A DNA stretch of 64,000 nucleotides from an uncultured Spirochaetota bacterium (lineage in GTDB: Bacteria > Spirochaetota > Spirochaetia > JAFGXN01), in contig CALXOJ010000004.1 of NCBI GenBank assembly GCA_944390005.1, forward strand, positions 62,001 through 126,000, given 5' to 3'. The translations under genes were made by a program, and so were the position numbers. Below the pieces are notes generated by a model. That model saw nothing but the letters and a program-made list of their open reading frames with translations, ran no database searches and was not told the DNA's origin. How positions within the stretch are numbered: position 1 is the stretch's first letter; the number at the start of each line of letters is the position of its first letter. Below, piece by piece: positions 1 through 64,000 of the stretch.

Positions 1-1176
1 AACAATCAGGGCAATCTGCTGCCTAACGGCGTTTATTCTTATGAATTGGAATCGGTCGATGAGGCAGGCAATCGTTTTTTTGCCGAGGTTAAAGAAATTC
101 ATCTTGATAAAACGCCGACATTGGTTTCGGTTTCCGCTTCTTCCAAGGGAATTTCACCGAATGGTGACGGACGTCTTGATGCGATGACGCTGAAACCGAC
201 TGTTTCGTATAAAACCGGAATTGAAAGCTGGCGTATTTTGATTCAAGGTGAAAAAGGACAAAAAACGTATTCAGGTGATGGACCCACGCTTCCCGATTCT
301 CTTGTTTGGGACGGAAAAACTGATGACGGGCAGATAGCGGAAGGCAATTACCGTCTGACATTTGCCGTTGATTATCTGAAAGGAAATCGTCCCGAAGCTG
401 TCATTGAGAGTCTTGTCGTCGATGTGACTCCTCCGGTACTGAATGTCGACTTGTCTCCGCTGCCGTTTTCGCCTGACAATGATAATGTTAACGACGAATT
501 GTTGATTCATATCGCCTTTGATGATGCGAGCGAGATTGCCAAGTGGCAGTTTGCGATTTTCGATCCGAAAAACAATCCGTTTAAGAGTTTTGCCGGTCGC
601 GGCAAACGGGTCGATGCGATTCGTTGGGACGGTCGTTCCGGCAAAGGAGATACCGTTTTTTCGGCGGAAGATTATCCGTATCGGTTTATGGCGGCGGACG
701 AGTGGGGAAATTACAGCGAAATTTCCGGCGTCATTCCTGTGGATATTCTTGTCGTCAAAGACGGCGATCATCTGAAAATTCAAATCGCCAATATCATCTT
801 TGCCGCAAATTCGCCGTCGCTGGAGAGTTCCGATCCCGAATCGACAGCGAAAAACCGCGCCGTTTTAAATCGATTGGCGCAAACGCTGAAAAAATACAAA
901 TCGTATCAGGTTCAGGTCGAAGGTCATGCCAACGCGGTTTTGTGGTACGATGAAGCGCGGGCGCAGAGAGAAGAGGCTGAAGCTTTGTATCCGCTTTCTT
1001 TGGCTCGGGCGCAAACCATTGTCAACGAGTTGGTCAAAGTCGGTATCGAACCGTCGCGGTTGTCGGCGGTCGGACGCGGCGGAAAATTTCCGATTGTTGA
1101 TCCGAAAAAAGATGCCGAGTTGTGGAAACGCGAAAACTGGAAAAACCGGCGCGTCGAGTTTATTTTGGAAAAATAG
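1..1176 (+). CDS. OmpA-family protein with Ig-like domains, 5'-truncated by window edge
   Basis: The reading frame is open from base 1, so the N-terminus lies outside the window; a TTG at 46 is not a convincing start. The visible part (about 390 residues) has two Ig-like modules with SPNGDG and SPDNDN motifs, as in FlgD-type or surface-protein Ig domains. A C-terminal OmpA domain of about 110 residues follows, ending in the NRRVEF signature; that Arg and an upstream Asp usually bind peptidoglycan diaminopimelate. The family is envelope-located and anchors outer-membrane or periplasmic proteins to the wall. It precedes mltG, a cell-wall enzyme, by 8 bp. The domain assignment is secure; the precise role is not. 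Confidence 0.75.
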   Translation, partial: NNQGNLLPNGVYSYELESVDEAGNRFFAEVKEIHLDKTPTLVSVSASSKGISPNGDGRLDAMTLKPTVSYKTGIESWRILIQGEKGQKTYSGDGPTLPDSLVWDGKTDDGQIAEGNYRLTFAVDYLKGNRPEAVIESLVVDVTPPVLNVDLSPLPFSPDNDNVNDELLIHIAFDDASEIAKWQFAIFDPKNNPFKSFAGRGKRVDAIRWDGRSGKGDTVFSAEDYPYRFMAADEWGNYSEISGVIPVDILVVKDGDHLKIQIANIIFAANSPSLESSDPESTAKNRAVLNRLAQTLKKYKSYQVQVEGHANAVLWYDEARAQREEAEALYPLSLARAQTIVNELVKVGIEPSRLSAVGRGGKFPIVDPKKDAELWKRENWKNRRVEFILEK

Positions 1177-1184
1177 GAGTTGAG

Positions 1185-2186
1185 GTGAAGAGAAGAGTTG
1201 TCATTGCGCTTGTGGCAGCCGGAGCTTTTGCCGCCGTTTTGTCGATTTCAGTTGCGATTACTGCGGCTGTTTTAAATACGCCTCCGCGCGGAGTTGATGA
1301 TGTTCGATCGTTTTCGGTGGAGAGCGGGGAAGGTCTTTCTTCTATTGCCGAGAGGCTGAAAAAAGAAGGACTGATTCGCAGTACGGCGTTTTTTAAGACC
1401 GCGGCCACCCTCTCCGGCACTCAATATGCCGTTCAAAAAGGCGATTATCTTTTTGAAGGTCGGCCGAGTGCCTGTGAAATTCTTTCGATCTTAACATCGG
1501 GAAAGCAGTCGCTGACGGATGTGGTGATCCCGGAAGGGTTTACGGTCAGACAAACAGCGGAAACGTTGTTTGAGAACGGCATCATTGATGACCAGCAGAG
1601 TTTTCTCGATGCTGTCGCTCGTTTTCCTTTAGACGATTACGGAGTTGAAAAAACCGGAGCAGAGGGTTTTCTGTTTCCCGATACCTATGCGTTTCAAAAG
1701 CGAATGGAAAACGAAGAAGTTATTTCTGCTATGACCGATAACTTTTTTTCTAAAGTAAACAAGGCCGGTCTTCCCGTCGGAGAACGGTTTTATGAAGGCG
1801 TCGTTTTGGCTTCCATTATTGAGAAGGAGTATCAAGCCGAAGAGGAGGCTCCGTTAATTGCTTCCGTATTTGTCAATCGGTTGAAAAAAAATATGCGTTT
1901 GGAATCGTGCGCCACTGTATTGTACATTTTGACTGATATTCAGGGTAAGCCTCATCCCAACCGGTTGTTTTACACCGATTTGGAAATCGAAAGTCCGTTC
2001 AACACTTACCGAAATTTCGGTTTGCCTCCTGCGCCGATTTCCAATCCCGGCATGGTAGCGCTGACTGCCGCTTTTCATCCCGCTCAAAGCGAATATCTGT
2101 TTTTTGTTGTTAAAAACGACGGATCGGGAAGGCATACTTTTTCCAAAGACTTTTACACGCACAATTATTATAAACGGCACAACTGA
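1185..2186 (+). CDS. mltG: Endolytic murein transglycosylase MltG
   Basis: MltG cleaves nascent peptidoglycan strands at the inner membrane and so sets glycan chain length. The 333-residue product has one N-terminal membrane segment (VVIALVAAGAFAAVLSISVA), a LysM-like region, and the YceG catalytic core with the conserved ASIIEKE motif containing the catalytic Glu, followed by the family's PNRLFYTDLE and PAPISNPG motifs. I chose the GTG at 1185 because AGGAG at 1175-1179 lies five bases upstream; an in-frame ATG at 1122 would overlap the preceding gene and has no ribosome site. dnaG follows one base after its stop codon. Confidence 0.93.
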   Translation: MKRRVVIALVAAGAFAAVLSISVAITAAVLNTPPRGVDDVRSFSVESGEGLSSIAERLKKEGLIRSTAFFKTAATLSGTQYAVQKGDYLFEGRPSACEILSILTSGKQSLTDVVIPEGFTVRQTAETLFENGIIDDQQSFLDAVARFPLDDYGVEKTGAEGFLFPDTYAFQKRMENEEVISAMTDNFFSKVNKAGLPVGERFYEGVVLASIIEKEYQAEEEAPLIASVFVNRLKKNMRLESCATVLYILTDIQGKPHPNRLFYTDLEIESPFNTYRNFGLPPAPISNPGMVALTAAFHPAQSEYLFFVVKNDGSGRHTFSKDFYTHNYYKRHN

Positions 2187-2187
2187 A

Positions 2188-3993
2188 ATGGCAAAAATTC
2201 CGGAAAAAGTCATTGAAGCGGTTATGGAAACCGCATCGATTGTCGATGTTGTCTCCCGTTACACAAAAGTGGAAAAGCGCGGTGAGCGGTATTTTGCCTG
2301 TTGTCCGTTCCACAAAGAGAAAACGCCGTCGTTTTCCGTGACTCCCGGACGAAATATGTTTTACTGTTTCGGCTGCGGAGAAGGCGGAACGGTAATTACA
2401 TTTTTGCAAAAAATCGAAAAAATTTCTTTTTCGGACGCTGTCATACGGTTGGCGCACGATTTTAATGTTCCGTTTCGATTTGATACCGAAGAAACGGTGT
2501 ATGACCGCAAAAAGGAGGCGTATTTTGACGTTTATGCGTTGACGCGCGATTTTTTTTATAATGAATTGCGTAACCGCTTGAAAAATTCTTCGATTGACCG
2601 GTATTTAAAAGAGCGAAATTTAACCGATGAGTTAATTGATGCTTTTAAGTTGGGATATGCGCCGTCTGACCGCGGAAAGCTGAGGAAATTTTTAAACGAG
2701 CGAGGTTTCTCCGACTCCTTTCTAAATTCGAACATCGGACTTTTTTCGAAAAAATACGAAGGCGTTTCTTTTTTTTCACAGCGGTTGATGTTTCCCATTC
2801 ACGACATTTCCGGACACTGTATTGCTTTCGGCGGGCGGATTATCGAAGGGGACGGTCCGAAATATATTAATACAGGAACGACCGATTATTTCGAGAAAGG
2901 TCACGGCTTCTATTCTCCGCCGGGCGCGTTCCGTGAGGTTCGCTTGACAGAAGAGGCGGTGATTTGCGAGGGCTATATGGATGTCATCGCCTATTTTCGT
3001 GCCGGTCTGAAAAATGTTTTTGCGCCGCTGGGAACCGCGTTTACCGAGAATCAAGCCGATCTGTTGAGGCGTTCAGGGGCTCAAACGGTGACTGTCAGCT
3101 TTGACGGCGATGAAGCGGGGAAGAAGGCTGCGATGAAGGCTGTCGATATCCTCAGACGCAAACAGCTGCAGGTAAAAGTTGCCGAGTTTTCCCAATATAA
3201 AGATCCGGATGAGTTTATTAAAAACGAAGGCGCCGAAGCGCTGAAAAATTTGTTAAAAAACAGCGTAAACGGGTTGGATTTTCTAATAAAAAATATTATA
3301 GTAAAAAATGGAAATTTAAATTCTCCAGAGGCAAAAGAGACGGCTGTTTCGGAGATTTTTCCTTATATTGAAGCTGTCGGAAGTGAGGTCGGCCGCGATG
3401 CGGCATTACGGCTGACAGCGGAGAGATTGAATACAAGTGAAGCTGCCGTTATTGCGGATTTCCGCGAATATACCCGTAAACGTCCCGAGTCAAGACAAAA
3501 CGGGCATCCGGTTGCTGAACGCAAATCGGAAAGAATCTCGAAAGAGACTCATGATCGGGAGTTTTTTTTGTTTGCCGCGTTGGTCGCAGCTCCTTCGCTG
3601 TTCGAACAGGTGCGAAGGCACATAAAAGCGAATGATTTGAGATCGACAAAGGCACGGGAAATTTATTATATTTTGGAGGAGGCTCTCAGGAAAAATTCTT
3701 TAAATTCACAAAGCGTGTTGGCGAAAGTGAATGATTCTTCCGTTATCGACTGTATTGTCGAAAAAACGGCCAATAAAGAATTTTCACCCGAGAATCTCGA
3801 CCGAATGGTTCCCGACTTGATTTACCGCGAACGGATCGATATTTTGAAACATAAAATTAAAGAGGTTCAAAGTAAATTGAGTAAAAGCGCGTCGAAGGAT
3901 AGAGAGACGGTAGATGAATTAATTCGCAAAAAGATTTTTTTTGAGAAGGAATTGACGAAACTGCTGCAAGGTTCGGAGAGAAAGACGGAATGA
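2188..3993 (+). CDS. dnaG: DNA primase DnaG
   Basis: DnaG makes RNA primers at the replication fork. The 601-residue protein has the CHC2 zinc-binding domain near the N-terminus ([11 protein letters not shown], then CFGCG), the primase core with a TOPRIM fold (catalytic Glu in CEGYMDV, acidic pair in FDGDEAG) and a C-terminal helicase-interaction region that is poorly conserved, as is usual. The ATG at 2188 gives the standard start [10 protein letters not shown], one base after the mltG stop; earlier in-frame starts lie inside mltG. It overlaps rpoD by ATGA, giving the widespread dnaG-rpoD macromolecular-synthesis pairing. Confidence 0.96.
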
Positions 3994-5987
3994 AAAAGGA
4001 TATCAACGGTTTTTCTGCAAAAGAAATACTCGATTTAATAAAACCTCGAAAAAAACTGACTTTTGACGAGTTAAATGACTTGTTGCCCGAAGATTTCGAT
4101 ACTAATTACCTCGATGAAGTTTATGACTTATTGGAAGATGTCGGAATTGATCTTGAGGACGGCGATTTTATTGATTCGGATGACGGTAAAGATAAGGACG
4201 ATCTCAGTGAGGATGAAGATGTATCCGATTTTTCGTCGGATGCAGAACCGAATCTTGAAGATATTGAAAATATTGATACTCTTTCCGATGATGATGAAAT
4301 CGTTGAAATGGATGACGAACTTTCTTCCGAATCCTCTATTACAAAGCTGAGCGGTATCGTTCCGATTCCGTCAGGAATGGATGATTTGGAAAGTATGGGA
4401 AACGGCGAGGTGGAAGAATCCGAACACGTTGAAGATGAAGAGCTGGATGAATTTGGTTACGATACCAACTCTGACGAGGAGAGTCGTTCGGAATTTATCC
4501 GCTCTGAGTCAAGCGTTTCACGGGATTTTTCTTCGGTAAATGACGATCCCATTCGTTTATATCTTCATGAAATCGGAAAAGAACCGCTTTTGAACGCTGA
4601 AGAAGAGGGAGAATTGGCTCGGGAAATGGAAAAAGGTGCCGAGATGATCCTCCACGTTATCAAATCGAGCGGTATGATTATCGAGCGGTTCAACAATTTG
4701 TTGAATCGAATTGCCGATCGTCAAGCCCACCTCGATGAAAACGGCAAGAAAGGCGACGAGCATGACGATGGGAAAAAGTTGGATATTTATAAAGACCGAC
4801 TGAAACTTGTCGCATCAAAAATTAAGACATATATCGAATTGAAAAGCAAATATAAGACCTATTCCGAATTTATTGAAGATGACGAATTGCAAAAAAAGAA
4901 AAAGGCTGTCTTGAAAGCTCTTCGAAATATTGAAATTGAACAGGATGATATCATTACTTATTCCGATGAGTTTATTTCTACTCAAGCAGTTATTCAGCGC
5001 TTGCAAAATGAGCAGGAAAAACTTCAAAAAGTCCTGCAGATTTCAAGCATTAAAGAACTTCGTTCTTTGAGCCGTGATTTGGCAATTTCTTCGAAACGCA
5101 GCGAAATCGAATCGAAGCTGATGCTTTCCGCTAACTTAATTAAAGACCGAATCCGCCGTTATCAGGAAAATTACAATACGTTTAAAGATATCGAATTTTC
5201 CTTTGAAGATCGCATTCCCGATATTTTGGCAAAAGCAGAGGAAATTAAGAAAGGCAAAGAGAAGCTGAAGTCGGCAAAAGATAAACTGATTCAGGCCAAT
5301 CTGCGTCTTGTTGTCAGCATTGCTAAAAAGTATACGAACCGAGGTTTACACTTTTTTGATTTGGTTCAAGAAGGAAATATCGGCTTGATTAAAGCGGTCG
5401 AAAAATTCAATTATAAATTAAACTATAAGTTTTCAACTTATGCGACGTGGTGGATTCGACAGGCCATTACCCGATCAATTTCTGATCAGGCCAGAACCAT
5501 CCGCGTTCCTGTTCACATGATTGAACAAATCAACAAGGTGGCACGTGAATCTCGCCAGTTGATGCAGACGCTCGGACGGGAGCCGACTGACGAAGAGATC
5601 GCTGAAAAACTCGGCTGGCAGTTGGAAAAGGTCTCTTCCGTTAAAAATGTAGCGCGTGAACCGATTTCGTTGGAATCTCCGTTAGGAGAAGAAGAGGATT
5701 CGCTGTTGGGTGACTTTATCGAAGATAAGGCGGTTGAAAATCCCGCCAATCAGACGGCATTTAAGATGCTGCAGGAACATTTGCGCGGAATTTTAAATGA
5801 TTTGCCGGAAAGAGAGCGTGAAGTCATTCAGATGCGGTTTGGCTTATTGGATGGTTATTCACTGACGCTTGAAGAGGTCGGACTTTATTTTAATGTGACT
5901 CGCGAACGGATTCGTCAGATTGAAGCGAAAGCCTTACGGCGATTAAAATTGCCAAAACACACGGATAAATTAACCGATTACAAATAA
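3990..5987 (+). CDS. rpoD: Primary RNA polymerase sigma factor RpoD
   Basis: This is the housekeeping sigma-70 that directs RNA polymerase to -35/-10 promoters. The 665-residue protein has region 1.2 ([17 protein letters not shown], about residue 190), a long non-conserved coiled insertion, region 2 with the [15 protein letters not shown] and [15 protein letters not shown] motifs (about residues 430-510), region 3 and the region 4 helix-turn-helix ([17 protein letters not shown]) at the C-terminus. Residues about 45-165 are extremely acidic (runs of Asp and Glu) where region 1.1 would sit. It overlaps dnaG by ATGA, so the two are translationally coupled. Confidence 0.97.
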
Positions 5988-5997
5988 GGAGGGAAAA

Positions 5998-6792
5998 ATG
6001 AAGAGTGAAATGAAGACGGATTTAATAAAATTGCAGGAAGTGTTGTATAAAAAATCGCTTTTGGAAAAAGAGATTTTTGACGCACCGAGAACACTGACAA
6101 CGAATATCGAAATTCTTAATAAATTGAAAAAGGCGTATGTCGAAAAAAACAATTACTTGGAACGTAAAACGGAGAAAATCGGCAGAATTCGCGATCGTTT
6201 GACCGATCTGGAAAATCAGCGCAGTGATGCGGAACGGCAAATGGGTGAAATTGAAACGCAGCGTGAATATGAAATACTCGATAAAAAGATTAAAGAATTT
6301 GCTGTGAAGAGTCAGGAGCTGCGGGTTAAGTACAATAAAGAACGTCAAGAGGTTGAAGATTTACGGGCCGATATGGCGACTAAAGAGGCTATGATTCGCA
6401 GTCAAGAGCAGGAAATCGAGTCGGAAAAGGAAAAATTAGAGTCGTATATTGAGGAAAAACGGAACGAACTGAACAGTTTGGAAGGAAAAGAACAGGAAAT
6501 TCTTCCCGGTGTCGGAAACGATATTATTTATAAATTTGATAGAATTGTTCGAAAAAAAGAGGGTGTGGCGATTGTTCCCATTAAGAACGGGATTTGCACG
6601 GGATGTCATATTATGTTGACTCCGCAATTTGTTAACGAAGTCAGAGAGGAAACCTCTATCTCCTTTTGTCCGTACTGCAGCCGTATTCTCTATTGTGAAG
6701 ATAATGAAATCGAACAGGAAGAGGCTGAGGTCAAATTTGACGATGCTGATTTGGGAGGTCTTTCGGATTTGAATCCGGATGTTGATTTTTAG
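5998..6792 (+). CDS. Coiled-coil protein with C4 zinc ribbon (CT398/TP0494-like)
   Basis: This 264-residue protein has a charged coiled coil over about residues 10-175 and a C-terminal zinc ribbon (CTGC, about 20 residues, then CPYC), the layout of the CT398-like family found in many bacteria, including next to rpoD in Treponema. The family is thought to bind nucleic acid or act in flagellar and secretion contexts in some lineages, but its role is unsettled. Start: ATG at 5998 after a strong AAGGAGGG site at 5987-5994. The C-terminus is acidic. The RNase P RNA begins within about five bases of its stop codon, so both may come from one transcript. Confidence 0.82.
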   Translation: MKSEMKTDLIKLQEVLYKKSLLEKEIFDAPRTLTTNIEILNKLKKAYVEKNNYLERKTEKIGRIRDRLTDLENQRSDAERQMGEIETQREYEILDKKIKEFAVKSQELRVKYNKERQEVEDLRADMATKEAMIRSQEQEIESEKEKLESYIEEKRNELNSLEGKEQEILPGVGNDIIYKFDRIVRKKEGVAIVPIKNGICTGCHIMLTPQFVNEVREETSISFCPYCSRILYCEDNEIEQEEAEVKFDDADLGGLSDLNPDVDF

Positions 6793-6795
6793 TTT

Positions 6796-7133
6796 TTAAC
6801 AGACCGAGCAGTCGCTTTCTGCTTTTTGCGGAAAGAGGAAAGTCCGGGCTCCACAGAACAGAATGCCGGATAACGTCCGGGCCCGTTTTGACGGGACAGC
6901 AAGCGCAACAGAAAGGATACAGCCGGTATTATTACCGGTAATGGTGAAATAGTGAGGTAAGAGCTCACTGCGGTGTCGGCAACGGCTCCGCCGGCAAGCC
7001 TCATTCGGAGCAAGGTTAAATAGGCAATCGGGTTGTTCGCCCTATGATTGCGGGTAAACCGCTGTACGTTTTTTGCAAGAAAAACGACAGACAGATGACT
7101 GCATAAACAGAACCCGGCTTATAGGTCTGTTTT
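6796..7133 (+). ncRNA. rnpB: RNase P RNA (bacterial type A)
   Basis: This is the catalytic RNA that trims the 5' leader from tRNA precursors. The signatures are in order: GAGGAAAGTCCGGGCTCC near the 5' end, an ACAGAAAGGATA segment, GGTGAAATAGTGAGGTAAGAG, and AACCCGGCTTATAGG at the 3' end. The terminal helix P1 is visible: AACAGACC (6798-6805) pairs with GGTCTGTT (7124-7131). Exact ends are inferred from that helix. It lies between two protein genes of the same orientation with no clear promoter of its own, so it may be processed from the rpoD-region transcript. Confidence 0.95.
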
Positions 7134-7151
7134 TATATTGAAGGATGCGTG

Positions 7152-8096
7152 ATGAAGAGAAAGGATTACGTTTTTTATCATTCACCGAAAGAGAAAGCGG
7201 TGCGCGGATTAAAAATCTTTGCGGCAATTTGCATTCCTCTCGCTGTTGTTGTTTTTGTTGTTCTCGGAATCACTTTGGGATGGTTTTCCCAATGGTTCGA
7301 AAGAGACAAATATCTGAACGGTGATTACGAAGCTCTTTTTGCCGAAAAAAAATATGACTTGGTGACGGAGGTAACAGCGGAGATTTTGACATCCGATCCT
7401 TTCAATAAAAAGGCATTGATTTATAACGGTTTTGCCAATTATTATTATGCTGTGCAATTACCGTCTTTCGAAGATCAGATTGTGCGGTTGGATCAGGCAG
7501 CCGCCTCTTTAAGAAAAGTTCGTATTTTGAATGAAAATCGATTAAATGGAAAAATCGATTATTTCCTCGGTCGAATTTACTACATGAAAGGAATTTTCTT
7601 TCTTGATGAATCGATCATTTATTTTGAATCAGCGCTTGATTTGGGATATAAGGATCATAAAAATGAAATTTACTATTTTTTAGGAATGGCTTACTCCCGG
7701 ATCGGCTTGTTTGATAAGAGCTTGGAGTGGTTGGAAAAAGTTGAAGGTGATTCCGATGTTTCTGATTTGCTCATCGCCATCACTTATTTTCATCAAAAAA
7801 ACTTTTCCGCAGCTCTTGAAAGTTTGGATCGGATTTTAGCAACAACCCAACAAGAAGATGTTCGGTTAAGCTGCTCTTTTTGGAAAGCGAAAACGTTTCT
7901 GGAGCAAAATAATTACGAGCAAGCCATAGCGCTTTATAACGAAATTTTGGCAAAGGTAGATTCTGCCGATGCCCACTACCAGTTAGGTCTGGTATATAAA
8001 GAAATGAATAATATCATTCAAGCCCGAAGTGAGTGGAGAAAAGCGATTAAGCTTCAACCGACACATATGGGGGCATTGATGGAATTAAATCAGTGA
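7152..8096 (+). CDS. Membrane-anchored TPR protein upstream of mreB
   Basis: The 314-residue protein has one N-terminal membrane anchor (about residues 20-45, FAAICIPLAVVVFVVLGITL) followed by about seven tetratricopeptide-like helix pairs, for example YYFLGMAYSRIGLFDKSLEW and AHYQLGLVYKEMNNIIQ. TPR domains are protein-interaction scaffolds; the position directly before mreB (10-bp gap) suggests a periplasmic helper of the elongation machinery, as I recall for the equivalent treponemal locus. I chose ATG 7152 rather than GTG 7149 because the AAGGA site fits it better. Confidence 0.8.
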   Translation: MKRKDYVFYHSPKEKAVRGLKIFAAICIPLAVVVFVVLGITLGWFSQWFERDKYLNGDYEALFAEKKYDLVTEVTAEILTSDPFNKKALIYNGFANYYYAVQLPSFEDQIVRLDQAAASLRKVRILNENRLNGKIDYFLGRIYYMKGIFFLDESIIYFESALDLGYKDHKNEIYYFLGMAYSRIGLFDKSLEWLEKVEGDSDVSDLLIAITYFHQKNFSAALESLDRILATTQQEDVRLSCSFWKAKTFLEQNNYEQAIALYNEILAKVDSADAHYQLGLVYKEMNNIIQARSEWRKAIKLQPTHMGALMELNQ

Positions 8097-8106
8097 GGGG
8101 AGAACA

Positions 8107-9141
8107 ATGAAAAAAAATATTTTAAATACTTTTTCAACCGATATCGGGATGGATTTGGGTACGTGCAACACGCTTGTTTATTTGCGTGGAAAAGGGATTG
8201 TTTTAAAAGAACCGTCCGTTGTTGCGATCGAGAGAGGAACAAAACGGGTTGTTGCCGTCGGATTGGAAGCCAAACGCATGCTGTGGCGAACCCCCGATAA
8301 AATTATTACCATTCGTCCGTTACGGGACGGCGTCATTGCGGATTTAGATACAACGGAAAAAATGATCCGTCATTTTTGCTCCAAAGTTATCAAGAAACGC
8401 TTTTTTATCAAGCCGCGGATGGTTATTGGAATTCCTTCGTGTATTACCGATGTGGAACGGCGCGCGGTTGTCGAAAGTGCGATGAAAGCAGGGGCTAGGA
8501 GTGTTACCTTGATTGAAGAATCGCTTGCAGCTGCTATCGGGGCAGGAATGCCGATTCATGATCCGGTCGGAAATATGGTCTGCGACGTTGGCGGCGGAAC
8601 TTCTGAAATTTCGGTTATTTCATACGGGAATATGGTTGTAACTCGCGCTATTCGTGTCGGCGGCGACGAATTCGATGAATCAATCATCAAATACGTCAGA
8701 GATAAACGCAATCTGATTATCGGTCAATCAACAGCAGAAGAGATTAAAATCAGCATCGGAAATGTTCTTCCTGACGATAAAATCGAAAAGAAAGAGGTCA
8801 AAGGCGTTGACACCATTACGGGATTACCGCGCAGAATTGAACTGGATTCGGTTGAGGTCAGAGATTCGCTGTTGTCTTCCGTCGATTTGATTTTGGAGGA
8901 AATTAAAAAAACGCTGGCGGCCACTCCTCCCGAATTAGCGGCGGACATCATTGAAAGAGGAATTGTTTTAACCGGAGGCGGCGCCTTGTTGAAAGGATTC
9001 GGGCAGTACATTTCCAATCAAACCAAGGTTCCCGTTATCGTTGCGGAAGATCCGCTGCTCTGTGTGGCAAAGGGCGCCGGTATGTATTTTGAAATTTTAA
9101 ACAGCAAATACGGCGATTCCGGACTTTATAACGATTTTTAA
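8107..9141 (+). CDS. mreB: Rod-shape actin homologue MreB
   Basis: MreB is an actin-like ATPase whose membrane-bound filaments steer lateral wall synthesis. The 344 residues match the usual length. The phosphate-1 loop (DLGTCNTLVYL, near residue 15), the phosphate-2 loop (VCDVGGGTSEISVI) and the adenosine motif (GIVLTGGGALLKG) are all intact. A GGGGAGAA site precedes ATG 8107. It begins the mreBCD-mrdA-rodA run. Confidence 0.98.
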   Translation: MKKNILNTFSTDIGMDLGTCNTLVYLRGKGIVLKEPSVVAIERGTKRVVAVGLEAKRMLWRTPDKIITIRPLRDGVIADLDTTEKMIRHFCSKVIKKRFFIKPRMVIGIPSCITDVERRAVVESAMKAGARSVTLIEESLAAAIGAGMPIHDPVGNMVCDVGGGTSEISVISYGNMVVTRAIRVGGDEFDESIIKYVRDKRNLIIGQSTAEEIKISIGNVLPDDKIEKKEVKGVDTITGLPRRIELDSVEVRDSLLSSVDLILEEIKKTLAATPPELAADIIERGIVLTGGGALLKGFGQYISNQTKVPVIVAEDPLLCVAKGAGMYFEILNSKYGDSGLYNDF

Positions 9142-9146
9142 ACGAT

Positions 9147-10007
9147 ATGGCTTCGTTTCGAATCTTTGCAGCACTCAAAAAACAGAAAGATAACATTCTC
9201 TTTATCGGATGTGTTGTATTTTCTTTTTTTTTGTTGACTTTTACCCATTCCGATAGCCGCAACGGTGTCGAAAGATTCGGTTTTTCTGTTGTATCGACTC
9301 TTCAAAAAGGAGTTTATGTTGTCATCGATTTTTTTTCGGAAACTGTCAACTCAATTTCCGAATTAAAGCAGCTGAAAGCCGAATACAGCGATTTGAAAGA
9401 AATGTATGAACAGCAGCATCGCTTCTTGAATACCGTTGAAGGATTGCAGATTGAGAATGAATTGTTGAAAGAACAGATGTATATCTCGAATCGGCTGACT
9501 TACGAGCACATTACAACCGATGTGATTGCCAAAGATCCGGGAAATTTTCTTTCATACGTCAAAATTGGGTGCGGAACGAAACAGAATATTGATAAATACA
9601 TGCCGGTGATTGCCTATCAAAAAGGACGCTACGGATTGGTCGGCTCAATTGTGGATGCAGGATATTCCGCTTCGGAAGTGATGCCGCTTTTTTCGGCGAA
9701 TTTTTCTGTAGCGGCAAGGCTGCAATCGTCTCGATATGAAGGATTGGTTTCCGGACTCGGATACACATCCGATTTTATTTTGATGAAATACATTCCTCAG
9801 GAAGCAGTCGATGAGATCAAAATAGGAGATTTGGTGGTCACATCAGGGATGCGGTCTATTTATCCCTACGGAATTCCCATTGGTTACGTCGATCGGATTG
9901 TATCGGGAAAAGGAGAAATTTCTGTTTCTCTTTATTTGAAACCGGTGATTGAATTTTCCCGTTTGGAATATGTTCAAGTGCTGAAAGCACAAAATCCGGA
10001 GCTGTAA
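9147..10007 (+). CDS. mreC: Rod-shape-determining protein MreC
   Basis: MreC is a bitopic scaffold linking cytoplasmic MreB with the periplasmic PBP2-RodA synthase. The 286-residue protein has one membrane segment (about residues 15-32), a periplasmic coiled coil (about 65-115) and a two-barrel domain ending in YPYGIPIGYVDRI, typical of the family. The start ATG is five bases after the mreB stop, so translation is probably coupled. The stop abuts the mreD GTG. Confidence 0.93.
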   Translation: MASFRIFAALKKQKDNILFIGCVVFSFFLLTFTHSDSRNGVERFGFSVVSTLQKGVYVVIDFFSETVNSISELKQLKAEYSDLKEMYEQQHRFLNTVEGLQIENELLKEQMYISNRLTYEHITTDVIAKDPGNFLSYVKIGCGTKQNIDKYMPVIAYQKGRYGLVGSIVDAGYSASEVMPLFSANFSVAARLQSSRYEGLVSGLGYTSDFILMKYIPQEAVDEIKIGDLVVTSGMRSIYPYGIPIGYVDRIVSGKGEISVSLYLKPVIEFSRLEYVQVLKAQNPEL

Positions 10008-10523
10008 GTGTATTACAATATTCATAAAAAACGAATTTTTTCTCATTTTTTTATCTTGGTCGCTTTTGCTCTTTTACAAGGCGTTTTTATTCGATTTTCG
10101 GATTTTTTTTTAAGCAATCTTAATTTTGCCTTTATTTATTTTGTTTATCTCTCTTTTTATCTCGGGAAATCCACATCATACAAGTTGGGATTTATACTCG
10201 GACTGATTTTGGATTGCTTTGGAGCGACTTACGGATTTTATACGACTGTTTTTACAATTTTAGGATACGTTATCGGATTTTTTTCGGGTAAATTCAATTT
10301 GCAGGGAATTGCGTTGCCGCTTCTTTTTGCTGCGGTTATTTCTGTTGTTTATTTTCTTCTGTGTCTTATCTTCATCGGATGGATTGATACGATTGTTTGG
10401 TCTCGGTTTTTAATCGATGCAGCCATTCAGACAATTTTCAATTTGATTCTGAGTCCCTTTTTCGCCTGGCTCTTTAAAAATAAATTATTTAAGCGCGTCG
10501 GAATCGTTGAAAATGGCAAATAA
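10008..10523 (+). CDS. mreD: Rod-shape-determining protein MreD
   Basis: MreD is a small polytopic membrane partner of MreC. The 171-residue product is almost wholly hydrophobic with about five membrane segments and a basic tail, as in the family, whose sequence is poorly conserved, so the call leans on position. The GTG start directly follows the mreC TAA; the end overlaps mrdA by 11 bp. Confidence 0.85.
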   Translation: MYYNIHKKRIFSHFFILVAFALLQGVFIRFSDFFLSNLNFAFIYFVYLSFYLGKSTSYKLGFILGLILDCFGATYGFYTTVFTILGYVIGFFSGKFNLQGIALPLLFAAVISVVYFLLCLIFIGWIDTIVWSRFLIDAAIQTIFNLILSPFFAWLFKNKLFKRVGIVENGK

Positions 10524-12390
10524 CAATCATTTAGCAGATAGATTTTTTCATCGGCGTCTCCTTGTGTTAATTGGAGTCACCGGATTTTTTTTCTTAATTG
10601 TTGTTATTCGTCTGTTTGTTCTTCAAGTTGTGAATCAAGCGCAGTACAATCGCCGATCCGATAATTTGATTTTCCGTGAAATTCGCATTTCTGCTTTAAG
10701 AGGCGATATTTTAGACCGAAATAACACGCTTTTGGCTACAAACAGAAATTCCTTTTCTGTCAAGATCATTCCTGCCGATGTTCCTTCCGGGCAAATGGAA
10801 GATGTGCTAACCAATTTGTCATATGCCCTGGATATTCCGCTGGAAACGATTCATAAAAAAGTACCGCCTTCCATGTACCGTTCATATTCACCGATTGAAA
10901 TTGTTTCCGGAATCGGATTGTCCGATATCATGGTTGTTGCTGAACATGGAGATTTATATCCGGGTGTTTCTTGGGATAATCACGCTATTCGGAATTACCA
11001 AAATGTCGGTTCGTTATTCCATGTCATCGGCTATATTAATAATATTAATCAAAATGAGCTCCGTTTTTTGTATAATCAAGGTTATCGCAGTTATTCTCAA
11101 ATCGGAAAATCCGGAGTAGAAAAAGAGTACGATATGCTCTTAAAAGGAACCGACGGCAAACGGTTCCAATCGGTTGATGCTCGAGGCCGAACCATTGTCG
11201 GCGAACAGATTGCCAATATTCCCCCCGAAACGGGAAACACACTTGTTCTGACGGTAGATCGACGAATTCAGAAGCTGTGTGAACATGCATTGGGAGAGCG
11301 TACAGGTTCAATCATTGTTATGAAGCCGGCCACCGGTGAGATTTTAGCGATGACCTCGTATCCATGGATCGATCCGAATGTTTTTTATCAAAACGATAAT
11401 CAAAGCAAATTGTCGGCGTACTATAATGATCGGAAAAATCCGTTTTTTAACCGCAGCATCAGTGCCGTTTATCCGCCGGCGTCGACCTTTAAAGCTGTAA
11501 TGGCAGCGATGATTCTAGAGGAAGATTTGGTGCCGGAATCGTACACCGTCAACTGCACAGGACGAGTTTTTATCGGTGACCGCTATTTTCACTGTGAAAA
11601 ACGAAGCGGACACGGTCGGTTAAATTTACATTCGGCTATTTCTGAATCCTGTAATGTATATTTTTATACAATTGCCAATGAATTTTCGGATATTTCCATG
11701 ATTGCGGAATATGCGGGTCTGTTTGCTTTGGGAGAAAAGTCTTTTATTGATTTGCCGGAAGAGGCTTCGGGAACGTTGCCGACCCCCGAGTGGAAGTTGA
11801 GACAGTATTCCAGGCGTTGGATCGGCGGAGATACAGTCAATATGGCTATCGGCCAAGGATATTTGACCGTTACCCCGCTGCAAATGGCTAACGCTTATGC
11901 CATGATTCTGAATGACGGGAAAATTTACAAACCCCATGTTTTAAAAGCGGTTCGCGATTCCGAATCGGGGCGCATCATTTCAGAAACAAAGCCGGAAGTC
12001 ATCCATTCAGTTGATTTTTCTCCCGATACTTTTCAAAAAATCCGAAGCGCCCTTCGCGAAACCTGTGTATCAGGAACGGCTAAAAATGTTCTGACCACCA
12101 AACTGGTGCAAGTTGCCGGAAAAACCGGAACGGGGCAAGTTGCCGGAGTTTCTGATAATTATGCCAGTTGGTTCATCTCTTATGCCCCTTATGATGCCCC
12201 GCCCGAAGAACAGGTAGTGGTTGTTGTCCTTATTGAACCTCAGGCCGATAAAGAGTATCAGTGGTGGACGCCGTTTGCCGCTAACATTATTTATCAGGGA
12301 ATTTTCGGAAATCAGAATTTTTATGAAGCCGTGACCGCCTTACGCTGGCAGTGGCTCTTTCCCGATTTGGAGAAGTACAAAGATGAATAA
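10513..12390 (+). CDS. mrdA: Penicillin-binding protein 2, elongasome transpeptidase
   Basis: PBP2 is the class B transpeptidase that cross-links peptidoglycan during cell elongation, paired with RodA. The 625-residue protein has a membrane anchor (about residues 15-37), the PBP dimerisation region with the ALRGDILDRNN motif, and the transpeptidase domain with all three active-site motifs: STFK (nucleophile Ser), SCN and KTGTGQ. I chose ATG 10513 (MANNNHLADR) over a TTG six bases earlier. It overlaps both mreD and rodA, consistent with one operon. Confidence 0.96.
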   Translation: MANNNHLADRFFHRRLLVLIGVTGFFFLIVVIRLFVLQVVNQAQYNRRSDNLIFREIRISALRGDILDRNNTLLATNRNSFSVKIIPADVPSGQMEDVLTNLSYALDIPLETIHKKVPPSMYRSYSPIEIVSGIGLSDIMVVAEHGDLYPGVSWDNHAIRNYQNVGSLFHVIGYINNINQNELRFLYNQGYRSYSQIGKSGVEKEYDMLLKGTDGKRFQSVDARGRTIVGEQIANIPPETGNTLVLTVDRRIQKLCEHALGERTGSIIVMKPATGEILAMTSYPWIDPNVFYQNDNQSKLSAYYNDRKNPFFNRSISAVYPPASTFKAVMAAMILEEDLVPESYTVNCTGRVFIGDRYFHCEKRSGHGRLNLHSAISESCNVYFYTIANEFSDISMIAEYAGLFALGEKSFIDLPEEASGTLPTPEWKLRQYSRRWIGGDTVNMAIGQGYLTVTPLQMANAYAMILNDGKIYKPHVLKAVRDSESGRIISETKPEVIHSVDFSPDTFQKIRSALRETCVSGTAKNVLTTKLVQVAGKTGTGQVAGVSDNYASWFISYAPYDAPPEEQVVVVVLIEPQADKEYQWWTPFAANIIYQGIFGNQNFYEAVTALRWQWLFPDLEKYKDE

Positions 12391-13717
12391 CGGCGGTGGA
12401 TTCGCAGATCATAAAAAATCTCTCTTTGGATTTGATTTTCTTTTGGCACTAATGGTGCTGGTGTTGTGTACGATTGGGATTCTCTTTATTTACTCCAGCG
12501 GAATTAACTCGGATAATTTTCAGTCCTCCAGTGAGTACATTAAACAGACGGTGTTTTGTATTATCGGAATTATCGCCTCTGTCGCTGTTTTATTTATCGA
12601 TTATAGTCGGTTCCGAAATTTAGCGGTTCTATTGTACATCCTTTCGATGATTTCCCTCGTTTTTTTATTGATTTTCAGTCCTTTAATCAACGGATCAAAG
12701 GCGTGGATCGGTATCGGCGGCTTTGGAATTCAACCATCCGAATTTGTAAAAATTACGACGATTTTGATTTTAGCACGATTTATTGAAAACAATCAAAAGG
12801 AGATTTCCACTCTAAAAGTCTTTATTCAGGCTTTTCTTTTGATGATGCTTCCTGCTGCATTGGTTTTGATGCAGCCCGATTTGGGAACCGCTTCCGTCTA
12901 TTTTATTATTTTTATCGCAATGATTTATGTCGGCGGCGGAAATTTTAAATATATATTGTTCACGCTTCTTGTCGTTATATTGACGATTTTGATAACGGTT
13001 TTACCGCATTGGGAGGTATTGATTGCTCAACGCCGAATTCCGCTGTTGATGCTGATTAATAACGGCATCTATTTTGCTTCATTTTTATCATTTTGGTTTT
13101 TAGTTCTGATTCTCTCTGTCATCGGATATGTCATGTATAAAAAACCGATTTTTTATAAAATTGCTTTTTTTTCAGCAGCGGTTTTTATTTCATTGATTTT
13201 AGGAAAAATCGGAGGGAGTGTTTTAAAAGATTATCAAATCAAACGGCTGATTGTTTTTTTGGATCCACGAATCGATCCCTATGGGTCCGGATATCATATT
13301 TTACAGTCACTGACAGTCATCGGTTCAGGCGGTTTGACCGGAAAAGGATTTATGAACGGAACGCTCGGTAAATACGATTTTTTGCCGCAGCGCAGTACTG
13401 ACTTTATTTTTTCAACACTTGCGGAAGAGTGGGGATTCGTCGGTTGTTTGATTGTGCTTCTTCTGTTTTTCGGAATTTTAACTAAAATTGCTTTGGCAGC
13501 TCGTGATGCAAAAGATCTTTTTGGCCGCATGATTTGCATCGGTGTTTTTGCTGTCATTTTTTATCATTTGATGATCAATATCGGAATGACAATTGGAATT
13601 ATGCCGATCACCGGAATTCCCCTCATTTTTGTTTCTTACGGAGGTTCTTCTCTGATAGCCTCGCTCATTTCTGTAGCTTTAGTTTTAAATATTCGCATGC
13701 GGAGGTTCAGTATTTGA
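12383..13717 (+). CDS. rodA: SEDS peptidoglycan glycosyltransferase RodA
   Basis: RodA polymerises lipid II into glycan strands and works as a pair with PBP2. The 444-residue protein has about ten membrane segments and the family motifs GSKAWIGIGGFGIQPSEF and GKGFMNGTLGKYDFLPQR, with VSYGGSS near the end. It is slightly longer than many RodA proteins because of extra hydrophobic loops in the middle. Its ATG lies inside the last codons of mrdA. Confidence 0.95.
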   Translation: MNNGGGFADHKKSLFGFDFLLALMVLVLCTIGILFIYSSGINSDNFQSSSEYIKQTVFCIIGIIASVAVLFIDYSRFRNLAVLLYILSMISLVFLLIFSPLINGSKAWIGIGGFGIQPSEFVKITTILILARFIENNQKEISTLKVFIQAFLLMMLPAALVLMQPDLGTASVYFIIFIAMIYVGGGNFKYILFTLLVVILTILITVLPHWEVLIAQRRIPLLMLINNGIYFASFLSFWFLVLILSVIGYVMYKKPIFYKIAFFSAAVFISLILGKIGGSVLKDYQIKRLIVFLDPRIDPYGSGYHILQSLTVIGSGGLTGKGFMNGTLGKYDFLPQRSTDFIFSTLAEEWGFVGCLIVLLLFFGILTKIALAARDAKDLFGRMICIGVFAVIFYHLMINIGMTIGIMPITGIPLIFVSYGGSSLIASLISVALVLNIRMRRFSI

Positions 13718-16143
13718 ATCAAAGTATTAAAACTAAGATCGAAAATTTAATCGAAAGCAGAGAGTTTTTGAAAATTGCCAATCCAATTCGGTATATGGGA
13801 GGAGAATTCGGGGCGGTTGATAAATCCGGCGATCCGAATATCACTTTAAGGGCTGTTGTCTGTTTTCCCGACCTTTACGAAATCGGAATGAGCAATGCGG
13901 CTGTCAAAATCATGTATGAAAAACTGAACGGTGAAAATAAAATTTTTGCCGAGCGAGTTTTTCTCCCGGATTCCGATGCCATTGATTTTTTTAATGAAAA
14001 AGAGATTGCACTGTTTTCCCTGGAATCCAAAACAGCGGTCAAAAATTTTGATTTTCTGTTGATAACTGTCGGCTCTGAACTGCTTTTTACAAATATATTG
14101 AAGATTTTAGAACTGAGCGGAATTCCACTGCATAAAGAAGACCGTTCTTCCTCAGATCCGATTGTTATCATCGGCGGACCTTCCGTTACCAATCCGGCCC
14201 CGCTGGCGCGGTTCGCAGATTTTGTCTGCATCGGCGAGTTTGAAGCGTGCATGGAACCTTATCTTCGTTCAGCCCAATCGTCGAATTTATCCCGTAAACA
14301 GAGAAGCGCTTTTTTTGAAGACTCTCCGCATTTCTGGCGCCCGGGAAAAAAAGCCGTGCGCGCCGTTATTCCGACTCTCGAACGGCGCACTTACGCTGCA
14401 TTTCCCGTTTCATCGGTTCGTCTGACGCAGGATCATGGCAGCGTTGAAATCATGCGCGGATGTCCGAACGGCTGCCGATTCTGTCACGCCGGAATTTATT
14501 ATCGGCCGGTGAGGGAAAAAGCATTGGAGGATATTGTCGCCGAAATTGACGATTTGGTTTTCCGATTCGGTTATCGGGAAATTTCATTGGCGTCGCTTTC
14601 GACGGGCGATTATTCCCGTATCGATGAGTTGATGAAAATTCTTTCGGAACGTTATCGTGACGAACACGTTTCCTTTTCGCTGCCGTCAATTAAAGTCAAT
14701 TCATTTACGCTGGATCTTCTCGAAACGGTTGCCGGTGTCAAAAAGAGCGGACTGACTTTGGCGATTGAAACGCCGGGAGATGAAGCTCAGATTTCCGTGA
14801 ATAAAAACGTGTCAAAAGAAAAACTCTTTTCCATTATTGACGCAGCCAAACAGCGCGGCTGGAAATTAATCAAACTTTATTTCATGATCGGACTGCCGTC
14901 TTTTTCCGATTCTCCGGAAAAAGAGCGCGATTTAATCATCAATTTAATTCGTGAAACGGCTGAATACTCTCGATTATCACTTAATATCAACATCGGAACT
15001 TTTATTCCGAAGCCGCATACTCCGTTTCAATATTCGGCACAATTACCGTACGAAAAAGCAAAGGAGATGCTTTGCGATATCAAAGCGGCGTTTCGAGATC
15101 AGCCAAAAATCAAAGTCAACTATCACGATCCGTTTCTTTCTTATGTTGAAAGTATTTTATCAAAAGGAGGGGAAGAGGTCGGAGAGATTCTGGAAGAGGC
15201 GTATCGCAACGGTGCTTTTATGGACGCTTGGTCGGAACGTTTCAACAGAACAGCATGGGAAAAAGCGTTGATTTCACACGAAAACGACATTCGCCGCATT
15301 TTCAAAACGAAAGAATTCCCCTGGCAGGATATTTCTCTGCGGGTCAGCAGCGGATGGCTGAAAAACGAATATCTGAAATCAATGAAACCGGAATATACGG
15401 CGATTTGCTCCGAAACGTGTCAAAATCCGTGCGGAAGCTGCAATCAAACAATAAAAGTTAATCGAACAAACGTTTGTTCGATTGAAAAAAGAGCGCTGCC
15501 TTTGTCTTTTTCTTCAAATTCGCGTTACTTTCTTCTCCGTTTTTCACGGGAACGCGATGCTGCGTATCTTTCACAAAGAAACATGATTTCGTTTATTGAA
15601 CGGATTTTTTACCGAGCAGGGCTGCGCCTCGGTTTTACCGAAGGCTTTAACCGCAAGCCGAAGTTGGAATTTGCCAATCCGCTGACTCTCGGCTTTGCCT
15701 CAAAGGCAGATTATCTCAGACTTAAGCTTTACAACGAGGAACCGTGCGAAATTCTTTTGGAACGATTGAATAGGGCGTCGATTCCTTCCGTTCATTTTTC
15801 ATTTCTTGCGCCGATTGAGGTTCCGCCTCAAACCCGTCTGCCGTCGTTGATGAGCGTTTACTCCGCTTCCGAGTTTTTACTGGAGTCGATTTCTTCCGCT
15901 TCCGGATTTGACGCTCTAACCGATCGTTTGAAGGAAGAGGCTGAAAACAACCGTTTTTTGACTCTTCTCAAATCGGATGCTTCGGCAATGCGATTGAAAA
16001 TTACCGAAATTTCACCGAAAAAAATACTTCCTGAAGATGGAGAGTTTGGAGTCAAAATCACCCGAACGGAGAGCTTTTTCATTCATCCCGTTACCGGCAT
16101 TGAAGAGCCGTTTTCCGGCTATCCTGATTTCTTTAAAAAATAA
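13714..16143 (+). CDS. Radical SAM protein fused to DUF2344 domain (TIGR03960/TIGR03936 type)
   Basis: This 809-residue protein starts with a B12-binding-like region (GGPSVTNPAPLARFADFVCIGE, about residues 150-170), followed by a radical SAM core whose CPNGCRFC motif (about residue 250) holds the 4Fe-4S cluster. After a short Cys-rich linker (about 565-590) comes a DUF2344 domain (SRYFLLRFSRERDAAYLSQR). In many bacteria these two parts are adjacent or fused and lie near ribosome or RNase E/G genes; substrate unknown. I chose the TTG at 13714: it overlaps the rodA stop as TTGA and has GGAGG at 13701-13705, while upstream sequence in frame lies inside rodA. A 24-bp palindrome lies in the linker. 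Confidence 0.85.
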   Translation: MNQSIKTKIENLIESREFLKIANPIRYMGGEFGAVDKSGDPNITLRAVVCFPDLYEIGMSNAAVKIMYEKLNGENKIFAERVFLPDSDAIDFFNEKEIALFSLESKTAVKNFDFLLITVGSELLFTNILKILELSGIPLHKEDRSSSDPIVIIGGPSVTNPAPLARFADFVCIGEFEACMEPYLRSAQSSNLSRKQRSAFFEDSPHFWRPGKKAVRAVIPTLERRTYAAFPVSSVRLTQDHGSVEIMRGCPNGCRFCHAGIYYRPVREKALEDIVAEIDDLVFRFGYREISLASLSTGDYSRIDELMKILSERYRDEHVSFSLPSIKVNSFTLDLLETVAGVKKSGLTLAIETPGDEAQISVNKNVSKEKLFSIIDAAKQRGWKLIKLYFMIGLPSFSDSPEKERDLIINLIRETAEYSRLSLNINIGTFIPKPHTPFQYSAQLPYEKAKEMLCDIKAAFRDQPKIKVNYHDPFLSYVESILSKGGEEVGEILEEAYRNGAFMDAWSERFNRTAWEKALISHENDIRRIFKTKEFPWQDISLRVSSGWLKNEYLKSMKPEYTAICSETCQNPCGSCNQTIKVNRTNVCSIEKRALPLSFSSNSRYFLLRFSRERDAAYLSQRNMISFIERIFYRAGLRLGFTEGFNRKPKLEFANPLTLGFASKADYLRLKLYNEEPCEILLERLNRASIPSVHFSFLAPIEVPPQTRLPSLMSVYSASEFLLESISSASGFDALTDRLKEEAENNRFLTLLKSDASAMRLKITEISPKKILPEDGEFGVKITRTESFFIHPVTGIEEPFSGYPDFFKK
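15460..15483. repeat. 24-bp perfect palindrome inside coding sequence
   Basis: Bases 15460-15483 read identically on both strands; the central 20 are TCGAACAAACGTTTGTTCGA. It sits in the linker between the radical SAM and DUF2344 parts of the protein. The half-site CGAAC with GTTYG resembles Gram-positive LexA operators, but an operator role inside a gene is not supported by anything else seen. Confidence 0.9.
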
Positions 16144-16171
16144 AAAACTCCGTCTTTTCAGACGGAGTTTT
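16144..16171. terminator. Two-way intrinsic terminator
   Basis: The 11-base arms AAAACTCCGTC and GACGGAGTTTT flank a six-base loop. Each strand ends its stem with a T run, so the hairpin can stop both the radical SAM transcript (+) and the greA-like transcript (-), which converge here. Confidence 0.9.
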
Positions 16172-16183
16172 GGCTGATGATTT

Positions 16184-18892
16184 TCAGTCGATATTGTCGC
16201 AGGCGGCGATTTTCTTTACTTTGTATTTGTACGGAATTTCATTGATCTCAAATTCAAGCGTATCGCCGGGTTTTGCACCGATCAGATTTTTTCCGAACGG
16301 AGAGAGATAGGAGATGATGTTTTCGTTCGGATCCGATTCCCACGGTCCCAGAATAGTGAACGATTCGTCTTTTTGAGTCAAAAGATTCTGCAAAGTCACC
16401 TGTGTGCCGAATCCGATCTGCGAAGTGTTGATCTCTTCTTTTTTGAAAATGTACGCCTTCTCCAAATCTTCCTGCAGTTTCGAGGCCGTTGCGTTTAAAA
16501 TTGCCTGTTTTTCCTTTGCGGCTTTGTACTCGGCATTTTCCTTCAGGTCGCCCAATTCCAGCGCCTCTCCGATTTCTTTCGAATTGTTGGGAATTTCCAC
16601 GTCAATGATGTATTTCAGCTCGCGGGATTTAGCCTGATGGGAGCGCTGCAAGACCAGAAGCGAACGGGAGATGATGTCGCGCGCAGAGAGTGTTTTACTT
16701 TGTTCGTCGCCAAATTGAAATTCAGGGTGCGTTTCTGAAATCATGCGGCGAACATCCTGTTTGAGAGCGAGTGAAAGTCCCTTGATTTCATTGACAAGAG
16801 AATAAATTTTCGAGAGCTTGTCGGAAGAAATTTTTTGAACAGTTTTTTCCAGTCGGCCTTCTTTAAAGAGGATCGATTCGATTTGCTGCGCCAGTTTTCT
16901 ATTTTCGCTGACGTTGTAGCGGTTATCCATTTCTTTGTACAGAGTCGAGAGGAGCTGAATCGCGTTGATAACAAATGTCTCTTCCTGAATTTTGCACAAA
17001 TCCTTGTATTCTTCGGCATTCTTCATTAACCAAATGAAGGCAGTCCTGTCTTCTCTGAAATTGGAAGCAATTTCTTCAAACATCTGTGAAATGCAGTCGG
17101 AACGGTTTTGCGCCGCCAAATCCTCCAAAATGGATCGATTCAGACACTTCGGGAAGAGTTTCATGTAAATGATCGGCCAATCGGAGAATTCTTTTACAAA
17201 ACGAATAAAACTTTTACGGATCTCGGCATCTTCAATCCGTTCGAAAACGGAAACCAAACGGTTTTTGTCTTTAAAAATATCTTTAAAATGTTTGTCGATT
17301 CCCGGATTCAAATACGGATACTCTTTGACAATTTCACGAATCAAAATATAGGCGGAGACATTGATGTCATTCGGGCGATCAATTTCTTTCAGGTAAGAGG
17401 TAAAATAGGTGTACATTTCGTTGAAGTACTCCGAATCGGGGTGGCACTCCTTCAAAAATTCCCTCATCACCTTAACGCGCGAATAAAATTTCGGATTGGC
17501 TTTGAAGTTGTTATAAAGTTTTTCTTCGACGGTAATCGGCGTATCTCTTACGGTAAAAACATCGGTTTGGTCAGGAAGATTGCCGAATTCAGAATCTCGG
17601 TCGAGAATATTTTTTGCTTCTTTACTCCACGTATTCCATTCAGTCGGAGTCAAAATGGACGGAACCAATTCTGTTTTGATTTGTTTTAACGACGCCTGAT
17701 TATTAAAACTGCTGATGACGGTTTTCAGGGCCCAATGCGGATCAGACTTAACACGGTCATGAAGCCGTTTTTTGTCAATGACGCTTTTGAGGACCCAAAT
17801 ATGATTTTTGGGAAGACAGGTAAGAGCCGTAACGGCCATATCCAACGACATGGGATGGTTGCGTTTAGAGGCAAAATCGATTATCAGGACTTCGTTGTCA
17901 ATGCTGCGGATAACGCCGATTCCCCAAGTTCTGTGTCCGACAAAAGTGCCGGCGTCAAACGAAATATGTTTTTCAAAATCCGAAATTGCTTCGTGAATAT
18001 TGCGCCAATCTTTATTTAATTCCGATTTTTCAATATAGTTTTCGACTTTTGAGTGCGCTTCATATTTTTTCTTATAACATTCAATCAACTGTTTGCGGAC
18101 ATCGGGATCTTTCGGATTGTAGTCGACAATTCGTTTTAAAACCGAAATACACAAATCCCAGTTTTCTTTTTCTCTTGTCGCGTTGTAGAAGTCATAGAGT
18201 AACTGCGTCGCTTTTTCGGAATCAAAGGCGACAGCGACTTTTTTTTCTGTATTTAGGAAGAAGTTGGCGTCTTCCGAATCGATGACCAAGAGTTTGTTCC
18301 ATAACTCTTTAACATTGTGAAACGCTTTTCGATTGATATATCTGAAAAGTGCTTTTTTGTAATAATCAACAGCTTCTTCGATCTTTCCGTCGTCTTTTTT
18401 TCGATCGGCAATATTTTTGACAATATCAGCTTCATCGTAGTCGATTTTTATCAAACGTTCCCAAATTTCATACTTTTTCTCTTCGTTATTGGATTGAGAG
18501 TAGCAAAGTGAAAGGGTTTTTAATGCCAATTTTTGTTCGCCAAAGGTAAGCATTTTTTCACAAATTCCTTCGACGATTTGGAGTTTGTGGTTGTCCGTAA
18601 AAATCTCGATCAATTTTGTGATATTTGAGTCGTCTATTAACTGAAAATGAAGCGACAAAATTCCGCTTACATACATAGCAATAATGCTGTTTTGCGTGTG
18701 CATAATGTGTTCGTCGCAAAGGTTTTTCAGCTGCATAGCGTAGTTGTTTTCAATCGCATCATCGATTATGGCGTCGAGTTCTTTAAAGTAAGTAGTGGTG
18801 TAGCTGTTCAGGGCTGCACGCGTCCATTTTTCCTCATCTAATTGTTTGGTAATTCGGTTCAATTTTGATTCAATATTGTCGTTTTCGTTCAT
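16184..18892 (-). CDS. greA: Large GreA-type transcription elongation factor with helical N-terminal extension
   Basis: GreA binds the RNA polymerase secondary channel and stimulates cleavage of backtracked RNA. In this 902-residue protein only the last ~155 residues are GreA: a coiled coil with the acidic tip LGDLKENAEYKAAKEKQ and a C-terminal FKBP-like domain (GPWESDPNENIISYLSPFGK). The first ~300 residues are TPR-like helices. Near residue 315 a GTFVGHRTWGIGVIRSID segment looks like a small beta barrel (KOW or CarD-like). Long GreA proteins of this design are known in spirochaetes and chlamydiae. A GGGAG site lies upstream; it follows the TPR gene by 18 bp in one operon. Confidence 0.88.
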   Translation of the reverse strand: MNENDNIESKLNRITKQLDEEKWTRAALNSYTTTYFKELDAIIDDAIENNYAMQLKNLCDEHIMHTQNSIIAMYVSGILSLHFQLIDDSNITKLIEIFTDNHKLQIVEGICEKMLTFGEQKLALKTLSLCYSQSNNEEKKYEIWERLIKIDYDEADIVKNIADRKKDDGKIEEAVDYYKKALFRYINRKAFHNVKELWNKLLVIDSEDANFFLNTEKKVAVAFDSEKATQLLYDFYNATREKENWDLCISVLKRIVDYNPKDPDVRKQLIECYKKKYEAHSKVENYIEKSELNKDWRNIHEAISDFEKHISFDAGTFVGHRTWGIGVIRSIDNEVLIIDFASKRNHPMSLDMAVTALTCLPKNHIWVLKSVIDKKRLHDRVKSDPHWALKTVISSFNNQASLKQIKTELVPSILTPTEWNTWSKEAKNILDRDSEFGNLPDQTDVFTVRDTPITVEEKLYNNFKANPKFYSRVKVMREFLKECHPDSEYFNEMYTYFTSYLKEIDRPNDINVSAYILIREIVKEYPYLNPGIDKHFKDIFKDKNRLVSVFERIEDAEIRKSFIRFVKEFSDWPIIYMKLFPKCLNRSILEDLAAQNRSDCISQMFEEIASNFREDRTAFIWLMKNAEEYKDLCKIQEETFVINAIQLLSTLYKEMDNRYNVSENRKLAQQIESILFKEGRLEKTVQKISSDKLSKIYSLVNEIKGLSLALKQDVRRMISETHPEFQFGDEQSKTLSARDIISRSLLVLQRSHQAKSRELKYIIDVEIPNNSKEIGEALELGDLKENAEYKAAKEKQAILNATASKLQEDLEKAYIFKKEEINTSQIGFGTQVTLQNLLTQKDESFTILGPWESDPNENIISYLSPFGKNLIGAKPGDTLEFEINEIPYKYKVKKIAACDNID

Positions 18893-18910
18893 TTGTGCGA
18901 TTCTCCCGTT

Positions 18911-19855
18911 TTATTTTATCAGTTTATTAAAAACATCTCCATTTAATCCTTTGATCTTATTTAAGAGAATTCCGATTTCATAATGGTTGCTTTCAGCATG
19001 AGGCATTGCCTGTAAATGGGAAATAAGCCGGCAGTAAGCGTAAATCAATCGGGGGACGGTAATGCCTACGGGATCTTTGTCCTCAAGCATTTGAATTCGT
19101 TGTTTTAAATCTCTCAATTCGTGCGAAAGGAGTTCGCGGCGAATGTTAAAAACCTTGAGAGCGGTTGCATAAACAGGAATCCATTCAACCAAATCCTCTT
19201 TCTTGATATTGTACTCGTTTGTCAATAAATCTGCAAGCCTTTTTATATAAATCGTTTCGATAAAATTTAAATTAATTTTTTTAGGATCGAGATAGAATGC
19301 TTCAGAAAAAAACAACTTTGCTTTGACATTGTCCCCTTGAAGCGAGAATGTATCTGCCAGTTCAGCCAAAACTTCGGCGTTTTGTTTATCGATACGGTAC
19401 GCCCGCTGCAAAATGGCAAATGCTTTTTCAAAATCTCCGAGAAATTTATAGCAGCGGCCTATAAGTAAAAAAAGATTTTTTTCTTCCGTTGCGGACGTAT
19501 CTTCGTGAAGAATTTGGAGAAAATCCAATAAAGCGTCGGCAAAAACTTTTCTCCGAATTAAATGAACACCGCGTTCAAATGTGGAAAATTGATCGTGAAA
19601 ATGACCTGCAAAAGAGCCCCATGCGGCCGTCAATTTTTGTGCATGCAGGTATTTATTGACAGCGAGATCCGCTTCCTCATAAGCATTGCTCCAAAAACGA
19701 ACGCATTTGACTGCGGTTAAAAATGCCGGAGACTTGTAAGAATCACGCATTCGCTTTTCGCAAAATTCGCCAGCCGCCTTCCAGTCGCCGTTTTTTAAAA
19801 GCGTGTAAATATCTTCCCAGTTTGAATCGAGATCTCCTTTTTTCTCAATTTCCAT
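18911..19855 (-). CDS. TPR protein upstream of greA
   Basis: The 314-residue soluble protein has tetratricopeptide-like repeats over most of its length (for example DFEKAFAILQRAYRIDKQNAEVLAEL and the next repeat). It has no signal peptide or membrane segment. Being first in an operon with the GreA-like protein, which also carries TPR-like helices, it may bind that protein or RNA polymerase; this is inference. The ATG at 19855 has no Shine-Dalgarno site and lies seven bases from a -10 box. Confidence 0.7.
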   Translation of the reverse strand: MEIEKKGDLDSNWEDIYTLLKNGDWKAAGEFCEKRMRDSYKSPAFLTAVKCVRFWSNAYEEADLAVNKYLHAQKLTAAWGSFAGHFHDQFSTFERGVHLIRRKVFADALLDFLQILHEDTSATEEKNLFLLIGRCYKFLGDFEKAFAILQRAYRIDKQNAEVLAELADTFSLQGDNVKAKLFFSEAFYLDPKKINLNFIETIYIKRLADLLTNEYNIKKEDLVEWIPVYATALKVFNIRRELLSHELRDLKQRIQMLEDKDPVGITVPRLIYAYCRLISHLQAMPHAESNHYEIGILLNKIKGLNGDVFNKLIK

Positions 19856-19861
19856 GCTTTT

Positions 19862-19890
19862 ATTCTATATTATTTTTTTTTGATTGACAA
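19862..19890 (-). promoter_or_regulatory. Sigma-70 promoter for TPR-greA operon, predicted leaderless
   Basis: On the - strand, TTGTCA (19885-19890) and TAGAAT (19862-19867) are 17 bases apart. The A of the ATG at 19855 lies seven bases after the -10 box, where transcription should begin, so the mRNA would carry no leader. Confidence 0.7.
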
Positions 19891-19907
19891 CATTAAAAAA
19901 TTATTTA

Positions 19908-19936
19908 CTGACATTTTATACGGTTTGTGTTATAAT
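19908..19936 (+). promoter_or_regulatory. Sigma-70 promoter for rpe, predicted leaderless
   Basis: CTGACA (19908-19913), a 17-base spacer and a perfect TATAAT (19931-19936). The rpe ATG begins seven bases later at 19943, the expected start of transcription. Confidence 0.75.
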
Positions 19937-19942
19937 CGGATC

Positions 19943-20593
19943 ATGGAGTTTTATACGACGATATCGATTTTATCCTCCGATTTTTCGGAAGTAAAAAAGA
20001 CATTGCGGGAGGCAGAAGAAGCCGGCGCCGCGATGATTCATTGGGATGTGATGGACGGTTGTTTTGTTCCAAATCTGACTTTCGGAGCAAAATTTATTGA
20101 TGATTGCCGCAAACACACCGGTTTGATATTTGATACACATTTAATGATTACTTCACCGCAAACCAAAGTAGCTCCTTTTTTGAATAGTTCCGATATCGTC
20201 ACATTTCATTATGAAGCAATTCCCGCCGGTGCCGAAAATCTGATCAAGGAAATCCATTTAGCCGGCAAAAAAGTCGGTATTTCCATCAACCCCTCAACGG
20301 ATCCGGTTGTCTTGCATCCTTATCTGACGAAATTGGATTTTGTGTTATTAATGGCGGTTGAACCGGGGCGCGGTGGTCAAAAATTGAATGAAAATGTTTA
20401 TGAACGGTTGAAAATTCTTACGGAAATGCGGCGCCAAGCGAACGCTTTATTTTCCATTACTGTCGACGGAGGAGTTGACGGAAATAATGCAACCGCTCTT
20501 CGGCAGAATGGAGCCGATGGGGTTGTCTTGGGAACTTCTTTTGTGAATGCTCACGATAAAAAAAAATTAATTGAGACGGTTTCGGTGATATGA
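19943..20593 (+). CDS. rpe: Ribulose-phosphate 3-epimerase
   Basis: This enzyme interconverts ribulose 5-phosphate and xylulose 5-phosphate in the pentose phosphate pathway. The 216-residue TIM barrel has the family motifs SILSSDF (start), HWDVMDGCFVPNLTFG, HLMI, VEPGRGGQ and TVDGGVDGNNA with the catalytic Asp residues and metal-binding His in place. Alignment with the family sets the start at MEFYTTISILSSDF (19943), which lacks a ribosome site. Its stop overlaps the next gene as ATGA. Confidence 0.95.
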   Translation: MEFYTTISILSSDFSEVKKTLREAEEAGAAMIHWDVMDGCFVPNLTFGAKFIDDCRKHTGLIFDTHLMITSPQTKVAPFLNSSDIVTFHYEAIPAGAENLIKEIHLAGKKVGISINPSTDPVVLHPYLTKLDFVLLMAVEPGRGGQKLNENVYERLKILTEMRRQANALFSITVDGGVDGNNATALRQNGADGVVLGTSFVNAHDKKKLIETVSVI

Positions 20594-21756
20594 GCTCTGT
20601 TGGCAACGGAAAATTGTTGGATAAGGCTGTCAATCTCTTTAAACGGCACCGCTACGCTGAAGCCGTTGATTTAATGACTCCGTATTTGCTGGCATATGGA
20701 GACAGTTATCTCTATTTTAAATTAATGACTTTTTCATCCATTATGATCTATGACTGGAGCGGTGCCGCTGCTTATTTAAAAACGGCTGTTCGCCTTTGCC
20801 GCCGCAGAGATCCGGATTTGCAAATTGCGCAAGCCGTTGTGAAACTAAAAACAGGAGAAACGGCGGAGGCGTACTTAATTCTTTTTGATTTGGAGAGAAA
20901 CAGCAGGTGGGGAGCTTTCTCGAAAGAATTGCTTGAAATTTCCCGCAATACCGAAAATCAACAGGCGCTGACAGAAATTCTGGAGCGATTAATCAAAACA
21001 CGGTTTGCAAAGCTTAACCTCGATGGAAATTACGAGAGGGAGTGGCGGAAACGGGATAGTGATTTGAGGTTGTTTTTTGAAAGAATGCCGTCTCTTCGCA
21101 GTATCATTGCTGCAGGAATGGGAGTCTTCATCATATTCTTATCCGCACTCTTTATTTTTATGTTTTTCTTTAAAAGCGCGCCCGAGAGAGAGTCGGTCTC
21201 TGTGAGAAAAGACGGAGATAATATCAAACTGCAGCAAACAGAACAATTGGTAGTTTACGACAGTGAAACCCGCTATTTATTGAGTGAAGAAGAAATTAGA
21301 AATTCATTTAACAGAATGAAAGACTATTATCGCAACAGAGACGACAATATGACTCAGCGCGAAATCAATCGCCTGAAAGAGTCGAACGCCTCTGTCGATG
21401 TCAAGGATAAAGCTTCGGCTTTCGAACGCCTGCTCACCGATAATCGCAGTGAAAATATCGGAACATTGTTTTCTTATGATGAAGTCTCTCATGATCCGTT
21501 TCTGTATGACAAAACTGTTGTCGTGTGGCGGGGCGCAGCTGCCAATTTGTACGTCACGCCGACGTCGTTGACATTTGATTTGTTAGTCGGTTATGAAAAC
21601 AGAAAATTCTTGGAAGGGACGGTTCCTGTTTTTGTCGATTACGGTGTTAAAATCATCGAAGGCGAACCGTATGAAATCGAAGGCGAGATTACAGTTGACA
21701 GCGACGAACATTTTCGTCTGCATGCACTGTCAATCAGAAGAATTCAAATAAATTGA
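20590..21756 (+). CDS. Single-span membrane protein with helical repeats, function unknown
   Basis: The 388-residue protein has a TPR-like helical N-terminal half (residues ~1-150), a strong membrane segment (about 175-200, MGVFIIFLSALFIFMFFF) and an extracytoplasmic C-terminal part with a beta-rich ending (ANLYVTPTSLTFDLLVGY and after) that could be an OB-like barrel. I recognise no family. It overlaps rpe by ATGA and ends before recA, whose promoter begins within its last codons. Confidence 0.7.
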   Translation: MSSVGNGKLLDKAVNLFKRHRYAEAVDLMTPYLLAYGDSYLYFKLMTFSSIMIYDWSGAAAYLKTAVRLCRRRDPDLQIAQAVVKLKTGETAEAYLILFDLERNSRWGAFSKELLEISRNTENQQALTEILERLIKTRFAKLNLDGNYEREWRKRDSDLRLFFERMPSLRSIIAAGMGVFIIFLSALFIFMFFFKSAPERESVSVRKDGDNIKLQQTEQLVVYDSETRYLLSEEEIRNSFNRMKDYYRNRDDNMTQREINRLKESNASVDVKDKASAFERLLTDNRSENIGTLFSYDEVSHDPFLYDKTVVVWRGAAANLYVTPTSLTFDLLVGYENRKFLEGTVPVFVDYGVKIIEGEPYEIEGEITVDSDEHFRLHALSIRRIQIN

Positions 21757-21781
21757 CGAATTTTTTTCTTTTTCGCATTAA
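21753..21781 (+). promoter_or_regulatory. Candidate recA promoter
   Basis: TTGACG (21753-21758) and CATTAA (21776-21781) are 17 bases apart. The -10 match is moderate. An inverted repeat GCATT-AATA-AATGC (21775-21788) overlaps the -10 box and could be an operator. Confidence 0.45.
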
Positions 21782-21811
21782 TAAATGCAGAGTTATTGAA
21801 AGGAGGGCTTT

Positions 21812-22927
21812 ATGGCCGCATCGACACCGAAAAAAACGTTTATGAGCGCATCAGACTTCGAATCGACCGAAGATCGCCGAAAAGCACTGGAAGCCGCGAA
21901 ATTGCAAATTGAGAAGCAATTCGGCAAAGGATCTTTGATGAAACTGGGGGAAAAACAGGGGATGAATGTGGAAGTTATTCCCTCCGGATCTTTGTTGATT
22001 GATGCTGCATTGGGGGTTGGAGGATATCCGCGCGGACGGATCATTGAGATTTTTGGTCCCGAATCATCCGGAAAAACGACCTTGGCTCTCCATGCTATTG
22101 CCGAGGCGCAAAAAATGGGCGGAATTGCGGCTTTTGTCGACGCCGAACATGCACTTGATCCGGTTTATGCCAAGAATTTGGGTGTTAATACCGATGAGTT
22201 ATGGGTTTCCCAGCCGGATACCGGAGAACAGGCTTTGGAAATTACGGAGTCGTTGGTTCGTTCCGGTGCAGTCGATATTATCGTTGTCGACTCGGTAGCG
22301 GCGCTGACGCCCCAAGCCGAAATTGAAGGCGACATGGGGGACTCTCACATGGGACTGCAGGCGCGGCTGATGAGTCAGGCGTTGCGAAAATTGACAGGTA
22401 TTATCGGAAAATCGGGAACAATTTTGATTTTTATCAACCAAATCCGAATGAAAATCGGCGTGCTGTTCGGCAATCCGGAGACCACGACCGGCGGAAACGC
22501 TTTGAAATTTTATTCCTCTGTTCGTCTCGATGTACGGAAAATCGAAACGATTGCCAAAGGCGACGATGATCCGGTTGGAAACCGTGTGCGCGTTAAAGTT
22601 GTTAAAAACAAAGTAGCGCCGCCGTTCCGCCGAGCCGAATTGGAAATGGAGTTCGGAAAGGGAATTTCCGCAGAAGGCAGTCTTTTGGATGTCGGAGTCA
22701 AATACGATATTATTGAAAAAAGCGGCAGTTGGTATTCGTATAACGGCAACCGCTTGGGACAGGGTCGAGACAACATCAAGGAGTATTTGCGGAATAACCC
22801 GGAAACGGCTGCCGAAATTGAAGAAAAGGTGCGCAAAGTCCTTTTTTCGGTTGACGACACTGCGGATATCAAAGAAGACGAAAAACCGACCGGAACAACG
22901 GTCAAAAAAGGCGGTTTGGAAGCGTAA
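21812..22927 (+). CDS. recA: Recombinase RecA
   Basis: RecA forms filaments on single-stranded DNA for homologous recombination and LexA-type autocleavage. The 371-residue protein has the Walker A motif GPESSGKTT (about residue 78), Walker [11 protein letters not shown], the DNA-binding loop region [19 protein letters not shown] and the [16 protein letters not shown] loop. The start follows a strong AAGGAGGG site (21801-21808). It is followed two bases later by scpA. Confidence 0.98.
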
Positions 22928-22929
22928 CA

Positions 22930-23694
22930 ATGCGGTCGGAATCTCCCGTTGATTTTAAACTTGAAAAATTCGAAGGACCGCTCGATTTACTGATGATGTT
23001 GATTCGCAACAACGACATCAACATCTATGATATTCCGATAGCCGAAATTACGGAACAGTTTATCGCATTTATCGAACAGGGCGAGCACATCAATCTCGAT
23101 AATCTGACGGAATTTTACGCAATGGCAGCCTCTCTTATCTACATCAAATCGAAGATGCTGCTGCCGGTTGAAGTCGATCTTGATGAAGAATTCGAAGATC
23201 CTCGCCGAGAATTGGTCGAAAAATTGATCGAATATCAGAAATTCCGGAAAATCACTGATATGATGCAGGAACAGATCGGCGGAGAGGAGTGGTTTGTCGA
23301 CCGCAGGCGCCGACAGAAAACCCTTCCGTTTCCTGAGACCAATGAAGATTGGGAAGAGATGGATGTACTCGATTTGTGCCGCATTTTTTCCGGTTTGTTG
23401 AAAAAAGTTCCGTTCAATGTCAATATTTACGAAGATGTGACCGTTGAAGAGAAAGAGACACTCATTGATGAATATCTTCAGACGAAGAAGGAGTTTTTAT
23501 TTACTGATTTGATTAAAAACTACGATTCGGCAATGGAGGTGATCTGTGCGTTTCTGTCTATTTTGATTTACGTCCGTGACCATAAAATCTCACTGATGCA
23601 GAATAAGATGTTCGGTGACATCAAAATCACGGCGTATAAAAAAACGGATTCGGATTCTGTCAAAGGAGGAGATGATGGCGGAAACGGAGACTGA
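22930..23694 (+). CDS. scpA: Segregation and condensation protein A
   Basis: ScpA is the kleisin that bridges SMC heads in the bacterial condensin. The 254-residue protein opens with the family signature (LEKFEGPLDLLMMLIRNNDI, IPIAEITEQFI) and ends in a winged-helix region before an Asp/Gly-rich tail. ATG 22930 is two bases after the recA stop and lacks a clear ribosome site, so it is probably coupled to recA translation. It overlaps scpB by 20 bp. Confidence 0.94.
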   Translation: MRSESPVDFKLEKFEGPLDLLMMLIRNNDINIYDIPIAEITEQFIAFIEQGEHINLDNLTEFYAMAASLIYIKSKMLLPVEVDLDEEFEDPRRELVEKLIEYQKFRKITDMMQEQIGGEEWFVDRRRRQKTLPFPETNEDWEEMDVLDLCRIFSGLLKKVPFNVNIYEDVTVEEKETLIDEYLQTKKEFLFTDLIKNYDSAMEVICAFLSILIYVRDHKISLMQNKMFGDIKITAYKKTDSDSVKGGDDGGNGD

Positions 23695-24238
23695 AAAATT
23701 AAACGAACTTCGGAGCGCGGCCGCCTTAATCGAAGCGGTTTTTTTTCTGGAAACGGATCCGCTGCCTGTCGGAAAATTGGTGCAAATTACCGGCTTATCC
23801 GAAACGACCGTCAATGCAGCGCTTTCGTATTTATCCGATTCCTTAAAAGCGGCCGATCGCGGATTGGAGCTTTCTCAGCTCGGAAGCGGATGGTTTTTGG
23901 TCCCAAAAGCGGAGACGTGGGAAATTCTGAAAGAACGCTACGGAAAGAAAAACGATGACCGCCTTTCCCGCGCCGCTTTGGAAACGCTTTCGATTATCGC
24001 GTATTCCCAGCCGATTACAAAGTCTGAAATTGAAAAGATCCGCGGTGTCTCTGCCGACAACATGATCCGCAGTTTACTGGAAAAAGAGTTGATTGCGGAG
24101 AAGGGACGGCGGAATTCCCCGGGGCGTCCGATGACGTACGGAACGACATTAAAATTTCTGAATGTATTTAAATTAAAAAGCATTGCCGATTTGCCGAAAT
24201 TGAACGAAGTCGAGAAGACGAAATTCGAATTAAATTGA
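23675..24238 (+). CDS. scpB: Segregation and condensation protein B
   Basis: ScpB is the winged-helix partner that dimerises and binds ScpA in the SMC condensin complex. The 187-residue product has two winged-helix domains; RAALETLSIIAYSQPITKSE and the following EIRGV-like turn are typical. Two ATG codons are adjacent; I chose 23675 because AAGGAGGA (23663-23670) is then correctly spaced. Confidence 0.93.
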   Translation: MAETETEKLNELRSAAALIEAVFFLETDPLPVGKLVQITGLSETTVNAALSYLSDSLKAADRGLELSQLGSGWFLVPKAETWEILKERYGKKNDDRLSRAALETLSIIAYSQPITKSEIEKIRGVSADNMIRSLLEKELIAEKGRRNSPGRPMTYGTTLKFLNVFKLKSIADLPKLNEVEKTKFELN

Positions 24239-24239
24239 T

Positions 24240-24971
24240 ATGGAAGAATCCGTTCGTCTGCAAAAATATATCGCTTCATGCGGCGTTCTGTCGCGGCGAA
24301 AGGCGGAAGAGGCAATCATGGCGGGACGAGTGATTCTCAACGGAGTTCGAGTCACCGAACTCGGGGTAAAGGTGAAGGCTTCCGTCGATCGGGTAGAAGT
24401 TGACGGACAGATTTGCAGCCCTCAAAAAAAGAAGATTTATCTTTTGATGAACAAGCCGGAAAAAGTGATTTGCACAAAATCCGATCCTCGGCACCGAAAA
24501 ACCGTTTTTGATCTTCTGCCTCTATCATATCGAAACCTTCACTCTGTCGGTCGTCTTGATTTTATGTCGTGCGGGCTGCTTTTGCTTACCGATGACGGGG
24601 ATTTCACTTATAAAATCACTCATCCATCGCATGAAATCGAAAAAGAATATTTCATTCGCACCGATAAAAAAATCGACGAAAATTTACTAAAAAATTTTAA
24701 AAACGGCTTTTCTATAAATGAAATTTCGTATAGAATAAAGGAGTATAAGATTCTGAAGAGTCCGAACGAGTACACCTTCACATTAACTGAAGGGCGCAAT
24801 CGGGAAATTCGGAATCTGCTGAATACAAATTCAATCGGAGTTAAACTGTTGCAACGGATACGCATCGGCCGCGTAGAACTTGCGAATCTGGAACCGGGGA
24901 GATTTAGATTCCTCTCCGAAGCCGAGGTTGACAGTTTACTGGAAACGGGTGTAAATGATTATAGCCATTGA
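24240..24971 (+). CDS. rluB: Ribosomal RNA pseudouridine synthase, RsuA/RluB family
   Basis: It converts specific rRNA uridines to pseudouridine. The 243-residue protein has an N-terminal S4 RNA-binding domain (RLQKYIASCGVLSRRKAEEA) and a catalytic domain with GRLDFMSCGLLLLTDDG, where the first Asp is the catalytic residue, and a TEGRNREIRNLL motif. RluB, RluE, RluF and RsuA are hard to tell apart by eye; RluB is the likeliest because scpA-scpB-rluB is a common order. Confidence 0.9.
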   Translation: MEESVRLQKYIASCGVLSRRKAEEAIMAGRVILNGVRVTELGVKVKASVDRVEVDGQICSPQKKKIYLLMNKPEKVICTKSDPRHRKTVFDLLPLSYRNLHSVGRLDFMSCGLLLLTDDGDFTYKITHPSHEIEKEYFIRTDKKIDENLLKNFKNGFSINEISYRIKEYKILKSPNEYTFTLTEGRNREIRNLLNTNSIGVKLLQRIRIGRVELANLEPGRFRFLSEAEVDSLLETGVNDYSH

Positions 24972-25608
24972 CGGTCCCGCCGGAGTCGGGAAAAGCACTG
25001 CAGCTCACCGGATTGCAGAACAATTCGGTTTCCAATTTCTCAACAGCGGAAATTTCTACCGCTGCGTCGCATTTTATGCATTAAAAAATAAGATTTCGCC
25101 AGAAGACTCAGCTGCTTTGATTGAGACAGCCGAACATTTGCCTTTAACTCTTCAAAATGGGGTATTCTATGTCGACGGAGAAAATATCGAACCGTATTTG
25201 CATACCCACGAAATTGATGAAATTGTCGCTCCCATTTCTGCCGTCCCCGGGGTAAGAGCTGCCGTCAACGCTTTAATAAGGCGGCTTTACCGAAATACTG
25301 ATTTGGTTTGTGAAGGACGAGATATGACAACCGTCGTTTTTCCGGAAGCCGAAGTGAAGATTTTTTTGGATGCTTCGCCGGAAGTCAGAGCCGACCGTCG
25401 TTTCCGTCAGCACGGAGAAAATGATTACGGTACTGTTTTATCGGCGATTAAGAAGCGGGATCACGTCGACATAAATAAACCAATCGGAAATTTAAAGATT
25501 GCCGATGATGCCTTATATATTGATACATCCGAAATGGATCCCGAGACCGTTTTGAAAAAAATTTTTAACTATATAAATGCCAAAGCAGGAGAAAGAAATG
25601 AATTTTGA
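24955..25608 (+). CDS. cmk: Cytidylate kinase
   Basis: This enzyme phosphorylates CMP and dCMP to diphosphates using ATP. The 217-residue protein has the P-loop GPAGVGKST at residues 7-15, a GRDMTTVVFPEA motif and a KKRDHVDINKPIG motif typical of Cmk. It overlaps rluB by 17 bp and rpsA by 11 bp, giving the conserved cmk-rpsA pair; as I recall these two are fused in T. pallidum, here they are separate frames. Confidence 0.95.
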   Translation: MIIAIDGPAGVGKSTAAHRIAEQFGFQFLNSGNFYRCVAFYALKNKISPEDSAALIETAEHLPLTLQNGVFYVDGENIEPYLHTHEIDEIVAPISAVPGVRAAVNALIRRLYRNTDLVCEGRDMTTVVFPEAEVKIFLDASPEVRADRRFRQHGENDYGTVLSAIKKRDHVDINKPIGNLKIADDALYIDTSEMDPETVLKKIFNYINAKAGERNEF

Positions 25609-27304
25609 CGAAATGATGGAAATGAATTTGGACGATCTGGAAAAGTCTCTGGAGAGTTTCGGAAACGTAACGGAAGGGGCGGTCGTTGACGGAAAAGTTG
25701 TTGAAGTGACCGCTTCAAACGTTTTTCTTGACGTAAACTGCAAATCGGAAGGCATTCTTTCGACTGCCGAATTCGGAGATTCCGTACCGTCTGTCGGAGA
25801 TACGGTTCAGGTTTTCTTGGAGAAGAAGGAGGATAGAGACGGACGTCCGGTTATTTCCAAATCAAAAGCTGACGAACAGCGGATTAAACGTTCGCTGCGC
25901 TCCGCAACGGCTTCTCACGAACCTGTACCCGGAAAATTTGTTAAAGAGGTTCCCGGAGGATTAAGCGTTGATTTGGGAGGTGATGTTTTGGCATTTTGTC
26001 CGAATTCTCAAATTGATATCAACCGTGTTGAAAATCCCTCCGAATGGATCGGAAAAACGGCTCAATTTCTGATTCACCGGAACCCGGAGCGCAAATCGAT
26101 TACCGTTTCCCGTCGTCGTTATCTCGAAGAAGAAATCGAAAAAGCTCGAGAGAATTTTTTTGCGACGGTAAAAGAGGGCGATACGGTGGAAGGAACCGTC
26201 AAAAATTTTACATCTTACGGTGCTTTTGTTGATTTGGGCGGATTTGACGGTCTGCTTCATTTATCGGATATGAGTTGGGGACACGCTAACAGTCCGCGCA
26301 CATACATGAACAAAGGCGATCAGATGAAATTGATTGTCAAAAAAATCGATCCGGAAAACAAAAAGGTCAATCTTTCGTTGAAAGATTTAACGACTGATCC
26401 TTGGACAGATGTCGCCGAAGTCTTTCATCCGGATGATGTTGTGACAGGAAAAATCACAAAGATGACCGACTTCGGAATTTTTGTCGAATTGAAAGAAGGG
26501 GTTGAAGGATTGGCTCACATATCAGAACTCTCATGGACTAAACGGATCAAACACCCGCGGGAACTTTTCAATATCGGCGACGTCATTCAGGTCAAAATTT
26601 TCGCTATCGATCCCGAAAACAGAAAAATTTCTCTTGGCGTCAAACAGCTTTTGCCGAATGTATGGGATACTATTGAAGAGGTCTATCCGATCGGCAGCCG
26701 ATGCAAAGGTATTGTCAAGAAGATCATCACTAACGGCGTTTTTGTTGAGCTGGAAGAGGGCGTTGAAGGATTTCTTCATCCCGACAATGTTTCTTGGACG
26801 CGCAAGAAAATCAATCTTCATGATGAGTTTAAGGTCAATGACGAAATCGAAGTTTTCATTATCGATATAGACAAAGAAAATCGCCGAATTGCGCTCGGTA
26901 TTAAACAGCTGACCGAAGATCCGTGGCAGATTCTGGAAGGGAAATACGGCAACCGCTCCGTTGCTGATTGTATCGTGACGGGTGTGACTGACTTCGGAGT
27001 TTTTGTAAAGATCGGAGATTCCGAATTGGAAGGTTTGATTCCTGTCAGTCAGCTGCCGGATTTTTCAAAGGAAAATCCTAAAGCGGCTTTGGATAAATAT
27101 AAAGAAGGCGACGCTTTAAAAGCCGTTGTGATGAGCATCGATTCAAAAACAAAGCGGATTTCTCTTTCTGTGACCCAGCTGGTGTATAACGAGCACAGAG
27201 CCGAATATTCCAAATATCTCGGCAGCGAAGATTCCGATGAAAAGGCCTCGTTGGGAGATTTCATTCAACTGAAGCAGCAAGGAGCCGATGATGACAAGCA
27301 ATGA
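25598..27304 (+). CDS. rpsA: Ribosomal protein S1
   Basis: S1 binds mRNA on the 30S subunit and helps start translation. The 568-residue protein has six S1 motifs, for example GTVKNFTSYGAFVDLGGF (third) and GKITKMTDFGIFVELKEG (fourth), with the first two more divergent, as is normal. I chose ATG 25598 since a GGAG site lies eight bases upstream; an ATG at 25577 lies further inside cmk. S1 matters for leadered mRNAs, and several neighbours here look leaderless. Confidence 0.96.
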   Translation: MNFDEMMEMNLDDLEKSLESFGNVTEGAVVDGKVVEVTASNVFLDVNCKSEGILSTAEFGDSVPSVGDTVQVFLEKKEDRDGRPVISKSKADEQRIKRSLRSATASHEPVPGKFVKEVPGGLSVDLGGDVLAFCPNSQIDINRVENPSEWIGKTAQFLIHRNPERKSITVSRRRYLEEEIEKARENFFATVKEGDTVEGTVKNFTSYGAFVDLGGFDGLLHLSDMSWGHANSPRTYMNKGDQMKLIVKKIDPENKKVNLSLKDLTTDPWTDVAEVFHPDDVVTGKITKMTDFGIFVELKEGVEGLAHISELSWTKRIKHPRELFNIGDVIQVKIFAIDPENRKISLGVKQLLPNVWDTIEEVYPIGSRCKGIVKKIITNGVFVELEEGVEGFLHPDNVSWTRKKINLHDEFKVNDEIEVFIIDIDKENRRIALGIKQLTEDPWQILEGKYGNRSVADCIVTGVTDFGVFVKIGDSELEGLIPVSQLPDFSKENPKAALDKYKEGDALKAVVMSIDSKTKRISLSVTQLVYNEHRAEYSKYLGSEDSDEKASLGDFIQLKQQGADDDKQ

Positions 27305-28028
27305 GAAATTTTCTACCGCAGACTTCATTTCAGCTTTTTTGGTGCGTTTTAAAATTCCTCTGATTCTTACGGGAGTATTGATTATAGTGGCGTTAATCGG
27401 TGTCGCTGTCAGTGCCGTTGTCATTCAAAATGCAACCGAGGCCAACGCTGCGGTTGCGGAAGAAATTGCGGATGCTTATGCGGAGTGGGTCTCTGCCGGA
27501 GAGGAAGACAAAGCAGAGGCTGAGAGTGTTTTAACGGCAGCAATTGAAAAAGGAAAAGCCGAAAAACAAAGTTCGTATGCTTTTGTCCGCGCTGTTTTGT
27601 GTGAATCTCAAATAGCGGAAACGAAAGGCGATCAGGAAGGAGCGTTAGCTGCTTTATCGGTTTTAAAAGAAATGAAAGCGGTTTCTCTCTATTTGATTCC
27701 GATTGCATTACATCGTGCAGCTGTTTTGGCGGAAGATTTAAAACAACCATCCGAAGCATTGACCTATTACCGTTCTATCGAAAAGAATTATGCCAAATCT
27801 TACTTCAATATGGATCGCGTCTACTATAATATTGCTCGTCTTGAAGAGACTCTTGGCAACACAGATGCAGCCAAAACTGCTTACCGCCTGTTAATCGAAA
27901 CAGCCGGAAATAAAGAGGTTGATTCGTCTTTAGTGTCTGTCGCAAAAGATCGATTGATTTATTTGGAATCGGCAGATCTCGATAATCAGGAAGAAGCTCC
28001 GAATGAAGAGACTGTTGCGGCGGAATAA
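27291..28028 (+). CDS. Membrane-anchored TPR protein
   Basis: The 245-residue protein has one N-terminal membrane segment (about residues 20-45) followed by helical repeats rich in Ala and Glu, resembling YfgM/TolA-like TPR proteins of the envelope. It overlaps rpsA by 14 bp. Of two adjacent ATG codons I chose 27291, better spaced from GGAG at 27281-27284. The function is unknown; YfgM relatives act near the Sec translocon, but similarity here is general. Confidence 0.72.
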   Translation: MTSNEKFSTADFISAFLVRFKIPLILTGVLIIVALIGVAVSAVVIQNATEANAAVAEEIADAYAEWVSAGEEDKAEAESVLTAAIEKGKAEKQSSYAFVRAVLCESQIAETKGDQEGALAALSVLKEMKAVSLYLIPIALHRAAVLAEDLKQPSEALTYYRSIEKNYAKSYFNMDRVYYNIARLEETLGNTDAAKTAYRLLIETAGNKEVDSSLVSVAKDRLIYLESADLDNQEEAPNEETVAAE

Positions 28029-28884
28029 AACCGTTGTTTTTCTTTTTTTCATTCTTGTTGCATGCGGAATTCCCAACGATACGGTGGTTTTTGATCCTCC
28101 GGTCGTTGGGAACCGTATTGAAACCGGTCGTTTAATCGGAGATTTTCAAAATCAAAACAGTGAAGGGCAGTTTTATCAACCAGAATTAAAAGGGTTTAAC
28201 TTTTATTACCGTTTTTTTAATCCGAATTCCACAACGGATGCCAATTATATTCCTACCAGTTCTACTTTGGACGGAGATTTAATCGATCGTTTAACGGCTT
28301 TGGGTGAGCAAAATTTGACTCTTTCAACCGTCAATACTTTAGCGAACACAGATACTTTAAACGGCTATAACGGTTTTTTTAAATTTTTTTCCAAAAATGA
28401 CGGCGGTATTACACTTTTGATAGATACGCTCAATTTGGAAAAACGGCTGACTTTTTCCTTTAATTTCCAAATTACGGATAATGAGATGGATTCACCGTAT
28501 ATTGAGTATGATGCCTATATTTCAGATACGGCGACAGAACGACGGCGAATTTATTTATATAGAAACATTTTTTCAACCACAGAACCTTCTACCGCACGAT
28601 TAAGAACATTTGATGAATCGGCGACAGATTATATTAATACCCATCGATACAGTTTTTTACCAAGCGATAAAGATTTACAAGGAGCCAATTCAGTTGCCGA
28701 TAAGTCCAACACCCAATACTATATCGGAATTTGGTGTCTTGCTCAGGGAGTGACGACTCAGCTGGAAACGCGAGTCAGCGAACCGAGTTTTTTGGGAATG
28801 CGTGAGATTAATATTGAATTTGCATCTATTGATGAATCTGCCGATGTAATTTTTGCTGATAACTATATGGATTATTTTGAATAG
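28003..28884 (+). CDS. Lipoprotein of unknown function
   Basis: The 293-residue product starts with a basic segment and a lipoprotein signal (VVFLFFILVAC; lipidated Cys about residue 21). The rest is polar with aromatic-rich beta-type segments (FNFYYRFFNPN, YIGIWCLAQGV). I recognise no family. It overlaps the preceding TPR gene by 26 bp, so the two are co-transcribed. Confidence 0.7.
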   Translation: MKRLLRRNKTVVFLFFILVACGIPNDTVVFDPPVVGNRIETGRLIGDFQNQNSEGQFYQPELKGFNFYYRFFNPNSTTDANYIPTSSTLDGDLIDRLTALGEQNLTLSTVNTLANTDTLNGYNGFFKFFSKNDGGITLLIDTLNLEKRLTFSFNFQITDNEMDSPYIEYDAYISDTATERRRIYLYRNIFSTTEPSTARLRTFDESATDYINTHRYSFLPSDKDLQGANSVADKSNTQYYIGIWCLAQGVTTQLETRVSEPSFLGMREINIEFASIDESADVIFADNYMDYFE

Positions 28885-28893
28885 GGTGAAAAC

Positions 28894-29187
28894 GTGAACT
28901 TTGTCGATTTTTTATTTATCCTATCAATTTATTTAATGATTTCTGTTATTCTTTCTTTGATATTTTATGGCAGAGGCCAAGTCAAAGCATCGGGCAATTA
29001 TTGGGCCTTATTTTTTACAGCTTTTATTGGCGCTGTTCTTGGCGGAGTTATTTATTTATTGGGAAAAGATTTTTTCCTTTTTTTTACTGATTTGAATCAT
29101 TTTGTAAATATTTATCCGCCGCTGATCGCTTCCTATATAGCAGCGAAGATTTTTTTAAAAGTTTTTAAAGGGAACGGCAGCAACTGA
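28894..29187 (+). CDS. Small three-span membrane protein
   Basis: The 97-residue protein starts at GTG 28894 after an AGGGTGA site. It has three hydrophobic helices (about residues 4-25, 38-60 and 75-90) joined by short polar loops. No family is recognised. It is the last gene of the rpsA-region operon, nine bases after the lipoprotein gene. Confidence 0.6.
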   Translation: MNFVDFLFILSIYLMISVILSLIFYGRGQVKASGNYWALFFTAFIGAVLGGVIYLLGKDFFLFFTDLNHFVNIYPPLIASYIAAKIFLKVFKGNGSN

Positions 29188-29208
29188 AAATTTTCGCCGT
29201 TTTCAGCG

Positions 29209-29491
29209 TTAAGTTCGCCGGTAATTTTGATTCTGTATCAGATTTGATCTTTGTTTGAATTGGTACAAGATATTATAATGTGAAACCACCAGTAAGCTGT
29301 TTACCTCGTCTGCGCGGGATCTCGTCAAGATTTTCATATCAGATAAATAATTGACAATACGTTTTGAATATCGGTAGACAATTTACTTAAAATTTTTTCG
29401 ACCTTGCGGGTTAAGATAACTGTCATGAGTTGAGATTTCGACGTAACTCATCAAGAGTGATTCCTTGTCGACCGCCTTGCTCAAACTTCAT
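29209..29491 (-). pseudogene. Three nested mini-frames, probable decayed toxin-antitoxin-like gene
   Basis: Three short frames run on the - strand: 29491-29423 (22 residues, MKFEQGGRQGITLDELRRNL), 29426-29334 (30 residues, MTVILTRKVEKILSKLSTDI) and 29337-29209 (42 residues). Each joins the next by an ATGA overlap. The second resembles the start of RelE/ParE-type toxins (hydrophobic strand, then KxxEKxLxKL), and the first the middle of a small antitoxin. One frameshifted gene pair is the simplest reading. Similarity is weak and the identity is a guess. Confidence 0.25.
29251..29279 (+). promoter_or_regulatory. Weak candidate promoter in the debris region
   Basis: TTGTTT (29251-29256), a 17-base spacer and a perfect TATAAT (29274-29279). 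The nearest + strand gene begins over 300 bases later, so this may be unused or drive an untranslated RNA opposite the - strand fragments. Confidence 0.3.
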
Positions 29492-29617
29492 TCCATATTT
29501 TTATTTGATATAAGTTGTTTAGATTTTTTTTAGCGTATTTTAATGTAAAATAATACAAAATATAATTACATGGAATGTAGGTTTTGTGTCATAATTATTT
29601 CGTTGAGGAGGAACGCT

Positions 29618-29896
29618 GTGAATCTGACTTATGTAAGAGGCATGACGTCCGATTGGGTTTTAAAGGAGAATAAGAGAATGAAATTGAAAATATCAATTAT
29701 CGGCAATGCGCAATTCGATATCGAAGTATTGGACACGAAAAACGGAAAGCAATTCAAGTTGCCGGTAATAACCGGATTGTTTTACAAGAACGATGTCGAC
29801 AAAGAGACGTTCTGTTATACTCCCGTGCAAAGCGGTTCCAGACAGGAAGGGGAACGGGTGATGATTGCGGATACAATGTTGTTTTCAATATTGTGA
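29618..29896 (+). CDS. Short hypothetical protein, possibly the front half of a frameshifted gene
   Basis: GTG 29618 has a strong GAGGAGGA site, and an in-frame ATG at 29678 has its own AAAGGAG site (29662-29668), so either may be the start. From MKLKISIIGNAQFDIEVLDT the sequence looks like a real beta-rich protein. It ends at TGA 29894-29896, where the next frame begins by a GTGA overlap. In the next frame the sequence before that junction (GDDCGYNVVFNIVTFLKEKD) is at least as protein-like, so a frameshift near 29830-29870 may have split one gene. No family recognised. Confidence 0.4.
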   Translation: MNLTYVRGMTSDWVLKENKRMKLKISIIGNAQFDIEVLDTKNGKQFKLPVITGLFYKNDVDKETFCYTPVQSGSRQEGERVMIADTMLFSIL

Positions 29897-30195
29897 CTTT
29901 TCTCAAGGAAAAGGATAAAAATCCGGAAGAAGAGAGTTTGACATCGTTTGGAAACTCTTTTGACTGCAGCGATATTAACCAAATTGAAAAAGCACTTTTG
30001 GATGAACGTTACGCAAACCTGATTCGAGGAATTAATAACACAAAAAGGTTGGATTATATGAATGACGGAATCCGAAGCGAACTGAGCGGTGATTTCAGTC
30101 TGACACAACTTTTTGAGCCGTACCGCTGGCAGCCGGTTAAAGCCTTTATGACATATTATCCGTCAGATTTGAATCTGCCTTTGGAGATACGATAG
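29893..30195 (+). CDS. Hypothetical protein, possibly the back half of a frameshifted gene
   Basis: The 100-residue frame starts at GTG 29893 without a ribosome site. It is hydrophilic and well formed (FDCSDINQIEKALLDERYAN, LTQLFEPYRWQPVKAF). It ends four bases before the parA remnant. In plasmids and phages small genes often precede parA, so it may be part of the same lost element. Function unknown. Confidence 0.4.
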   Translation: MTFLKEKDKNPEEESLTSFGNSFDCSDINQIEKALLDERYANLIRGINNTKRLDYMNDGIRSELSGDFSLTQLFEPYRWQPVKAFMTYYPSDLNLPLEIR

Positions 30196-30198
30196 AAT

Positions 30199-30375
30199 AT
30201 GGCTGAAATCATTGCAGTAACAAATCAAAAAGGTGGGGTCGGGAAAACAACAATTGCCGGAAACACAGCGTATGAATACTCACGTGCTGGATATAAAACA
30301 TTGATGATAGACGCGGATCCGCAAGGTTCGCTTTCCGGATAGATGAGCGATAACCTGCAAATAACTTTAATTTGA
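30199..30375 (+). pseudogene. Decayed ParA-type partition ATPase, N-terminal fragment
   Basis: The first 47 codons are a clear ParA/Soj start: the deviant Walker A motif QKGGVGKTT at residues 10-18 and [11 protein letters not shown] at residues 37-47. A TAG at 30340-30342 stops it where the family continues. The same frame then reads MSDNLQITLI before a TGA at 30373, which resembles the segment following DPQGSL in phage- and plasmid-type ParA proteins. Nothing further downstream looks like ParA. An intact protein would be about 250 residues, so about 80% is missing. Confidence 0.85.
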
Positions 30376-30882
30376 ATAGGAGGAACATTAAAAAAAAGAA
30401 TCCGGATTGATTGACTCAATCCGGATAAAATTGTATGCTCTTTGATGTTTGGATTTTCATAGAGAGAGTTTTTCAGAAAAAACCGACGGAGAATCCTTTG
30501 AGAGAATTCGCTTGTCTTGTTGTTAGATACGGTCAGAACAAAAGATTTGGAAACACTTTTGAAAATCAGACAGAAAAACAAAACTCTGATCGGATACCGG
30601 ATGAAGTTTTTATTCTGGCTGATGAACTTTAAAATTTATCCGGAGAATCAGTGAAGCCAATTTTTATGAGACAGCCGAAAGATAGCCAGGCAAATCGATC
30701 TCGTGGAAATGGCGGAAACAGGAACCGGGAGCGCTCCGTTACTCACGTAGGACACGGACATCCGGCAATTCTTCTGACAATAAGAAGAATTCTCTAGATA
30801 AAAATTTTAACAGAATATACATTTTCGGAAGTAAAATCAATCTTCTTCCGGAAACATAATTTTTCGATTCGAGGTGAAAAAA
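30376..30882. other. Debris between parA remnant and mazG
   Basis: About 500 bases with no secure gene. A frame at 30435-30632 (+) encodes 65 residues ending QTEKQNSDRIPDEVFILADE, and the same frame continues past its TAA to 30796, which suggests decayed coding sequence of unknown origin. A - strand terminator lies at 30391-30426. The last 100 bases are AT-rich and probably contain the mazG promoter, which I could not place. Confidence 0.5.
30391..30426 (-). terminator. Intrinsic terminator on the minus strand
   Basis: The arms ATCCGGATTGA (30400-30410) and TCAATCCGGAT (30416-30426) form an 11-bp stem with a five-base loop. Read on the - strand the stem is followed by TTCTTTTTTTT. No - strand gene upstream of it survives, so it probably belonged to a lost gene of the island. 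Confidence 0.75.
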
Positions 30883-31671
30883 ATGTCTTTCTGTTTTGAT
30901 GAACTTTGTTCGATTATTTCCCGTCTGCGCGCTCCGAACGGATGTCCGTGGGATCGAGAACAGACGCCGCAAACTTTGCGAACCTGTCTGATTGAAGAAT
31001 GCTTTGAAGTTGTCAACGCCATTGACAGAAATGATTCGGTCAATGTGCGTGAAGAATTGGGCGACGTTCTTTTGAATGTTGTTATGTTAAGCGAAATTTA
31101 TAAAGAAAAATCTGAGTTCACAGTTGATGACGTTTTAAAAGAAGTTAATGAAAAATTAATTCGCCGTCATCCTCATGTTTTCGGAACGGCAAAGGCGGAA
31201 AATGCCCAAGATGCATTAGCCGGTTGGAATGCCGAAAAACAAAAAGAAAAAACGAAAGAACAATCGATTTTAGACTCTGTTCCGACCGCCTACCCCCCTC
31301 TGCTGAAAGCGTGGAAAATGCAGCAGAAAGCAGCAAAGGTTGGTTTTGATTGGCCCGATCCTTCGGGAGCTGAAAAGAAATTATTTGAGGAATATGATGA
31401 AATTAAAAACGCTGCCAAATCCGGTTCATTTGATGATTTGGAAGAAGAATGCGGGGATTTTTTGTTTGCCGCTGTTAATTGGCTGCGATTGATGGGCATC
31501 AACCCGGAAACAGCATTAAATCGAGCCAATGAAAAGTTCAACAGTCGATTTCGTTTTGTCGAAATTCAATGTCATTTAAATGAAAAACAAAAGAAAGCAA
31601 CTCTCGAAGAAATGGACATTGCGTGGAATCAAGCGAAAGAAAAAACCTCCTCTCATCTAAAAAAAGATTAA
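30883..31671 (+). CDS. mazG: Nucleoside triphosphate pyrophosphohydrolase MazG
   Basis: MazG hydrolyses NTPs and dNTPs to monophosphates and can lower ppGpp or remove damaged nucleotides. The 262-residue protein has two MazG modules: the first with LRAPNGCPWDREQT and metal-binding EECFE...EELGD, the second with EEYDE...EEECGD near residues 170-205. The starting ATG 30883 follows GAGGTG at 30871-30876. It converges with tRNA-Gly, whose terminator overlaps its last codons. Confidence 0.95.
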   Translation: MSFCFDELCSIISRLRAPNGCPWDREQTPQTLRTCLIEECFEVVNAIDRNDSVNVREELGDVLLNVVMLSEIYKEKSEFTVDDVLKEVNEKLIRRHPHVFGTAKAENAQDALAGWNAEKQKEKTKEQSILDSVPTAYPPLLKAWKMQQKAAKVGFDWPDPSGAEKKLFEEYDEIKNAAKSGSFDDLEEECGDFLFAAVNWLRLMGINPETALNRANEKFNSRFRFVEIQCHLNEKQKKATLEEMDIAWNQAKEKTSSHLKKD

Positions 31672-31679
31672 AGGAGGTT
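31641..31679 (-). terminator. Terminator of tRNA-Gly, overlapping the 3' end of mazG
   Basis: The arms AACCTCCT (31644-31651) and AGGAGGTT (31672-31679) form an eight-bp stem with a 20-base loop; on the - strand the stem is followed by TTTTT. The arms happen to equal Shine-Dalgarno and anti-Shine-Dalgarno sequences. Confidence 0.6.
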
Positions 31680-31681
31680 AA

Positions 31682-31752
31682 GCGTTTGATGGGAGTCGAA
31701 CCCACGTCTTCAGCTTGGAAGGCTGAGGTAATAGCCGTTATACCACAAACGC
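31682..31752 (-). tRNA. tRNA-Gly (anticodon TCC)
   Basis: The 71-base cloverleaf is complete: acceptor stem GCGTTTG/CAAACGC, D arm, anticodon loop CTTCCAA with anticodon TCC, and T arm GTGGGTTCGACTCCCAT. The base after the acceptor stem is T (discriminator U73, normal for bacterial tRNA-Gly). CCA is not encoded, so the Cca enzyme at the end of the window would add it. Confidence 0.97.
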
Positions 31753-31762
31753 GTTATAATTA

Positions 31763-31791
31763 TATATAACTCAAAAATTACTTTTTGTCAA
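31763..31791 (-). promoter_or_regulatory. Promoter of tRNA-Gly
   Basis: On the - strand a perfect TTGACA (31786-31791), a 17-base spacer and TATATA (31763-31768), ten bases before the tRNA 5' end. Confidence 0.85.
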
Positions 31792-31808
31792 GTTTTTTTG
31801 ATGATTTT

Positions 31809-34193
31809 TTATTTTAAAATCGCATCCGTCTTTCCGAAACCGCCGCACTCAGGACGAGCAAATTCGAAACTCTCTACGTAACGGCAGCTTCGTAACCAAT
31901 CGCGGACCCGTTTTTGCAAAATTCCTTCTCCCGTTCCATGAATGATCGAAAAACGATGTAATCCGGCAAGAATAAGGCGGTCGACATAGCTTTCTAAAGC
32001 GGAAATTGCTTCGTCTCCTGTCATTCCTCGGAGATCCAATTCTGATGAAACAGTGCCTGTTTCATTCCGGAAAAAAGAGGCAGCATTTGTTTGAATGCGG
32101 GAGGATGGTGCACACGGTCTTAAATCGGCTTCCTTAACCGTCAGTCGCAGCGAATCGGTTTCGGCAACCCATTTCCCTTTTCCTGCCGATCGTACCAATA
32201 CGGCGCGTTGTTTGCTTTGTCCGACAAAGACCTCTTCTCCCGGAGAAAATACATGCCGGTTTGCGGCTAAAATTGCGGCTTCTTGTTTTTCTGCCGACTC
32301 TTTTAAACGCCGTGCTTTCTCGTTAAAATGCGACAGCTGCGTTTCAAGATGTTCTACGACAGAGGCGGATGGCGGTTGGTTTTTCCGTGACAGTTCGCGT
32401 ACTTCCTGCCGCAAACGGCGCACTTCTGCTGCTACACCTGCTTTTTGTTCCTTCTTGAGGCGATAAACGTCGCTGCGGTAAGCAATTTCCTTCAACGCCA
32501 GTGCACGTTCGCGCTCCTTCAGTTCCGACTCTTCTTTTCGGACAGCAGCTTCACGGAGGGCCAATTCGCGCCGCTTATTAAGCAGTTCGTTCATCAGTTT
32601 TGCCGTTTCCGGCACCTCTTTTTCGAAAAAGAACCTCGCTTCCGATAAAACCGAATCCGGCAGTTTTAAAACTGCGGCAATATCGATGGCATGGGCTTCG
32701 CCGGAAGCATCGGGTATCACCGCATAAGACGGACGCATTAAATCCGAATCGAAAGCCATAGCAAAAGCACTGAAATCAGGGGAAAGCAGGACTCTCTCCT
32801 TAATCAATCCATTGTGAGTTGTTAAAAAAACTGCACTCCCCTTCTCTTTTAATGCGTTGAGCAGAGCCAGACCGAGCGCACCTCCTTCCAAAGGATCGGT
32901 TCCGGAAGCGAATTCATCAAGCAAAACAAGGGAATTCTCCTCAGCATTTTCCAAAATCGATTTCATACGGCTCAGATGTGCGGAAAAAGTCGAAAGTGCT
33001 TCAGAGATCGATTGACGGTCTCCAATATCGCAGAGAATGCGTCGAAAAAACGGAAGCCGGGTGGCTCCGTCGGCAAAGACACCGAGCCCGCTTTGCCGGC
33101 AAAAAACAGCCAGTCCAATGCTTTTCAATAAAACTGATTTGCCGCCGGCGTTCGGTCCCGAAATCACACCGCATCGCCTGCATGCTCCCGGAGTAAGCGG
33201 AACGGCGGATTTTCCCAGCTGCGGATGAATCAATCCGGAAAGAAACATCTCCGTTTCCGTTTCCACAAAAGCCGTTTTGAATGTCAAATGAAAACGGCAG
33301 CGGGCCTGCAGAAGATCCCAAACTTCCATACGTTGACGTAAATCCGACAGCGTTTCGCGGTTTTCCGTTACCAGTGCTGAAATACGGCGAAAAACCGCAG
33401 CTAACGCTGCTTGTTTTTCGTTTGAAGCTTCCGTTAGGCGGTTATTAAATTCAACTAATTCCTGAGGTTCGATAAACACGGTGGCTCCGGTTGTCGAACT
33501 TTCGTGAACAATACCCTTGATTTTGCCGGAAAAACCTGCCTTTACCGGCAAAACAACTCTCCCGGAACGAATGGTCTCTGTTTCGGAAGTAAAAAAACTT
33601 CCGTCATACCGTTCGAAACAGGCGCGTGCGGCCGACAACAATCGAGAGCGAGCCTGAGCGATGCGGTTGTCTGCCGCGAGCAGCTCGGGAAGGTCGCTGC
33701 GAATTTCTCCAGACTCATTTAAAAAACGCAGAAAAGCCGAACGCAGCTCTTCAGCGTGCGGGAAATCAAAAAACGGTTCCAGAATTTCAAAATCATTTTC
33801 CGTAAGAGTCGCTTCTTCGATTTTTGTCCGGAAAAAACGAGTTGCACGGCAGCAGGCATCGGTTAAGGTCAAAACAGCGGCGGCCTCCTCCGATTCGATG
33901 CGCACGCCTTCAACGGCAGCGCGTTCCAGCGTTTCCCGAATGGGTTTCAAAGAAAGATCCGGAGTTCCGACCTCGAAAAAAAATGCAGACATCGGTTTTA
34001 AAACGTTTTCAAGCTCGTTTAATCGCCGCTCATCGGTTTCAAACAAAAAGTCGGGAGTCAGCAATTCGGCGCTTTCTTGGGAAAAACAGAATTCTTTCAG
34101 TTTTTGAACAACTGATTCGGCTCCCAATGCTTCCCAATCGGTTAAATCCGTCAAATCTCCGGCAGTGTTGTTGTTGATAGAATGCGTTTTCAT
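31809..34193 (-). CDS. mutS2: MutS2 family endonuclease/ATPase
   Basis: MutS2 is a MutS-like ATPase that limits recombination or rescues collided ribosomes, depending on the species. The 794-residue protein lacks the mismatch-reading domains of MutS and has the core and clamp helices, the ATPase with Walker A GPNAGGKSVLLK, the DEFASGTDP Walker B motif, a long coiled insertion, and a C-terminal Smr nuclease domain (LDLRGMTGDEA, HGTGEGIL). It overlaps rsgA by ATGA. Confidence 0.95.
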   Translation of the reverse strand: MKTHSINNNTAGDLTDLTDWEALGAESVVQKLKEFCFSQESAELLTPDFLFETDERRLNELENVLKPMSAFFFEVGTPDLSLKPIRETLERAAVEGVRIESEEAAAVLTLTDACCRATRFFRTKIEEATLTENDFEILEPFFDFPHAEELRSAFLRFLNESGEIRSDLPELLAADNRIAQARSRLLSAARACFERYDGSFFTSETETIRSGRVVLPVKAGFSGKIKGIVHESSTTGATVFIEPQELVEFNNRLTEASNEKQAALAAVFRRISALVTENRETLSDLRQRMEVWDLLQARCRFHLTFKTAFVETETEMFLSGLIHPQLGKSAVPLTPGACRRCGVISGPNAGGKSVLLKSIGLAVFCRQSGLGVFADGATRLPFFRRILCDIGDRQSISEALSTFSAHLSRMKSILENAEENSLVLLDEFASGTDPLEGGALGLALLNALKEKGSAVFLTTHNGLIKERVLLSPDFSAFAMAFDSDLMRPSYAVIPDASGEAHAIDIAAVLKLPDSVLSEARFFFEKEVPETAKLMNELLNKRRELALREAAVRKEESELKERERALALKEIAYRSDVYRLKKEQKAGVAAEVRRLRQEVRELSRKNQPPSASVVEHLETQLSHFNEKARRLKESAEKQEAAILAANRHVFSPGEEVFVGQSKQRAVLVRSAGKGKWVAETDSLRLTVKEADLRPCAPSSRIQTNAASFFRNETGTVSSELDLRGMTGDEAISALESYVDRLILAGLHRFSIIHGTGEGILQKRVRDWLRSCRYVESFEFARPECGGFGKTDAILK

Positions 34194-35110
34194 TGTCCGC
34201 TCCCGCAGCGGCGTTCCAGTTGACCGTAAAGATTGAAATATGACAGCCAGCGGTCGTTGTCCAACTCTCCGTTTTCAACCGCGTCCTTAACGGCGCAGCG
34301 CGGTTCTGAAATGTGGCGGCATCCGTTGATACCGCAGCGTTCGGCAAACGGAGCAAAATCGGGAAAATGGAACCGCAAATCAGCCGGATCAATTCCGTAA
34401 ACTTCGATTTCCCGAATACCGGGAGAATCAATGATTTCAGGAAGATCGTTTTCTTCCGGAAACAACAGGGAATAGTTGGTGGTATGCCGCCCTCTGTTGT
34501 ATTTTTGAGAGACCGAAGCAACGCGTCGGTCAGCGTCGGGACGCAATACATTCAGCAAAGATGATTTTCCGACTCCCGATTGACCGACTAAAAACAAGCG
34601 GCGGCCGTCGATTGCATTGCGGACGGCTTCAATTCCGCGGTTTTCTTTTACGGAAACAAAAAACAGTTTGATACCGATTGACTCAAAGCCCCGTAATCGC
34701 CGCCGTTCCTCTTCCGTCACGGGAAAATCGGTTTTATTGCAAATTAACCACCGCTCACAATTTTCGGGCGCCGACACAAAAACCCGATCGAGAAACCTCG
34801 GCCGAAACGGCGGTTCGCGAACACAGGTAACCGCCGCCAGAATATCGAAATTGGCTGCAATCGTCTGAGGTTTAGAAAGTTTTTTGTTGAATCGAATAAA
34901 AGCATTTTTTCGAGGCAGCCTGGAAGTAATGAGTCCTTGCGGCGGATTCAAAGAGATTGGTTCAAAATTGACAGAATCGCCTGCGGCAAGCGGATTGTAT
35001 TCAGCTGTCTCTGTATCGAGTGTTTTTCCTTTTAATCGACATTCGTAACGAATACGTTCGCTCAAAACCGTAAAAACATTGTTAATGCCGCACAAAACCG
35101 TTCCCTGCAT
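34190..35110 (-). CDS. rsgA: Ribosome small-subunit GTPase RsgA
   Basis: RsgA is a late 30S assembly factor that checks the decoding centre and releases RbfA. The 306-residue protein has an N-terminal OB domain, a circularly permuted GTPase (NKTDF as G4, then GQSGVGKSSLLN as G1, and DSPGIRE as G3) and a C-terminal zinc site (CGINGCRHISEPRC). Being upstream of mutS2 and overlapping it is notable if MutS2 here acts on ribosomes; that link is inference. Confidence 0.95.
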   Translation of the reverse strand: MQGTVLCGINNVFTVLSERIRYECRLKGKTLDTETAEYNPLAAGDSVNFEPISLNPPQGLITSRLPRKNAFIRFNKKLSKPQTIAANFDILAAVTCVREPPFRPRFLDRVFVSAPENCERWLICNKTDFPVTEEERRRLRGFESIGIKLFFVSVKENRGIEAVRNAIDGRRLFLVGQSGVGKSSLLNVLRPDADRRVASVSQKYNRGRHTTNYSLLFPEENDLPEIIDSPGIREIEVYGIDPADLRFHFPDFAPFAERCGINGCRHISEPRCAVKDAVENGELDNDRWLSYFNLYGQLERRCGSGQ

Positions 35111-35164
35111 AATTTCAGATTACCCGATAGCGGCGCTGCGGTCAACTGTTTTCGGAAAAAAGAA

Positions 35165-35193
35165 TTGACAATTCCCGTTTTCCCGCTTATAAT
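35165..35193 (+). promoter_or_regulatory. Consensus promoter of the pentapeptide-MBL-caspase operon, predicted leaderless
   Basis: Perfect TTGACA (35165-35170), a 17-base spacer and perfect TATAAT (35188-35193). The ATG at 35199 begins six bases later, so transcription should start at or beside its A. There is no ribosome site. Confidence 0.88.
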
Positions 35194-35198
35194 TCAGT

Positions 35199-35801
35199 AT
35201 GTTTGACGAAACCGTTTGCCTTACCGAAGGATGCACGGATCCATGCACTGACGGACAAAGGTTCTGCTGCCGCTGTCTTTCCGAAAATGAAAGAGAACGA
35301 TTGCATACGGTCGTTATCGAAGAACTGCACGCTTCTTCGGTATGGGAAAACCGAAATTTCTCTCTGATGAGCTTCCGTAACGAAGACTTTTCGGAAAAAC
35401 TAATTTTTGCTTCCTCATTTTATGGGGTTATTTTCGAAAATTGCCGTTTTGACAGAAGCCGTTTTTTTGCTTGTTTTTTCGAGAAGGCTGTTTTCATCAA
35501 CTGTTCGTTCAAAGAAACCGAATCAAAATACAATATTGTCGGCAATTCTACTATCCAAAACACTTCGTTTGCAGGATCGGACATTCTTTTCTCCAATTTT
35601 ATCGGAGCTCTCATTGAGAATACCGATTTTTCCGAAACCGATCTCTACTCTTCGACCTTCTTCCGAGCCAGACTGAAGCAGGTCAACTTCTCGAACTGCA
35701 ACTTAAAAAAGACTGATTTCCGCGCAACAAAACAGGAATCTGTTCTTTTCCGTTATTCAAATTACGAAGAGGCATTTTTTGACGGAGGTTCGGTGCTGTG
35801 A
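35199..35801 (+). CDS. Pentapeptide-repeat protein with N-terminal Cys cluster
   Basis: The 200-residue protein opens with six Cys within about 25 residues (CLTEGCTDPC, FCCRC), likely a metal-binding knuckle, then carries degenerate pentapeptide repeats from about residue 55 to the end (for example IFENCRFDRSRFFACFFEKA and VNFSNCNLKKTDF), which fold as a right-handed four-sided helix. Such proteins are binding scaffolds; some mimic DNA and shield gyrase. It is first in a three-gene operon and overlaps the next gene by GTGA. Confidence 0.8.
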   Translation: MFDETVCLTEGCTDPCTDGQRFCCRCLSENERERLHTVVIEELHASSVWENRNFSLMSFRNEDFSEKLIFASSFYGVIFENCRFDRSRFFACFFEKAVFINCSFKETESKYNIVGNSTIQNTSFAGSDILFSNFIGALIENTDFSETDLYSSTFFRARLKQVNFSNCNLKKTDFRATKQESVLFRYSNYEEAFFDGGSVL

Positions 35802-36364
35802 ATCTCTACCCTTTTTTTAATGAAGACGGTTTTTCTAACTCTTATATTCTGGCAACGAAAAAAAACAACTGTCCGTGCGTCATTATTGATCCGTCGGATT
35901 TTACCATCGAAATGCTGCAACTGACGGAAAATCGCAATTACCGAGTTGAAGCGGTTTTTTTGACTCACTATAACCGCTTGCATGTCACCGGATTGACAAA
36001 GCTGTCTAAAATTTACCGTCCTGCCGTATACACTCCCCGAATCGGAGAAAGAGAAAATTTCGATATGATCGAAATCGGTGATCGAAAAACGATTTCAGTC
36101 GGCGATATTGAAATTAAAATTGTCAATTTTTTGGGCGATTTTGGGAACGCTGTTTTTTATCGTATTGGTCGTTTTCTTTTCACGGGCGATTTGTATCAGG
36201 CGGGTGATTGGCACGCTGAAGAGGAAATTTTTACGGTGAACCATGCATTTATCGTTAAAAATCTTAAAAATTATCTGTGCAGTGATAAAAGCAATTTGCT
36301 CATTTATCCCGCTTTCGGTGCGCCGACTTCGTTTCATCTGGAATTTCCCGAATGTTTTTCATAA
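35798..36364 (+). CDS. MBL-fold protein with degenerate metal site
   Basis: The 188-residue protein follows the metallo-beta-lactamase pattern: NSYIL strand, IDPSD, then the position of the HxHxDH motif, and FTGDLYQAGDW. At the motif the sequence is THYNRLHVTG (residues 56-65), so His57 and His62 remain but the second His and the Asp are replaced by Asn59 and Leu61. Normal zinc hydrolysis is therefore doubtful; it may bind a ligand or a single metal. GTG start with GGAGG about nine bases upstream. It overlaps the caspase gene by 13 bp. Confidence 0.75.
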   Translation: MNLYPFFNEDGFSNSYILATKKNNCPCVIIDPSDFTIEMLQLTENRNYRVEAVFLTHYNRLHVTGLTKLSKIYRPAVYTPRIGERENFDMIEIGDRKTISVGDIEIKIVNFLGDFGNAVFYRIGRFLFTGDLYQAGDWHAEEEIFTVNHAFIVKNLKNYLCSDKSNLLIYPAFGAPTSFHLEFPECFS

Positions 36365-37380
36365 AAAAAATGGGGTTGACAGCGACCGCAGTGTTTTTTT
36401 TCTTTTCCTGCGCTGCACCCGAGATTACCGGCAAAACCTACGCCTTCATTTACGGAATTTCTGATTACTCCGACTACGCAGACAGTGTCGGTCTCAGCGC
36501 AGCATCGCTGCAGGCGTGTCAATTTGATGCGCAATCGTTTGCAGATGCCTTAAGCGCCGCCTGCGGAGATTCTGTCGAAATCAATCTTCGTATTGCCTCA
36601 AACTCGACATTGATTCCTTCGAGCGATGAACGTCCGACAAAATCCCGGATGCTCGCTGATTTTCAAGAAATTGCTTCAACATTGTCCGCCGAAGATCGAT
36701 TTGTTTTCTATTTTGCCGGCCACGGTGTTTCCGTCCGGGCGTCGGAGGTGGACGACACGGATTTTGGTGAATACGGAGAAACAGCTGTTTCTTTTTCCGA
36801 CAGAGAATATTTATGCCTCTCCGTTGAAAATCCGGGAGAAGCAACTGAACAGAAAGATGTATTTTTAAGCGACAAGGAGTTGAGAGATGCGCTGGCGGAG
36901 GTTCCGTGTGAACGCAAATTTGTCTTTTTAGATTGCTGTCATTCAGGCGGGATGATTTCTTCTTATCCCGATATCAACGCATCAATTCAAAACGGATTTT
37001 CCAATTCAAAAATGCATTTAGCAATGCAGACGTATTTTAACGATCGATCGACAAGCGAAGTACAGGCGCACAAAAACACATGGATACTGGCTGCCGCCGG
37101 CGAAACCGGTTTGAGTTACGAAAGTTCCTCTATCAATCACGGATTTTTTACCTATGCTGTTTTGCTCGCTTTTGCTGAAGGCGACCGCAACGGAGACGGC
37201 TTCATTTCTTGGAGTGAATTGTGTGCCTATGCAGCGTCGGCATGCGCTTTGATTTTAAACGAAATTGACGACATTTCCGGCAGTCGAAAAGCCTCAGGCG
37301 ATATGTTAGTGACTTGCGGAAGCGGCGCGGAAGAGATTTTGTTTGTTTCTGTTACGCCGTCAATCGAATCGGTTCTTTGA
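36352..37380 (+). CDS. Caspase-like (peptidase C14) lipoprotein with EF-hand loop
   Basis: The 342-residue protein has a lipoprotein signal with Cys20 (FFFFSC, the loose spirochaetal type). The p20-like caspase core includes the catalytic His124 in FYFAGHG and Cys196 in FLDCCHSGG, both intact. An EF-hand-type calcium loop DRNGDGFISWSE lies at about residues 278-289, as in several caspase-family proteins. The family cuts after basic or acidic residues; the substrate here is unknown and it would act outside the cytoplasm. It is third in the operon and its stop overlaps the convergent uvrB by 21 bp. Confidence 0.85.
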   Translation: MFFIKKMGLTATAVFFFFSCAAPEITGKTYAFIYGISDYSDYADSVGLSAASLQACQFDAQSFADALSAACGDSVEINLRIASNSTLIPSSDERPTKSRMLADFQEIASTLSAEDRFVFYFAGHGVSVRASEVDDTDFGEYGETAVSFSDREYLCLSVENPGEATEQKDVFLSDKELRDALAEVPCERKFVFLDCCHSGGMISSYPDINASIQNGFSNSKMHLAMQTYFNDRSTSEVQAHKNTWILAAAGETGLSYESSSINHGFFTYAVLLAFAEGDRNGDGFISWSELCAYAASACALILNEIDDISGSRKASGDMLVTCGSGAEEILFVSVTPSIESVL

Positions 37381-39384
37381 GGCGTTTTTCGGTGTTTTGC
37401 CTTGGAGTTCGTAAATGCGATCGCGAATAGCGGCCGCTTCTTCAAAATTGTAAGCGGCTGCACACGCAAGCATTTGGGTTTCCAATTCTTTAATATAAAG
37501 CCGTTTATCGGAGGGGCGAAAAAGATTGTACTTTTCCGACGCTTCCCAAGAGGGAAAAGCGGACGTATAGCTTTTTTCTTCTTTTTTAGTTCGGATCAAA
37601 ATATCATCAACTTTCTTAACAATTGATTTCGGGATAATGTGATGCTCTTCATTATAACGCTGCTGAAGAGTGCGGCGGCGATTCGTCTCTTCAACCGCCT
37701 CTTTCATAGCATCGGATTCTCGGTCGGCATACATAATGACTTTTCCGTTGACATTCCGCGCTGCTCTGCCGATGGTTTGAATAAGACTGGTTGCCGAACG
37801 CAAAAAACCGATTTTATCTGCATCTAAAATCGCAACCAAGGCAACCTCAGGCATATCTAAACCTTCTCTCAACAGATTAATTCCGATCAGAACATCAATC
37901 TCCCCCGTTCGAAGCTGTTTGATAATTTCCACCCGTTCGATCGTTTCCACTTCGGAATGCATGTATCGAACTTTCAGCGAACGATTCAAAAAATACGAAG
38001 TCAGATCTTCCGCCATCTTCTTTGTCAAAGTTGTGATTAGCGAACGTTCGTTTGCTTGAATTCGATCGCAAATTTCTTTATAGAGATCTTCGATTTGTCC
38101 TTCTGTCGCACGAATTTCGATTTCAGGATCTGTCAAACCTGTCGGACGGATAATTTGTTCGACCATATGAGAACATTGATTCCTTTCCCATTTTCCCGGT
38201 GTTGCCGAAACACAGATGACGCGATCCAAAAGCGATTGAAATTCATTAAAAACCAATGGGCGGTTGTCCAATGCACACGGAAGGCGAAATCCGAAGTGAA
38301 CCAGATTTTCTTTCCGACTGCGGTCGCCTTCATACATTCCGCCGATTTGAGGAATCGTTACGTGAGATTCGTCAATAATTGTCAAAAACTCTTTCGGGAA
38401 ATAGTCGATAAGAACCGCCGGCCGTTCACCCGGTTTCCGTTCGTCGAGAATGCGGGAATAGTTTTCAATTCCGCTGCAGTATCCCAACTCCTTCATCATT
38501 TCAATATCCAACTCGACGCGGGTTCTCAAACGCTGTGCTTCCAAGACACGGTTTTCAGACAACAGTTCGCTTTCGCGTTCGTTTAATTCCTTTTCGATTT
38601 CAATCAATTTTGCACGCATCTGCTCTTCCGGCATGACGAAGTGTTTTGCGGGATAAATGACAAGAAATTCGGGATTTTCATAAACGGTACCGGTTACCGG
38701 GTCAAATTTTTTGATTGAAACGATGGTATCCCAGTCGAGTTCAATGCGATAAGCAGATTTTTCATATGCCGGCTGAATTTCAAATACATCGCCGCGAATA
38801 CGGAATTTTCCCCTCTCCAAGAGCGCGTCGTTGCGTTCGTATTGAAGGGATATTAAATGAAGTGACAATTCCCGTAAATCGATGGTTTTTCCGAGCGTCA
38901 AAGAAATTCTCATATCTCGAAAGTTGTCAGGATTGCCGATTCCGTATATGCAGGAAACGGTTGCCACAATGATGACGTCGCGCCGTTCCAAAAGCGAAGA
39001 GGTAGCCGAAAGGCGCAGTCGTTCAATTTCGTCATTAATCGACGCGTCTTTTTCTATATACAAATCTTTGGAAGGAACGTATGCCTCCGGCTGATAATAA
39101 TCGTAATAAGATACAAAATACTCGACTGCATTTTCAGGAAAAAATGATTTGAATTCGCGGTAAAGCTGAGCCGACAACGTTTTGTTGTGAGAAATGATTA
39201 ATGTCGGCATCTGAACTTCTTCGATGACTTTCGCCATGGTGAAGGTTTTTCCGCTTCCTGTGACTCCCATCAAAGTTTGGATTTTTTCACCTCGCCGAAT
39301 GCCCTCTGTCAGTTCATTGATGGCTCGAGGTTGATCTCCGGCAGGTTGATAATCGGAATGGAGGCGAAACGGTTTCATTTTCAT
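37360..39384 (-). CDS. uvrB: Excinuclease ABC subunit B
   Basis: UvrB is the damage-verifying helicase of nucleotide excision repair. The 674-residue protein has Walker A GVTGSGKTFT near residue 40, the beta-hairpin YYDYYQPEAYVP, helicase motifs (DESHVT; LIGINLLREGLDMPEV; QTIGRAARN) and the C-terminal UvrC-binding UVR motif (YNFEEAAAIRDRIYEL). It lies eight bases downstream of the HtrA gene in the same direction. The start could also be the ATG at 39378. Confidence 0.98.
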   Translation of the reverse strand: MKMKPFRLHSDYQPAGDQPRAINELTEGIRRGEKIQTLMGVTGSGKTFTMAKVIEEVQMPTLIISHNKTLSAQLYREFKSFFPENAVEYFVSYYDYYQPEAYVPSKDLYIEKDASINDEIERLRLSATSSLLERRDVIIVATVSCIYGIGNPDNFRDMRISLTLGKTIDLRELSLHLISLQYERNDALLERGKFRIRGDVFEIQPAYEKSAYRIELDWDTIVSIKKFDPVTGTVYENPEFLVIYPAKHFVMPEEQMRAKLIEIEKELNERESELLSENRVLEAQRLRTRVELDIEMMKELGYCSGIENYSRILDERKPGERPAVLIDYFPKEFLTIIDESHVTIPQIGGMYEGDRSRKENLVHFGFRLPCALDNRPLVFNEFQSLLDRVICVSATPGKWERNQCSHMVEQIIRPTGLTDPEIEIRATEGQIEDLYKEICDRIQANERSLITTLTKKMAEDLTSYFLNRSLKVRYMHSEVETIERVEIIKQLRTGEIDVLIGINLLREGLDMPEVALVAILDADKIGFLRSATSLIQTIGRAARNVNGKVIMYADRESDAMKEAVEETNRRRTLQQRYNEEHHIIPKSIVKKVDDILIRTKKEEKSYTSAFPSWEASEKYNLFRPSDKRLYIKELETQMLACAAAYNFEEAAAIRDRIYELQGKTPKNASKNRFD

Positions 39385-39391
39385 TCTCTGC

Positions 39392-40654
39392 TCACTTTAT
39401 GGAAAAAGTGCGCTCTGAAAGGGTGACCATGACCGTTTTTTCCTCTTTACCGCGGACAATGGTCACAGCAACTTGATCACCCGGACGTGTTTCTTCCAGT
39501 GCTCCAAGTAAATCACCGAAAGTGTGCACAGGGGTTTCGCCGACCGCCGTGATGATGTCTCCTCCAAAATAAATGAAACTGTTTCCGTAACGAATCGGCC
39601 GCCGTTTATCGCCGCCTTTCAGACCTGCTTCTCCGGCGGTTGACTGAGCCGGAATCTCAGAAATCAAAATGCCGCTTGAAACAGGCAGCTGCGCATAGTG
39701 CGCAATCCTAGAATTAATTTGAACAGGGACAATATCGATCCAGCCTCGGTTGACTTTTCCATAGCGAATCAGATCGGGTATCACTCGCCGCGCCGTGTCG
39801 ACCGGAACGGCAAAACCGATACCGACCGATCCTCCGCTCGGCGAATAAATAATCGTATTGATACCAATCAATTCGCCGGCTGAATTGAGAAGCGGTCCTC
39901 CCGAATTACCGGGATTGATTGAAGCATCGGTCTGAATCATATTTTTAATGATGAGGTTATTACCGCTGCGAACAGGACGTGACACACCGGAGATGATTCC
40001 CTGTGTCAGTGTTCTGTCGTAGCCGAACGGATTTCCGATAGCCAGCACCTTTTGTCCGACTTCAAGAGCATCCGAGGAACCGAACGGAATCACTGTCAGT
40101 TTTTTATCTTTTGCATCAATCTTTAAAACCGCCAAATCATTTTCGGGATCCAAACCGACAATAGTTCCTTCGTAGGAATCACCGTCGGAAAGAGTGACAT
40201 ACACTTTATACGCTTTAGCAACCACATGAGTATTGGTCAGAATGTATCCGTCTTCGCTGATGACGGCCCCCGAACCGCTGCTGCCCTCTCTTGGAATCGG
40301 CTCAAAAAGCCAGTTGTAGCCGATGACTTCCGTTGAAATGTTGACGACAGCGGAGTTGTAGCGGTCGTAAATCGCAATCGAATTCCGTTCATCTTCCAGA
40401 GCCGCATTTTGAGAGAGTGTCGAAATTTCAACGGCCGCAGCTTCGCTCTGTCCGGGAAGCGTTTCCACCCATCCGAAATCGTGGGATGATGTATCCGCCG
40501 CTTCTGATATAAGGGCTGTGACTGCAGATTCGTCTCTTTCCCCTTGATTATTTTCTTTACCGAAAAAAGAACGAAAACTGCCGGCAACGATTGCTCCCGT
40601 CAAAAAACAGACGGCAACGGTCAACAACAATTGTTTTCGAGTATAAAACTTCAT
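39392..40654 (-). CDS. HtrA/DegS-type periplasmic serine protease (first copy)
   Basis: The 420-residue protein has an N-terminal membrane anchor (about residues 8-27), a trypsin-like domain with the triad His (NTHVVAK, about 143), Asp (ENDLAVLKI, about 173) and Ser (PGNSGGPL, about 250), and one PDZ domain at the C-terminus. One PDZ plus an anchor resembles DegS, a stress-sensing protease, or housekeeping HtrA. A GGAGGGAG site precedes ATG 40654. A second HtrA with two PDZ domains lies at 46583-48064. Confidence 0.92.
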   Translation of the reverse strand: MKFYTRKQLLLTVAVCFLTGAIVAGSFRSFFGKENNQGERDESAVTALISEAADTSSHDFGWVETLPGQSEAAAVEISTLSQNAALEDERNSIAIYDRYNSAVVNISTEVIGYNWLFEPIPREGSSGSGAVISEDGYILTNTHVVAKAYKVYVTLSDGDSYEGTIVGLDPENDLAVLKIDAKDKKLTVIPFGSSDALEVGQKVLAIGNPFGYDRTLTQGIISGVSRPVRSGNNLIIKNMIQTDASINPGNSGGPLLNSAGELIGINTIIYSPSGGSVGIGFAVPVDTARRVIPDLIRYGKVNRGWIDIVPVQINSRIAHYAQLPVSSGILISEIPAQSTAGEAGLKGGDKRRPIRYGNSFIYFGGDIITAVGETPVHTFGDLLGALEETRPGDQVAVTIVRGKEEKTVMVTLSERTFSIK

Positions 40655-40710
40655 CGCTCCCTCCGACTTTCAATATACTCTATTTTTCGGTTTTCGACCA
40701 CCCCTCTCCT

Positions 40711-42207
40711 TCAGTCGCCTCTCAGACGAAACGCTTTGTGTAAATCAACTGTTTCCACCCGTGAAGCTCCCCGGTAATCGGCAATCGTCAGGCTTAACCG
40801 CGTCAGATTGATCACCGAACGCATTGACAGACCGTTGCGGCGGCAGTAAGCATTAAATTCCGTTTCTGCCGATTCGGACATACGGCAGTAGTTTTTCAGC
40901 AAATTCGGCGGCAGCAAACCATTCGGAACTCCTCGGAGCTCCGTCGTTCTTTTTTGGATTTCGGCGATTTTCATTCGTATTTCCGCCGACGTAGTTGATT
41001 CGGAAATGAATTCGTCCGCCTCTTTTGCATCGGAACTCCTCCATTTCCAGTGGATTGAAAGTCGATCCGCTATCGCACCGCCAATTTTATTGCGGTAGCG
41101 CTGAATTTCTTTGACAGAACAGAGACAAACGGCATTTGCGCGGCCGCGATTTCCGCATGGACAGAGGTTGGCTGCCATTGCCAATAAAAAATCCGCAGGA
41201 AAACGGCTGCGAATTCCTGCCCGCGAAATCAAAATGCGCCGTTCCTCCAACGGTTCTCTCAATGCCTGCAAAATAACAGAAGAAAATTCGGAAGCTTCAT
41301 CCATGAATAAAACACCATTGTGCGCCAATGAAATCTCACCCGGTTTTAAACCGACGCCGCCGCCGATAATTCCTTCAGGAGAAGCGCTGTGGTGCGGAGC
41401 ACGAAACGGAGGTCTTGTTAAAATACGGTCATCCTCAATCTCCCCTGCTAACGAATAAATTCGCATGGTTTCCAACCGTTCCTTTTCGGTTAAATCGGGC
41501 AGCAGCGTCGGCAATCGGGTAATCGCCATCGTTTTTCCGCAGCCGGGAGGTCCGGTCAACAGAAGATGGTGTTTGCCGAGAGCAGCATAAATTAACGCCT
41601 CTTTCAGCAACGGCTCTCCGACTATATCCGATAAATCGCCGCTGAAGCTTTCGGGATGTTCAAAAGAAACCGGAAGCGTTGCAATCGGCGGTTTTTCTCC
41701 GTTCGCCAACCGACTGACGATTTCTGCAGCCTCTTTCAGTGATGAAACAGCAAAAATTTCACCTTTTCCAGATAAAAGCGCTTCGTTTTGATTTTCTTTT
41801 GAGACGATAAGAATTTCGACGCCGGCTTCTGCCGCGGCTGCCGCAGCGGCGATGACTCCATCACAACGGCACACCTCTCCGGAAAGCTTTAATTCCCCCA
41901 TCGCCATAATTGAAATCGACGGAGAGGGAATTAATTCTGCCCGCTCCATGATTTTTAAAGCAATCGCCAAATCAAGAAACGCCGACTCTTTACGTACGCT
42001 TCCCGGATAGAGATTGACATAAATTTTTTTTTGAGGACAGATAAAGCCGGAGTTTGAAAGCGCCAATCGCACACGATCAGCCGATTCGCGGACAGCCACA
42101 GCTGCGTAACCGACAATTTGAATCATCGGAAGCCCTTGACGAAGTTCTGCTTCCACTTCCACCGGCGTCGATTCGTATCCGAGATTTAAACAACCGAATA
42201 TTCTCAT
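40711..42207 (-). CDS. comM: YifB/ComM-family Mg-chelatase-like AAA ATPase
   Basis: ComM is a hexameric helicase that promotes branch migration in natural transformation and recombination. The 498-residue protein has the Lon-like N-terminal domain, the AAA core with Walker A TGPPGCGKTM and Walker B GVLFMDEASEF, a Cys-rich segment (CPCGNRGRANAVCLC) and the Mg-chelatase C-terminal domain. It follows the RNase HI fusion gene by 36 bp. Whether this organism is transformable is unknown. Confidence 0.93.
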   Translation of the reverse strand: MRIFGCLNLGYESTPVEVEAELRQGLPMIQIVGYAAVAVRESADRVRLALSNSGFICPQKKIYVNLYPGSVRKESAFLDLAIALKIMERAELIPSPSISIMAMGELKLSGEVCRCDGVIAAAAAAAEAGVEILIVSKENQNEALLSGKGEIFAVSSLKEAAEIVSRLANGEKPPIATLPVSFEHPESFSGDLSDIVGEPLLKEALIYAALGKHHLLLTGPPGCGKTMAITRLPTLLPDLTEKERLETMRIYSLAGEIEDDRILTRPPFRAPHHSASPEGIIGGGVGLKPGEISLAHNGVLFMDEASEFSSVILQALREPLEERRILISRAGIRSRFPADFLLAMAANLCPCGNRGRANAVCLCSVKEIQRYRNKIGGAIADRLSIHWKWRSSDAKEADEFISESTTSAEIRMKIAEIQKRTTELRGVPNGLLPPNLLKNYCRMSESAETEFNAYCRRNGLSMRSVINLTRLSLTIADYRGASRVETVDLHKAFRLRGD

Positions 42208-42243
42208 ACCCTTATTAATGGGTAAAATGGTGTTTTTTATAAT

Positions 42244-43242
42244 TTATTGGATTCGATTTTTTAAAGTTTCGATAGTTTCACAGCAAAGCTGATCACAACG
42301 TTCATTTAATTCGCAGCCATCATGCCCTTTAACCCAAATCCAATCGATTTTCAATTTCTCGTTGATATTATCCAAGCGTTGCCACAAATCAATGTTTTTA
42401 ACCGGTTCTTTCGAGGAAGACTTCCACCTCCGTTGCTTCCATTGTTCAATCCATTGCGTAATACCGTTTTTGACGTATGTACTGTCAATATAAAAGCAAA
42501 CAGCGGCTTGAGCACCGAATCGTTCGTAACAATTTTCCAATGCCTTGATGGCGGCAGTCAGCTCCATTCGATTGTTAGTGGTTTCGAATTCTCCTCCGGA
42601 CGATTCAAAGATTTCTCCTTCCGCGGAAATAACAAAAGCCCACGCTCCGATCCCCGGATTAGGACGACAGCCTCCGTCGCTGTAAATTTTGATATTTTTA
42701 TCAAAAGTGCATTTTTTCTCCGGAGAGACCAACAGTTCCGTATACGGCCGAATTTCCGGTTCATGTCCTACCAGATCAAGCTTTTGCAACAATACTTTTT
42801 TTTCTTGCTCCCAATCTTTCACTGTCGGTTCCCTTTCATAAAGACGCTCGGCCTCTAAAAAAAGCCCCAATCCGTCTACTTCGTTCAATTCGATATTCCA
42901 TTCCCCAAGACGGTAAAGAGTCGTTTTTTTGGTTTTTTCTATAACTTTTTCAAAGTTGAGTTTGCGGCAAAATTCTTCAAATTTTGAAGGCGAATCAATC
43001 GAAAATTCCGTTTCGGAATTGAGTTCGCATCCGTTAAAAATCCGTTTGTCTTTAAGAGTGACTAAAAATTTGGTTTCTCCGGCGGATTCCAGAGTTCTAA
43101 GTCGAAAAAGCGATGTTTTGTTCAAACCAAAATACAGATCTCTCTTAAATATCATCTCAGGCGGAAACTGCGTTAATGATTCGAGCCGTTTTTTAACATT
43201 TTCAAAGTCCGACAATTTAATTTTAAACTCATATTCCCACAT
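42244..43242 (-). CDS. rnhA: CYTH (triphosphate tunnel) domain fused to ribonuclease HI
   Basis: Residues 1-170 form a CYTH domain: the ExExK signature is Glu3-Tyr-Glu5-Phe-Lys7, and basic and acidic tunnel residues recur (FRLRT, KFLVTLKDKR, WNIELNEVDGLG, FLEAE). Such domains hydrolyse or cyclise triphosphates, such as thiamine triphosphate, tripolyphosphate or ATP. Residues 184-332 are RNase HI with all four catalytic acids: Asp189 (YSDGG), Glu227 (NRMELTA), Asp253 (YIDSTYV) and Asp317 (NERCDQL); it cuts RNA in RNA-DNA hybrids. The joint role is unknown. The mRNA is predicted leaderless; comM follows. Confidence 0.92.
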   Translation of the reverse strand: MWEYEFKIKLSDFENVKKRLESLTQFPPEMIFKRDLYFGLNKTSLFRLRTLESAGETKFLVTLKDKRIFNGCELNSETEFSIDSPSKFEEFCRKLNFEKVIEKTKKTTLYRLGEWNIELNEVDGLGLFLEAERLYEREPTVKDWEQEKKVLLQKLDLVGHEPEIRPYTELLVSPEKKCTFDKNIKIYSDGGCRPNPGIGAWAFVISAEGEIFESSGGEFETTNNRMELTAAIKALENCYERFGAQAAVCFYIDSTYVKNGITQWIEQWKQRRWKSSSKEPVKNIDLWQRLDNINEKLKIDWIWVKGHDGCELNERCDQLCCETIETLKNRIQ

Positions 43243-43248
43243 GATCCC

Positions 43249-43254
43249 ATTATA
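43249..43254 (-). promoter_or_regulatory. -10 box of the RNase HI-comM operon, predicted leaderless
   Basis: A perfect TATAAT on the - strand, followed by GGGATC and then the ATG at 43242, seven bases after the box. The -35 region is weak (CTGTTT at 17 bases). Confidence 0.6.
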
Positions 43255-43284
43255 TAAAATATCAAAGAAAAAAACAGTAAAAGA

Positions 43285-43313
43285 TATACATTTTCTGCTT
43301 TATTGTATATAAT
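43285..43313 (+). promoter_or_regulatory. Promoter of the PEGA lipoprotein gene
   Basis: TATACA (43285-43290), a 17-base spacer and TATAAT (43308-43313). A short leader with AGGAG precedes the ATG at 43329, so unlike its divergent neighbour this mRNA is leadered. Confidence 0.6.
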
Positions 43314-43328
43314 TTTACAGGAGAGATC

Positions 43329-43685
43329 ATGAACATTTTACGAAAGCCGCTGTTGTTTTTGTATTTAGTGAGCGTTGTTTCGTGCATTACGTTGGCTTCT
43401 GATGCCTATAAAGACACTTCTGTTCATACCGGAAGTCCGGCTTCCGGTTCTTATGACGGGTCAATGTATAAGCTGACAGTTGAGTGCAACCATCCGGAGA
43501 CCATGATTTTTTTTAACGGACTCCTTTACGGTCAAACTGATATGAACGGTCGATTTTCTCTTAAATTGAGGTCGGCCGCTTACGATTTTAAAGCAGTCAA
43601 AAAAGGATTTGAGCCTTATACCGGTAATCTTCGTTTGGATCGAGATCGAGTCATCCGATTTTCATTAAAACCGATCCAACAGTGA
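43329..43685 (+). CDS. Small lipoprotein with PEGA-like domain
   Basis: The 118-residue protein has a lipoprotein signal (FLYLVSVVSC; Cys about residue 19). Its C-terminal half follows the PEGA pattern: an IFFNGLLYGQTDMNGRFSLKL strand pair and YDFKAVKKGFEPY. PEGA domains occur in surface proteins and may bind sugars or other proteins. AGGAG precedes ATG 43329. It ends where the phage-like islet begins. Confidence 0.75.
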   Translation: MNILRKPLLFLYLVSVVSCITLASDAYKDTSVHTGSPASGSYDGSMYKLTVECNHPETMIFFNGLLYGQTDMNGRFSLKLRSAAYDFKAVKKGFEPYTGNLRLDRDRVIRFSLKPIQQ

Positions 43686-43705
43686 ACGTACTGCCCCTCT
43701 CCCAT

Positions 43706-43933
43706 CTATTCGCAAACAAACAGCTCCCGTTTCGGATATTCCGTCTTTTCACGCGCCTTCTGCGTCTTCTCTTTTTCCGCCTTCATTTGCGCGTCCGTCT
43801 GCGGTTTGGTAGAAATTTCAGAGTTTTTCTTGACAGAATCGCCGTCTTGTGCTATAGTAGGATTGCTGGGCAAATCGCCTTTATGGTCTTGTCCTTTCGC
43901 CCTCGTTTTTTCGAGGGCATTTTTTATATTCAT
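43706..43933 (-). CDS. Hydrophilic phage-type hypothetical protein
   Basis: The 75-residue frame from ATG 43933 is rich in Lys, Glu and Gln (for example GDLPSNPTIAQDGDSVKKNS). Its composition is protein-like, and it overlaps the preceding frame by 53 bp, as small phage genes often do. No ribosome site is seen. A promoter and terminator on the other strand lie inside it. It may be a remnant. Confidence 0.4.
   Translation of the reverse strand: MNIKNALEKTRAKGQDHKGDLPSNPTIAQDGDSVKKNSEISTKPQTDAQMKAEKEKTQKAREKTEYPKRELFVCE
43830..43858 (+). promoter_or_regulatory. Strong promoter of a candidate small RNA
   Basis: Perfect TTGACA (43830-43835), a 17-base spacer and TATAGT (43853-43858). The nearest downstream signal is a terminator, not a gene. 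Confidence 0.75.
43865..43926 (+). ncRNA. Candidate ~60-nt small RNA, antisense to islet genes
   Basis: Transcription from the promoter at 43830-43858 should start near 43865 (a G seven bases after the -10 box) and end at the terminator 43899-43926. The RNA would lie antisense to the start of the frame 43706-43933 and to the end of the frame 43881-44252. No credible reading frame fits. It could control one of those phage-type genes or be their relic regulator. Confidence 0.5.
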
Positions 43934-44252
43934 TTCGTCTTGCGATAATCTTCGCAACCGCCGTATTGCGCATCACCAGCCGCTTATCTTCCTCTTTCAA
44001 CTTTCGCTTTAAATACATCTCAATTGCTTCAATCAGTCGGTTCCAATCCCTCTTTTTTAACGGCTCTCCTGTTTCCGGTGAGAAAATAACCCGTCCGTTT
44101 AAAATCAGCGGCTCATCTTCATCTTCTTTTCTTGCTTTTAATACATCTTCAAAAACCTCTGGTAAACCGAGATAGCGGCATATCGTTTTATAGACAACAT
44201 TCAGCGTTGCGGCAAAATGACTGTTCAATCCATCTTGTACGTCTTCCAACAT
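43881..44252 (-). CDS. Phage-type hypothetical protein
   Basis: The 123-residue frame is well formed and basic at its C-terminus, with PLILNGRVIFSPETGEPLKK and DWNRLIEAIEMYLKRKLKEE as its most structured parts. I know no family for it, but its style is that of small phage proteins. No clear ribosome site precedes ATG 44252. It lies upstream of, and overlaps, the other islet frame. Confidence 0.5.
   Translation of the reverse strand: MLEDVQDGLNSHFAATLNVVYKTICRYLGLPEVFEDVLKARKEDEDEPLILNGRVIFSPETGEPLKKRDWNRLIEAIEMYLKRKLKEEDKRLVMRNTAVAKIIARRNEYKKCPRKNEGERTRP
43899..43926 (+). terminator. Intrinsic terminator of the small RNA
   Basis: GCCCTCG (43899-43905) and CGAGGGC (43912-43918) form a seven-bp GC-rich stem with a T6 loop, followed by ATTTTTT. 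Confidence 0.85.
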
Positions 44253-44294
44253 TCTGTATGCAGGTTTTTCTCTATTTTTTTTCTGTTTTTCCTT

Positions 44295-44687
44295 TCAACA
44301 ACGCTTGACTTTTTTCTGATTCAAGCAACTATAATTACTATAGTTGCTTGAACTACAGGTCGCCGTACCCAACGCTGGTTGAAAAAGTACCGGTAATTCG
44401 ACTGCTTCAATGCAGGGAGTTACCACCGCCTTGGCACGCGAAGCAGACTTTCGCAACGGTCTGGGGGAACGGGGCTTGCGGTTTTCTTTTATTTCCTTCG
44501 AGAATATTGAAATATACAGGACATCATCTTTTTTCGACTCAGACAAGATTACACTAATCGCAAATTCTTTATTGCCTATGCTTCCTTTGCCGAGAATCTC
44601 ATAATAATTTTTATCGCTCCTTTTTTGGACGTCTATTAACTTTGTATAATCTTTTTCCCCTTGGATGATAGAGGGAATAAAAGGCAT
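44295..44687 (-). pseudogene. Fragment of a phage-type protein (possible nuclease-like C-terminal domain)
   Basis: From about 44730 to 44440 the frame reads as a compact alpha/beta domain (VMPFIPSIIQGEKDYTKLID, NKEFAISVILSESKKDDVLY), continuing upstream of the first ATG until a stop, so the true start is lost. It resembles the C-terminal toxin or nuclease-like domains of phage structural proteins, but I cannot name the family. Beyond about 44440 the sequence becomes low in protein character and runs through the inverted repeat at 44320-44352. Confidence 0.4.
44320..44352. repeat. 33-bp inverted repeat with perfect 14-bp arms
   Basis: TTCAAGCAACTATA (44320-44333) and its exact complement TATAGTTGCTTGAA (44339-44352) flank ATTAC. 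There is no T run on either side, so it is not a terminator. It could be a protein-binding site or an end of a lost mobile element. Confidence 0.9.
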
Positions 44688-44811
44688 AACTCGAATCCGG
44701 TTGATAATCTCAGCCTTCGATCTATTTTTTAGTATACAGCTGACATACGTGGATTAGATGCCCACTATGCCGTCGCCCGACATCGGAAATCACAACCGTT
44801 TTTTAAAAACA

Positions 44812-45977
44812 TCATTCTGCCGCTTTAAAATTATAAATCGGCTTGATGATTTTGACAATCTCAACCGTATCGCCGATTCGCTCAATAATTTCCTGTGTCG
44901 GTTTATAGACTGCCGGCGCTTCATCAAGCGTCGCTTTGGAAACAGTGGTTGTATAAACGCCTTTCATGCTTTCGGCAAACTCTTTGACAGACAGCTCCTT
45001 CATCGCCTTTGTCCGCGACATAATCAGCCCCGCTCCGTGCGGCGCTGAATGATTCCAATCCGCATTCCCCTTTCCAACGCACAAAAGACACCCGTCTCTC
45101 ATGTTCATCGGAATCAACAGCCTCTCCCCTTTTTTGGCAGAAACCGCCCCTTTGCGCACTATGTTGTCCTCAAACGAAATGTAATTGTGCACCGTCTCAA
45201 ACCGTTCGTAATCCGACAGATCAATCGCCCGCTCAAAATACCTAGATAAAATCTCCCGCGCAATCTCTTGGCGATTTAAGCTTGCAAAGTGCTGACACAA
45301 CTTCATGTCATGCAGAGACTCCTCTCGACCGCGGCCCTCTAAATAACACAGCGCCTTCGGCAGCTTCGTCTTGCCTTGAGACTTTTTTTTCTTCGCCTCC
45401 TGACCCAAAGAACAGTGCTCAATCGCTTCTTGCTGGTAAATATCACAAATCTGTTTTCCCAAATTCCGAGAGCCCGTATGAATCACCAGATATTTTCGCC
45501 CTTCATCATCGGCGTCAATCTCGATAAAGTGATTCCCGCCTCCCAAAGACCCGATACTGCGGCGCAATCGCTGTTTGTTTTTCAGCTTGGAAAACGCTTT
45601 TAAATCCTCCAAGCAAAACCACACCTTTTCCTCCCGGCATACGTTTTTCCCAAAGGCAATGTGCTTGCGGATGATTTTGTCCAACCGCTCAAAATCCAAA
45701 TCCACTTTCCCAAGCTCAACGCACTCCATCCCACAGCCAATATCGACCCCACAATGTTGGGGATCACCTTCTTCCCCAAATCACCAGTAAACCCAATCAC
45801 GCATCCGATACCCGCATGAACATCGGGCATAATTCGCACCTTGGCGTTGGCGAATGCCGGCTGGCTCATCAGCTCCTTCACCTGCTCCAAGGCTTTATTG
45901 TCAATGTTGTCAGTAAAAATCTTTAAATCAGCTTTTGCCTTCCGAGCAAAAATCCGTCTCAAAATCCGAAGTATCAT
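44812..45977 (-). pseudogene. rtcB: RNA-splicing ligase RtcB, interrupted by a one-base frameshift
   Basis: RtcB joins 2',3'-cyclic phosphate and 5'-OH RNA ends using GTP and Mn. The frame from 45977 gives KIFTDNIDNKALEQVKELMS and VRIMPDVHAGIGCVIGFTGD; the second frame (to 44812) gives DIGCGMECVELG, SIGSLGGGNHFIEI and NADWNHSAPHGAGLIMSRTK, which include metal-binding Cys and His residues and the guanylated-His region. The break falls in the GGGG run at 45747-45750: adding one base restores the family's VGVDIGCGM. The rejoined protein would be about 389 residues. HGAGR of the family reads HGAGL. It may be a true pseudogene, a sequencing error or a slippery site. Confidence 0.88.
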
Positions 45978-46032
45978 ACCTTCTCCCTGAACCGCTATTT
46001 TACATGCTGATTAAAATAAATCAAGTATCTAG

Positions 46033-46341
46033 TTACAACACGCCTACTAAAATCTCTTCGCGCATTTTTTTAGCCTTCTCAGCCCGCTCCTCCCTGCGCT
46101 GCTGCTGCCACGCCTCAAAATCCTGCGCCGACAACTCCCGCCGCTTGCGGGCGGTCTCTATGTCCATAGCGTCCGACCTTGCCGTCAATCCGTAATCAGG
46201 GCAAACACTACCCGCGGGATAAGTCTTACCGCATGCAGGGCAAGTCCAGCCGCAGACGGCTTGTCCGCAGACTTCGCCAGCGAAAAAAAAACTCTGACAT
46301 ACATCGCATAGGCTTCCCGTTTTGTCGCACAGCCCAAACAT
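46033..46341 (-). CDS. Cys-rich zinc-ribbon-like short protein, doubtful
   Basis: The 102-residue frame from ATG 46341 has many Cys in its first half (CGWTCPACGKTYPAGSVCPD) and a charged helix at the end (FEAWQQQRREERAEKAKKMR). The first part overlaps the integrase remnant in another frame, so only the part below about 46290 is likely genuine coding sequence. No ribosome site. It may be a remnant of a phage gene. Confidence 0.35.
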   Translation of the reverse strand: MFGLCDKTGSLCDVCQSFFFAGEVCGQAVCGWTCPACGKTYPAGSVCPDYGLTARSDAMDIETARKRRELSAQDFEAWQQQRREERAEKAKKMREEILVGVL

Positions 46342-46445
46342 CTTTTCTGAACACGGACATTTCTCACCGGATCCGTGTAACAATAATACCAATAATGTCC
46401 TTTCCCGTTCTCTTTTTTGCGTTTGAAGATGCTGTAAAAAACCAT
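46290..46445 (-). pseudogene. N-terminal fragment of a tyrosine recombinase/phage integrase
   Basis: From ATG 46445 the frame reads FYSIFKRKKENGKGHYWYYC, then DPVRNVRVQKRCLGCATKRE and AYAMYVR, the usual three-stranded arm-binding domain at the start of phage integrases (write-up split to keep runs short). After about residue 52 the similarity stops, and the frame ends at 46185. The core-binding and catalytic domains are absent, so this is a relic. Confidence 0.65.
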
Positions 46446-46483
46446 ACAAAAAGTATCACCCAAAAAAGGTAAAAAGTAAAGCG

Positions 46484-46505
46484 TTTGTTGACATTTTGTT
46501 GACAT
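46484..46505. repeat. Tandem pair of an 11-bp repeat upstream of the integrase relic
   Basis: TTTGTTGACAT occurs at 46484-46494 and again at 46495-46505 with no gap. Short direct repeats next to an integrase gene can be arm-type binding sites; only two copies are seen. Confidence 0.8.
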
Positions 46506-46564
46506 AAAAAAAGAGGGGTTTTCTAACTCGTTATGCTGTAAGCATTTACGAATCAGAAAACCCC
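46505..46564 (-). terminator. Terminator downstream of the second HtrA gene
   Basis: Arms GGGGTTTTCT (46515-46524) and AGAAAACCCC (46555-46564) enclose a 30-base loop; on the - strand the stem is followed by a T-rich run (TCTTTTTTTATG). It ends the ppdK-to-htrA operon. Confidence 0.75.
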
Positions 46565-46582
46565 AAAAACAAAAAGGAGGAG

Positions 46583-48064
46583 TTATTTTTTAACGCCTAT
46601 AAAGAATGTCGATCCTTTGCGTTGGTATTCGACACTTATCTTATCGGTTGCCTGACCGACGGCGTTATAAAAATCGGTCACCGACTTGATACTTTGTTCA
46701 TTGATTGTGAGAATGATGTCCCCGGGGCGCAAACCGCCGACTGCCAATTTGCTGTCTTTTTCGATTTGGACAACAGCCACACCTTTAACATCTTTCTCCA
46801 ATCCGAAGTAACTGCGAACGGAATCGTCAACAGAAGCGACAATCACACCTGGCCACAAAGCGCTGTTTTGAGCGTTAATCACTTCTTCACTTTCCCGTTT
46901 GGCAATTTCTACTTTTAACGTTATTTCTTGTCCGTTTCGAATCAATCGGAATTCGGGTTGATCTCCAGCTTTGAAATCGGAAATCAAACGAACCAGCATA
47001 TCGGAATCCTTTACCTTTTCACCGTCCGCTTCAATGATGTAATCGCCGGGACGAATGCCTCCTTTATCACCGGGAGAGCCGATAAAGACGTTCGCAACAA
47101 AGGCTCCGGAACGATTTTCCAATCCCATCTCTTTGAGCAAATCGTCCTGCAAATCGGTAATACTGATTCCCAGCCAGCCGTAAGACACACTGCCGTTATC
47201 AATCAGAGAATCGGCTTTTCTGATCACCGAATTGACGGGAATCGCGAATCCCAATCCGGCATTATCTCCCGTTTGTGTGGCAATCCACGTATTAATTCCA
47301 ATCAGACGTCCGTATAAATCAACCAAAGCGCCTCCGGAATTGCCGCGGTTGATGGAAGCGTCGGTTTGGATAAATTCACTGACATTGCCGACAGGTCCTT
47401 TTCTTCCTTTGGCACTGATAATGCCTTGCGTAACACTCGACGTGAATCCGTAAGGACTTCCAACCGCTAAAACAATATCCCCGACTTCAGTTTGATCGGA
47501 ATCGCCGATTTGAATCACTGACAGTTGATCCTTTGTTGTCAATTCCAAAACTGCCACATCGGAACGCTCGTCACCGCCAACGATCTTCACATCGTATGTC
47601 TTGTCGTTGTATAAGCGAATTGAAACTTCGTCGGCTCCTTTGATGACATGGTAATTGGTCAGAATGTAATACTTTCCATCTTGATGCCGAATGATAACGC
47701 CGGAGCCAAGCCCACGAGAGCGGAATTCCTGTTTCTCTTCAGCGGAATCCTCAGACTCGGAAGATTCTCCTCCGAAGCGGTTGCGGAAAAACTCCTCAAA
47801 CGGATCGATAAAACGCATGACACGCCGTTCTTCGATGCTGACGGTTTCGATTTGAACAACTGACGGCAAAACTGTCTTTGCAACATTACGGTAGGATAAC
47901 TGTAACGATTCCAAATCTCCGGACGGAGCTGCAGCTTGAACGATGGAAGCCGGAGAGTCCGCATAATGAACTCCGTAAAAAAATCCGATACCGGCTCCCA
48001 GCAGCAGAACAAACAAAACGGCGTTGACAATGATTAATCCTTTTGAAAAACGATTGTTTCGCAT
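46583..48064 (-). CDS. DegP/DegQ-type periplasmic serine protease with two PDZ domains (second copy)
   Basis: The 493-residue protein has an N-terminal membrane or signal segment (about residues 8-30), the protease domain with His (LTNYHVI), Asp (DVAVLEL) and Ser (RGNSGGALV) and two PDZ domains (SYGWLGISITDLQ start; GVAVVQIEKDSKLAVGGLR). It degrades or refolds misfolded envelope proteins. I chose ATG 48064, since the upstream in-frame codons look non-coding and an AAGGAAG site lies before it. It is last in the ppdK operon. Confidence 0.93.
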   Translation of the reverse strand: MRNNRFSKGLIIVNAVLFVLLLGAGIGFFYGVHYADSPASIVQAAAPSGDLESLQLSYRNVAKTVLPSVVQIETVSIEERRVMRFIDPFEEFFRNRFGGESSESEDSAEEKQEFRSRGLGSGVIIRHQDGKYYILTNYHVIKGADEVSIRLYNDKTYDVKIVGGDERSDVAVLELTTKDQLSVIQIGDSDQTEVGDIVLAVGSPYGFTSSVTQGIISAKGRKGPVGNVSEFIQTDASINRGNSGGALVDLYGRLIGINTWIATQTGDNAGLGFAIPVNSVIRKADSLIDNGSVSYGWLGISITDLQDDLLKEMGLENRSGAFVANVFIGSPGDKGGIRPGDYIIEADGEKVKDSDMLVRLISDFKAGDQPEFRLIRNGQEITLKVEIAKRESEEVINAQNSALWPGVIVASVDDSVRSYFGLEKDVKGVAVVQIEKDSKLAVGGLRPGDIILTINEQSIKSVTDFYNAVGQATDKISVEYQRKGSTFFIGVKK

Positions 48065-48122
48065 AAGTTCACTTCTTCCTTCTGCAAATAAAACATCCGT
48101 CAAAAAAAAAGGTTACAAAAAT

Positions 48123-49823
48123 TTATTGCGGCAACCAAGCTTCAATCGCACTCTCAATACGCGCAACCTTTTCCTTTAAGGCAGATTCGGCCGCTTCAAC
48201 GGAAGTCATCCCTTCCACACAAGTGGTGCAGTAGAATTTGATTTTTGGTTCCGTTCCGGAAGGCCGAACAGAGACCAATGAACCGTCTTCCAAAAAATAT
48301 TGCAATACGTTGGATTTAGGGAAACCGTATACAATGGAGAGATAATCAAGCGAACGAACAATAGGAATTGACGCAATTTCTTGCGGCGGATTTTTGCGAA
48401 GATTTTCCATCACTTCATTCATATAACGAGCTCCCGACTCCCCTTCGAAGTATCGTGAAACGGCAAACTCTTCGAAAAATCCGAATTTCGAAAAAATCTC
48501 ATTCAGATAATCAATGAGTGTCATTCCTTTTGAACGGCAGTAAAGAAGAATTTCACAAATCAACATTGCCGCACTGACGGCATCTTTATCACGTACTTCG
48601 GTTTCGATTAAAAATCCATAACTCTCTTCAAACCCCATGACAAATTCAAGTCCACGCGCTTCAAATTCTTCCATTTTTTGAGCAATCCATTTGAAACCGG
48701 TCAGAACACTCGGACACTCGACATCGAATGCGTCGGCAATACGGTTGATCAAATTGGTTGAAACAATGGTTTTGATGACACCGGCCGGACGGGTTTCTCC
48801 CCGTTCTTGGCGGAACGAAAGCAGGTAATACGCCAAAATACAGCCGAATTGGTTCCCTGTAATAAGCCGATAGGATCCGTCGTTCAATGGTACGGCAATT
48901 CCGATACGATCGGAGTCGGGATCGGTTCCGATAACCAAATCGGCTTTTTCTTTTTTGGCTAAATCGACAGCTTTCTTCATCGCTTCAGCAATTTCAGGAT
49001 TTGGAAACGGTGTCGTCGGAAAATCACCGTCCGGTTCAGCCTGTTCGGGAACAAGGATGACATTCAGTCCCAAATCTTTTAAAATCCTGACAACCGGAAC
49101 CTTTCCGGCACCGTTGAGCGGTGTGTAAACGACTTTCACCTCATTTGAACGGGAAAAGAGATCCGGCCGCCGTGAATAGGTTCGGATCATATTATTGTAG
49201 GCGTCATCGACCTCTTTGTCGATGTAAACCAATAAACCTTGTTCAACCGCTTCTTTTTCCGACAGTGAAAGAATTTCACCTTTTACAGCTTCGACTTCGG
49301 CAATGATTCCGGCATCAACCGGAGGTGTAATTTGACTTCCGTTTTTCCAAAAAACTTTATATCCGTTGTATTGAGCCGGATTGTGGCTGGCAGTAATCAT
49401 GACGCCGGCAGTTGTTCTCAGGTAACGAACAGCAAACGAAAGCATCGGTGTCGGACGGAGAGAGGTGAACAAATAGGTTTTAATGCCGTTGGCGGCAAAG
49501 ACCAATGCGGTTTCAAGCGCGAATTCCTTTGAAAAGTGACGGGAATCGTAGGCAACCGCTGCGGTAAGAGGTTCCCCTGATTTTTTCAGATATTCGGCAA
49601 GTCCCTTTGTCGCTCGGCGGACGACAAAAGTGTTCATTCGGTTCAAGCCGCCGCCGATGACGCCGCGCAAACCGGCTGTTCCGAATTCCAATTCACGGTA
49701 AAACCGATCGTTGAGCTCTTCCTCATTTCCGGAGTCGATCACTTTTTGAAGATCGTTGCGGAAACGTTCGTCGTTTTCATTTTTTAAATAAAATTCGATT
49801 TTTTTTCTGTATTCGGGATTCAT
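48123..49823 (-). CDS. Phosphoglucomutase/phosphomannomutase
   Basis: The 566-residue alpha-D-phosphohexomutase has the active phosphoserine loop TASHNPAQYNGYK (about residue 145), the metal loop GTDPDSDRIG, the sugar-binding loop GFEESYGF and the phosphate-binding RPSGTEPKIK near the end. It interconverts sugar 1- and 6-phosphates. Length and motifs fit the PgcA/PGM2 group, whose substrate may be glucose, mannose or pentose phosphates. GGAGG precedes ATG 49823. Confidence 0.93.
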   Translation of the reverse strand: MNPEYRKKIEFYLKNENDERFRNDLQKVIDSGNEEELNDRFYRELEFGTAGLRGVIGGGLNRMNTFVVRRATKGLAEYLKKSGEPLTAAVAYDSRHFSKEFALETALVFAANGIKTYLFTSLRPTPMLSFAVRYLRTTAGVMITASHNPAQYNGYKVFWKNGSQITPPVDAGIIAEVEAVKGEILSLSEKEAVEQGLLVYIDKEVDDAYNNMIRTYSRRPDLFSRSNEVKVVYTPLNGAGKVPVVRILKDLGLNVILVPEQAEPDGDFPTTPFPNPEIAEAMKKAVDLAKKEKADLVIGTDPDSDRIGIAVPLNDGSYRLITGNQFGCILAYYLLSFRQERGETRPAGVIKTIVSTNLINRIADAFDVECPSVLTGFKWIAQKMEEFEARGLEFVMGFEESYGFLIETEVRDKDAVSAAMLICEILLYCRSKGMTLIDYLNEIFSKFGFFEEFAVSRYFEGESGARYMNEVMENLRKNPPQEIASIPIVRSLDYLSIVYGFPKSNVLQYFLEDGSLVSVRPSGTEPKIKFYCTTCVEGMTSVEAAESALKEKVARIESAIEAWLPQ

Positions 49824-49835
49824 AATTCCTCCTGT

Positions 49836-51188
49836 TTACATTCGTTCAGAAAGCGGAATATACGGCTGTGATTTAGCGACACTTCGGTATGCGGGACGAA
49901 TGAGTCGTTGGTTGCCAAAAATTTCCTCAATTCGGTGGGCGCACCAACCTGCCACACGGGAAACAGCAAATAACGGGGTGTAGAGTTCTTCGGGAATATT
50001 GAGCATTTCATAAACAAATCCGGAGTAAAGATCAACATTGGCGCTCATGATATTGTCATATCCCTTCACTTCTTTAAATACACCGGGCGTCAGCTTTTCT
50101 ATTCTCTCATAAAGAATAAAATCATCCATTCTGTCAGATTTTTCCGCCAATTCGCGCGCCTTCTCTTTTAAAATAACAGCGCGCGGATCGGAAAGCGTGT
50201 AAATAGCGTGTCCCATTCCGTAAACCAAACCGGTACCGTCACCGGCTTCTTTTTTGATGATTCTTACAAGATAGTCGCGCAATGCGGTTTCGTTAGTCCA
50301 ATCAGAAACGTTTTCCCGAATTTCATTGACCATCTGTTTAACTTGAATGTTGGCGCCGCCGTGTTTGCGTCCTTTCAGCGATCCGATAGCGGCAGAAACA
50401 GCGGCATAAGTGTCGGTTTCGGCAGAGGAAACAACACGGGCCGTAAATGCTGAATTATTACCGCCGCCGTGTTCAGCATGCAAAACAAAACAAAGATCCA
50501 ACAGCTCGGCTTCAAGAGGCGTGAATTTCCGATCGGGACGAATCAAGTGGAGAAAATTTTCACCTGTAGAATATTCCGGTTCATAATTATGAATGAAAAG
50601 ACTTTTATTGTCATAATAGTGACGCTTTGCCTGATAGCCATATGCGGATAAAATCGGCAGACGGGCAATCAGTTGAATGCACTGTTTCAAAATGTTACCG
50701 ATCGAAAAATCTTCGGCAGCAGGATCGATTGAATAGAGTGCCAGTACGGTTCGTCCCAATTTATTCATGACATTGGAACTGGGCTGCCGTAAAATCATAT
50801 CTTCAATGAAATTTCCCGGTAAATCGCGGTACTTCGACAGAATTTGTTTAAATTCTTCCAACAGAGGAGCAGTCGGCAATTTCCCGAAAATCAGCAGGTA
50901 AGCTGTCTCTTCGAATCCGAATCTTTTTTCTTTCTGAAATCCGGAGACCAAATCCTTAATATCGATTCCGCGATAACGCAACCGGCCTTCCGTTGGAATT
51001 TTCACACCTTCGTCCATAATATAGCCGTGAACTTCTCCGATTGCGGTTACGCCGGCAACAACACCCGTTCCGTCATTGTTTCGCAATCCTCGCTTGATGT
51101 TCCATTTATCGAAAACTTCCGGAGAAATGGAAACACTGCTTTTGATTCGATTCACATAAGCTTCCAAAACTTTTTCATTGTCCAACAT
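49836..51188 (-). CDS. gltA: Citrate synthase family protein
   Basis: Citrate synthase condenses acetyl-CoA with oxaloacetate. The 450-residue protein has the catalytic His region (EHGGGNNSAFTARVVSS), GSLKGRKHGGAN, GMGHAIYTLSDPRA with the second His, and the Asp in NVDLYSGFVYEML. 2-Methylcitrate synthases look alike, so the substrate is not certain. No other citric-acid-cycle gene is in the window; it may serve glutamate synthesis. I chose ATG 51188 (AAGGAG upstream) over GTG 51194. It overlaps trmB by 14 bp. Confidence 0.9.
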   Translation of the reverse strand: MLDNEKVLEAYVNRIKSSVSISPEVFDKWNIKRGLRNNDGTGVVAGVTAIGEVHGYIMDEGVKIPTEGRLRYRGIDIKDLVSGFQKEKRFGFEETAYLLIFGKLPTAPLLEEFKQILSKYRDLPGNFIEDMILRQPSSNVMNKLGRTVLALYSIDPAAEDFSIGNILKQCIQLIARLPILSAYGYQAKRHYYDNKSLFIHNYEPEYSTGENFLHLIRPDRKFTPLEAELLDLCFVLHAEHGGGNNSAFTARVVSSAETDTYAAVSAAIGSLKGRKHGGANIQVKQMVNEIRENVSDWTNETALRDYLVRIIKKEAGDGTGLVYGMGHAIYTLSDPRAVILKEKARELAEKSDRMDDFILYERIEKLTPGVFKEVKGYDNIMSANVDLYSGFVYEMLNIPEELYTPLFAVSRVAGWCAHRIEEIFGNQRLIRPAYRSVAKSQPYIPLSERM

Positions 51189-51882
51189 AAGCACTCCTTT
51201 TTACATAGAAAAAATCAAAAATGCGGTGTCCTTTTTCCAACCCTTTCTTTTCAAATTTCGTCATTGGCCGTTGAGACAGTCGTTCAAAATGCGGGCGGCT
51301 GCTGTTTTTCAACTCGGGAAATGACGACAGTACGGTTTGAATTTGCTCCGCATAATCGCTCCAATCGGTCGCCGCTAAAATGTAGCCATTCGGTTTTAAA
51401 AGTTCAGTCAGGCGCCGTACAAACGAATCGGTTATCAACCGCCGTTTGCGATGGCGCTTTTTTTGCCACGGATCCGGGAAAAAGATGTGAAAACCGTCGA
51501 CGGCGGCCGCAGCAGCTTTCGATGAATTCAAAATCCGCTGAGCATCGCCTTCAACCGCTTTCAGATTTTCCAGTTGACGGTCGTTTATTTCGGAAAGTAA
51601 TTTTCCGATTCCCGGACGGTGAACATCGATGGCCAGGTAATTGGTTTGCGGATTTTCACACGCTATGATTACCGTCGCATCCCCCATTCCAAAACCGATT
51701 TCTACAATCAACGGACGGTCATTTCCGAATAGCGCTTCGGAGGTGATTTTCGGCAGCGTCTCTTCGTTAAACAGCGCTCCGTCCGGCGGATTTTTCAGAA
51801 TTTCGGCTCGGTAACCGCCGATTCTGCCGCTCCGTCGGACAAAGCTGCGGATTTCCCGTCTTGTTTCCGGGGCCGCGCTCAT
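51175..51882 (-). CDS. trmB: tRNA (guanine-N7)-methyltransferase
   Basis: TrmB makes m7G46 in the variable loop of tRNAs using S-adenosylmethionine. The 235-residue protein has the SAM-binding VEIGFGMGDATV motif, AIDVHRPG, and the catalytic FFPDPWQKKRHRKRR followed by the ATDWSDYAEQ region. Its start codon shares a base with the ppdK stop and its end overlaps citrate synthase, so the three are coupled. Confidence 0.96.
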   Translation of the reverse strand: MSAAPETRREIRSFVRRSGRIGGYRAEILKNPPDGALFNEETLPKITSEALFGNDRPLIVEIGFGMGDATVIIACENPQTNYLAIDVHRPGIGKLLSEINDRQLENLKAVEGDAQRILNSSKAAAAAVDGFHIFFPDPWQKKRHRKRRLITDSFVRRLTELLKPNGYILAATDWSDYAEQIQTVLSSFPELKNSSRPHFERLSQRPMTKFEKKGLEKGHRIFDFFYVKRSAYVGQ

Positions 51883-54545
51883 TACTTATTCTTTAACACC
51901 GTTTGAGCGGCAGCCAATCGGGCAATAGGAACCCGAAACGGAGAACAGGAGACGTAGTTCAATCCGGCTGTATAGAAAAATTCAATACTTCTCGGATCTC
52001 CACCGTGTTCACCGCAAATTCCCATCTTCAATTCCGGTTTCGTTTTTCTTCCGAGTCCGACAGCGGTTTGCACCAAGCGGCCGACACCGCTGACGTCGAT
52101 GCTGGCAAACGGATCGTGGTGAAGAATTCCTTTTTCCCGGTAGGCAGGCAAAAAGCTTCCGATATCATCGCGGGAGAATCCGTAAGTCATTTGAGTTAAA
52201 TCGTTGGTTCCGAAAGAGAAAAAATCGGCATGAGCGGCGATTTCATCGGCAGTAATGGCTGCTCTCGGAATTTCAATCATACTTCCGATGCGGTACTCGA
52301 TTTTTGTTCCGCAATTTTCAATAACCGATTCAGCAACTGAAATGGCGTTTTGACGCAACATTGCCAGCTCTTCCTGAGTTCCCACAAGCGGAATCATGAT
52401 TTCCGGCGTCACGGAGATCCCTTTGGAGGCAAGTGCGCATGCGGAAGAGATGATCGCCTCCACCTGCATGTCGTAAATTTCCGGATAAGTTACCCCCAGA
52501 CGGCAGCCGCGGTGACCGAGCATCGGATTGAGTTCATGAAGCTGATCGACTTTTGTTTTCAGCACAGTCGGATTAATTTGGAGTTTATCAGCCAATTCTT
52601 TGATTTCAAATTGTGTGTGCGGCAAAAATTCGTGCAGAGGCGGATCCAAAAGGCGAATCGTTACGGGAAGTCCATTCATAGCTTCGAAAATGCCGTCAAA
52701 ATCGGTGCGCTGCAGTTCAAGAATTTTTTTCAACGCCTCTTTCCGTTCCCGGAGATTGTCAGCCAGGATCATGCGCTGAAAATGTTCCAATTTGCCCTCG
52801 CCGAAAAACATGTGTTCGGTTCGGCACAAACCGATACCTTCCGCTCCGTACTCGCGCGCCTTAACGGCATCTTCGGGTGTATCGGCATTGGTTCGAACGT
52901 GAAACCCTTTCGTAGGAACGCCTTCGCGAACCGCTGCATTTTTCACTTCGTCAGCCCAGCCAAGAAAGGTTTCCACATCGCCTGTAATGGAAGGCTGAAC
53001 CAAATCCAATTTTTCACCGAAAACTTCGCCGGTTTTTCCATCGATGGAGATCCAATCCCCTTCAGCAAAAGTTTTTCCGCCGACAGTCAGCGTTTTTCCG
53101 TCAATGACAGCGTCTTTGCATCCCGCCACGCACGGACGTCCCATACCGCGGGCAACTACAGCCGCATGAGATGTCATTCCGCCGGTGGAGGTCAAAATTC
53201 CCTGTGCGGCATGCATACCGCCGATGTCTTCGGGACTGGTTTCTTTGCGGCACAAAATCACTTGCCGCCCCTGCGCTCCCTGCGCTTCGGCATCCTCTGC
53301 AGTAAAAACAATTTGTCCTGTTGCGGCGCCGGGAGACGCGTTCAATCCGACGGCAATCACTTTTGCGTTTTTTCGGGAAGCCGGACTGAGCATTGGATGA
53401 AAGATTTGGTCCAACTGATCGGGGGTTACTCTGGTTAAAGCGGTTTCCTTTGTAATAGCCCCCTCTTTCACCATATCGACGGCAATTTTCACCGCCGCGT
53501 TTCCGGTCCGTTTACCGTTTCTGGTCTGAAGCAAGTAAAGTTTGCCCTGTTCAATGGTAAACTCCATATCCTGCATATCACGGTAATGTGCTTCCAGGCG
53601 ATCTTTGATTTCGACGAGCTGTTTGTACACCGTCGGATTCTCTTTTTCCAAAACCGAAAGTTTCAACGGCGTCCGTATGCCGGCAACGACGTCTTCACCT
53701 TGAGCGTTCATCAAATATTCGCCGTAAAAATAATTTTCACCGGTGGAAGGATCGCGGCTGAAACAAACACCCGTTCCGGAACCTTCACCGGAATTACCGA
53801 ACACCATCGACTGAACGTTGACGGCTGTTCCCAAAAGCCCTTCAATATTATTCAGCCGGCGGTATTTGATTGCCTTTTCATTTTGCCATGAGCGAAAAAC
53901 AGCATAAATCGCGTCAATTAATTGCGATTTGGCATCTTGCGGAAAATCCCGATTTTGATGAACTTTAAACACTTCTTTGTAGCGAATCACAAGATCTTTC
54001 AAGTCTGCTGCATTCAAGTCGGTATCCGATTCGACGCCCCGTTCCTGTTTCTTTTTTTCAAGGAGTGATTCGAAAAGATTGATGTCCATTCCCAACGCGA
54101 CATCGCTGAACATTTGGATAAAGCGGCGGTAAGAGTCCCACGCAAACCGCGGATTTCCCGTCAGTTCTGCCAATCCTTCGACAGCGTTGTCATTTAAACC
54201 CAAATTTAAAATGGTATCCATCATGCCGGGCATGGAAACGGCCGCCCCCGAGCGCACGGAAACAAGCAGCGGATTTTTCGGATCACCCAACTTTTTGCCG
54301 GTTAAATCTTCGAGTTTCTTTAAGTTTTCGTCAACTTGATCTAAAATCACCTGCGGCAGCTGCCGATTGTTACGATAGTAAAGATCGCATCCTTTGGTCG
54401 CAATCGTAAATCCGGGAGGAACGGGAATGCCCAATGTCGTCATTTCCGCCAAGTTGGCGCCTTTACCGCCCAACAGATCCCGCATTTCGGCATTTCCTTC
54501 CGTCTGATTTCCGCCGAAAAAATAGACCAATTTTTCGTTACTCAT
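51882..54545 (-). CDS. ppdK: Pyruvate phosphate dikinase
   Basis: PPDK interconverts pyruvate, ATP and phosphate with phosphoenolpyruvate, AMP and diphosphate, and in spirochaetes can act in a pyrophosphate-linked glycolysis. The 887 residues match the normal length. Motifs: nucleotide-binding LLGGKGANLAEM at the N-terminus, phospho-His in GGMTSHAAVVARG (about residue 455) and the C-terminal PEP site (SFGTNDLTQMTYG; CGEHGGDPRSI). It is first in the operon and has an AAGGAG site. Confidence 0.98.
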   Translation of the reverse strand: MSNEKLVYFFGGNQTEGNAEMRDLLGGKGANLAEMTTLGIPVPPGFTIATKGCDLYYRNNRQLPQVILDQVDENLKKLEDLTGKKLGDPKNPLLVSVRSGAAVSMPGMMDTILNLGLNDNAVEGLAELTGNPRFAWDSYRRFIQMFSDVALGMDINLFESLLEKKKQERGVESDTDLNAADLKDLVIRYKEVFKVHQNRDFPQDAKSQLIDAIYAVFRSWQNEKAIKYRRLNNIEGLLGTAVNVQSMVFGNSGEGSGTGVCFSRDPSTGENYFYGEYLMNAQGEDVVAGIRTPLKLSVLEKENPTVYKQLVEIKDRLEAHYRDMQDMEFTIEQGKLYLLQTRNGKRTGNAAVKIAVDMVKEGAITKETALTRVTPDQLDQIFHPMLSPASRKNAKVIAVGLNASPGAATGQIVFTAEDAEAQGAQGRQVILCRKETSPEDIGGMHAAQGILTSTGGMTSHAAVVARGMGRPCVAGCKDAVIDGKTLTVGGKTFAEGDWISIDGKTGEVFGEKLDLVQPSITGDVETFLGWADEVKNAAVREGVPTKGFHVRTNADTPEDAVKAREYGAEGIGLCRTEHMFFGEGKLEHFQRMILADNLRERKEALKKILELQRTDFDGIFEAMNGLPVTIRLLDPPLHEFLPHTQFEIKELADKLQINPTVLKTKVDQLHELNPMLGHRGCRLGVTYPEIYDMQVEAIISSACALASKGISVTPEIMIPLVGTQEELAMLRQNAISVAESVIENCGTKIEYRIGSMIEIPRAAITADEIAAHADFFSFGTNDLTQMTYGFSRDDIGSFLPAYREKGILHHDPFASIDVSGVGRLVQTAVGLGRKTKPELKMGICGEHGGDPRSIEFFYTAGLNYVSCSPFRVPIARLAAAQTVLKNK

Positions 54546-54568
54546 GTTATACTTCTCCTTGTCTTTTT

Positions 54569-54597
54569 ATTATAGATTTTAAAATTTATTACGTCAA
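54569..54597 (-). promoter_or_regulatory. Promoter of the ppdK operon
   Basis: On the - strand TTGACG (54592-54597), a 17-base spacer and perfect TATAAT (54569-54574). A leader of about 17 bases with AAGGAG follows, so this mRNA is leadered. Confidence 0.85.
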
Positions 54598-54662
54598 CCC
54601 TCCGGCAGACTGTACTTTTTATTCCGAATAATATACACTGTTCTAAACGGAGGTTCCGGAAA

Positions 54663-55568
54663 ATGAAAAAAATTCTGACAATTGCTTTAACCGCAGGAAC
54701 GCTTTTTTCCTGTAATCTGACAAGCGATATTACAAAAGAAAGCCGCTTACTCCTCGACGATACAGTGGCGTCCATTACCGTCAACAACAATTATATTCCC
54801 ATTCAGATTGAAGGCGTCGAAGGCAACGAAATTATTTTTCAGTCTCGTGGAATCATCGATTACTTCACGAACGATGAAATCATCAACGAACCGGTCATCA
54901 AATCTTCAGATACCGGCATTTTGATTTATTTTCAGGTTTTCAAAGACAATCAGGCGTCTTACTCTTTCAATACGAGTGATTCCGAAAACGCGCCGCGGTT
55001 GGTTCTTCAGATTCCGTCGTCTTATACGGGAAGCCTGACAATCAACAATTACGGATATAATGCGAAAGCTTCAGTGGCGGATCTTCCGAATTTAACTGAT
55101 TTTATTTATCTGGTCATCGACTCAGACTTAACGATGAACAATGTCGGCGGAGAGTCGTCGCTTTTTTATCTGGATAATGCGAATCTGGATGCGAGAAAAT
55201 TTTATTTTGATGAAACCGTTATCAACGCTAAAACATCGTGCACGATTTTCCTCTCCGGATGTCCCGGTAATTTGAATGCGACAACGCAGAATTACATGCC
55301 GTTTGACGCAACTTATGAGACTTATGACGGCGAAATCATCAACATTACCACTTACAGCGGCGGCGGAACGCTGACTCTGCCGAAAACAGCCGCCTTTGAA
55401 TACGATCTTTTCTCGACGTCGGGGCTGATCAATTTCAGCGGATTCGATTCCGTCAGCAGCGAAACCGATTCTGTAAACAAGAAGACAGGAACGGTTTCCG
55501 GTTCCGGCGTAACGGGAAACATCCGCTACAACTCCGGAACCAACACCTTCTCTGTTGTCGGCCGCTGA
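54663..55568 (+). CDS. Lipoprotein with beta-helix-like (DUF4097-type) body
   Basis: The 301-residue product has a lipoprotein signal (IALTAGTLFSC; Cys about residue 17). The body is rich in Thr, Ser, Asn and short beta repeats with alternating hydrophobic residues (LTINNYGYNAKASV, GEIINITTYSGGGTLTL), like the DUF4097 or adhesin-type beta helices of envelope proteins. Function unknown. CGGAGG lies about 12 bases before the ATG. Its stop abuts that of the convergent sigma gene. Confidence 0.7.
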   Translation: MKKILTIALTAGTLFSCNLTSDITKESRLLLDDTVASITVNNNYIPIQIEGVEGNEIIFQSRGIIDYFTNDEIINEPVIKSSDTGILIYFQVFKDNQASYSFNTSDSENAPRLVLQIPSSYTGSLTINNYGYNAKASVADLPNLTDFIYLVIDSDLTMNNVGGESSLFYLDNANLDARKFYFDETVINAKTSCTIFLSGCPGNLNATTQNYMPFDATYETYDGEIINITTYSGGGTLTLPKTAAFEYDLFSTSGLINFSGFDSVSSETDSVNKKTGTVSGSGVTGNIRYNSGTNTFSVVGR

Positions 55569-56417
55569 TTACGCGCGGTACGCTTTCAGATCGCCGACGC
55601 CGGCTGTATTTCGCAATGTTTTGAGCGCTTTCTGTTCGATTTGACGGATGCGCTCTTTTGTTAAATTGTAGACTTCGGCGATGTCGCTCAACGGCATTGC
55701 GATTTTTCCGTTCAGACCGAAACGCATTTCAAGAATTTCGGCCTCTTTTTTGGGAAGCGTCGACAGAACGCGGTTGATTTCTTCTTTTAAAGAGCTGTTT
55801 TCGAGCGCATTTTCGGGCGTTTCGTTGACCGAATCGGCAATCGCGTCTCCTAATTCGGAGTGCTCGTCCCGAACACCGGAAATCGGCGCCTCAAGAGAAA
55901 CCGGCCGCAATGAAATTTCGACCAGACGTCGAATCAAATCCTCATCCAATCCGGTTTCTGCGGCAAGTTTCTCCCAATCGCCGTTGTTCGGATCGGTGAT
56001 GCTCAGATTCTTCATTGCCTTTTCGATTTGCAGCAGCTCATTCACTCGATTCAGCGGCAGACGAATGGCTCTTGCCTTTTCATTGATCGCTTTTAAAATC
56101 GACTGACGGATCCACCAGACAGCGTAAGAGATAAAGTGATAACCTCTTTCCGGATCATATTTTTCAACCGCGCTCAAAAGACCGAGATTGCCTTCATTAA
56201 TCAAATCCATTAATCCGTAACCGGTTGATTCGTACTGTTTGGCAACGGAAACAACAAAACGCAGGTTTGAGTTAATCAGTTGTTCGCGCGCCGCAGTATC
56301 ACCGGCAACGGCTTTTTTCGCCAGTTCCGTCTCTTCTTCAGGCGAAAGCAACGGATAGCGTTTGATATCGTTCATATAAAGTGTCAGCAAATTGTCGGTT
56401 GTTTTCGGTGTATTCAT
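55569..56417 (-). CDS. Second sigma-70 factor (group 2, RpoD/RpoS-like)
   Basis: This 282-residue sigma factor has region 1.2 (LTLYMNDIKRYPLLSPEEE), region 2 (NLRFVVSVAKQYESTGYGLM; YAVWWIRQSILKAI), region 3 and region 4 (LTKERIRQIEQKALKTLR), but no region 1.1 and no large insertion. It would recognise promoters close to those of RpoD. I recall an equivalent gene next to groES in T. pallidum. I chose ATG 56417, correctly spaced from GGAGGG, over GTG 56423. Confidence 0.93.
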   Translation of the reverse strand: MNTPKTTDNLLTLYMNDIKRYPLLSPEEETELAKKAVAGDTAAREQLINSNLRFVVSVAKQYESTGYGLMDLINEGNLGLLSAVEKYDPERGYHFISYAVWWIRQSILKAINEKARAIRLPLNRVNELLQIEKAMKNLSITDPNNGDWEKLAAETGLDEDLIRRLVEISLRPVSLEAPISGVRDEHSELGDAIADSVNETPENALENSSLKEEINRVLSTLPKKEAEILEMRFGLNGKIAMPLSDIAEVYNLTKERIRQIEQKALKTLRNTAGVGDLKAYRA

Positions 56418-56554
56418 ATTCACCCTCCGTCAAATTACAGCAATATTTGTTCCCGTTTTTTTAAATAAAGAGAAAATCTTTTAAATCATTTCAATAAAAC
56501 AAATTAGGTAAATCGCAAAAGAAAAAGGAAAAGAAAATGTGTCAAATTAACACA

Positions 56555-57040
56555 TCAAACCGGAAAAACAATCAAACTGTTTCCGAATAACTCGATTTTT
56601 TCTGAAGGTGAGAGAAAAACGAGCCGCTCGCCGTTTTTGCACAGAAATTCATCCCAATTCTCTTCAATTAAGTCATCTATCATATCTTTTTCAGCTGCAT
56701 TTGAAAAAAACGGAGATTTTTTGGATGAAAGATAACGCACAATTTGAAGAAAATAATAAATTTTAAAGTCGGATTTTTCCCGACTGCAAAGATAAGCGCG
56801 AATTTGGGGCAGCAGCAGCGATTCGAGACAGAATCCGTTGTTGACGGCGGCCGAACAGAGATGAAGGGCTCGATGCGCCTCCGCCGTTTTCCCCGCAGCT
56901 GTCAGTAAATCGTAATCACGCAGCGCACCGCAATAAAGGGAAACGGGAGCGCGGCTGCAGGTATCCAGAAGTTTTGAGATCCGGAAATTTTGCGGATGAA
57001 GAGATGTTTGAAAGGAAATTCGGAAGGAAACGCCTCTCAT
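56555..57040 (-). CDS. Hypothetical protein, predicted leaderless
   Basis: The 161-residue protein is helical and Cys-containing, with LLTAAGKTAEAHRALHLCSA and a DDLIEENWDEFLCKNGERLV stretch; it has no signal or membrane segment. I know no family. It is divergent from groES and shares the intergenic promoter region. Its ATG follows a -10 box by seven bases with no ribosome site. Confidence 0.55.
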   Translation of the reverse strand: MRGVSFRISFQTSLHPQNFRISKLLDTCSRAPVSLYCGALRDYDLLTAAGKTAEAHRALHLCSAAVNNGFCLESLLLPQIRAYLCSREKSDFKIYYFLQIVRYLSSKKSPFFSNAAEKDMIDDLIEENWDEFLCKNGERLVFLSPSEKIELFGNSLIVFPV

Positions 57041-57046
57041 ATTTTC

Positions 57047-57075
57047 AAAATAAGCAGAAGCCGGCGAAAAGTCAA
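57047..57075 (-). promoter_or_regulatory. Promoter of the hypothetical gene, predicted leaderless
   Basis: On the - strand TTGACT (57070-57075), a 17-base spacer and TATTTT (57047-57052); the ATG at 57040 starts seven bases after the box. Confidence 0.6.
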
Positions 57076-57082
57076 ATTTTTC

Positions 57083-57111
57083 TTGACTAAAAAAAGAAAA
57101 ATCAATATATT
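57083..57111 (+). promoter_or_regulatory. Promoter of groES
   Basis: TTGACT (57083-57088), a 17-base A-rich spacer and TATATT (57106-57111). No CIRCE inverted repeat is present, so HrcA control is not indicated. Confidence 0.7.
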
Positions 57112-57139
57112 TGAGTAAAAGAATTACGGAGGCATAATT

Positions 57140-57412
57140 ATGAACATCAAACCGCTCGGGTCAAAAGTCGTCTTGTCCGTTCAGTTGACCGAAGAAAAAA
57201 CCGCCGGCGGACTTTTTATTCCGCAAACGGCTCAGGAAAAAACTCAAATCGGTACCGTAAAAGCGGTCGGCCCCGGCACGGAAAAAGTAAAAATGGAAGT
57301 GAAACCGGGAGATAAAATTTTGTTTGACAAATACGCCGGAACATCGGTAAAAGTCGACGCGGACGAATTTTTGATCATTGACGCGAAAGATATTTTGGCG
57401 GTTTTGGAATAA
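57140..57412 (+). CDS. groES: Co-chaperonin GroES
   Basis: GroES caps the GroEL folding chamber. The 90-residue product has the full family pattern: IKPLGSKVVL, the mobile loop TAGGLFIPQTAQEK, GPGTEKVKMEVKPGD and the C-terminal IIDAKDILAVLE. CGGAGG precedes ATG 57140. groEL does not follow: a terminator and the convergent dinG gene come next, so the chaperonin genes are separate in this genome. Confidence 0.97.
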   Translation: MNIKPLGSKVVLSVQLTEEKTAGGLFIPQTAQEKTQIGTVKAVGPGTEKVKMEVKPGDKILFDKYAGTSVKVDADEFLIIDAKDILAVLE

Positions 57413-57433
57413 TCAATCTTAACCGCAATTTGT

Positions 57434-57463
57434 AAAAACGGCTCTTCGAGCCGTTTTTTTTTA
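57434..57463. terminator. Two-way terminator between groES and dinG
   Basis: AACGGCTC and GAGCCGTT pair around a TTCG loop. The + strand ends in eight Ts and the - strand in five, so both convergent transcripts can stop here. Confidence 0.9.
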
Positions 57464-59947
57464 TTGATCCAAACGCGCCATAAATCTTTGCGCCGTATCA
57501 ATGATTTTATCGGGATTACCGATAACGCGGCCGGTCGGCGGAATCGAGTGATAAAAAAGAGCTCCGTAGCTGCGTTTTGTTACAATTCGGTTATCTAAAA
57601 CAACCACAACGCCGCAGTCGTTTTTCTTCCGCATCACACGTCCGAATCCCTGCTTAAAACGCATCACCGCTTGCGGAACAGAAACTTCAAAAAACGAACG
57701 GCCGCCCCGTTCATCAATCAATCGGGAGCGCGCCTGCAAAACGGGATCGTCTGGAACGCGGAACGGCAGGCGGAAGATCAAAAGATGTTCGAGTGTTTTT
57801 CCCGGCGCATCAACGCCCTCCCAAAACGAATCTGTCGCAAACAGCACGCTTCCGATGTCTTTTTTAAATCGGTCGAGAAGAAGGCGGCGCGACTCATTGC
57901 CCTGCCGCAGCGCCGTAATACCGATCTCCTCCAAATCGTCGGAAACGGCGTCAAAAACCGCATTCATTTGAGCCACGGATGTGAAAAGCAGAAGCGCCCG
58001 CCCTTTCAGCGCTTTCAAATAGCGGCGGGTAAAATCGACAGCATAGTCGTTGAACGCTTCGCTTTCACGTGTCACATCGGGCGCCTCTTCGGAAGCGACG
58101 GCCAGCAAAACGCGGTTTTTATAATCAAACGGTGAAGGAAAAAGCGCAGTTGACAAGCGCTCACCTTCAAACGGCTTCAATCCGACCGTCTTCAAAAAAT
58201 AATCGAATCCCGCATCGACAGCTAAAGTCGCCGAAGTGCAAACGGCGGTTTCAATGGTTGACCACAGCGACTGTTCCAAAAGCGGACCAACCTCCATCGG
58301 CGTAATATTGAATTGAATGTAAAAATCTCCGTTCAGCCGCCGCTCCTTTGAAAGCCAGTAGATGTTTTCTTCATCTTTTTCGAATGCGAGAAATTTTGAC
58401 GCCGTCTCCAACAATCCGTCAATTCGCCGTACGGACAAACCGATTTCCCTGATCACCGAATCGGCCTCCCCTCCTTTGTATTCACTGTCCAACAGATCGA
58501 CAGCTTCACTCAATGCCGCCGTCAGCTTCTCCCCGCAGCGGTGAAAGGAGAGCAGCGCTGTTTCCGCAAAGCCGGGCAGCGGATTTTCGCGGTTAACGGC
58601 TTGCGTGCGCACAGACGGCTGCGAAAATCGAGTCTGCAGCTGCAGTTCGTCATCCAGTGCAGCAACCGTCTCCAGAATTTCATCTTGTAGTTCGGATACG
58701 GTCTTGATCAAGTCGGCTTTGATGCAGTGAAATTTCTTCAGTTGTGAAACCAGTCCGAAGACACCTGTTCCTTTTTTCGATTTAATGCGCGACATGACCC
58801 GCCGGACAGACGGTGCGCTCAGCGTTAAAGTAAAGTACCGAGTGGCATCCTTCTCTAAATTGTGGGCTTCATCAAAAACGACTTTCGTATAAGACGGAAT
58901 CAGAATACTGCCTTCTTCCGAATCTGCATCCGAGCGCAGCGCGGCATCGGCAAAAAGCAGGTGATTGTTGACGACGATGATTTGCGCCGACGCTGCTTCC
59001 TTTCTCAAATTAAAGACAAAACACTTTTCATAAAATGGGCACTGAACGGCAAGACAGTTGTCAGATTCGGAACAGACTCGACTTTTCAGGGCGGGATCCA
59101 ACGGAAAGGTCAATTCGGAAAAATCTCCCGTTGCGGTCTGAAGACTCCACTCCCGCAGAGATTCAAAATCATTTTCTTCTTCAAAAAGCGTCGTTCCGGA
59201 AACCAACTCTTCGTCAAAACGACGGAGGCAAAGATAGTTGTTGCGTCCCTTCATCAGAACGTATTTGACGTCGGCATTCAGAATTTTCAGCGCCAGCGGT
59301 AAATCTTTTTGAATCAGCTGATCTTGCAGTGTGATGGTGGCTGTCGAAACGACGATTCGATCTCCGCCGCGGGATTTGTTCTCTTGTGCCCATTTGACGG
59401 AAGGAATCAAATACGCCAACGACTTTCCTATGCCGGTTCCCGCTTCGACAACGAGCAGACGGTTTTTGTTTAATGCCTCCGTCACTGCTTTCATCATCTC
59501 CGATTGCGACTCTCGGTACTCGTAATCCCCGATGAATTTGGAAAAACCTTCTTTTGATTCACAAAAGTCGACCAACGAACCGCTGTCAACCTCCACCCGT
59601 TCGGCCGCCGAATACGGCTCGACTGTGACTGTTACGCGGGAGACAAGATTATCGATGATGTAACTGCCGATTCCGTCTCGTCCCAACTGCGCGGCAGTTG
59701 CAATATCCGCAGAACTCGGTCTCAAAACGCCGCTCGGATGGTTATGAATCACCACATCGGCATCGCGCATATGAGACGCCGGAGCCGGCGCTGCCGTTTC
59801 GTGCCCGGAGGCAACTGTTGTAATTTCACTTACCAACCCGTCTTCATTGATGAGTCCGCAGAACACGACCTCGGCTCCGTCATGTTCTTTGATTTTCTCT
59901 CGCATAATCCGAATCACATCAGCAGTGAAACGTTCTTCCGCTTTCAA
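57461..59947 (-). CDS. dinG: DinG-type helicase with N-terminal RadC-like JAMM domain
   Basis: The 828-residue protein begins with a JAB/MPN domain: HNHPSGVLRPSSAD gives the JAMM zinc motif (His68, His70, Asp81), with a possible catalytic Glu26, as in RadC-type proteins. A superfamily 2 helicase follows: Walker A EAGTGIGKS (Lys175), FeS-cluster Cys residues (LCLRRF; CSESDNCLAVQCPFYEKC), DEAH box, and motif VI QGFGRVMR. DinG unwinds 5'-3', including D- and R-loops. The TTG start overlaps the upstream stop as TTGA and follows GGAG. The helicase call is secure; JAMM activity is inferred. Confidence 0.92.
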   Translation of the reverse strand: MKAEERFTADVIRIMREKIKEHDGAEVVFCGLINEDGLVSEITTVASGHETAAPAPASHMRDADVVIHNHPSGVLRPSSADIATAAQLGRDGIGSYIIDNLVSRVTVTVEPYSAAERVEVDSGSLVDFCESKEGFSKFIGDYEYRESQSEMMKAVTEALNKNRLLVVEAGTGIGKSLAYLIPSVKWAQENKSRGGDRIVVSTATITLQDQLIQKDLPLALKILNADVKYVLMKGRNNYLCLRRFDEELVSGTTLFEEENDFESLREWSLQTATGDFSELTFPLDPALKSRVCSESDNCLAVQCPFYEKCFVFNLRKEAASAQIIVVNNHLLFADAALRSDADSEEGSILIPSYTKVVFDEAHNLEKDATRYFTLTLSAPSVRRVMSRIKSKKGTGVFGLVSQLKKFHCIKADLIKTVSELQDEILETVAALDDELQLQTRFSQPSVRTQAVNRENPLPGFAETALLSFHRCGEKLTAALSEAVDLLDSEYKGGEADSVIREIGLSVRRIDGLLETASKFLAFEKDEENIYWLSKERRLNGDFYIQFNITPMEVGPLLEQSLWSTIETAVCTSATLAVDAGFDYFLKTVGLKPFEGERLSTALFPSPFDYKNRVLLAVASEEAPDVTRESEAFNDYAVDFTRRYLKALKGRALLLFTSVAQMNAVFDAVSDDLEEIGITALRQGNESRRLLLDRFKKDIGSVLFATDSFWEGVDAPGKTLEHLLIFRLPFRVPDDPVLQARSRLIDERGGRSFFEVSVPQAVMRFKQGFGRVMRKKNDCGVVVVLDNRIVTKRSYGALFYHSIPPTGRVIGNPDKIIDTAQRFMARLDQ

Positions 59948-60642
59948 ACCGAATCTCCTTTTTTCCGTCTCCGATTTTCGCGATAACGGCGGCGCATCTC
60001 CTCCGGCGGGGCCGGCATTGCTTTGACTCGCGGCAGAGTCAGCTTAAACTTCATTGCTGTCAACCGCAATATAAAGACGAACAAACCTCCCGCAAGCAGA
60101 ACGACCGATGCCGACAGCGGTGTATGGCGGCTGAGTGCGTACAGAAGCCAACTTCCGAAAATCGAAGCGGTTGCATAAAAATCGGTTCGAATCACAACCG
60201 GAATTTCTCTGACCATCAGATCTCGGATCATTCCTCCTCCGCACGCCGTCAGCATTCCGCAAACAGCCACTCCGAACGGGCCCAAACCGAGCGAAAGTCC
60301 TTTTGCTGCTCCGATAACAGTAAAAACACTCAAACCGAGCGCATCGCCGATCTTCACCCACTTCCATGCGCACGCAATTTTTCGGGACAGAAAAAAAACC
60401 GCCAACGCTCCGACAACGCAAACGGCAAAATACGCTTCGTTTTGCAAAGCTGAAACCGGAACTGTCGCAAGCATCACATCGCGGATGACTCCGCCGCCGA
60501 TACCGGTCAAAAGCGCCAATACGATGACACCTAAAATATCCAACTCGTATTTCACCGCCTTAAAAGCTCCGGTAATCGAAAAAAAGAAGGTTCCGATTAA
60601 GTCCAGAGAGAAAATCACGGTTGAGTAAGTTTGCTCATCCAC
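59944..60642 (-). CDS. TRIC/UPF0126-family membrane protein
   Basis: The 232-residue protein has two repeats of three membrane segments plus a seventh, each repeat with the glycine-rich motif (GIGGGVIRDVM and CGGGMIRDLM), the hallmark of the bacterial trimeric cation channel (YicG/YadS) family. The C-terminus is basic and cytosolic. Some members act near glycine transport or potassium flow. The GTG start at 60642 follows GGAGGGAG and overlaps aroH by 8 bp. Confidence 0.9.
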   Translation of the reverse strand: MDEQTYSTVIFSLDLIGTFFFSITGAFKAVKYELDILGVIVLALLTGIGGGVIRDVMLATVPVSALQNEAYFAVCVVGALAVFFLSRKIACAWKWVKIGDALGLSVFTVIGAAKGLSLGLGPFGVAVCGMLTACGGGMIRDLMVREIPVVIRTDFYATASIFGSWLLYALSRHTPLSASVVLLAGGLFVFILRLTAMKFKLTLPRVKAMPAPPEEMRRRYRENRRRKKGDSV

Positions 60643-61018
60643 GAAGACTCCCTCCCTGACCCGTCAGATCAGGACGCAGTGCAGTCGCCGCTCCGAGATA
60701 AATCGGCTTTAACGGACGTTTTTCCTCCGCACAAAATTGAATCAACACCCGAACTGTCATCGGCAAACTGCCGTCGTAAACCGGCTCCTGCACGCAAAAA
60801 AGCGCCGCTGAACCGTGAGCCCCGCCGCGGCGCAATGCAGCCGCCGGGTTGAGAGCTGTAAGATCAGCCGTTACTGAAAACAGAATCATTGTCAAATCCT
60901 CTTCCCGAATCCCGTTTTCCTTTTCGAGAAGAGAAACCAGCTTTACAACCGCCGATTGAATCGATTCGGAGGTATTCCGATCAACGGAAACCGCACCGCG
61001 CACGGAGAGAGTAATCAT
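60635..61018 (-). CDS. aroH: Chorismate mutase, AroH type
   Basis: AroH converts chorismate to prephenate for phenylalanine and tyrosine synthesis. The 127-residue protein matches the small monofunctional trimeric family: RGAVSVDRNT at the start, FSVTADLTALNPA, and YLGAATALRPDL at the end, with the usual active-site Arg and Glu positions. AGGAG precedes ATG 61018. Other aromatic-pathway genes are not in the window. Confidence 0.93.
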   Translation of the reverse strand: MITLSVRGAVSVDRNTSESIQSAVVKLVSLLEKENGIREEDLTMILFSVTADLTALNPAAALRRGGAHGSAALFCVQEPVYDGSLPMTVRVLIQFCAEEKRPLKPIYLGAATALRPDLTGQGGSLRG

Positions 61019-61047
61019 AAAAGACTCCTGAAAAATGTTTTCAATCT

Positions 61048-61076
61048 TGCCGAATTAATGTATACTGATTATATAC
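61048..61076 (+). promoter_or_regulatory. Promoter of the SPFH-like gene
   Basis: TTGCCG (61048-61053), a 17-base spacer and TATATA (61071-61076). AAAGGAA (61084-61090) then serves the GTG at 61097. The divergent aroH must be read from the same 80-base region. Confidence 0.6.
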
Positions 61077-61096
61077 TTCGAATAAAGGAAATTGAA

Positions 61097-62056
61097 GTGG
61101 ATACGCAACAAAAAAATAAAAAAGAATCCCGTTTAGAGAACAAACGACTCAAAGCACAGGAAAAGGCCGCCAAAGCCGAAGCAAAAAAACAAAAAAAAGA
61201 AGAACGCAAACGCCGCAGATCGAAAAAAAGTAAAATTTTCTCGTTTTTCTTTATTCTCATTGTTCTCGCCGGAGCTTCCGCCGCAGTCTTTTTCATCGGT
61301 TGGATTCACCCGGAAATGACTTCCAATCAATTTGCCGTCGTTTTTTCGAAGACAAACGGCTACCGAGACACACTTTTAAAAGCCGACGAATTTCTTTGGA
61401 TGCCGCAACGGCTCCTGCCGACAAACGTGACAGTGATCATCTATACCGCCGAACCGAAAACCGCCTCGGTTAACGTCTCCGGCAAACTGCCGTCCGGAGA
61501 AATTTACTCGCTGCTCATTGAAGGGAATCCGTCGTTCGAGTTTCGTTTCGAATGCCGCATGACCTACCGGCTTAACTCTGAAAACCTGATAACGCTTGCA
61601 AAAGAAGGCATTCTGCCCGATCAGACCGATGCACTGTTAAGTGAATTTGAAAAAGATTTTCAACCGATGGTTGTTGATTTAATTCAAAAAAAATCTGCCG
61701 ATGCGGAATTTGTTTCGATGATCTCCTCTGATTTTAACCGACTGCAGGATGTTTTAATTGAGGAAATCGAAAAACGCAATCCGAATATTGAAGTGACACG
61801 GCTGATTGTCAACTCCGTATCAATTCCGGATATCCGACTCTATGAAGAGGCGCGGGAACTCTACTTTACGGCGATTCAAAATCCGCCTGCCGACCGACTG
61901 CAGCGGCTTCAGAGAGAAGTGACGGAAGGAACCGAACGGCTGATGCAATTCCAAACTCTGGAAGAGTTGGCCAAACTGTTGGAAAAATATCCGATTTTAA
62001 TGGAATATGCAAAAATCAATCCGACACTGGAGACGCATCCGTCCGTGGAACCGTAA
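61097..62056 (+). CDS. Single-span membrane protein, SPFH/band 7-like
   Basis: The 319-residue protein has a very basic, Lys-rich cytoplasmic N-terminus (about residues 1-45), a membrane segment (about 46-70) and a beta-rich then helical outer part. The PDIRLYEEARELYF ending and the pattern of the central domain resemble SPFH/prohibitin-like proteins, which form membrane scaffolds, but the match is modest. Start GTG 61097 is set by AAAGGAA. Its last 41 bases overlap the convergent thiamine pyrophosphokinase gene. Confidence 0.6.
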   Translation: MDTQQKNKKESRLENKRLKAQEKAAKAEAKKQKKEERKRRRSKKSKIFSFFFILIVLAGASAAVFFIGWIHPEMTSNQFAVVFSKTNGYRDTLLKADEFLWMPQRLLPTNVTVIIYTAEPKTASVNVSGKLPSGEIYSLLIEGNPSFEFRFECRMTYRLNSENLITLAKEGILPDQTDALLSEFEKDFQPMVVDLIQKKSADAEFVSMISSDFNRLQDVLIEEIEKRNPNIEVTRLIVNSVSIPDIRLYEEARELYFTAIQNPPADRLQRLQREVTEGTERLMQFQTLEELAKLLEKYPILMEYAKINPTLETHPSVEP

Positions 62057-62660
62057 CGGCGACCGTTCCCGATAAAACGGTTAAAGATGCCTGTGAGTCG
62101 ATAATTTCATTGCTGAGACTGAATGAAAATTCGTTCAGCGGGTAACCGTTCAGGGACCATCGGAAACCGTCGGTTTTAACCGAAGCCGTTGCTGTCAGCG
62201 CGAACACCGACACAACAGCGGGCGCCTTAACCGCATCCGGGCGCCATGTTTCTCCGCACTTGATTTTAAAAACGCTTTCGCACTTCGTTTCCCACCTCCG
62301 CCACTGCGGAGATCGAGCAAAAAGCGAACGCAGCGCTGTCCAATGATCCATTCGCCCGCCTCCGCCGCCAAACAGCACGACTGAACGGCAGCCGGCTTCG
62401 AGTACCGCTTGAAACGCCGCTTCAGTATCGGTAAAATCTTTTGCGCGCGGATAACGGCAGACTTCGGCATGGGAAGGCAAAGGCAGCCGCAGCGAATCGA
62501 AATCGCCGACAAATCGGTCAACGCGAACACCTGCCTGCGCGGCCGCCTCCCAGCCGCTATCGGCACACACGGTAAAAAGACCGTCGCTGCACAAATTTTT
62601 GATCACTTCCAAAGGCGCGCATTCTCCGCCGGTAAACACAATTCCGTCGTATTGTTCCAT
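62016..62660 (-). CDS. thiN: Thiamine pyrophosphokinase
   Basis: It transfers diphosphate from ATP to thiamine to form the cofactor. The 214-residue protein has the family motifs CADSGWEAA, VGDFDSLRLP, KDFTDTEAA and GGGGGRMDHW with the metal-binding Asp residues, and a C-terminal beta domain. The ATG at 62660 lies eight bases after a -10 box and has no clear ribosome site. Confidence 0.93.
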   Translation of the reverse strand: MEQYDGIVFTGGECAPLEVIKNLCSDGLFTVCADSGWEAAAQAGVRVDRFVGDFDSLRLPLPSHAEVCRYPRAKDFTDTEAAFQAVLEAGCRSVVLFGGGGGRMDHWTALRSLFARSPQWRRWETKCESVFKIKCGETWRPDAVKAPAVVSVFALTATASVKTDGFRWSLNGYPLNEFSFSLSNEIIDSQASLTVLSGTVAVTVPRTDASPVSD

Positions 62661-62667
62661 ATCCGTC

Positions 62668-62696
62668 AGTATAACCGACTAACCTCAATCAAACAA
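62668..62696 (-). promoter_or_regulatory. Promoter of thiN, probably near-leaderless
   Basis: On the - strand TTGTTT (62691-62696), a 17-base spacer and TATACT (62668-62673); the ATG at 62660 begins eight bases after the box. Confidence 0.5.
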
Positions 62697-62743
62697 GACG
62701 AAAACCTTTTTTTCGATCGCTGCATCGAATTTTCCCGAAAATC

Positions 62744-62772
62744 TTGACCAAATTGTTCGTTCGCTGTAATTT
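62744..62772 (+). promoter_or_regulatory. Promoter of cca, predicted leaderless
   Basis: TTGACC (62744-62749), a 17-base spacer and TAATTT (62767-62772). The GTG at 62778 begins six bases after the box; no ribosome site lies between. The -10 match is weak. Confidence 0.5.
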
Positions 62773-62777
62773 AAATC

Positions 62778-64000
62778 GTGTCCTTGTTTGAAAAAATTCC
62801 CGATTCCGTTTATCGATTTGCCGCCCGTTTCGAATCCGCCGGATTTGAATGTTACCCTGTCGGCGGCTGCGTTCGCGATTTGTTGTCGGGGAAAAATCCG
62901 GCTGATTACGATTTTGCTGTCAGTTCACCTCCGGAACTCACCTGCAAACTCTTCCGCCGTGTGATTCCGACCGGCATCAAACACGGAACGGTAACTGTTT
63001 TGTTTGAAGGATTTTCGTTTGAAGCGACCACATTCAGAACCGAAAACGGTTACAGCGACAGTCGGCGCCCCGATTCCGTTTCATTTACCGGCTCTCTCGC
63101 CGAAGACTTGAAACGGCGCGATTTTACCGTCAACGCTTTGGCTCTCGATCTGAAAAACCAAAAGATCATCGATCTCTTTGACGGCTGCGGCGATTTAAAG
63201 CGAAAACTCATCCGCTGTATCGGTTCTCCGCAGGAACGGTTTGAAGAAGATGCGCTGCGGTTGTTAAGAGCCGTTCGCTTTGCTTCCTGTCTCGGTTTTG
63301 AAATCGATCATCCAACATTCGAAGCAATAGTGAAAGCAGCTCCCTCCGTGAAAAAAATTTCTGCGGAACGAATTCGCGATGAATTGACAAAGATCATGAA
63401 ATCTTCAAAGCCGTCTATCGGATGGGAGTTGATGCGCCGCTCCGGACTGATAACAGCCGTTCTTCCCGAACTGCTGCCATGCATCGGATTTCAGGAAACG
63501 GAAAACCGCCGCCGCGACCTTTACACCCGTCTGATCGAAACCTGCGATGCCCTTCCGCCGGAAAAACCGCTGCTTCGTTGGGCAGCCCTGCTGAATAATA
63601 TCGGAAAAACGAAATCGCTCGCCGAAAAAGACAATCGGCAGTCAGACAACGACTATGGGAAAATTTCTGCCGAAATCGCCGGTGCCGTCATGCGCCGGCT
63701 GAAATTTTCGAATGAGCAAACGCAAACTGTCCGTTTGCTCATCAAAACCGGTACCATTCGTTACGACTCGTCTTGGAGTGACGGCGCTATCCGCCGTTTT
63801 GCGGCTGCCGTTCCCGAAAATCTGTGGGATGATTGGTTCACATTGCGGAGAGCTGAAGCTCTTACGGAGGAGTCCCGAACAACACTGCTGCTTCTTGACG
63901 AATTCCGCGAACGTTTTCGAAAATGCGCGATGGAAAATCCCGCTCTCTCATTAAAAGATTTGGCAATTAACGGAGCCGATTTGCTCGCTGCCGGATTTCC
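62778..64000 (+). CDS. cca: CCA-adding tRNA nucleotidyltransferase, 3'-truncated by window end
   Basis: This enzyme adds or repairs the 3' CCA of tRNAs, needed here because the tRNA-Gly in the window does not encode it. The frame runs open from GTG 62778 to the last base (407 codons). The class II polymerase-beta head is clear: YPVGGCVRDLLSGKNPADYDFAV with the two catalytic Asp, then AEDLKRRDFTVNALAL and RFEEDALRLLRAVRFAS. A middle HD-like region follows, and LKDLAINGADLLAAG is the known C-terminal motif. The longest runs are abridged in my reading. A TTG at 62784 is an alternative start. Confidence 0.94.
   Translation, partial: MSLFEKIPDSVYRFAARFESAGFECYPVGGCVRDLLSGKNPADYDFAVSSPPELTCKLFRRVIPTGIKHGTVTVLFEGFSFEATTFRTENGYSDSRRPDSVSFTGSLAEDLKRRDFTVNALALDLKNQKIIDLFDGCGDLKRKLIRCIGSPQERFEEDALRLLRAVRFASCLGFEIDHPTFEAIVKAAPSVKKISAERIRDELTKIMKSSKPSIGWELMRRSGLITAVLPELLPCIGFQETENRRRDLYTRLIETCDALPPEKPLLRWAALLNNIGKTKSLAEKDNRQSDNDYGKISAEIAGAVMRRLKFSNEQTQTVRLLIKTGTIRYDSSWSDGAIRRFAAAVPENLWDDWFTLRRAEALTEESRTTLLLLDEFRERFRKCAMENPALSLKDLAINGADLLAAGF

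Follow-up and report, generated by a model that had tools for sequence, protein, structure and literature searches.

CYTH-RNase HI, a new domain architecture in spirochaetes, is probably a pair of independent enzymes brought together by gene order

Introduction

On the minus strand of a 64,000-nucleotide stretch of DNA from an uncultured Spirochaetota bacterium (hereafter the window), an open reading frame at 42244..43242 encodes a chain of 332 amino acids in which a CYTH domain of the triphosphate-tunnel (TTM) kind is followed by an RNase HI. This raises the question of whether the two halves form one enzyme working on a single RNA or two enzymes that share a chain. The original prediction proposed that the tunnel handles the 5′-triphosphate of the RNA on which the RNase H half acts, and was aware of no described enzyme of this kind. 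The latter point agrees with our reading: no CYTH-RNase H enzyme was found in the searchable papers, in which the fusion list of the founding CYTH paper is covered only via PMC8233210, and the review-level list given there names HD hydrolase, exopolyphosphatase, nucleotidyl kinase and CHAD as partners of CYTH, with RNase H absent.

Results

The fused frame begins with an ATG at 43242 and ends with a stop codon at 42244-42246, and profiles that exceed their curated cut-offs tile residues 1-171 and 182-329. Specifically, Pfam CYTH covers residues 1-147 (E 7.4e-8, 32.9 bits against a cut-off of 23.2) and NCBIfam TIGR00318 (cyaB) residues 1-171 (82.7 bits against 57.95), followed by Pfam RNase_H at residues 182-322 (E 2.7e-38) and NCBIfam PRK00203 (RNase HI) at residues 182-329 (178.5 bits against 160). 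Together with PDB matches, alignment to 1rch and residue conservation, these place the CYTH half at residues 1-171 (42730..43242, minus strand) and the RNase HI half at residues 183-332 (42244..42696, minus strand); comparison between species delimits an 11-residue linker between them (residues 172-182, VSPEKKCTFDK; 42697..42729, minus strand). The RNase HI half has E. coli-like 1rch as its best phmmer match (E 4e-38) and carries D189, E227, D253, D317 and H307, along with a basic protrusion (handle) around W264-W273; H307 and the W264-W273 region are conserved. Every feature of the E. coli type (family model, D-E-D-D, histidine, basic protrusion) is found, and this half is an ordinary RNase HI, predicted to cut the RNA of hybrids.

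Across 55 aligned spirochaete relatives, E3xE5xK7, D189, E227, D253 and D317 are invariant, one row being gapped at the ExExK columns. The catalytic residues named in the original prediction are therefore borne out, homologues retain rather than lose the tunnel residues, and the complete state of both active sites supports its view of a single chain with two potential activities. An AlphaFold model of the fusion, built with seven sequences, is good for the RNase H half but gives a pLDDT of 31-50 for residues 50-136 and no usable domain interface; the expected eight-stranded tunnel fold of the CYTH half, where AlphaFold confidence is low, draws its support solely from sequence relatives of solved structure.

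The fusion is real, and neither a chance juxtaposition nor an assembly error, because a sister species has an uninterrupted copy and both halves are under purifying selection. In that sister species, an uncultured spirochaete of the same genus known from a metagenome-assembled genome (G001, locus L001), the same fusion occurs at 81% identity with no internal stop, and dN/dS between the two species is close to 0.1 in each half (CYTH, about 0.128/0.988; RNase H, about 0.086/1.08). The linker is the fastest-changing stretch, with 7 of 12 residues identical over 172-183. A perfect TATAAT lies at 43249-43254 on the minus strand, six bases upstream of the ATG, and is also present in the sister species. 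A promoter scan found no good -35 element for it; the fused gene has no clear Shine-Dalgarno sequence in the window, and the position of the TATAAT could mean that the transcript is leaderless.

It is informative to examine the CYTH half in light of the motifs that separate the activities of this superfamily. Class IV cyclases need HFxxxxExExK, lack the first Arg of RxR and carry Ala in place of the second Glu of ExE; in thiamine triphosphatases W or Y precedes RxR, at the first position of WxRxR; and the remaining CYTH proteins with ExExK, DxY, RxR and ExE are triphosphatases (PMC8233210). The window protein has E3, E5 and K7 at its very start, D35xY37 (as D35LY37), R47xR49 (as R47LR49, with L45 before it), K64, E77 and E79, E118, and E130xE132 (as E130AE132), so that the motif set of the TTM inorganic triphosphatases (ExExK, DxY, RxR, ExE, no HF) is present. 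The HFxxxxExExK signature was found in none of the 99 CYTH frames in the loci examined. A thiamine triphosphatase can be rejected on motif, since L45 stands where W or Y is expected; this Leu is bulkier than the Ala of SaTTM, in line with the small residue that the TTM inorganic triphosphatase pattern places here, and most relatives have A, L, S or R at the position. Because both the cyclase and the thiamine-triphosphatase signatures are absent and the TTM set is present, the CYTH half is best read as a TTM tripolyphosphate/NTP triphosphatase, despite the name attached to TIGR00318, its activity being a prediction from sequence.

The archaeal CYTH proteins of solved structure 1yem, 2dc4 and 2een are the nearest to the CYTH half by phmmer, and a nine-row spirochaete CYTH profile searched against the PDB gives 2dc4, 1yem and 2een as top matches, followed by the cyclases 3n0y/2fjt and SaTTM (7ns8). 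No Cet1-like RNA triphosphatase was among the PDB matches in searches at E 0.01-0.1. Within the genome, a search with the window protein found no second CYTH or RNase HI; an RNase HII and one CRP-like cNMP-binding protein are also encoded. The CYTH proteins of family f20, whose genomes are about 1 Mb (L153-L156), likewise lack HFxxxxExExK, an observation that may bear on the annotation of Borrelia CyaB as a class IV adenylate cyclase; direct detection of cAMP is not addressed in the paper on Borrelia cyaB (PMC8186283).

The order of the neighboring genes suggests how the two domains came to be joined. Directly after the fused gene lie a ComM-like Mg-chelatase AAA protein (40711..42207, minus strand; Pfam Mg_chelatase), the ancestral downstream neighbor of rnhA, which has the same order in five other genomes (G001, G002, G024, G032, G063), and then the next gene of the ancestral order, an HtrA/DegP-like protease (39392..40654, minus strand; Pfam Trypsin_2 and PDZ; same order in G001, G002, G063). 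In G002, a member of the same family but of another genus, two separate genes on one strand, 1.8 kb apart, encode the CYTH protein (178 aa) and RNase HI (145 aa), in the Pfam-based order CYTH, HAD, galM (a reverse-strand aldose epimerase), rnhA, comM, htrA. Set against the window order of CYTH-rnhA, comM, htrA, this indicates that the intervening HAD and galM genes are gone from the window lineage. A CYTH gene lying 0.7-13 kb ahead of rnhA, with both on one strand, recurs in 28 genomes from nine families of the class outside genus g33, while nine genomes have both genes on one contig without such linkage (G008, G009, G020, G028, G049, G064, G179, G221, G246). Elsewhere in the window, at 44812-45977 on the minus strand, an RtcB-like RNA ligase is split in two frames (ORFs of 305 and 125 aa, overlapping at 45600-45729), reflecting either a frameshift or a sequencing error.

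In genus g33 the two genes belong to a unit that runs from a gene for a membrane protein through CYTH and the gene of a PpiC rotamase (Pfam) to rnhA, with about 290 nucleotides between the CYTH and RNase H domains in nearly all genomes. In one of these genomes (G315), the CYTH stop lies one base from the ppiC start, and the start of rnhA shares bases with the stop of ppiC; in another (G339, L121), ppiC is absent and rnhA begins, in a different frame, within the last bases of CYTH, which is the intermediate expected before fusion. Synteny in this genus is general, in that flanking genes are conserved as often as the CYTH-rnhA pair (42 and 41 loci). Each of the five fused proteins has 5-11 residues between its domains, the join being almost exactly end-to-end. 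The result is a near-complete series of steps that recurs in separate lineages, from distant neighbors through an operon, loss of the middle gene and out-of-frame overlap to fusion.

To count the origins of the fusion, a tree was built from both domains concatenated (55 rows, 314 columns), in which the five fused rows are the window protein (G000), that of its sister species (G001) and three members of g33 (G035, G152, G336). On this tree well-supported branches oblige the state to change three times: once for the window protein and that of the sister species, once for G035 and G152, and once for G336, whose sister is the unfused G315 (support 98/98). Constrained trees reject a single clade of all five fused rows (p-AU 0.002) and, marginally, one of the three g33 rows (p-AU 0.041). 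Our best estimate is therefore three origins, in the window genus and in two lineages of another family, although two are possible given the long branches of some rows; the gene orders make one gain followed by repeated splitting far less probable.

The searches took in 393 genomes from the phylum, 297 from the class, and a short-peptide pattern scan of 84,980 species genomes, which was built on the window protein and so picks up close relatives only. Among phage and plasmid records none covers 80% of the fusion query. Several apparent candidates were set aside: in the Cronobacter plasmid matches to query residues 91-319, the annotated rnhA (199 aa) starts beyond that stretch, in which there is no CYTH; the 499-aa frame holding the CYTH of G170 owes its N-terminal part to an out-of-frame open stretch, and the CYTH has its own start Met; and the long RNase H frames of G574, G088, G604 and G251 reflect low complexity or frame read-through, with no recognizable second domain.

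Each domain also occurs apart from the other, and RNase HI has other partners. Family f20 keeps CYTH with all motifs and shows no RNase HI match, and many genomes have RNase HI without a detectable CYTH. A Gfo/Idh/MocA oxidoreductase is joined to a C-terminal RNase HI in seven genomes from several genera of family f24 (L137, L138, L139, L140, L142, L143, L149; frames of 528-581 aa), which makes this second spirochaete RNase HI fusion the more widespread of the two. G046 carries an in-frame fusion of a DAHP synthase of AroG type to RNase HI (L141:1312-2961), and G197, of the same genus, has an open frame equal in length, the match being one of length alone. In family f13, a nucleotidyltransferase/DUF4037-like protein is joined to RNase HI in G058, with similar frames in G095 and perhaps G072 (L146:1345-2748, L147, L148); this is possibly a nucleic-acid-linked pair. 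In L148 the part ahead of RNase H matches no Pfam domain. All of these partners occupy the same N-terminal position as CYTH, and such a range of partners indicates that RNase HI accepts whatever lies upstream.

Discussion

We consider it probable that the fused chain is two enzymes with independent activities, produced when two adjacent genes of an old spirochaete cluster fused end-to-end. The N-terminal half would hydrolyze the terminal phosphate of tripolyphosphate or NTPs by two-metal chemistry inside a β-barrel tunnel, the C-terminal half would cut RNA in RNA-DNA hybrids, and the halves most likely act on separate substrates. What the fusion provides is co-expression from one start codon, and perhaps a means for the CYTH half to dimerize RNase HI; a shared substrate is not required. 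Independence is favored because gene order accounts for the fusion, the partners of RNase HI are promiscuous, and CYTH is kept where RNase HI is absent. The facts that sit least easily with it are that the same pair has been fused three times, always with CYTH first, and is linked in at least nine families; this is more than a neutral accident needs, and it could point to a functional tie.

It is also worth considering known systems that resemble this one. We regard the RNase HI-CobC proteins of actinobacteria (Rv2228c, MSMEG_4305, SCO2299; PRK07238), and specifically those of mycobacteria, as the closest functional precedent. They too combine RNase HI and a phosphate-releasing enzyme in one chain with two active sites, and the phosphatase half is useful by itself, as here, although their partner is a C-terminal histidine (acid) phosphatase rather than an N-terminal metal-dependent tunnel enzyme. 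The window protein is not a member of that family (18.3 bits against the PRK07238 cut-off of 326, from the RNase H part only). In mycobacteria the domains are functionally dissociated in vivo: removal of the partner from MSMEG_4305 hardly alters RNase H function, and its authors favor drift (PMC7466739). Against independence, the linkers here are short (5-11 residues), and at such a length the domains of Rv2228c do influence each other (PMC7466739). By this precedent, domains that act independently would be the likelier outcome. Other relatives are more partial. The small TTM/CYTH triphosphatases (SaTTM, Saci_0718; Pyrococcus PH/PF 1yem, 2dc4, 2een), the best relatives of solved structure, share ExExK, DxY, RxR and ExE but stand alone, with no RNase H. 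Proteins of the ygiF type likewise link CYTH to a second domain, but that domain is the helical CHAD and no nuclease, and their similarity is weak (5a60, E 0.004). Prokaryotic and eukaryotic RNases H1 with an N-terminal hybrid-binding domain (dsRHbd/HBD) also carry an additional domain ahead of RNase HI, although that domain binds hybrids and is no enzyme, and CYTH is unrelated to it in fold and chemistry. Finally, the Cet1-like RNA triphosphatases have the TTM fold and two-metal chemistry in common with the CYTH half, but form a subfamily of their own, with no sequence match to it in the PDB searches.

Among the other explanations, the least unlikely is that the CYTH half acts on the RNase H half, by dimerizing it or by tuning it to levels of tripolyphosphate, NTP or metal. 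CYTH proteins are mostly dimeric (PMC8233210), the linker is short, and the C-terminal domain of Rv2228c boosts RNase H activity in vitro (PMC7466739). However, the RNase H half has its own basic protrusion and all of its catalytic residues, and so needs no helper for substrate binding, and its partner retains the same tunnel residues as stand-alone CYTH proteins, which would be needless for a purely structural role. We hold this explanation to be a minority reading. The proposal that a class IV adenylate cyclase is joined to RNase HI, tying cAMP signaling to hybrid removal, could draw on the TIGR00318 match above its cut-off and on the CRP-like protein in the genome, but the missing HFxxxxExExK and the retention of R47, R49, E130 and E132 are the reverse of the cyclase pattern (PMC8233210), and we give this proposal the least credence of all.

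Scarcely more probable is the idea with which the locus was introduced, in which the tunnel would strip the γ-phosphate from the 5′-triphosphate of an RNA (a transcript or primer) in a hybrid and the RNase H half would then cut the same strand. Two intact active sites under purifying selection in one chain, the repeated fusion of CYTH and RNase HI, the short linkers and the existence of TTM-fold RNA triphosphatases in eukaryotes (Cet1; PMC4641920) are all in keeping with a single coupled enzyme. However, the CYTH half has its affinity with small archaeal and bacterial TTMs and is not Cet1-like; tested members of that group use tripolyphosphate and free NTP (PMC8233210, PMC3440374), with SaTTM hydrolyzing ATP without base specificity (PMC8233210) and ygiF being a specific PPPase (PMC3440374). 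Likewise, each domain is found where the other is not, partners in the same position bring no RNA-end or RNA triphosphate chemistry, synteny in g33 is general around the pair, and the fusion needs no explanation beyond gene order. Hence this part of the original prediction has no specific support and is improbable, and two independently acting enzymes remain our preferred reading.

The locus adds a domain architecture, CYTH-RNase HI, of which the searchable papers give no description, and it offers a concrete case for asking whether a bacterial tunnel enzyme acts on RNA ends. If coupling were true, it would constitute a bacterial counterpart of the TTM-type RNA triphosphatases, acting on R-loops or primers, which fusion would have created three or more times. 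More broadly, spirochaete RNase HI readily gains N-terminal enzyme partners, which urges caution against reading function from the fact of an RNase HI fusion.
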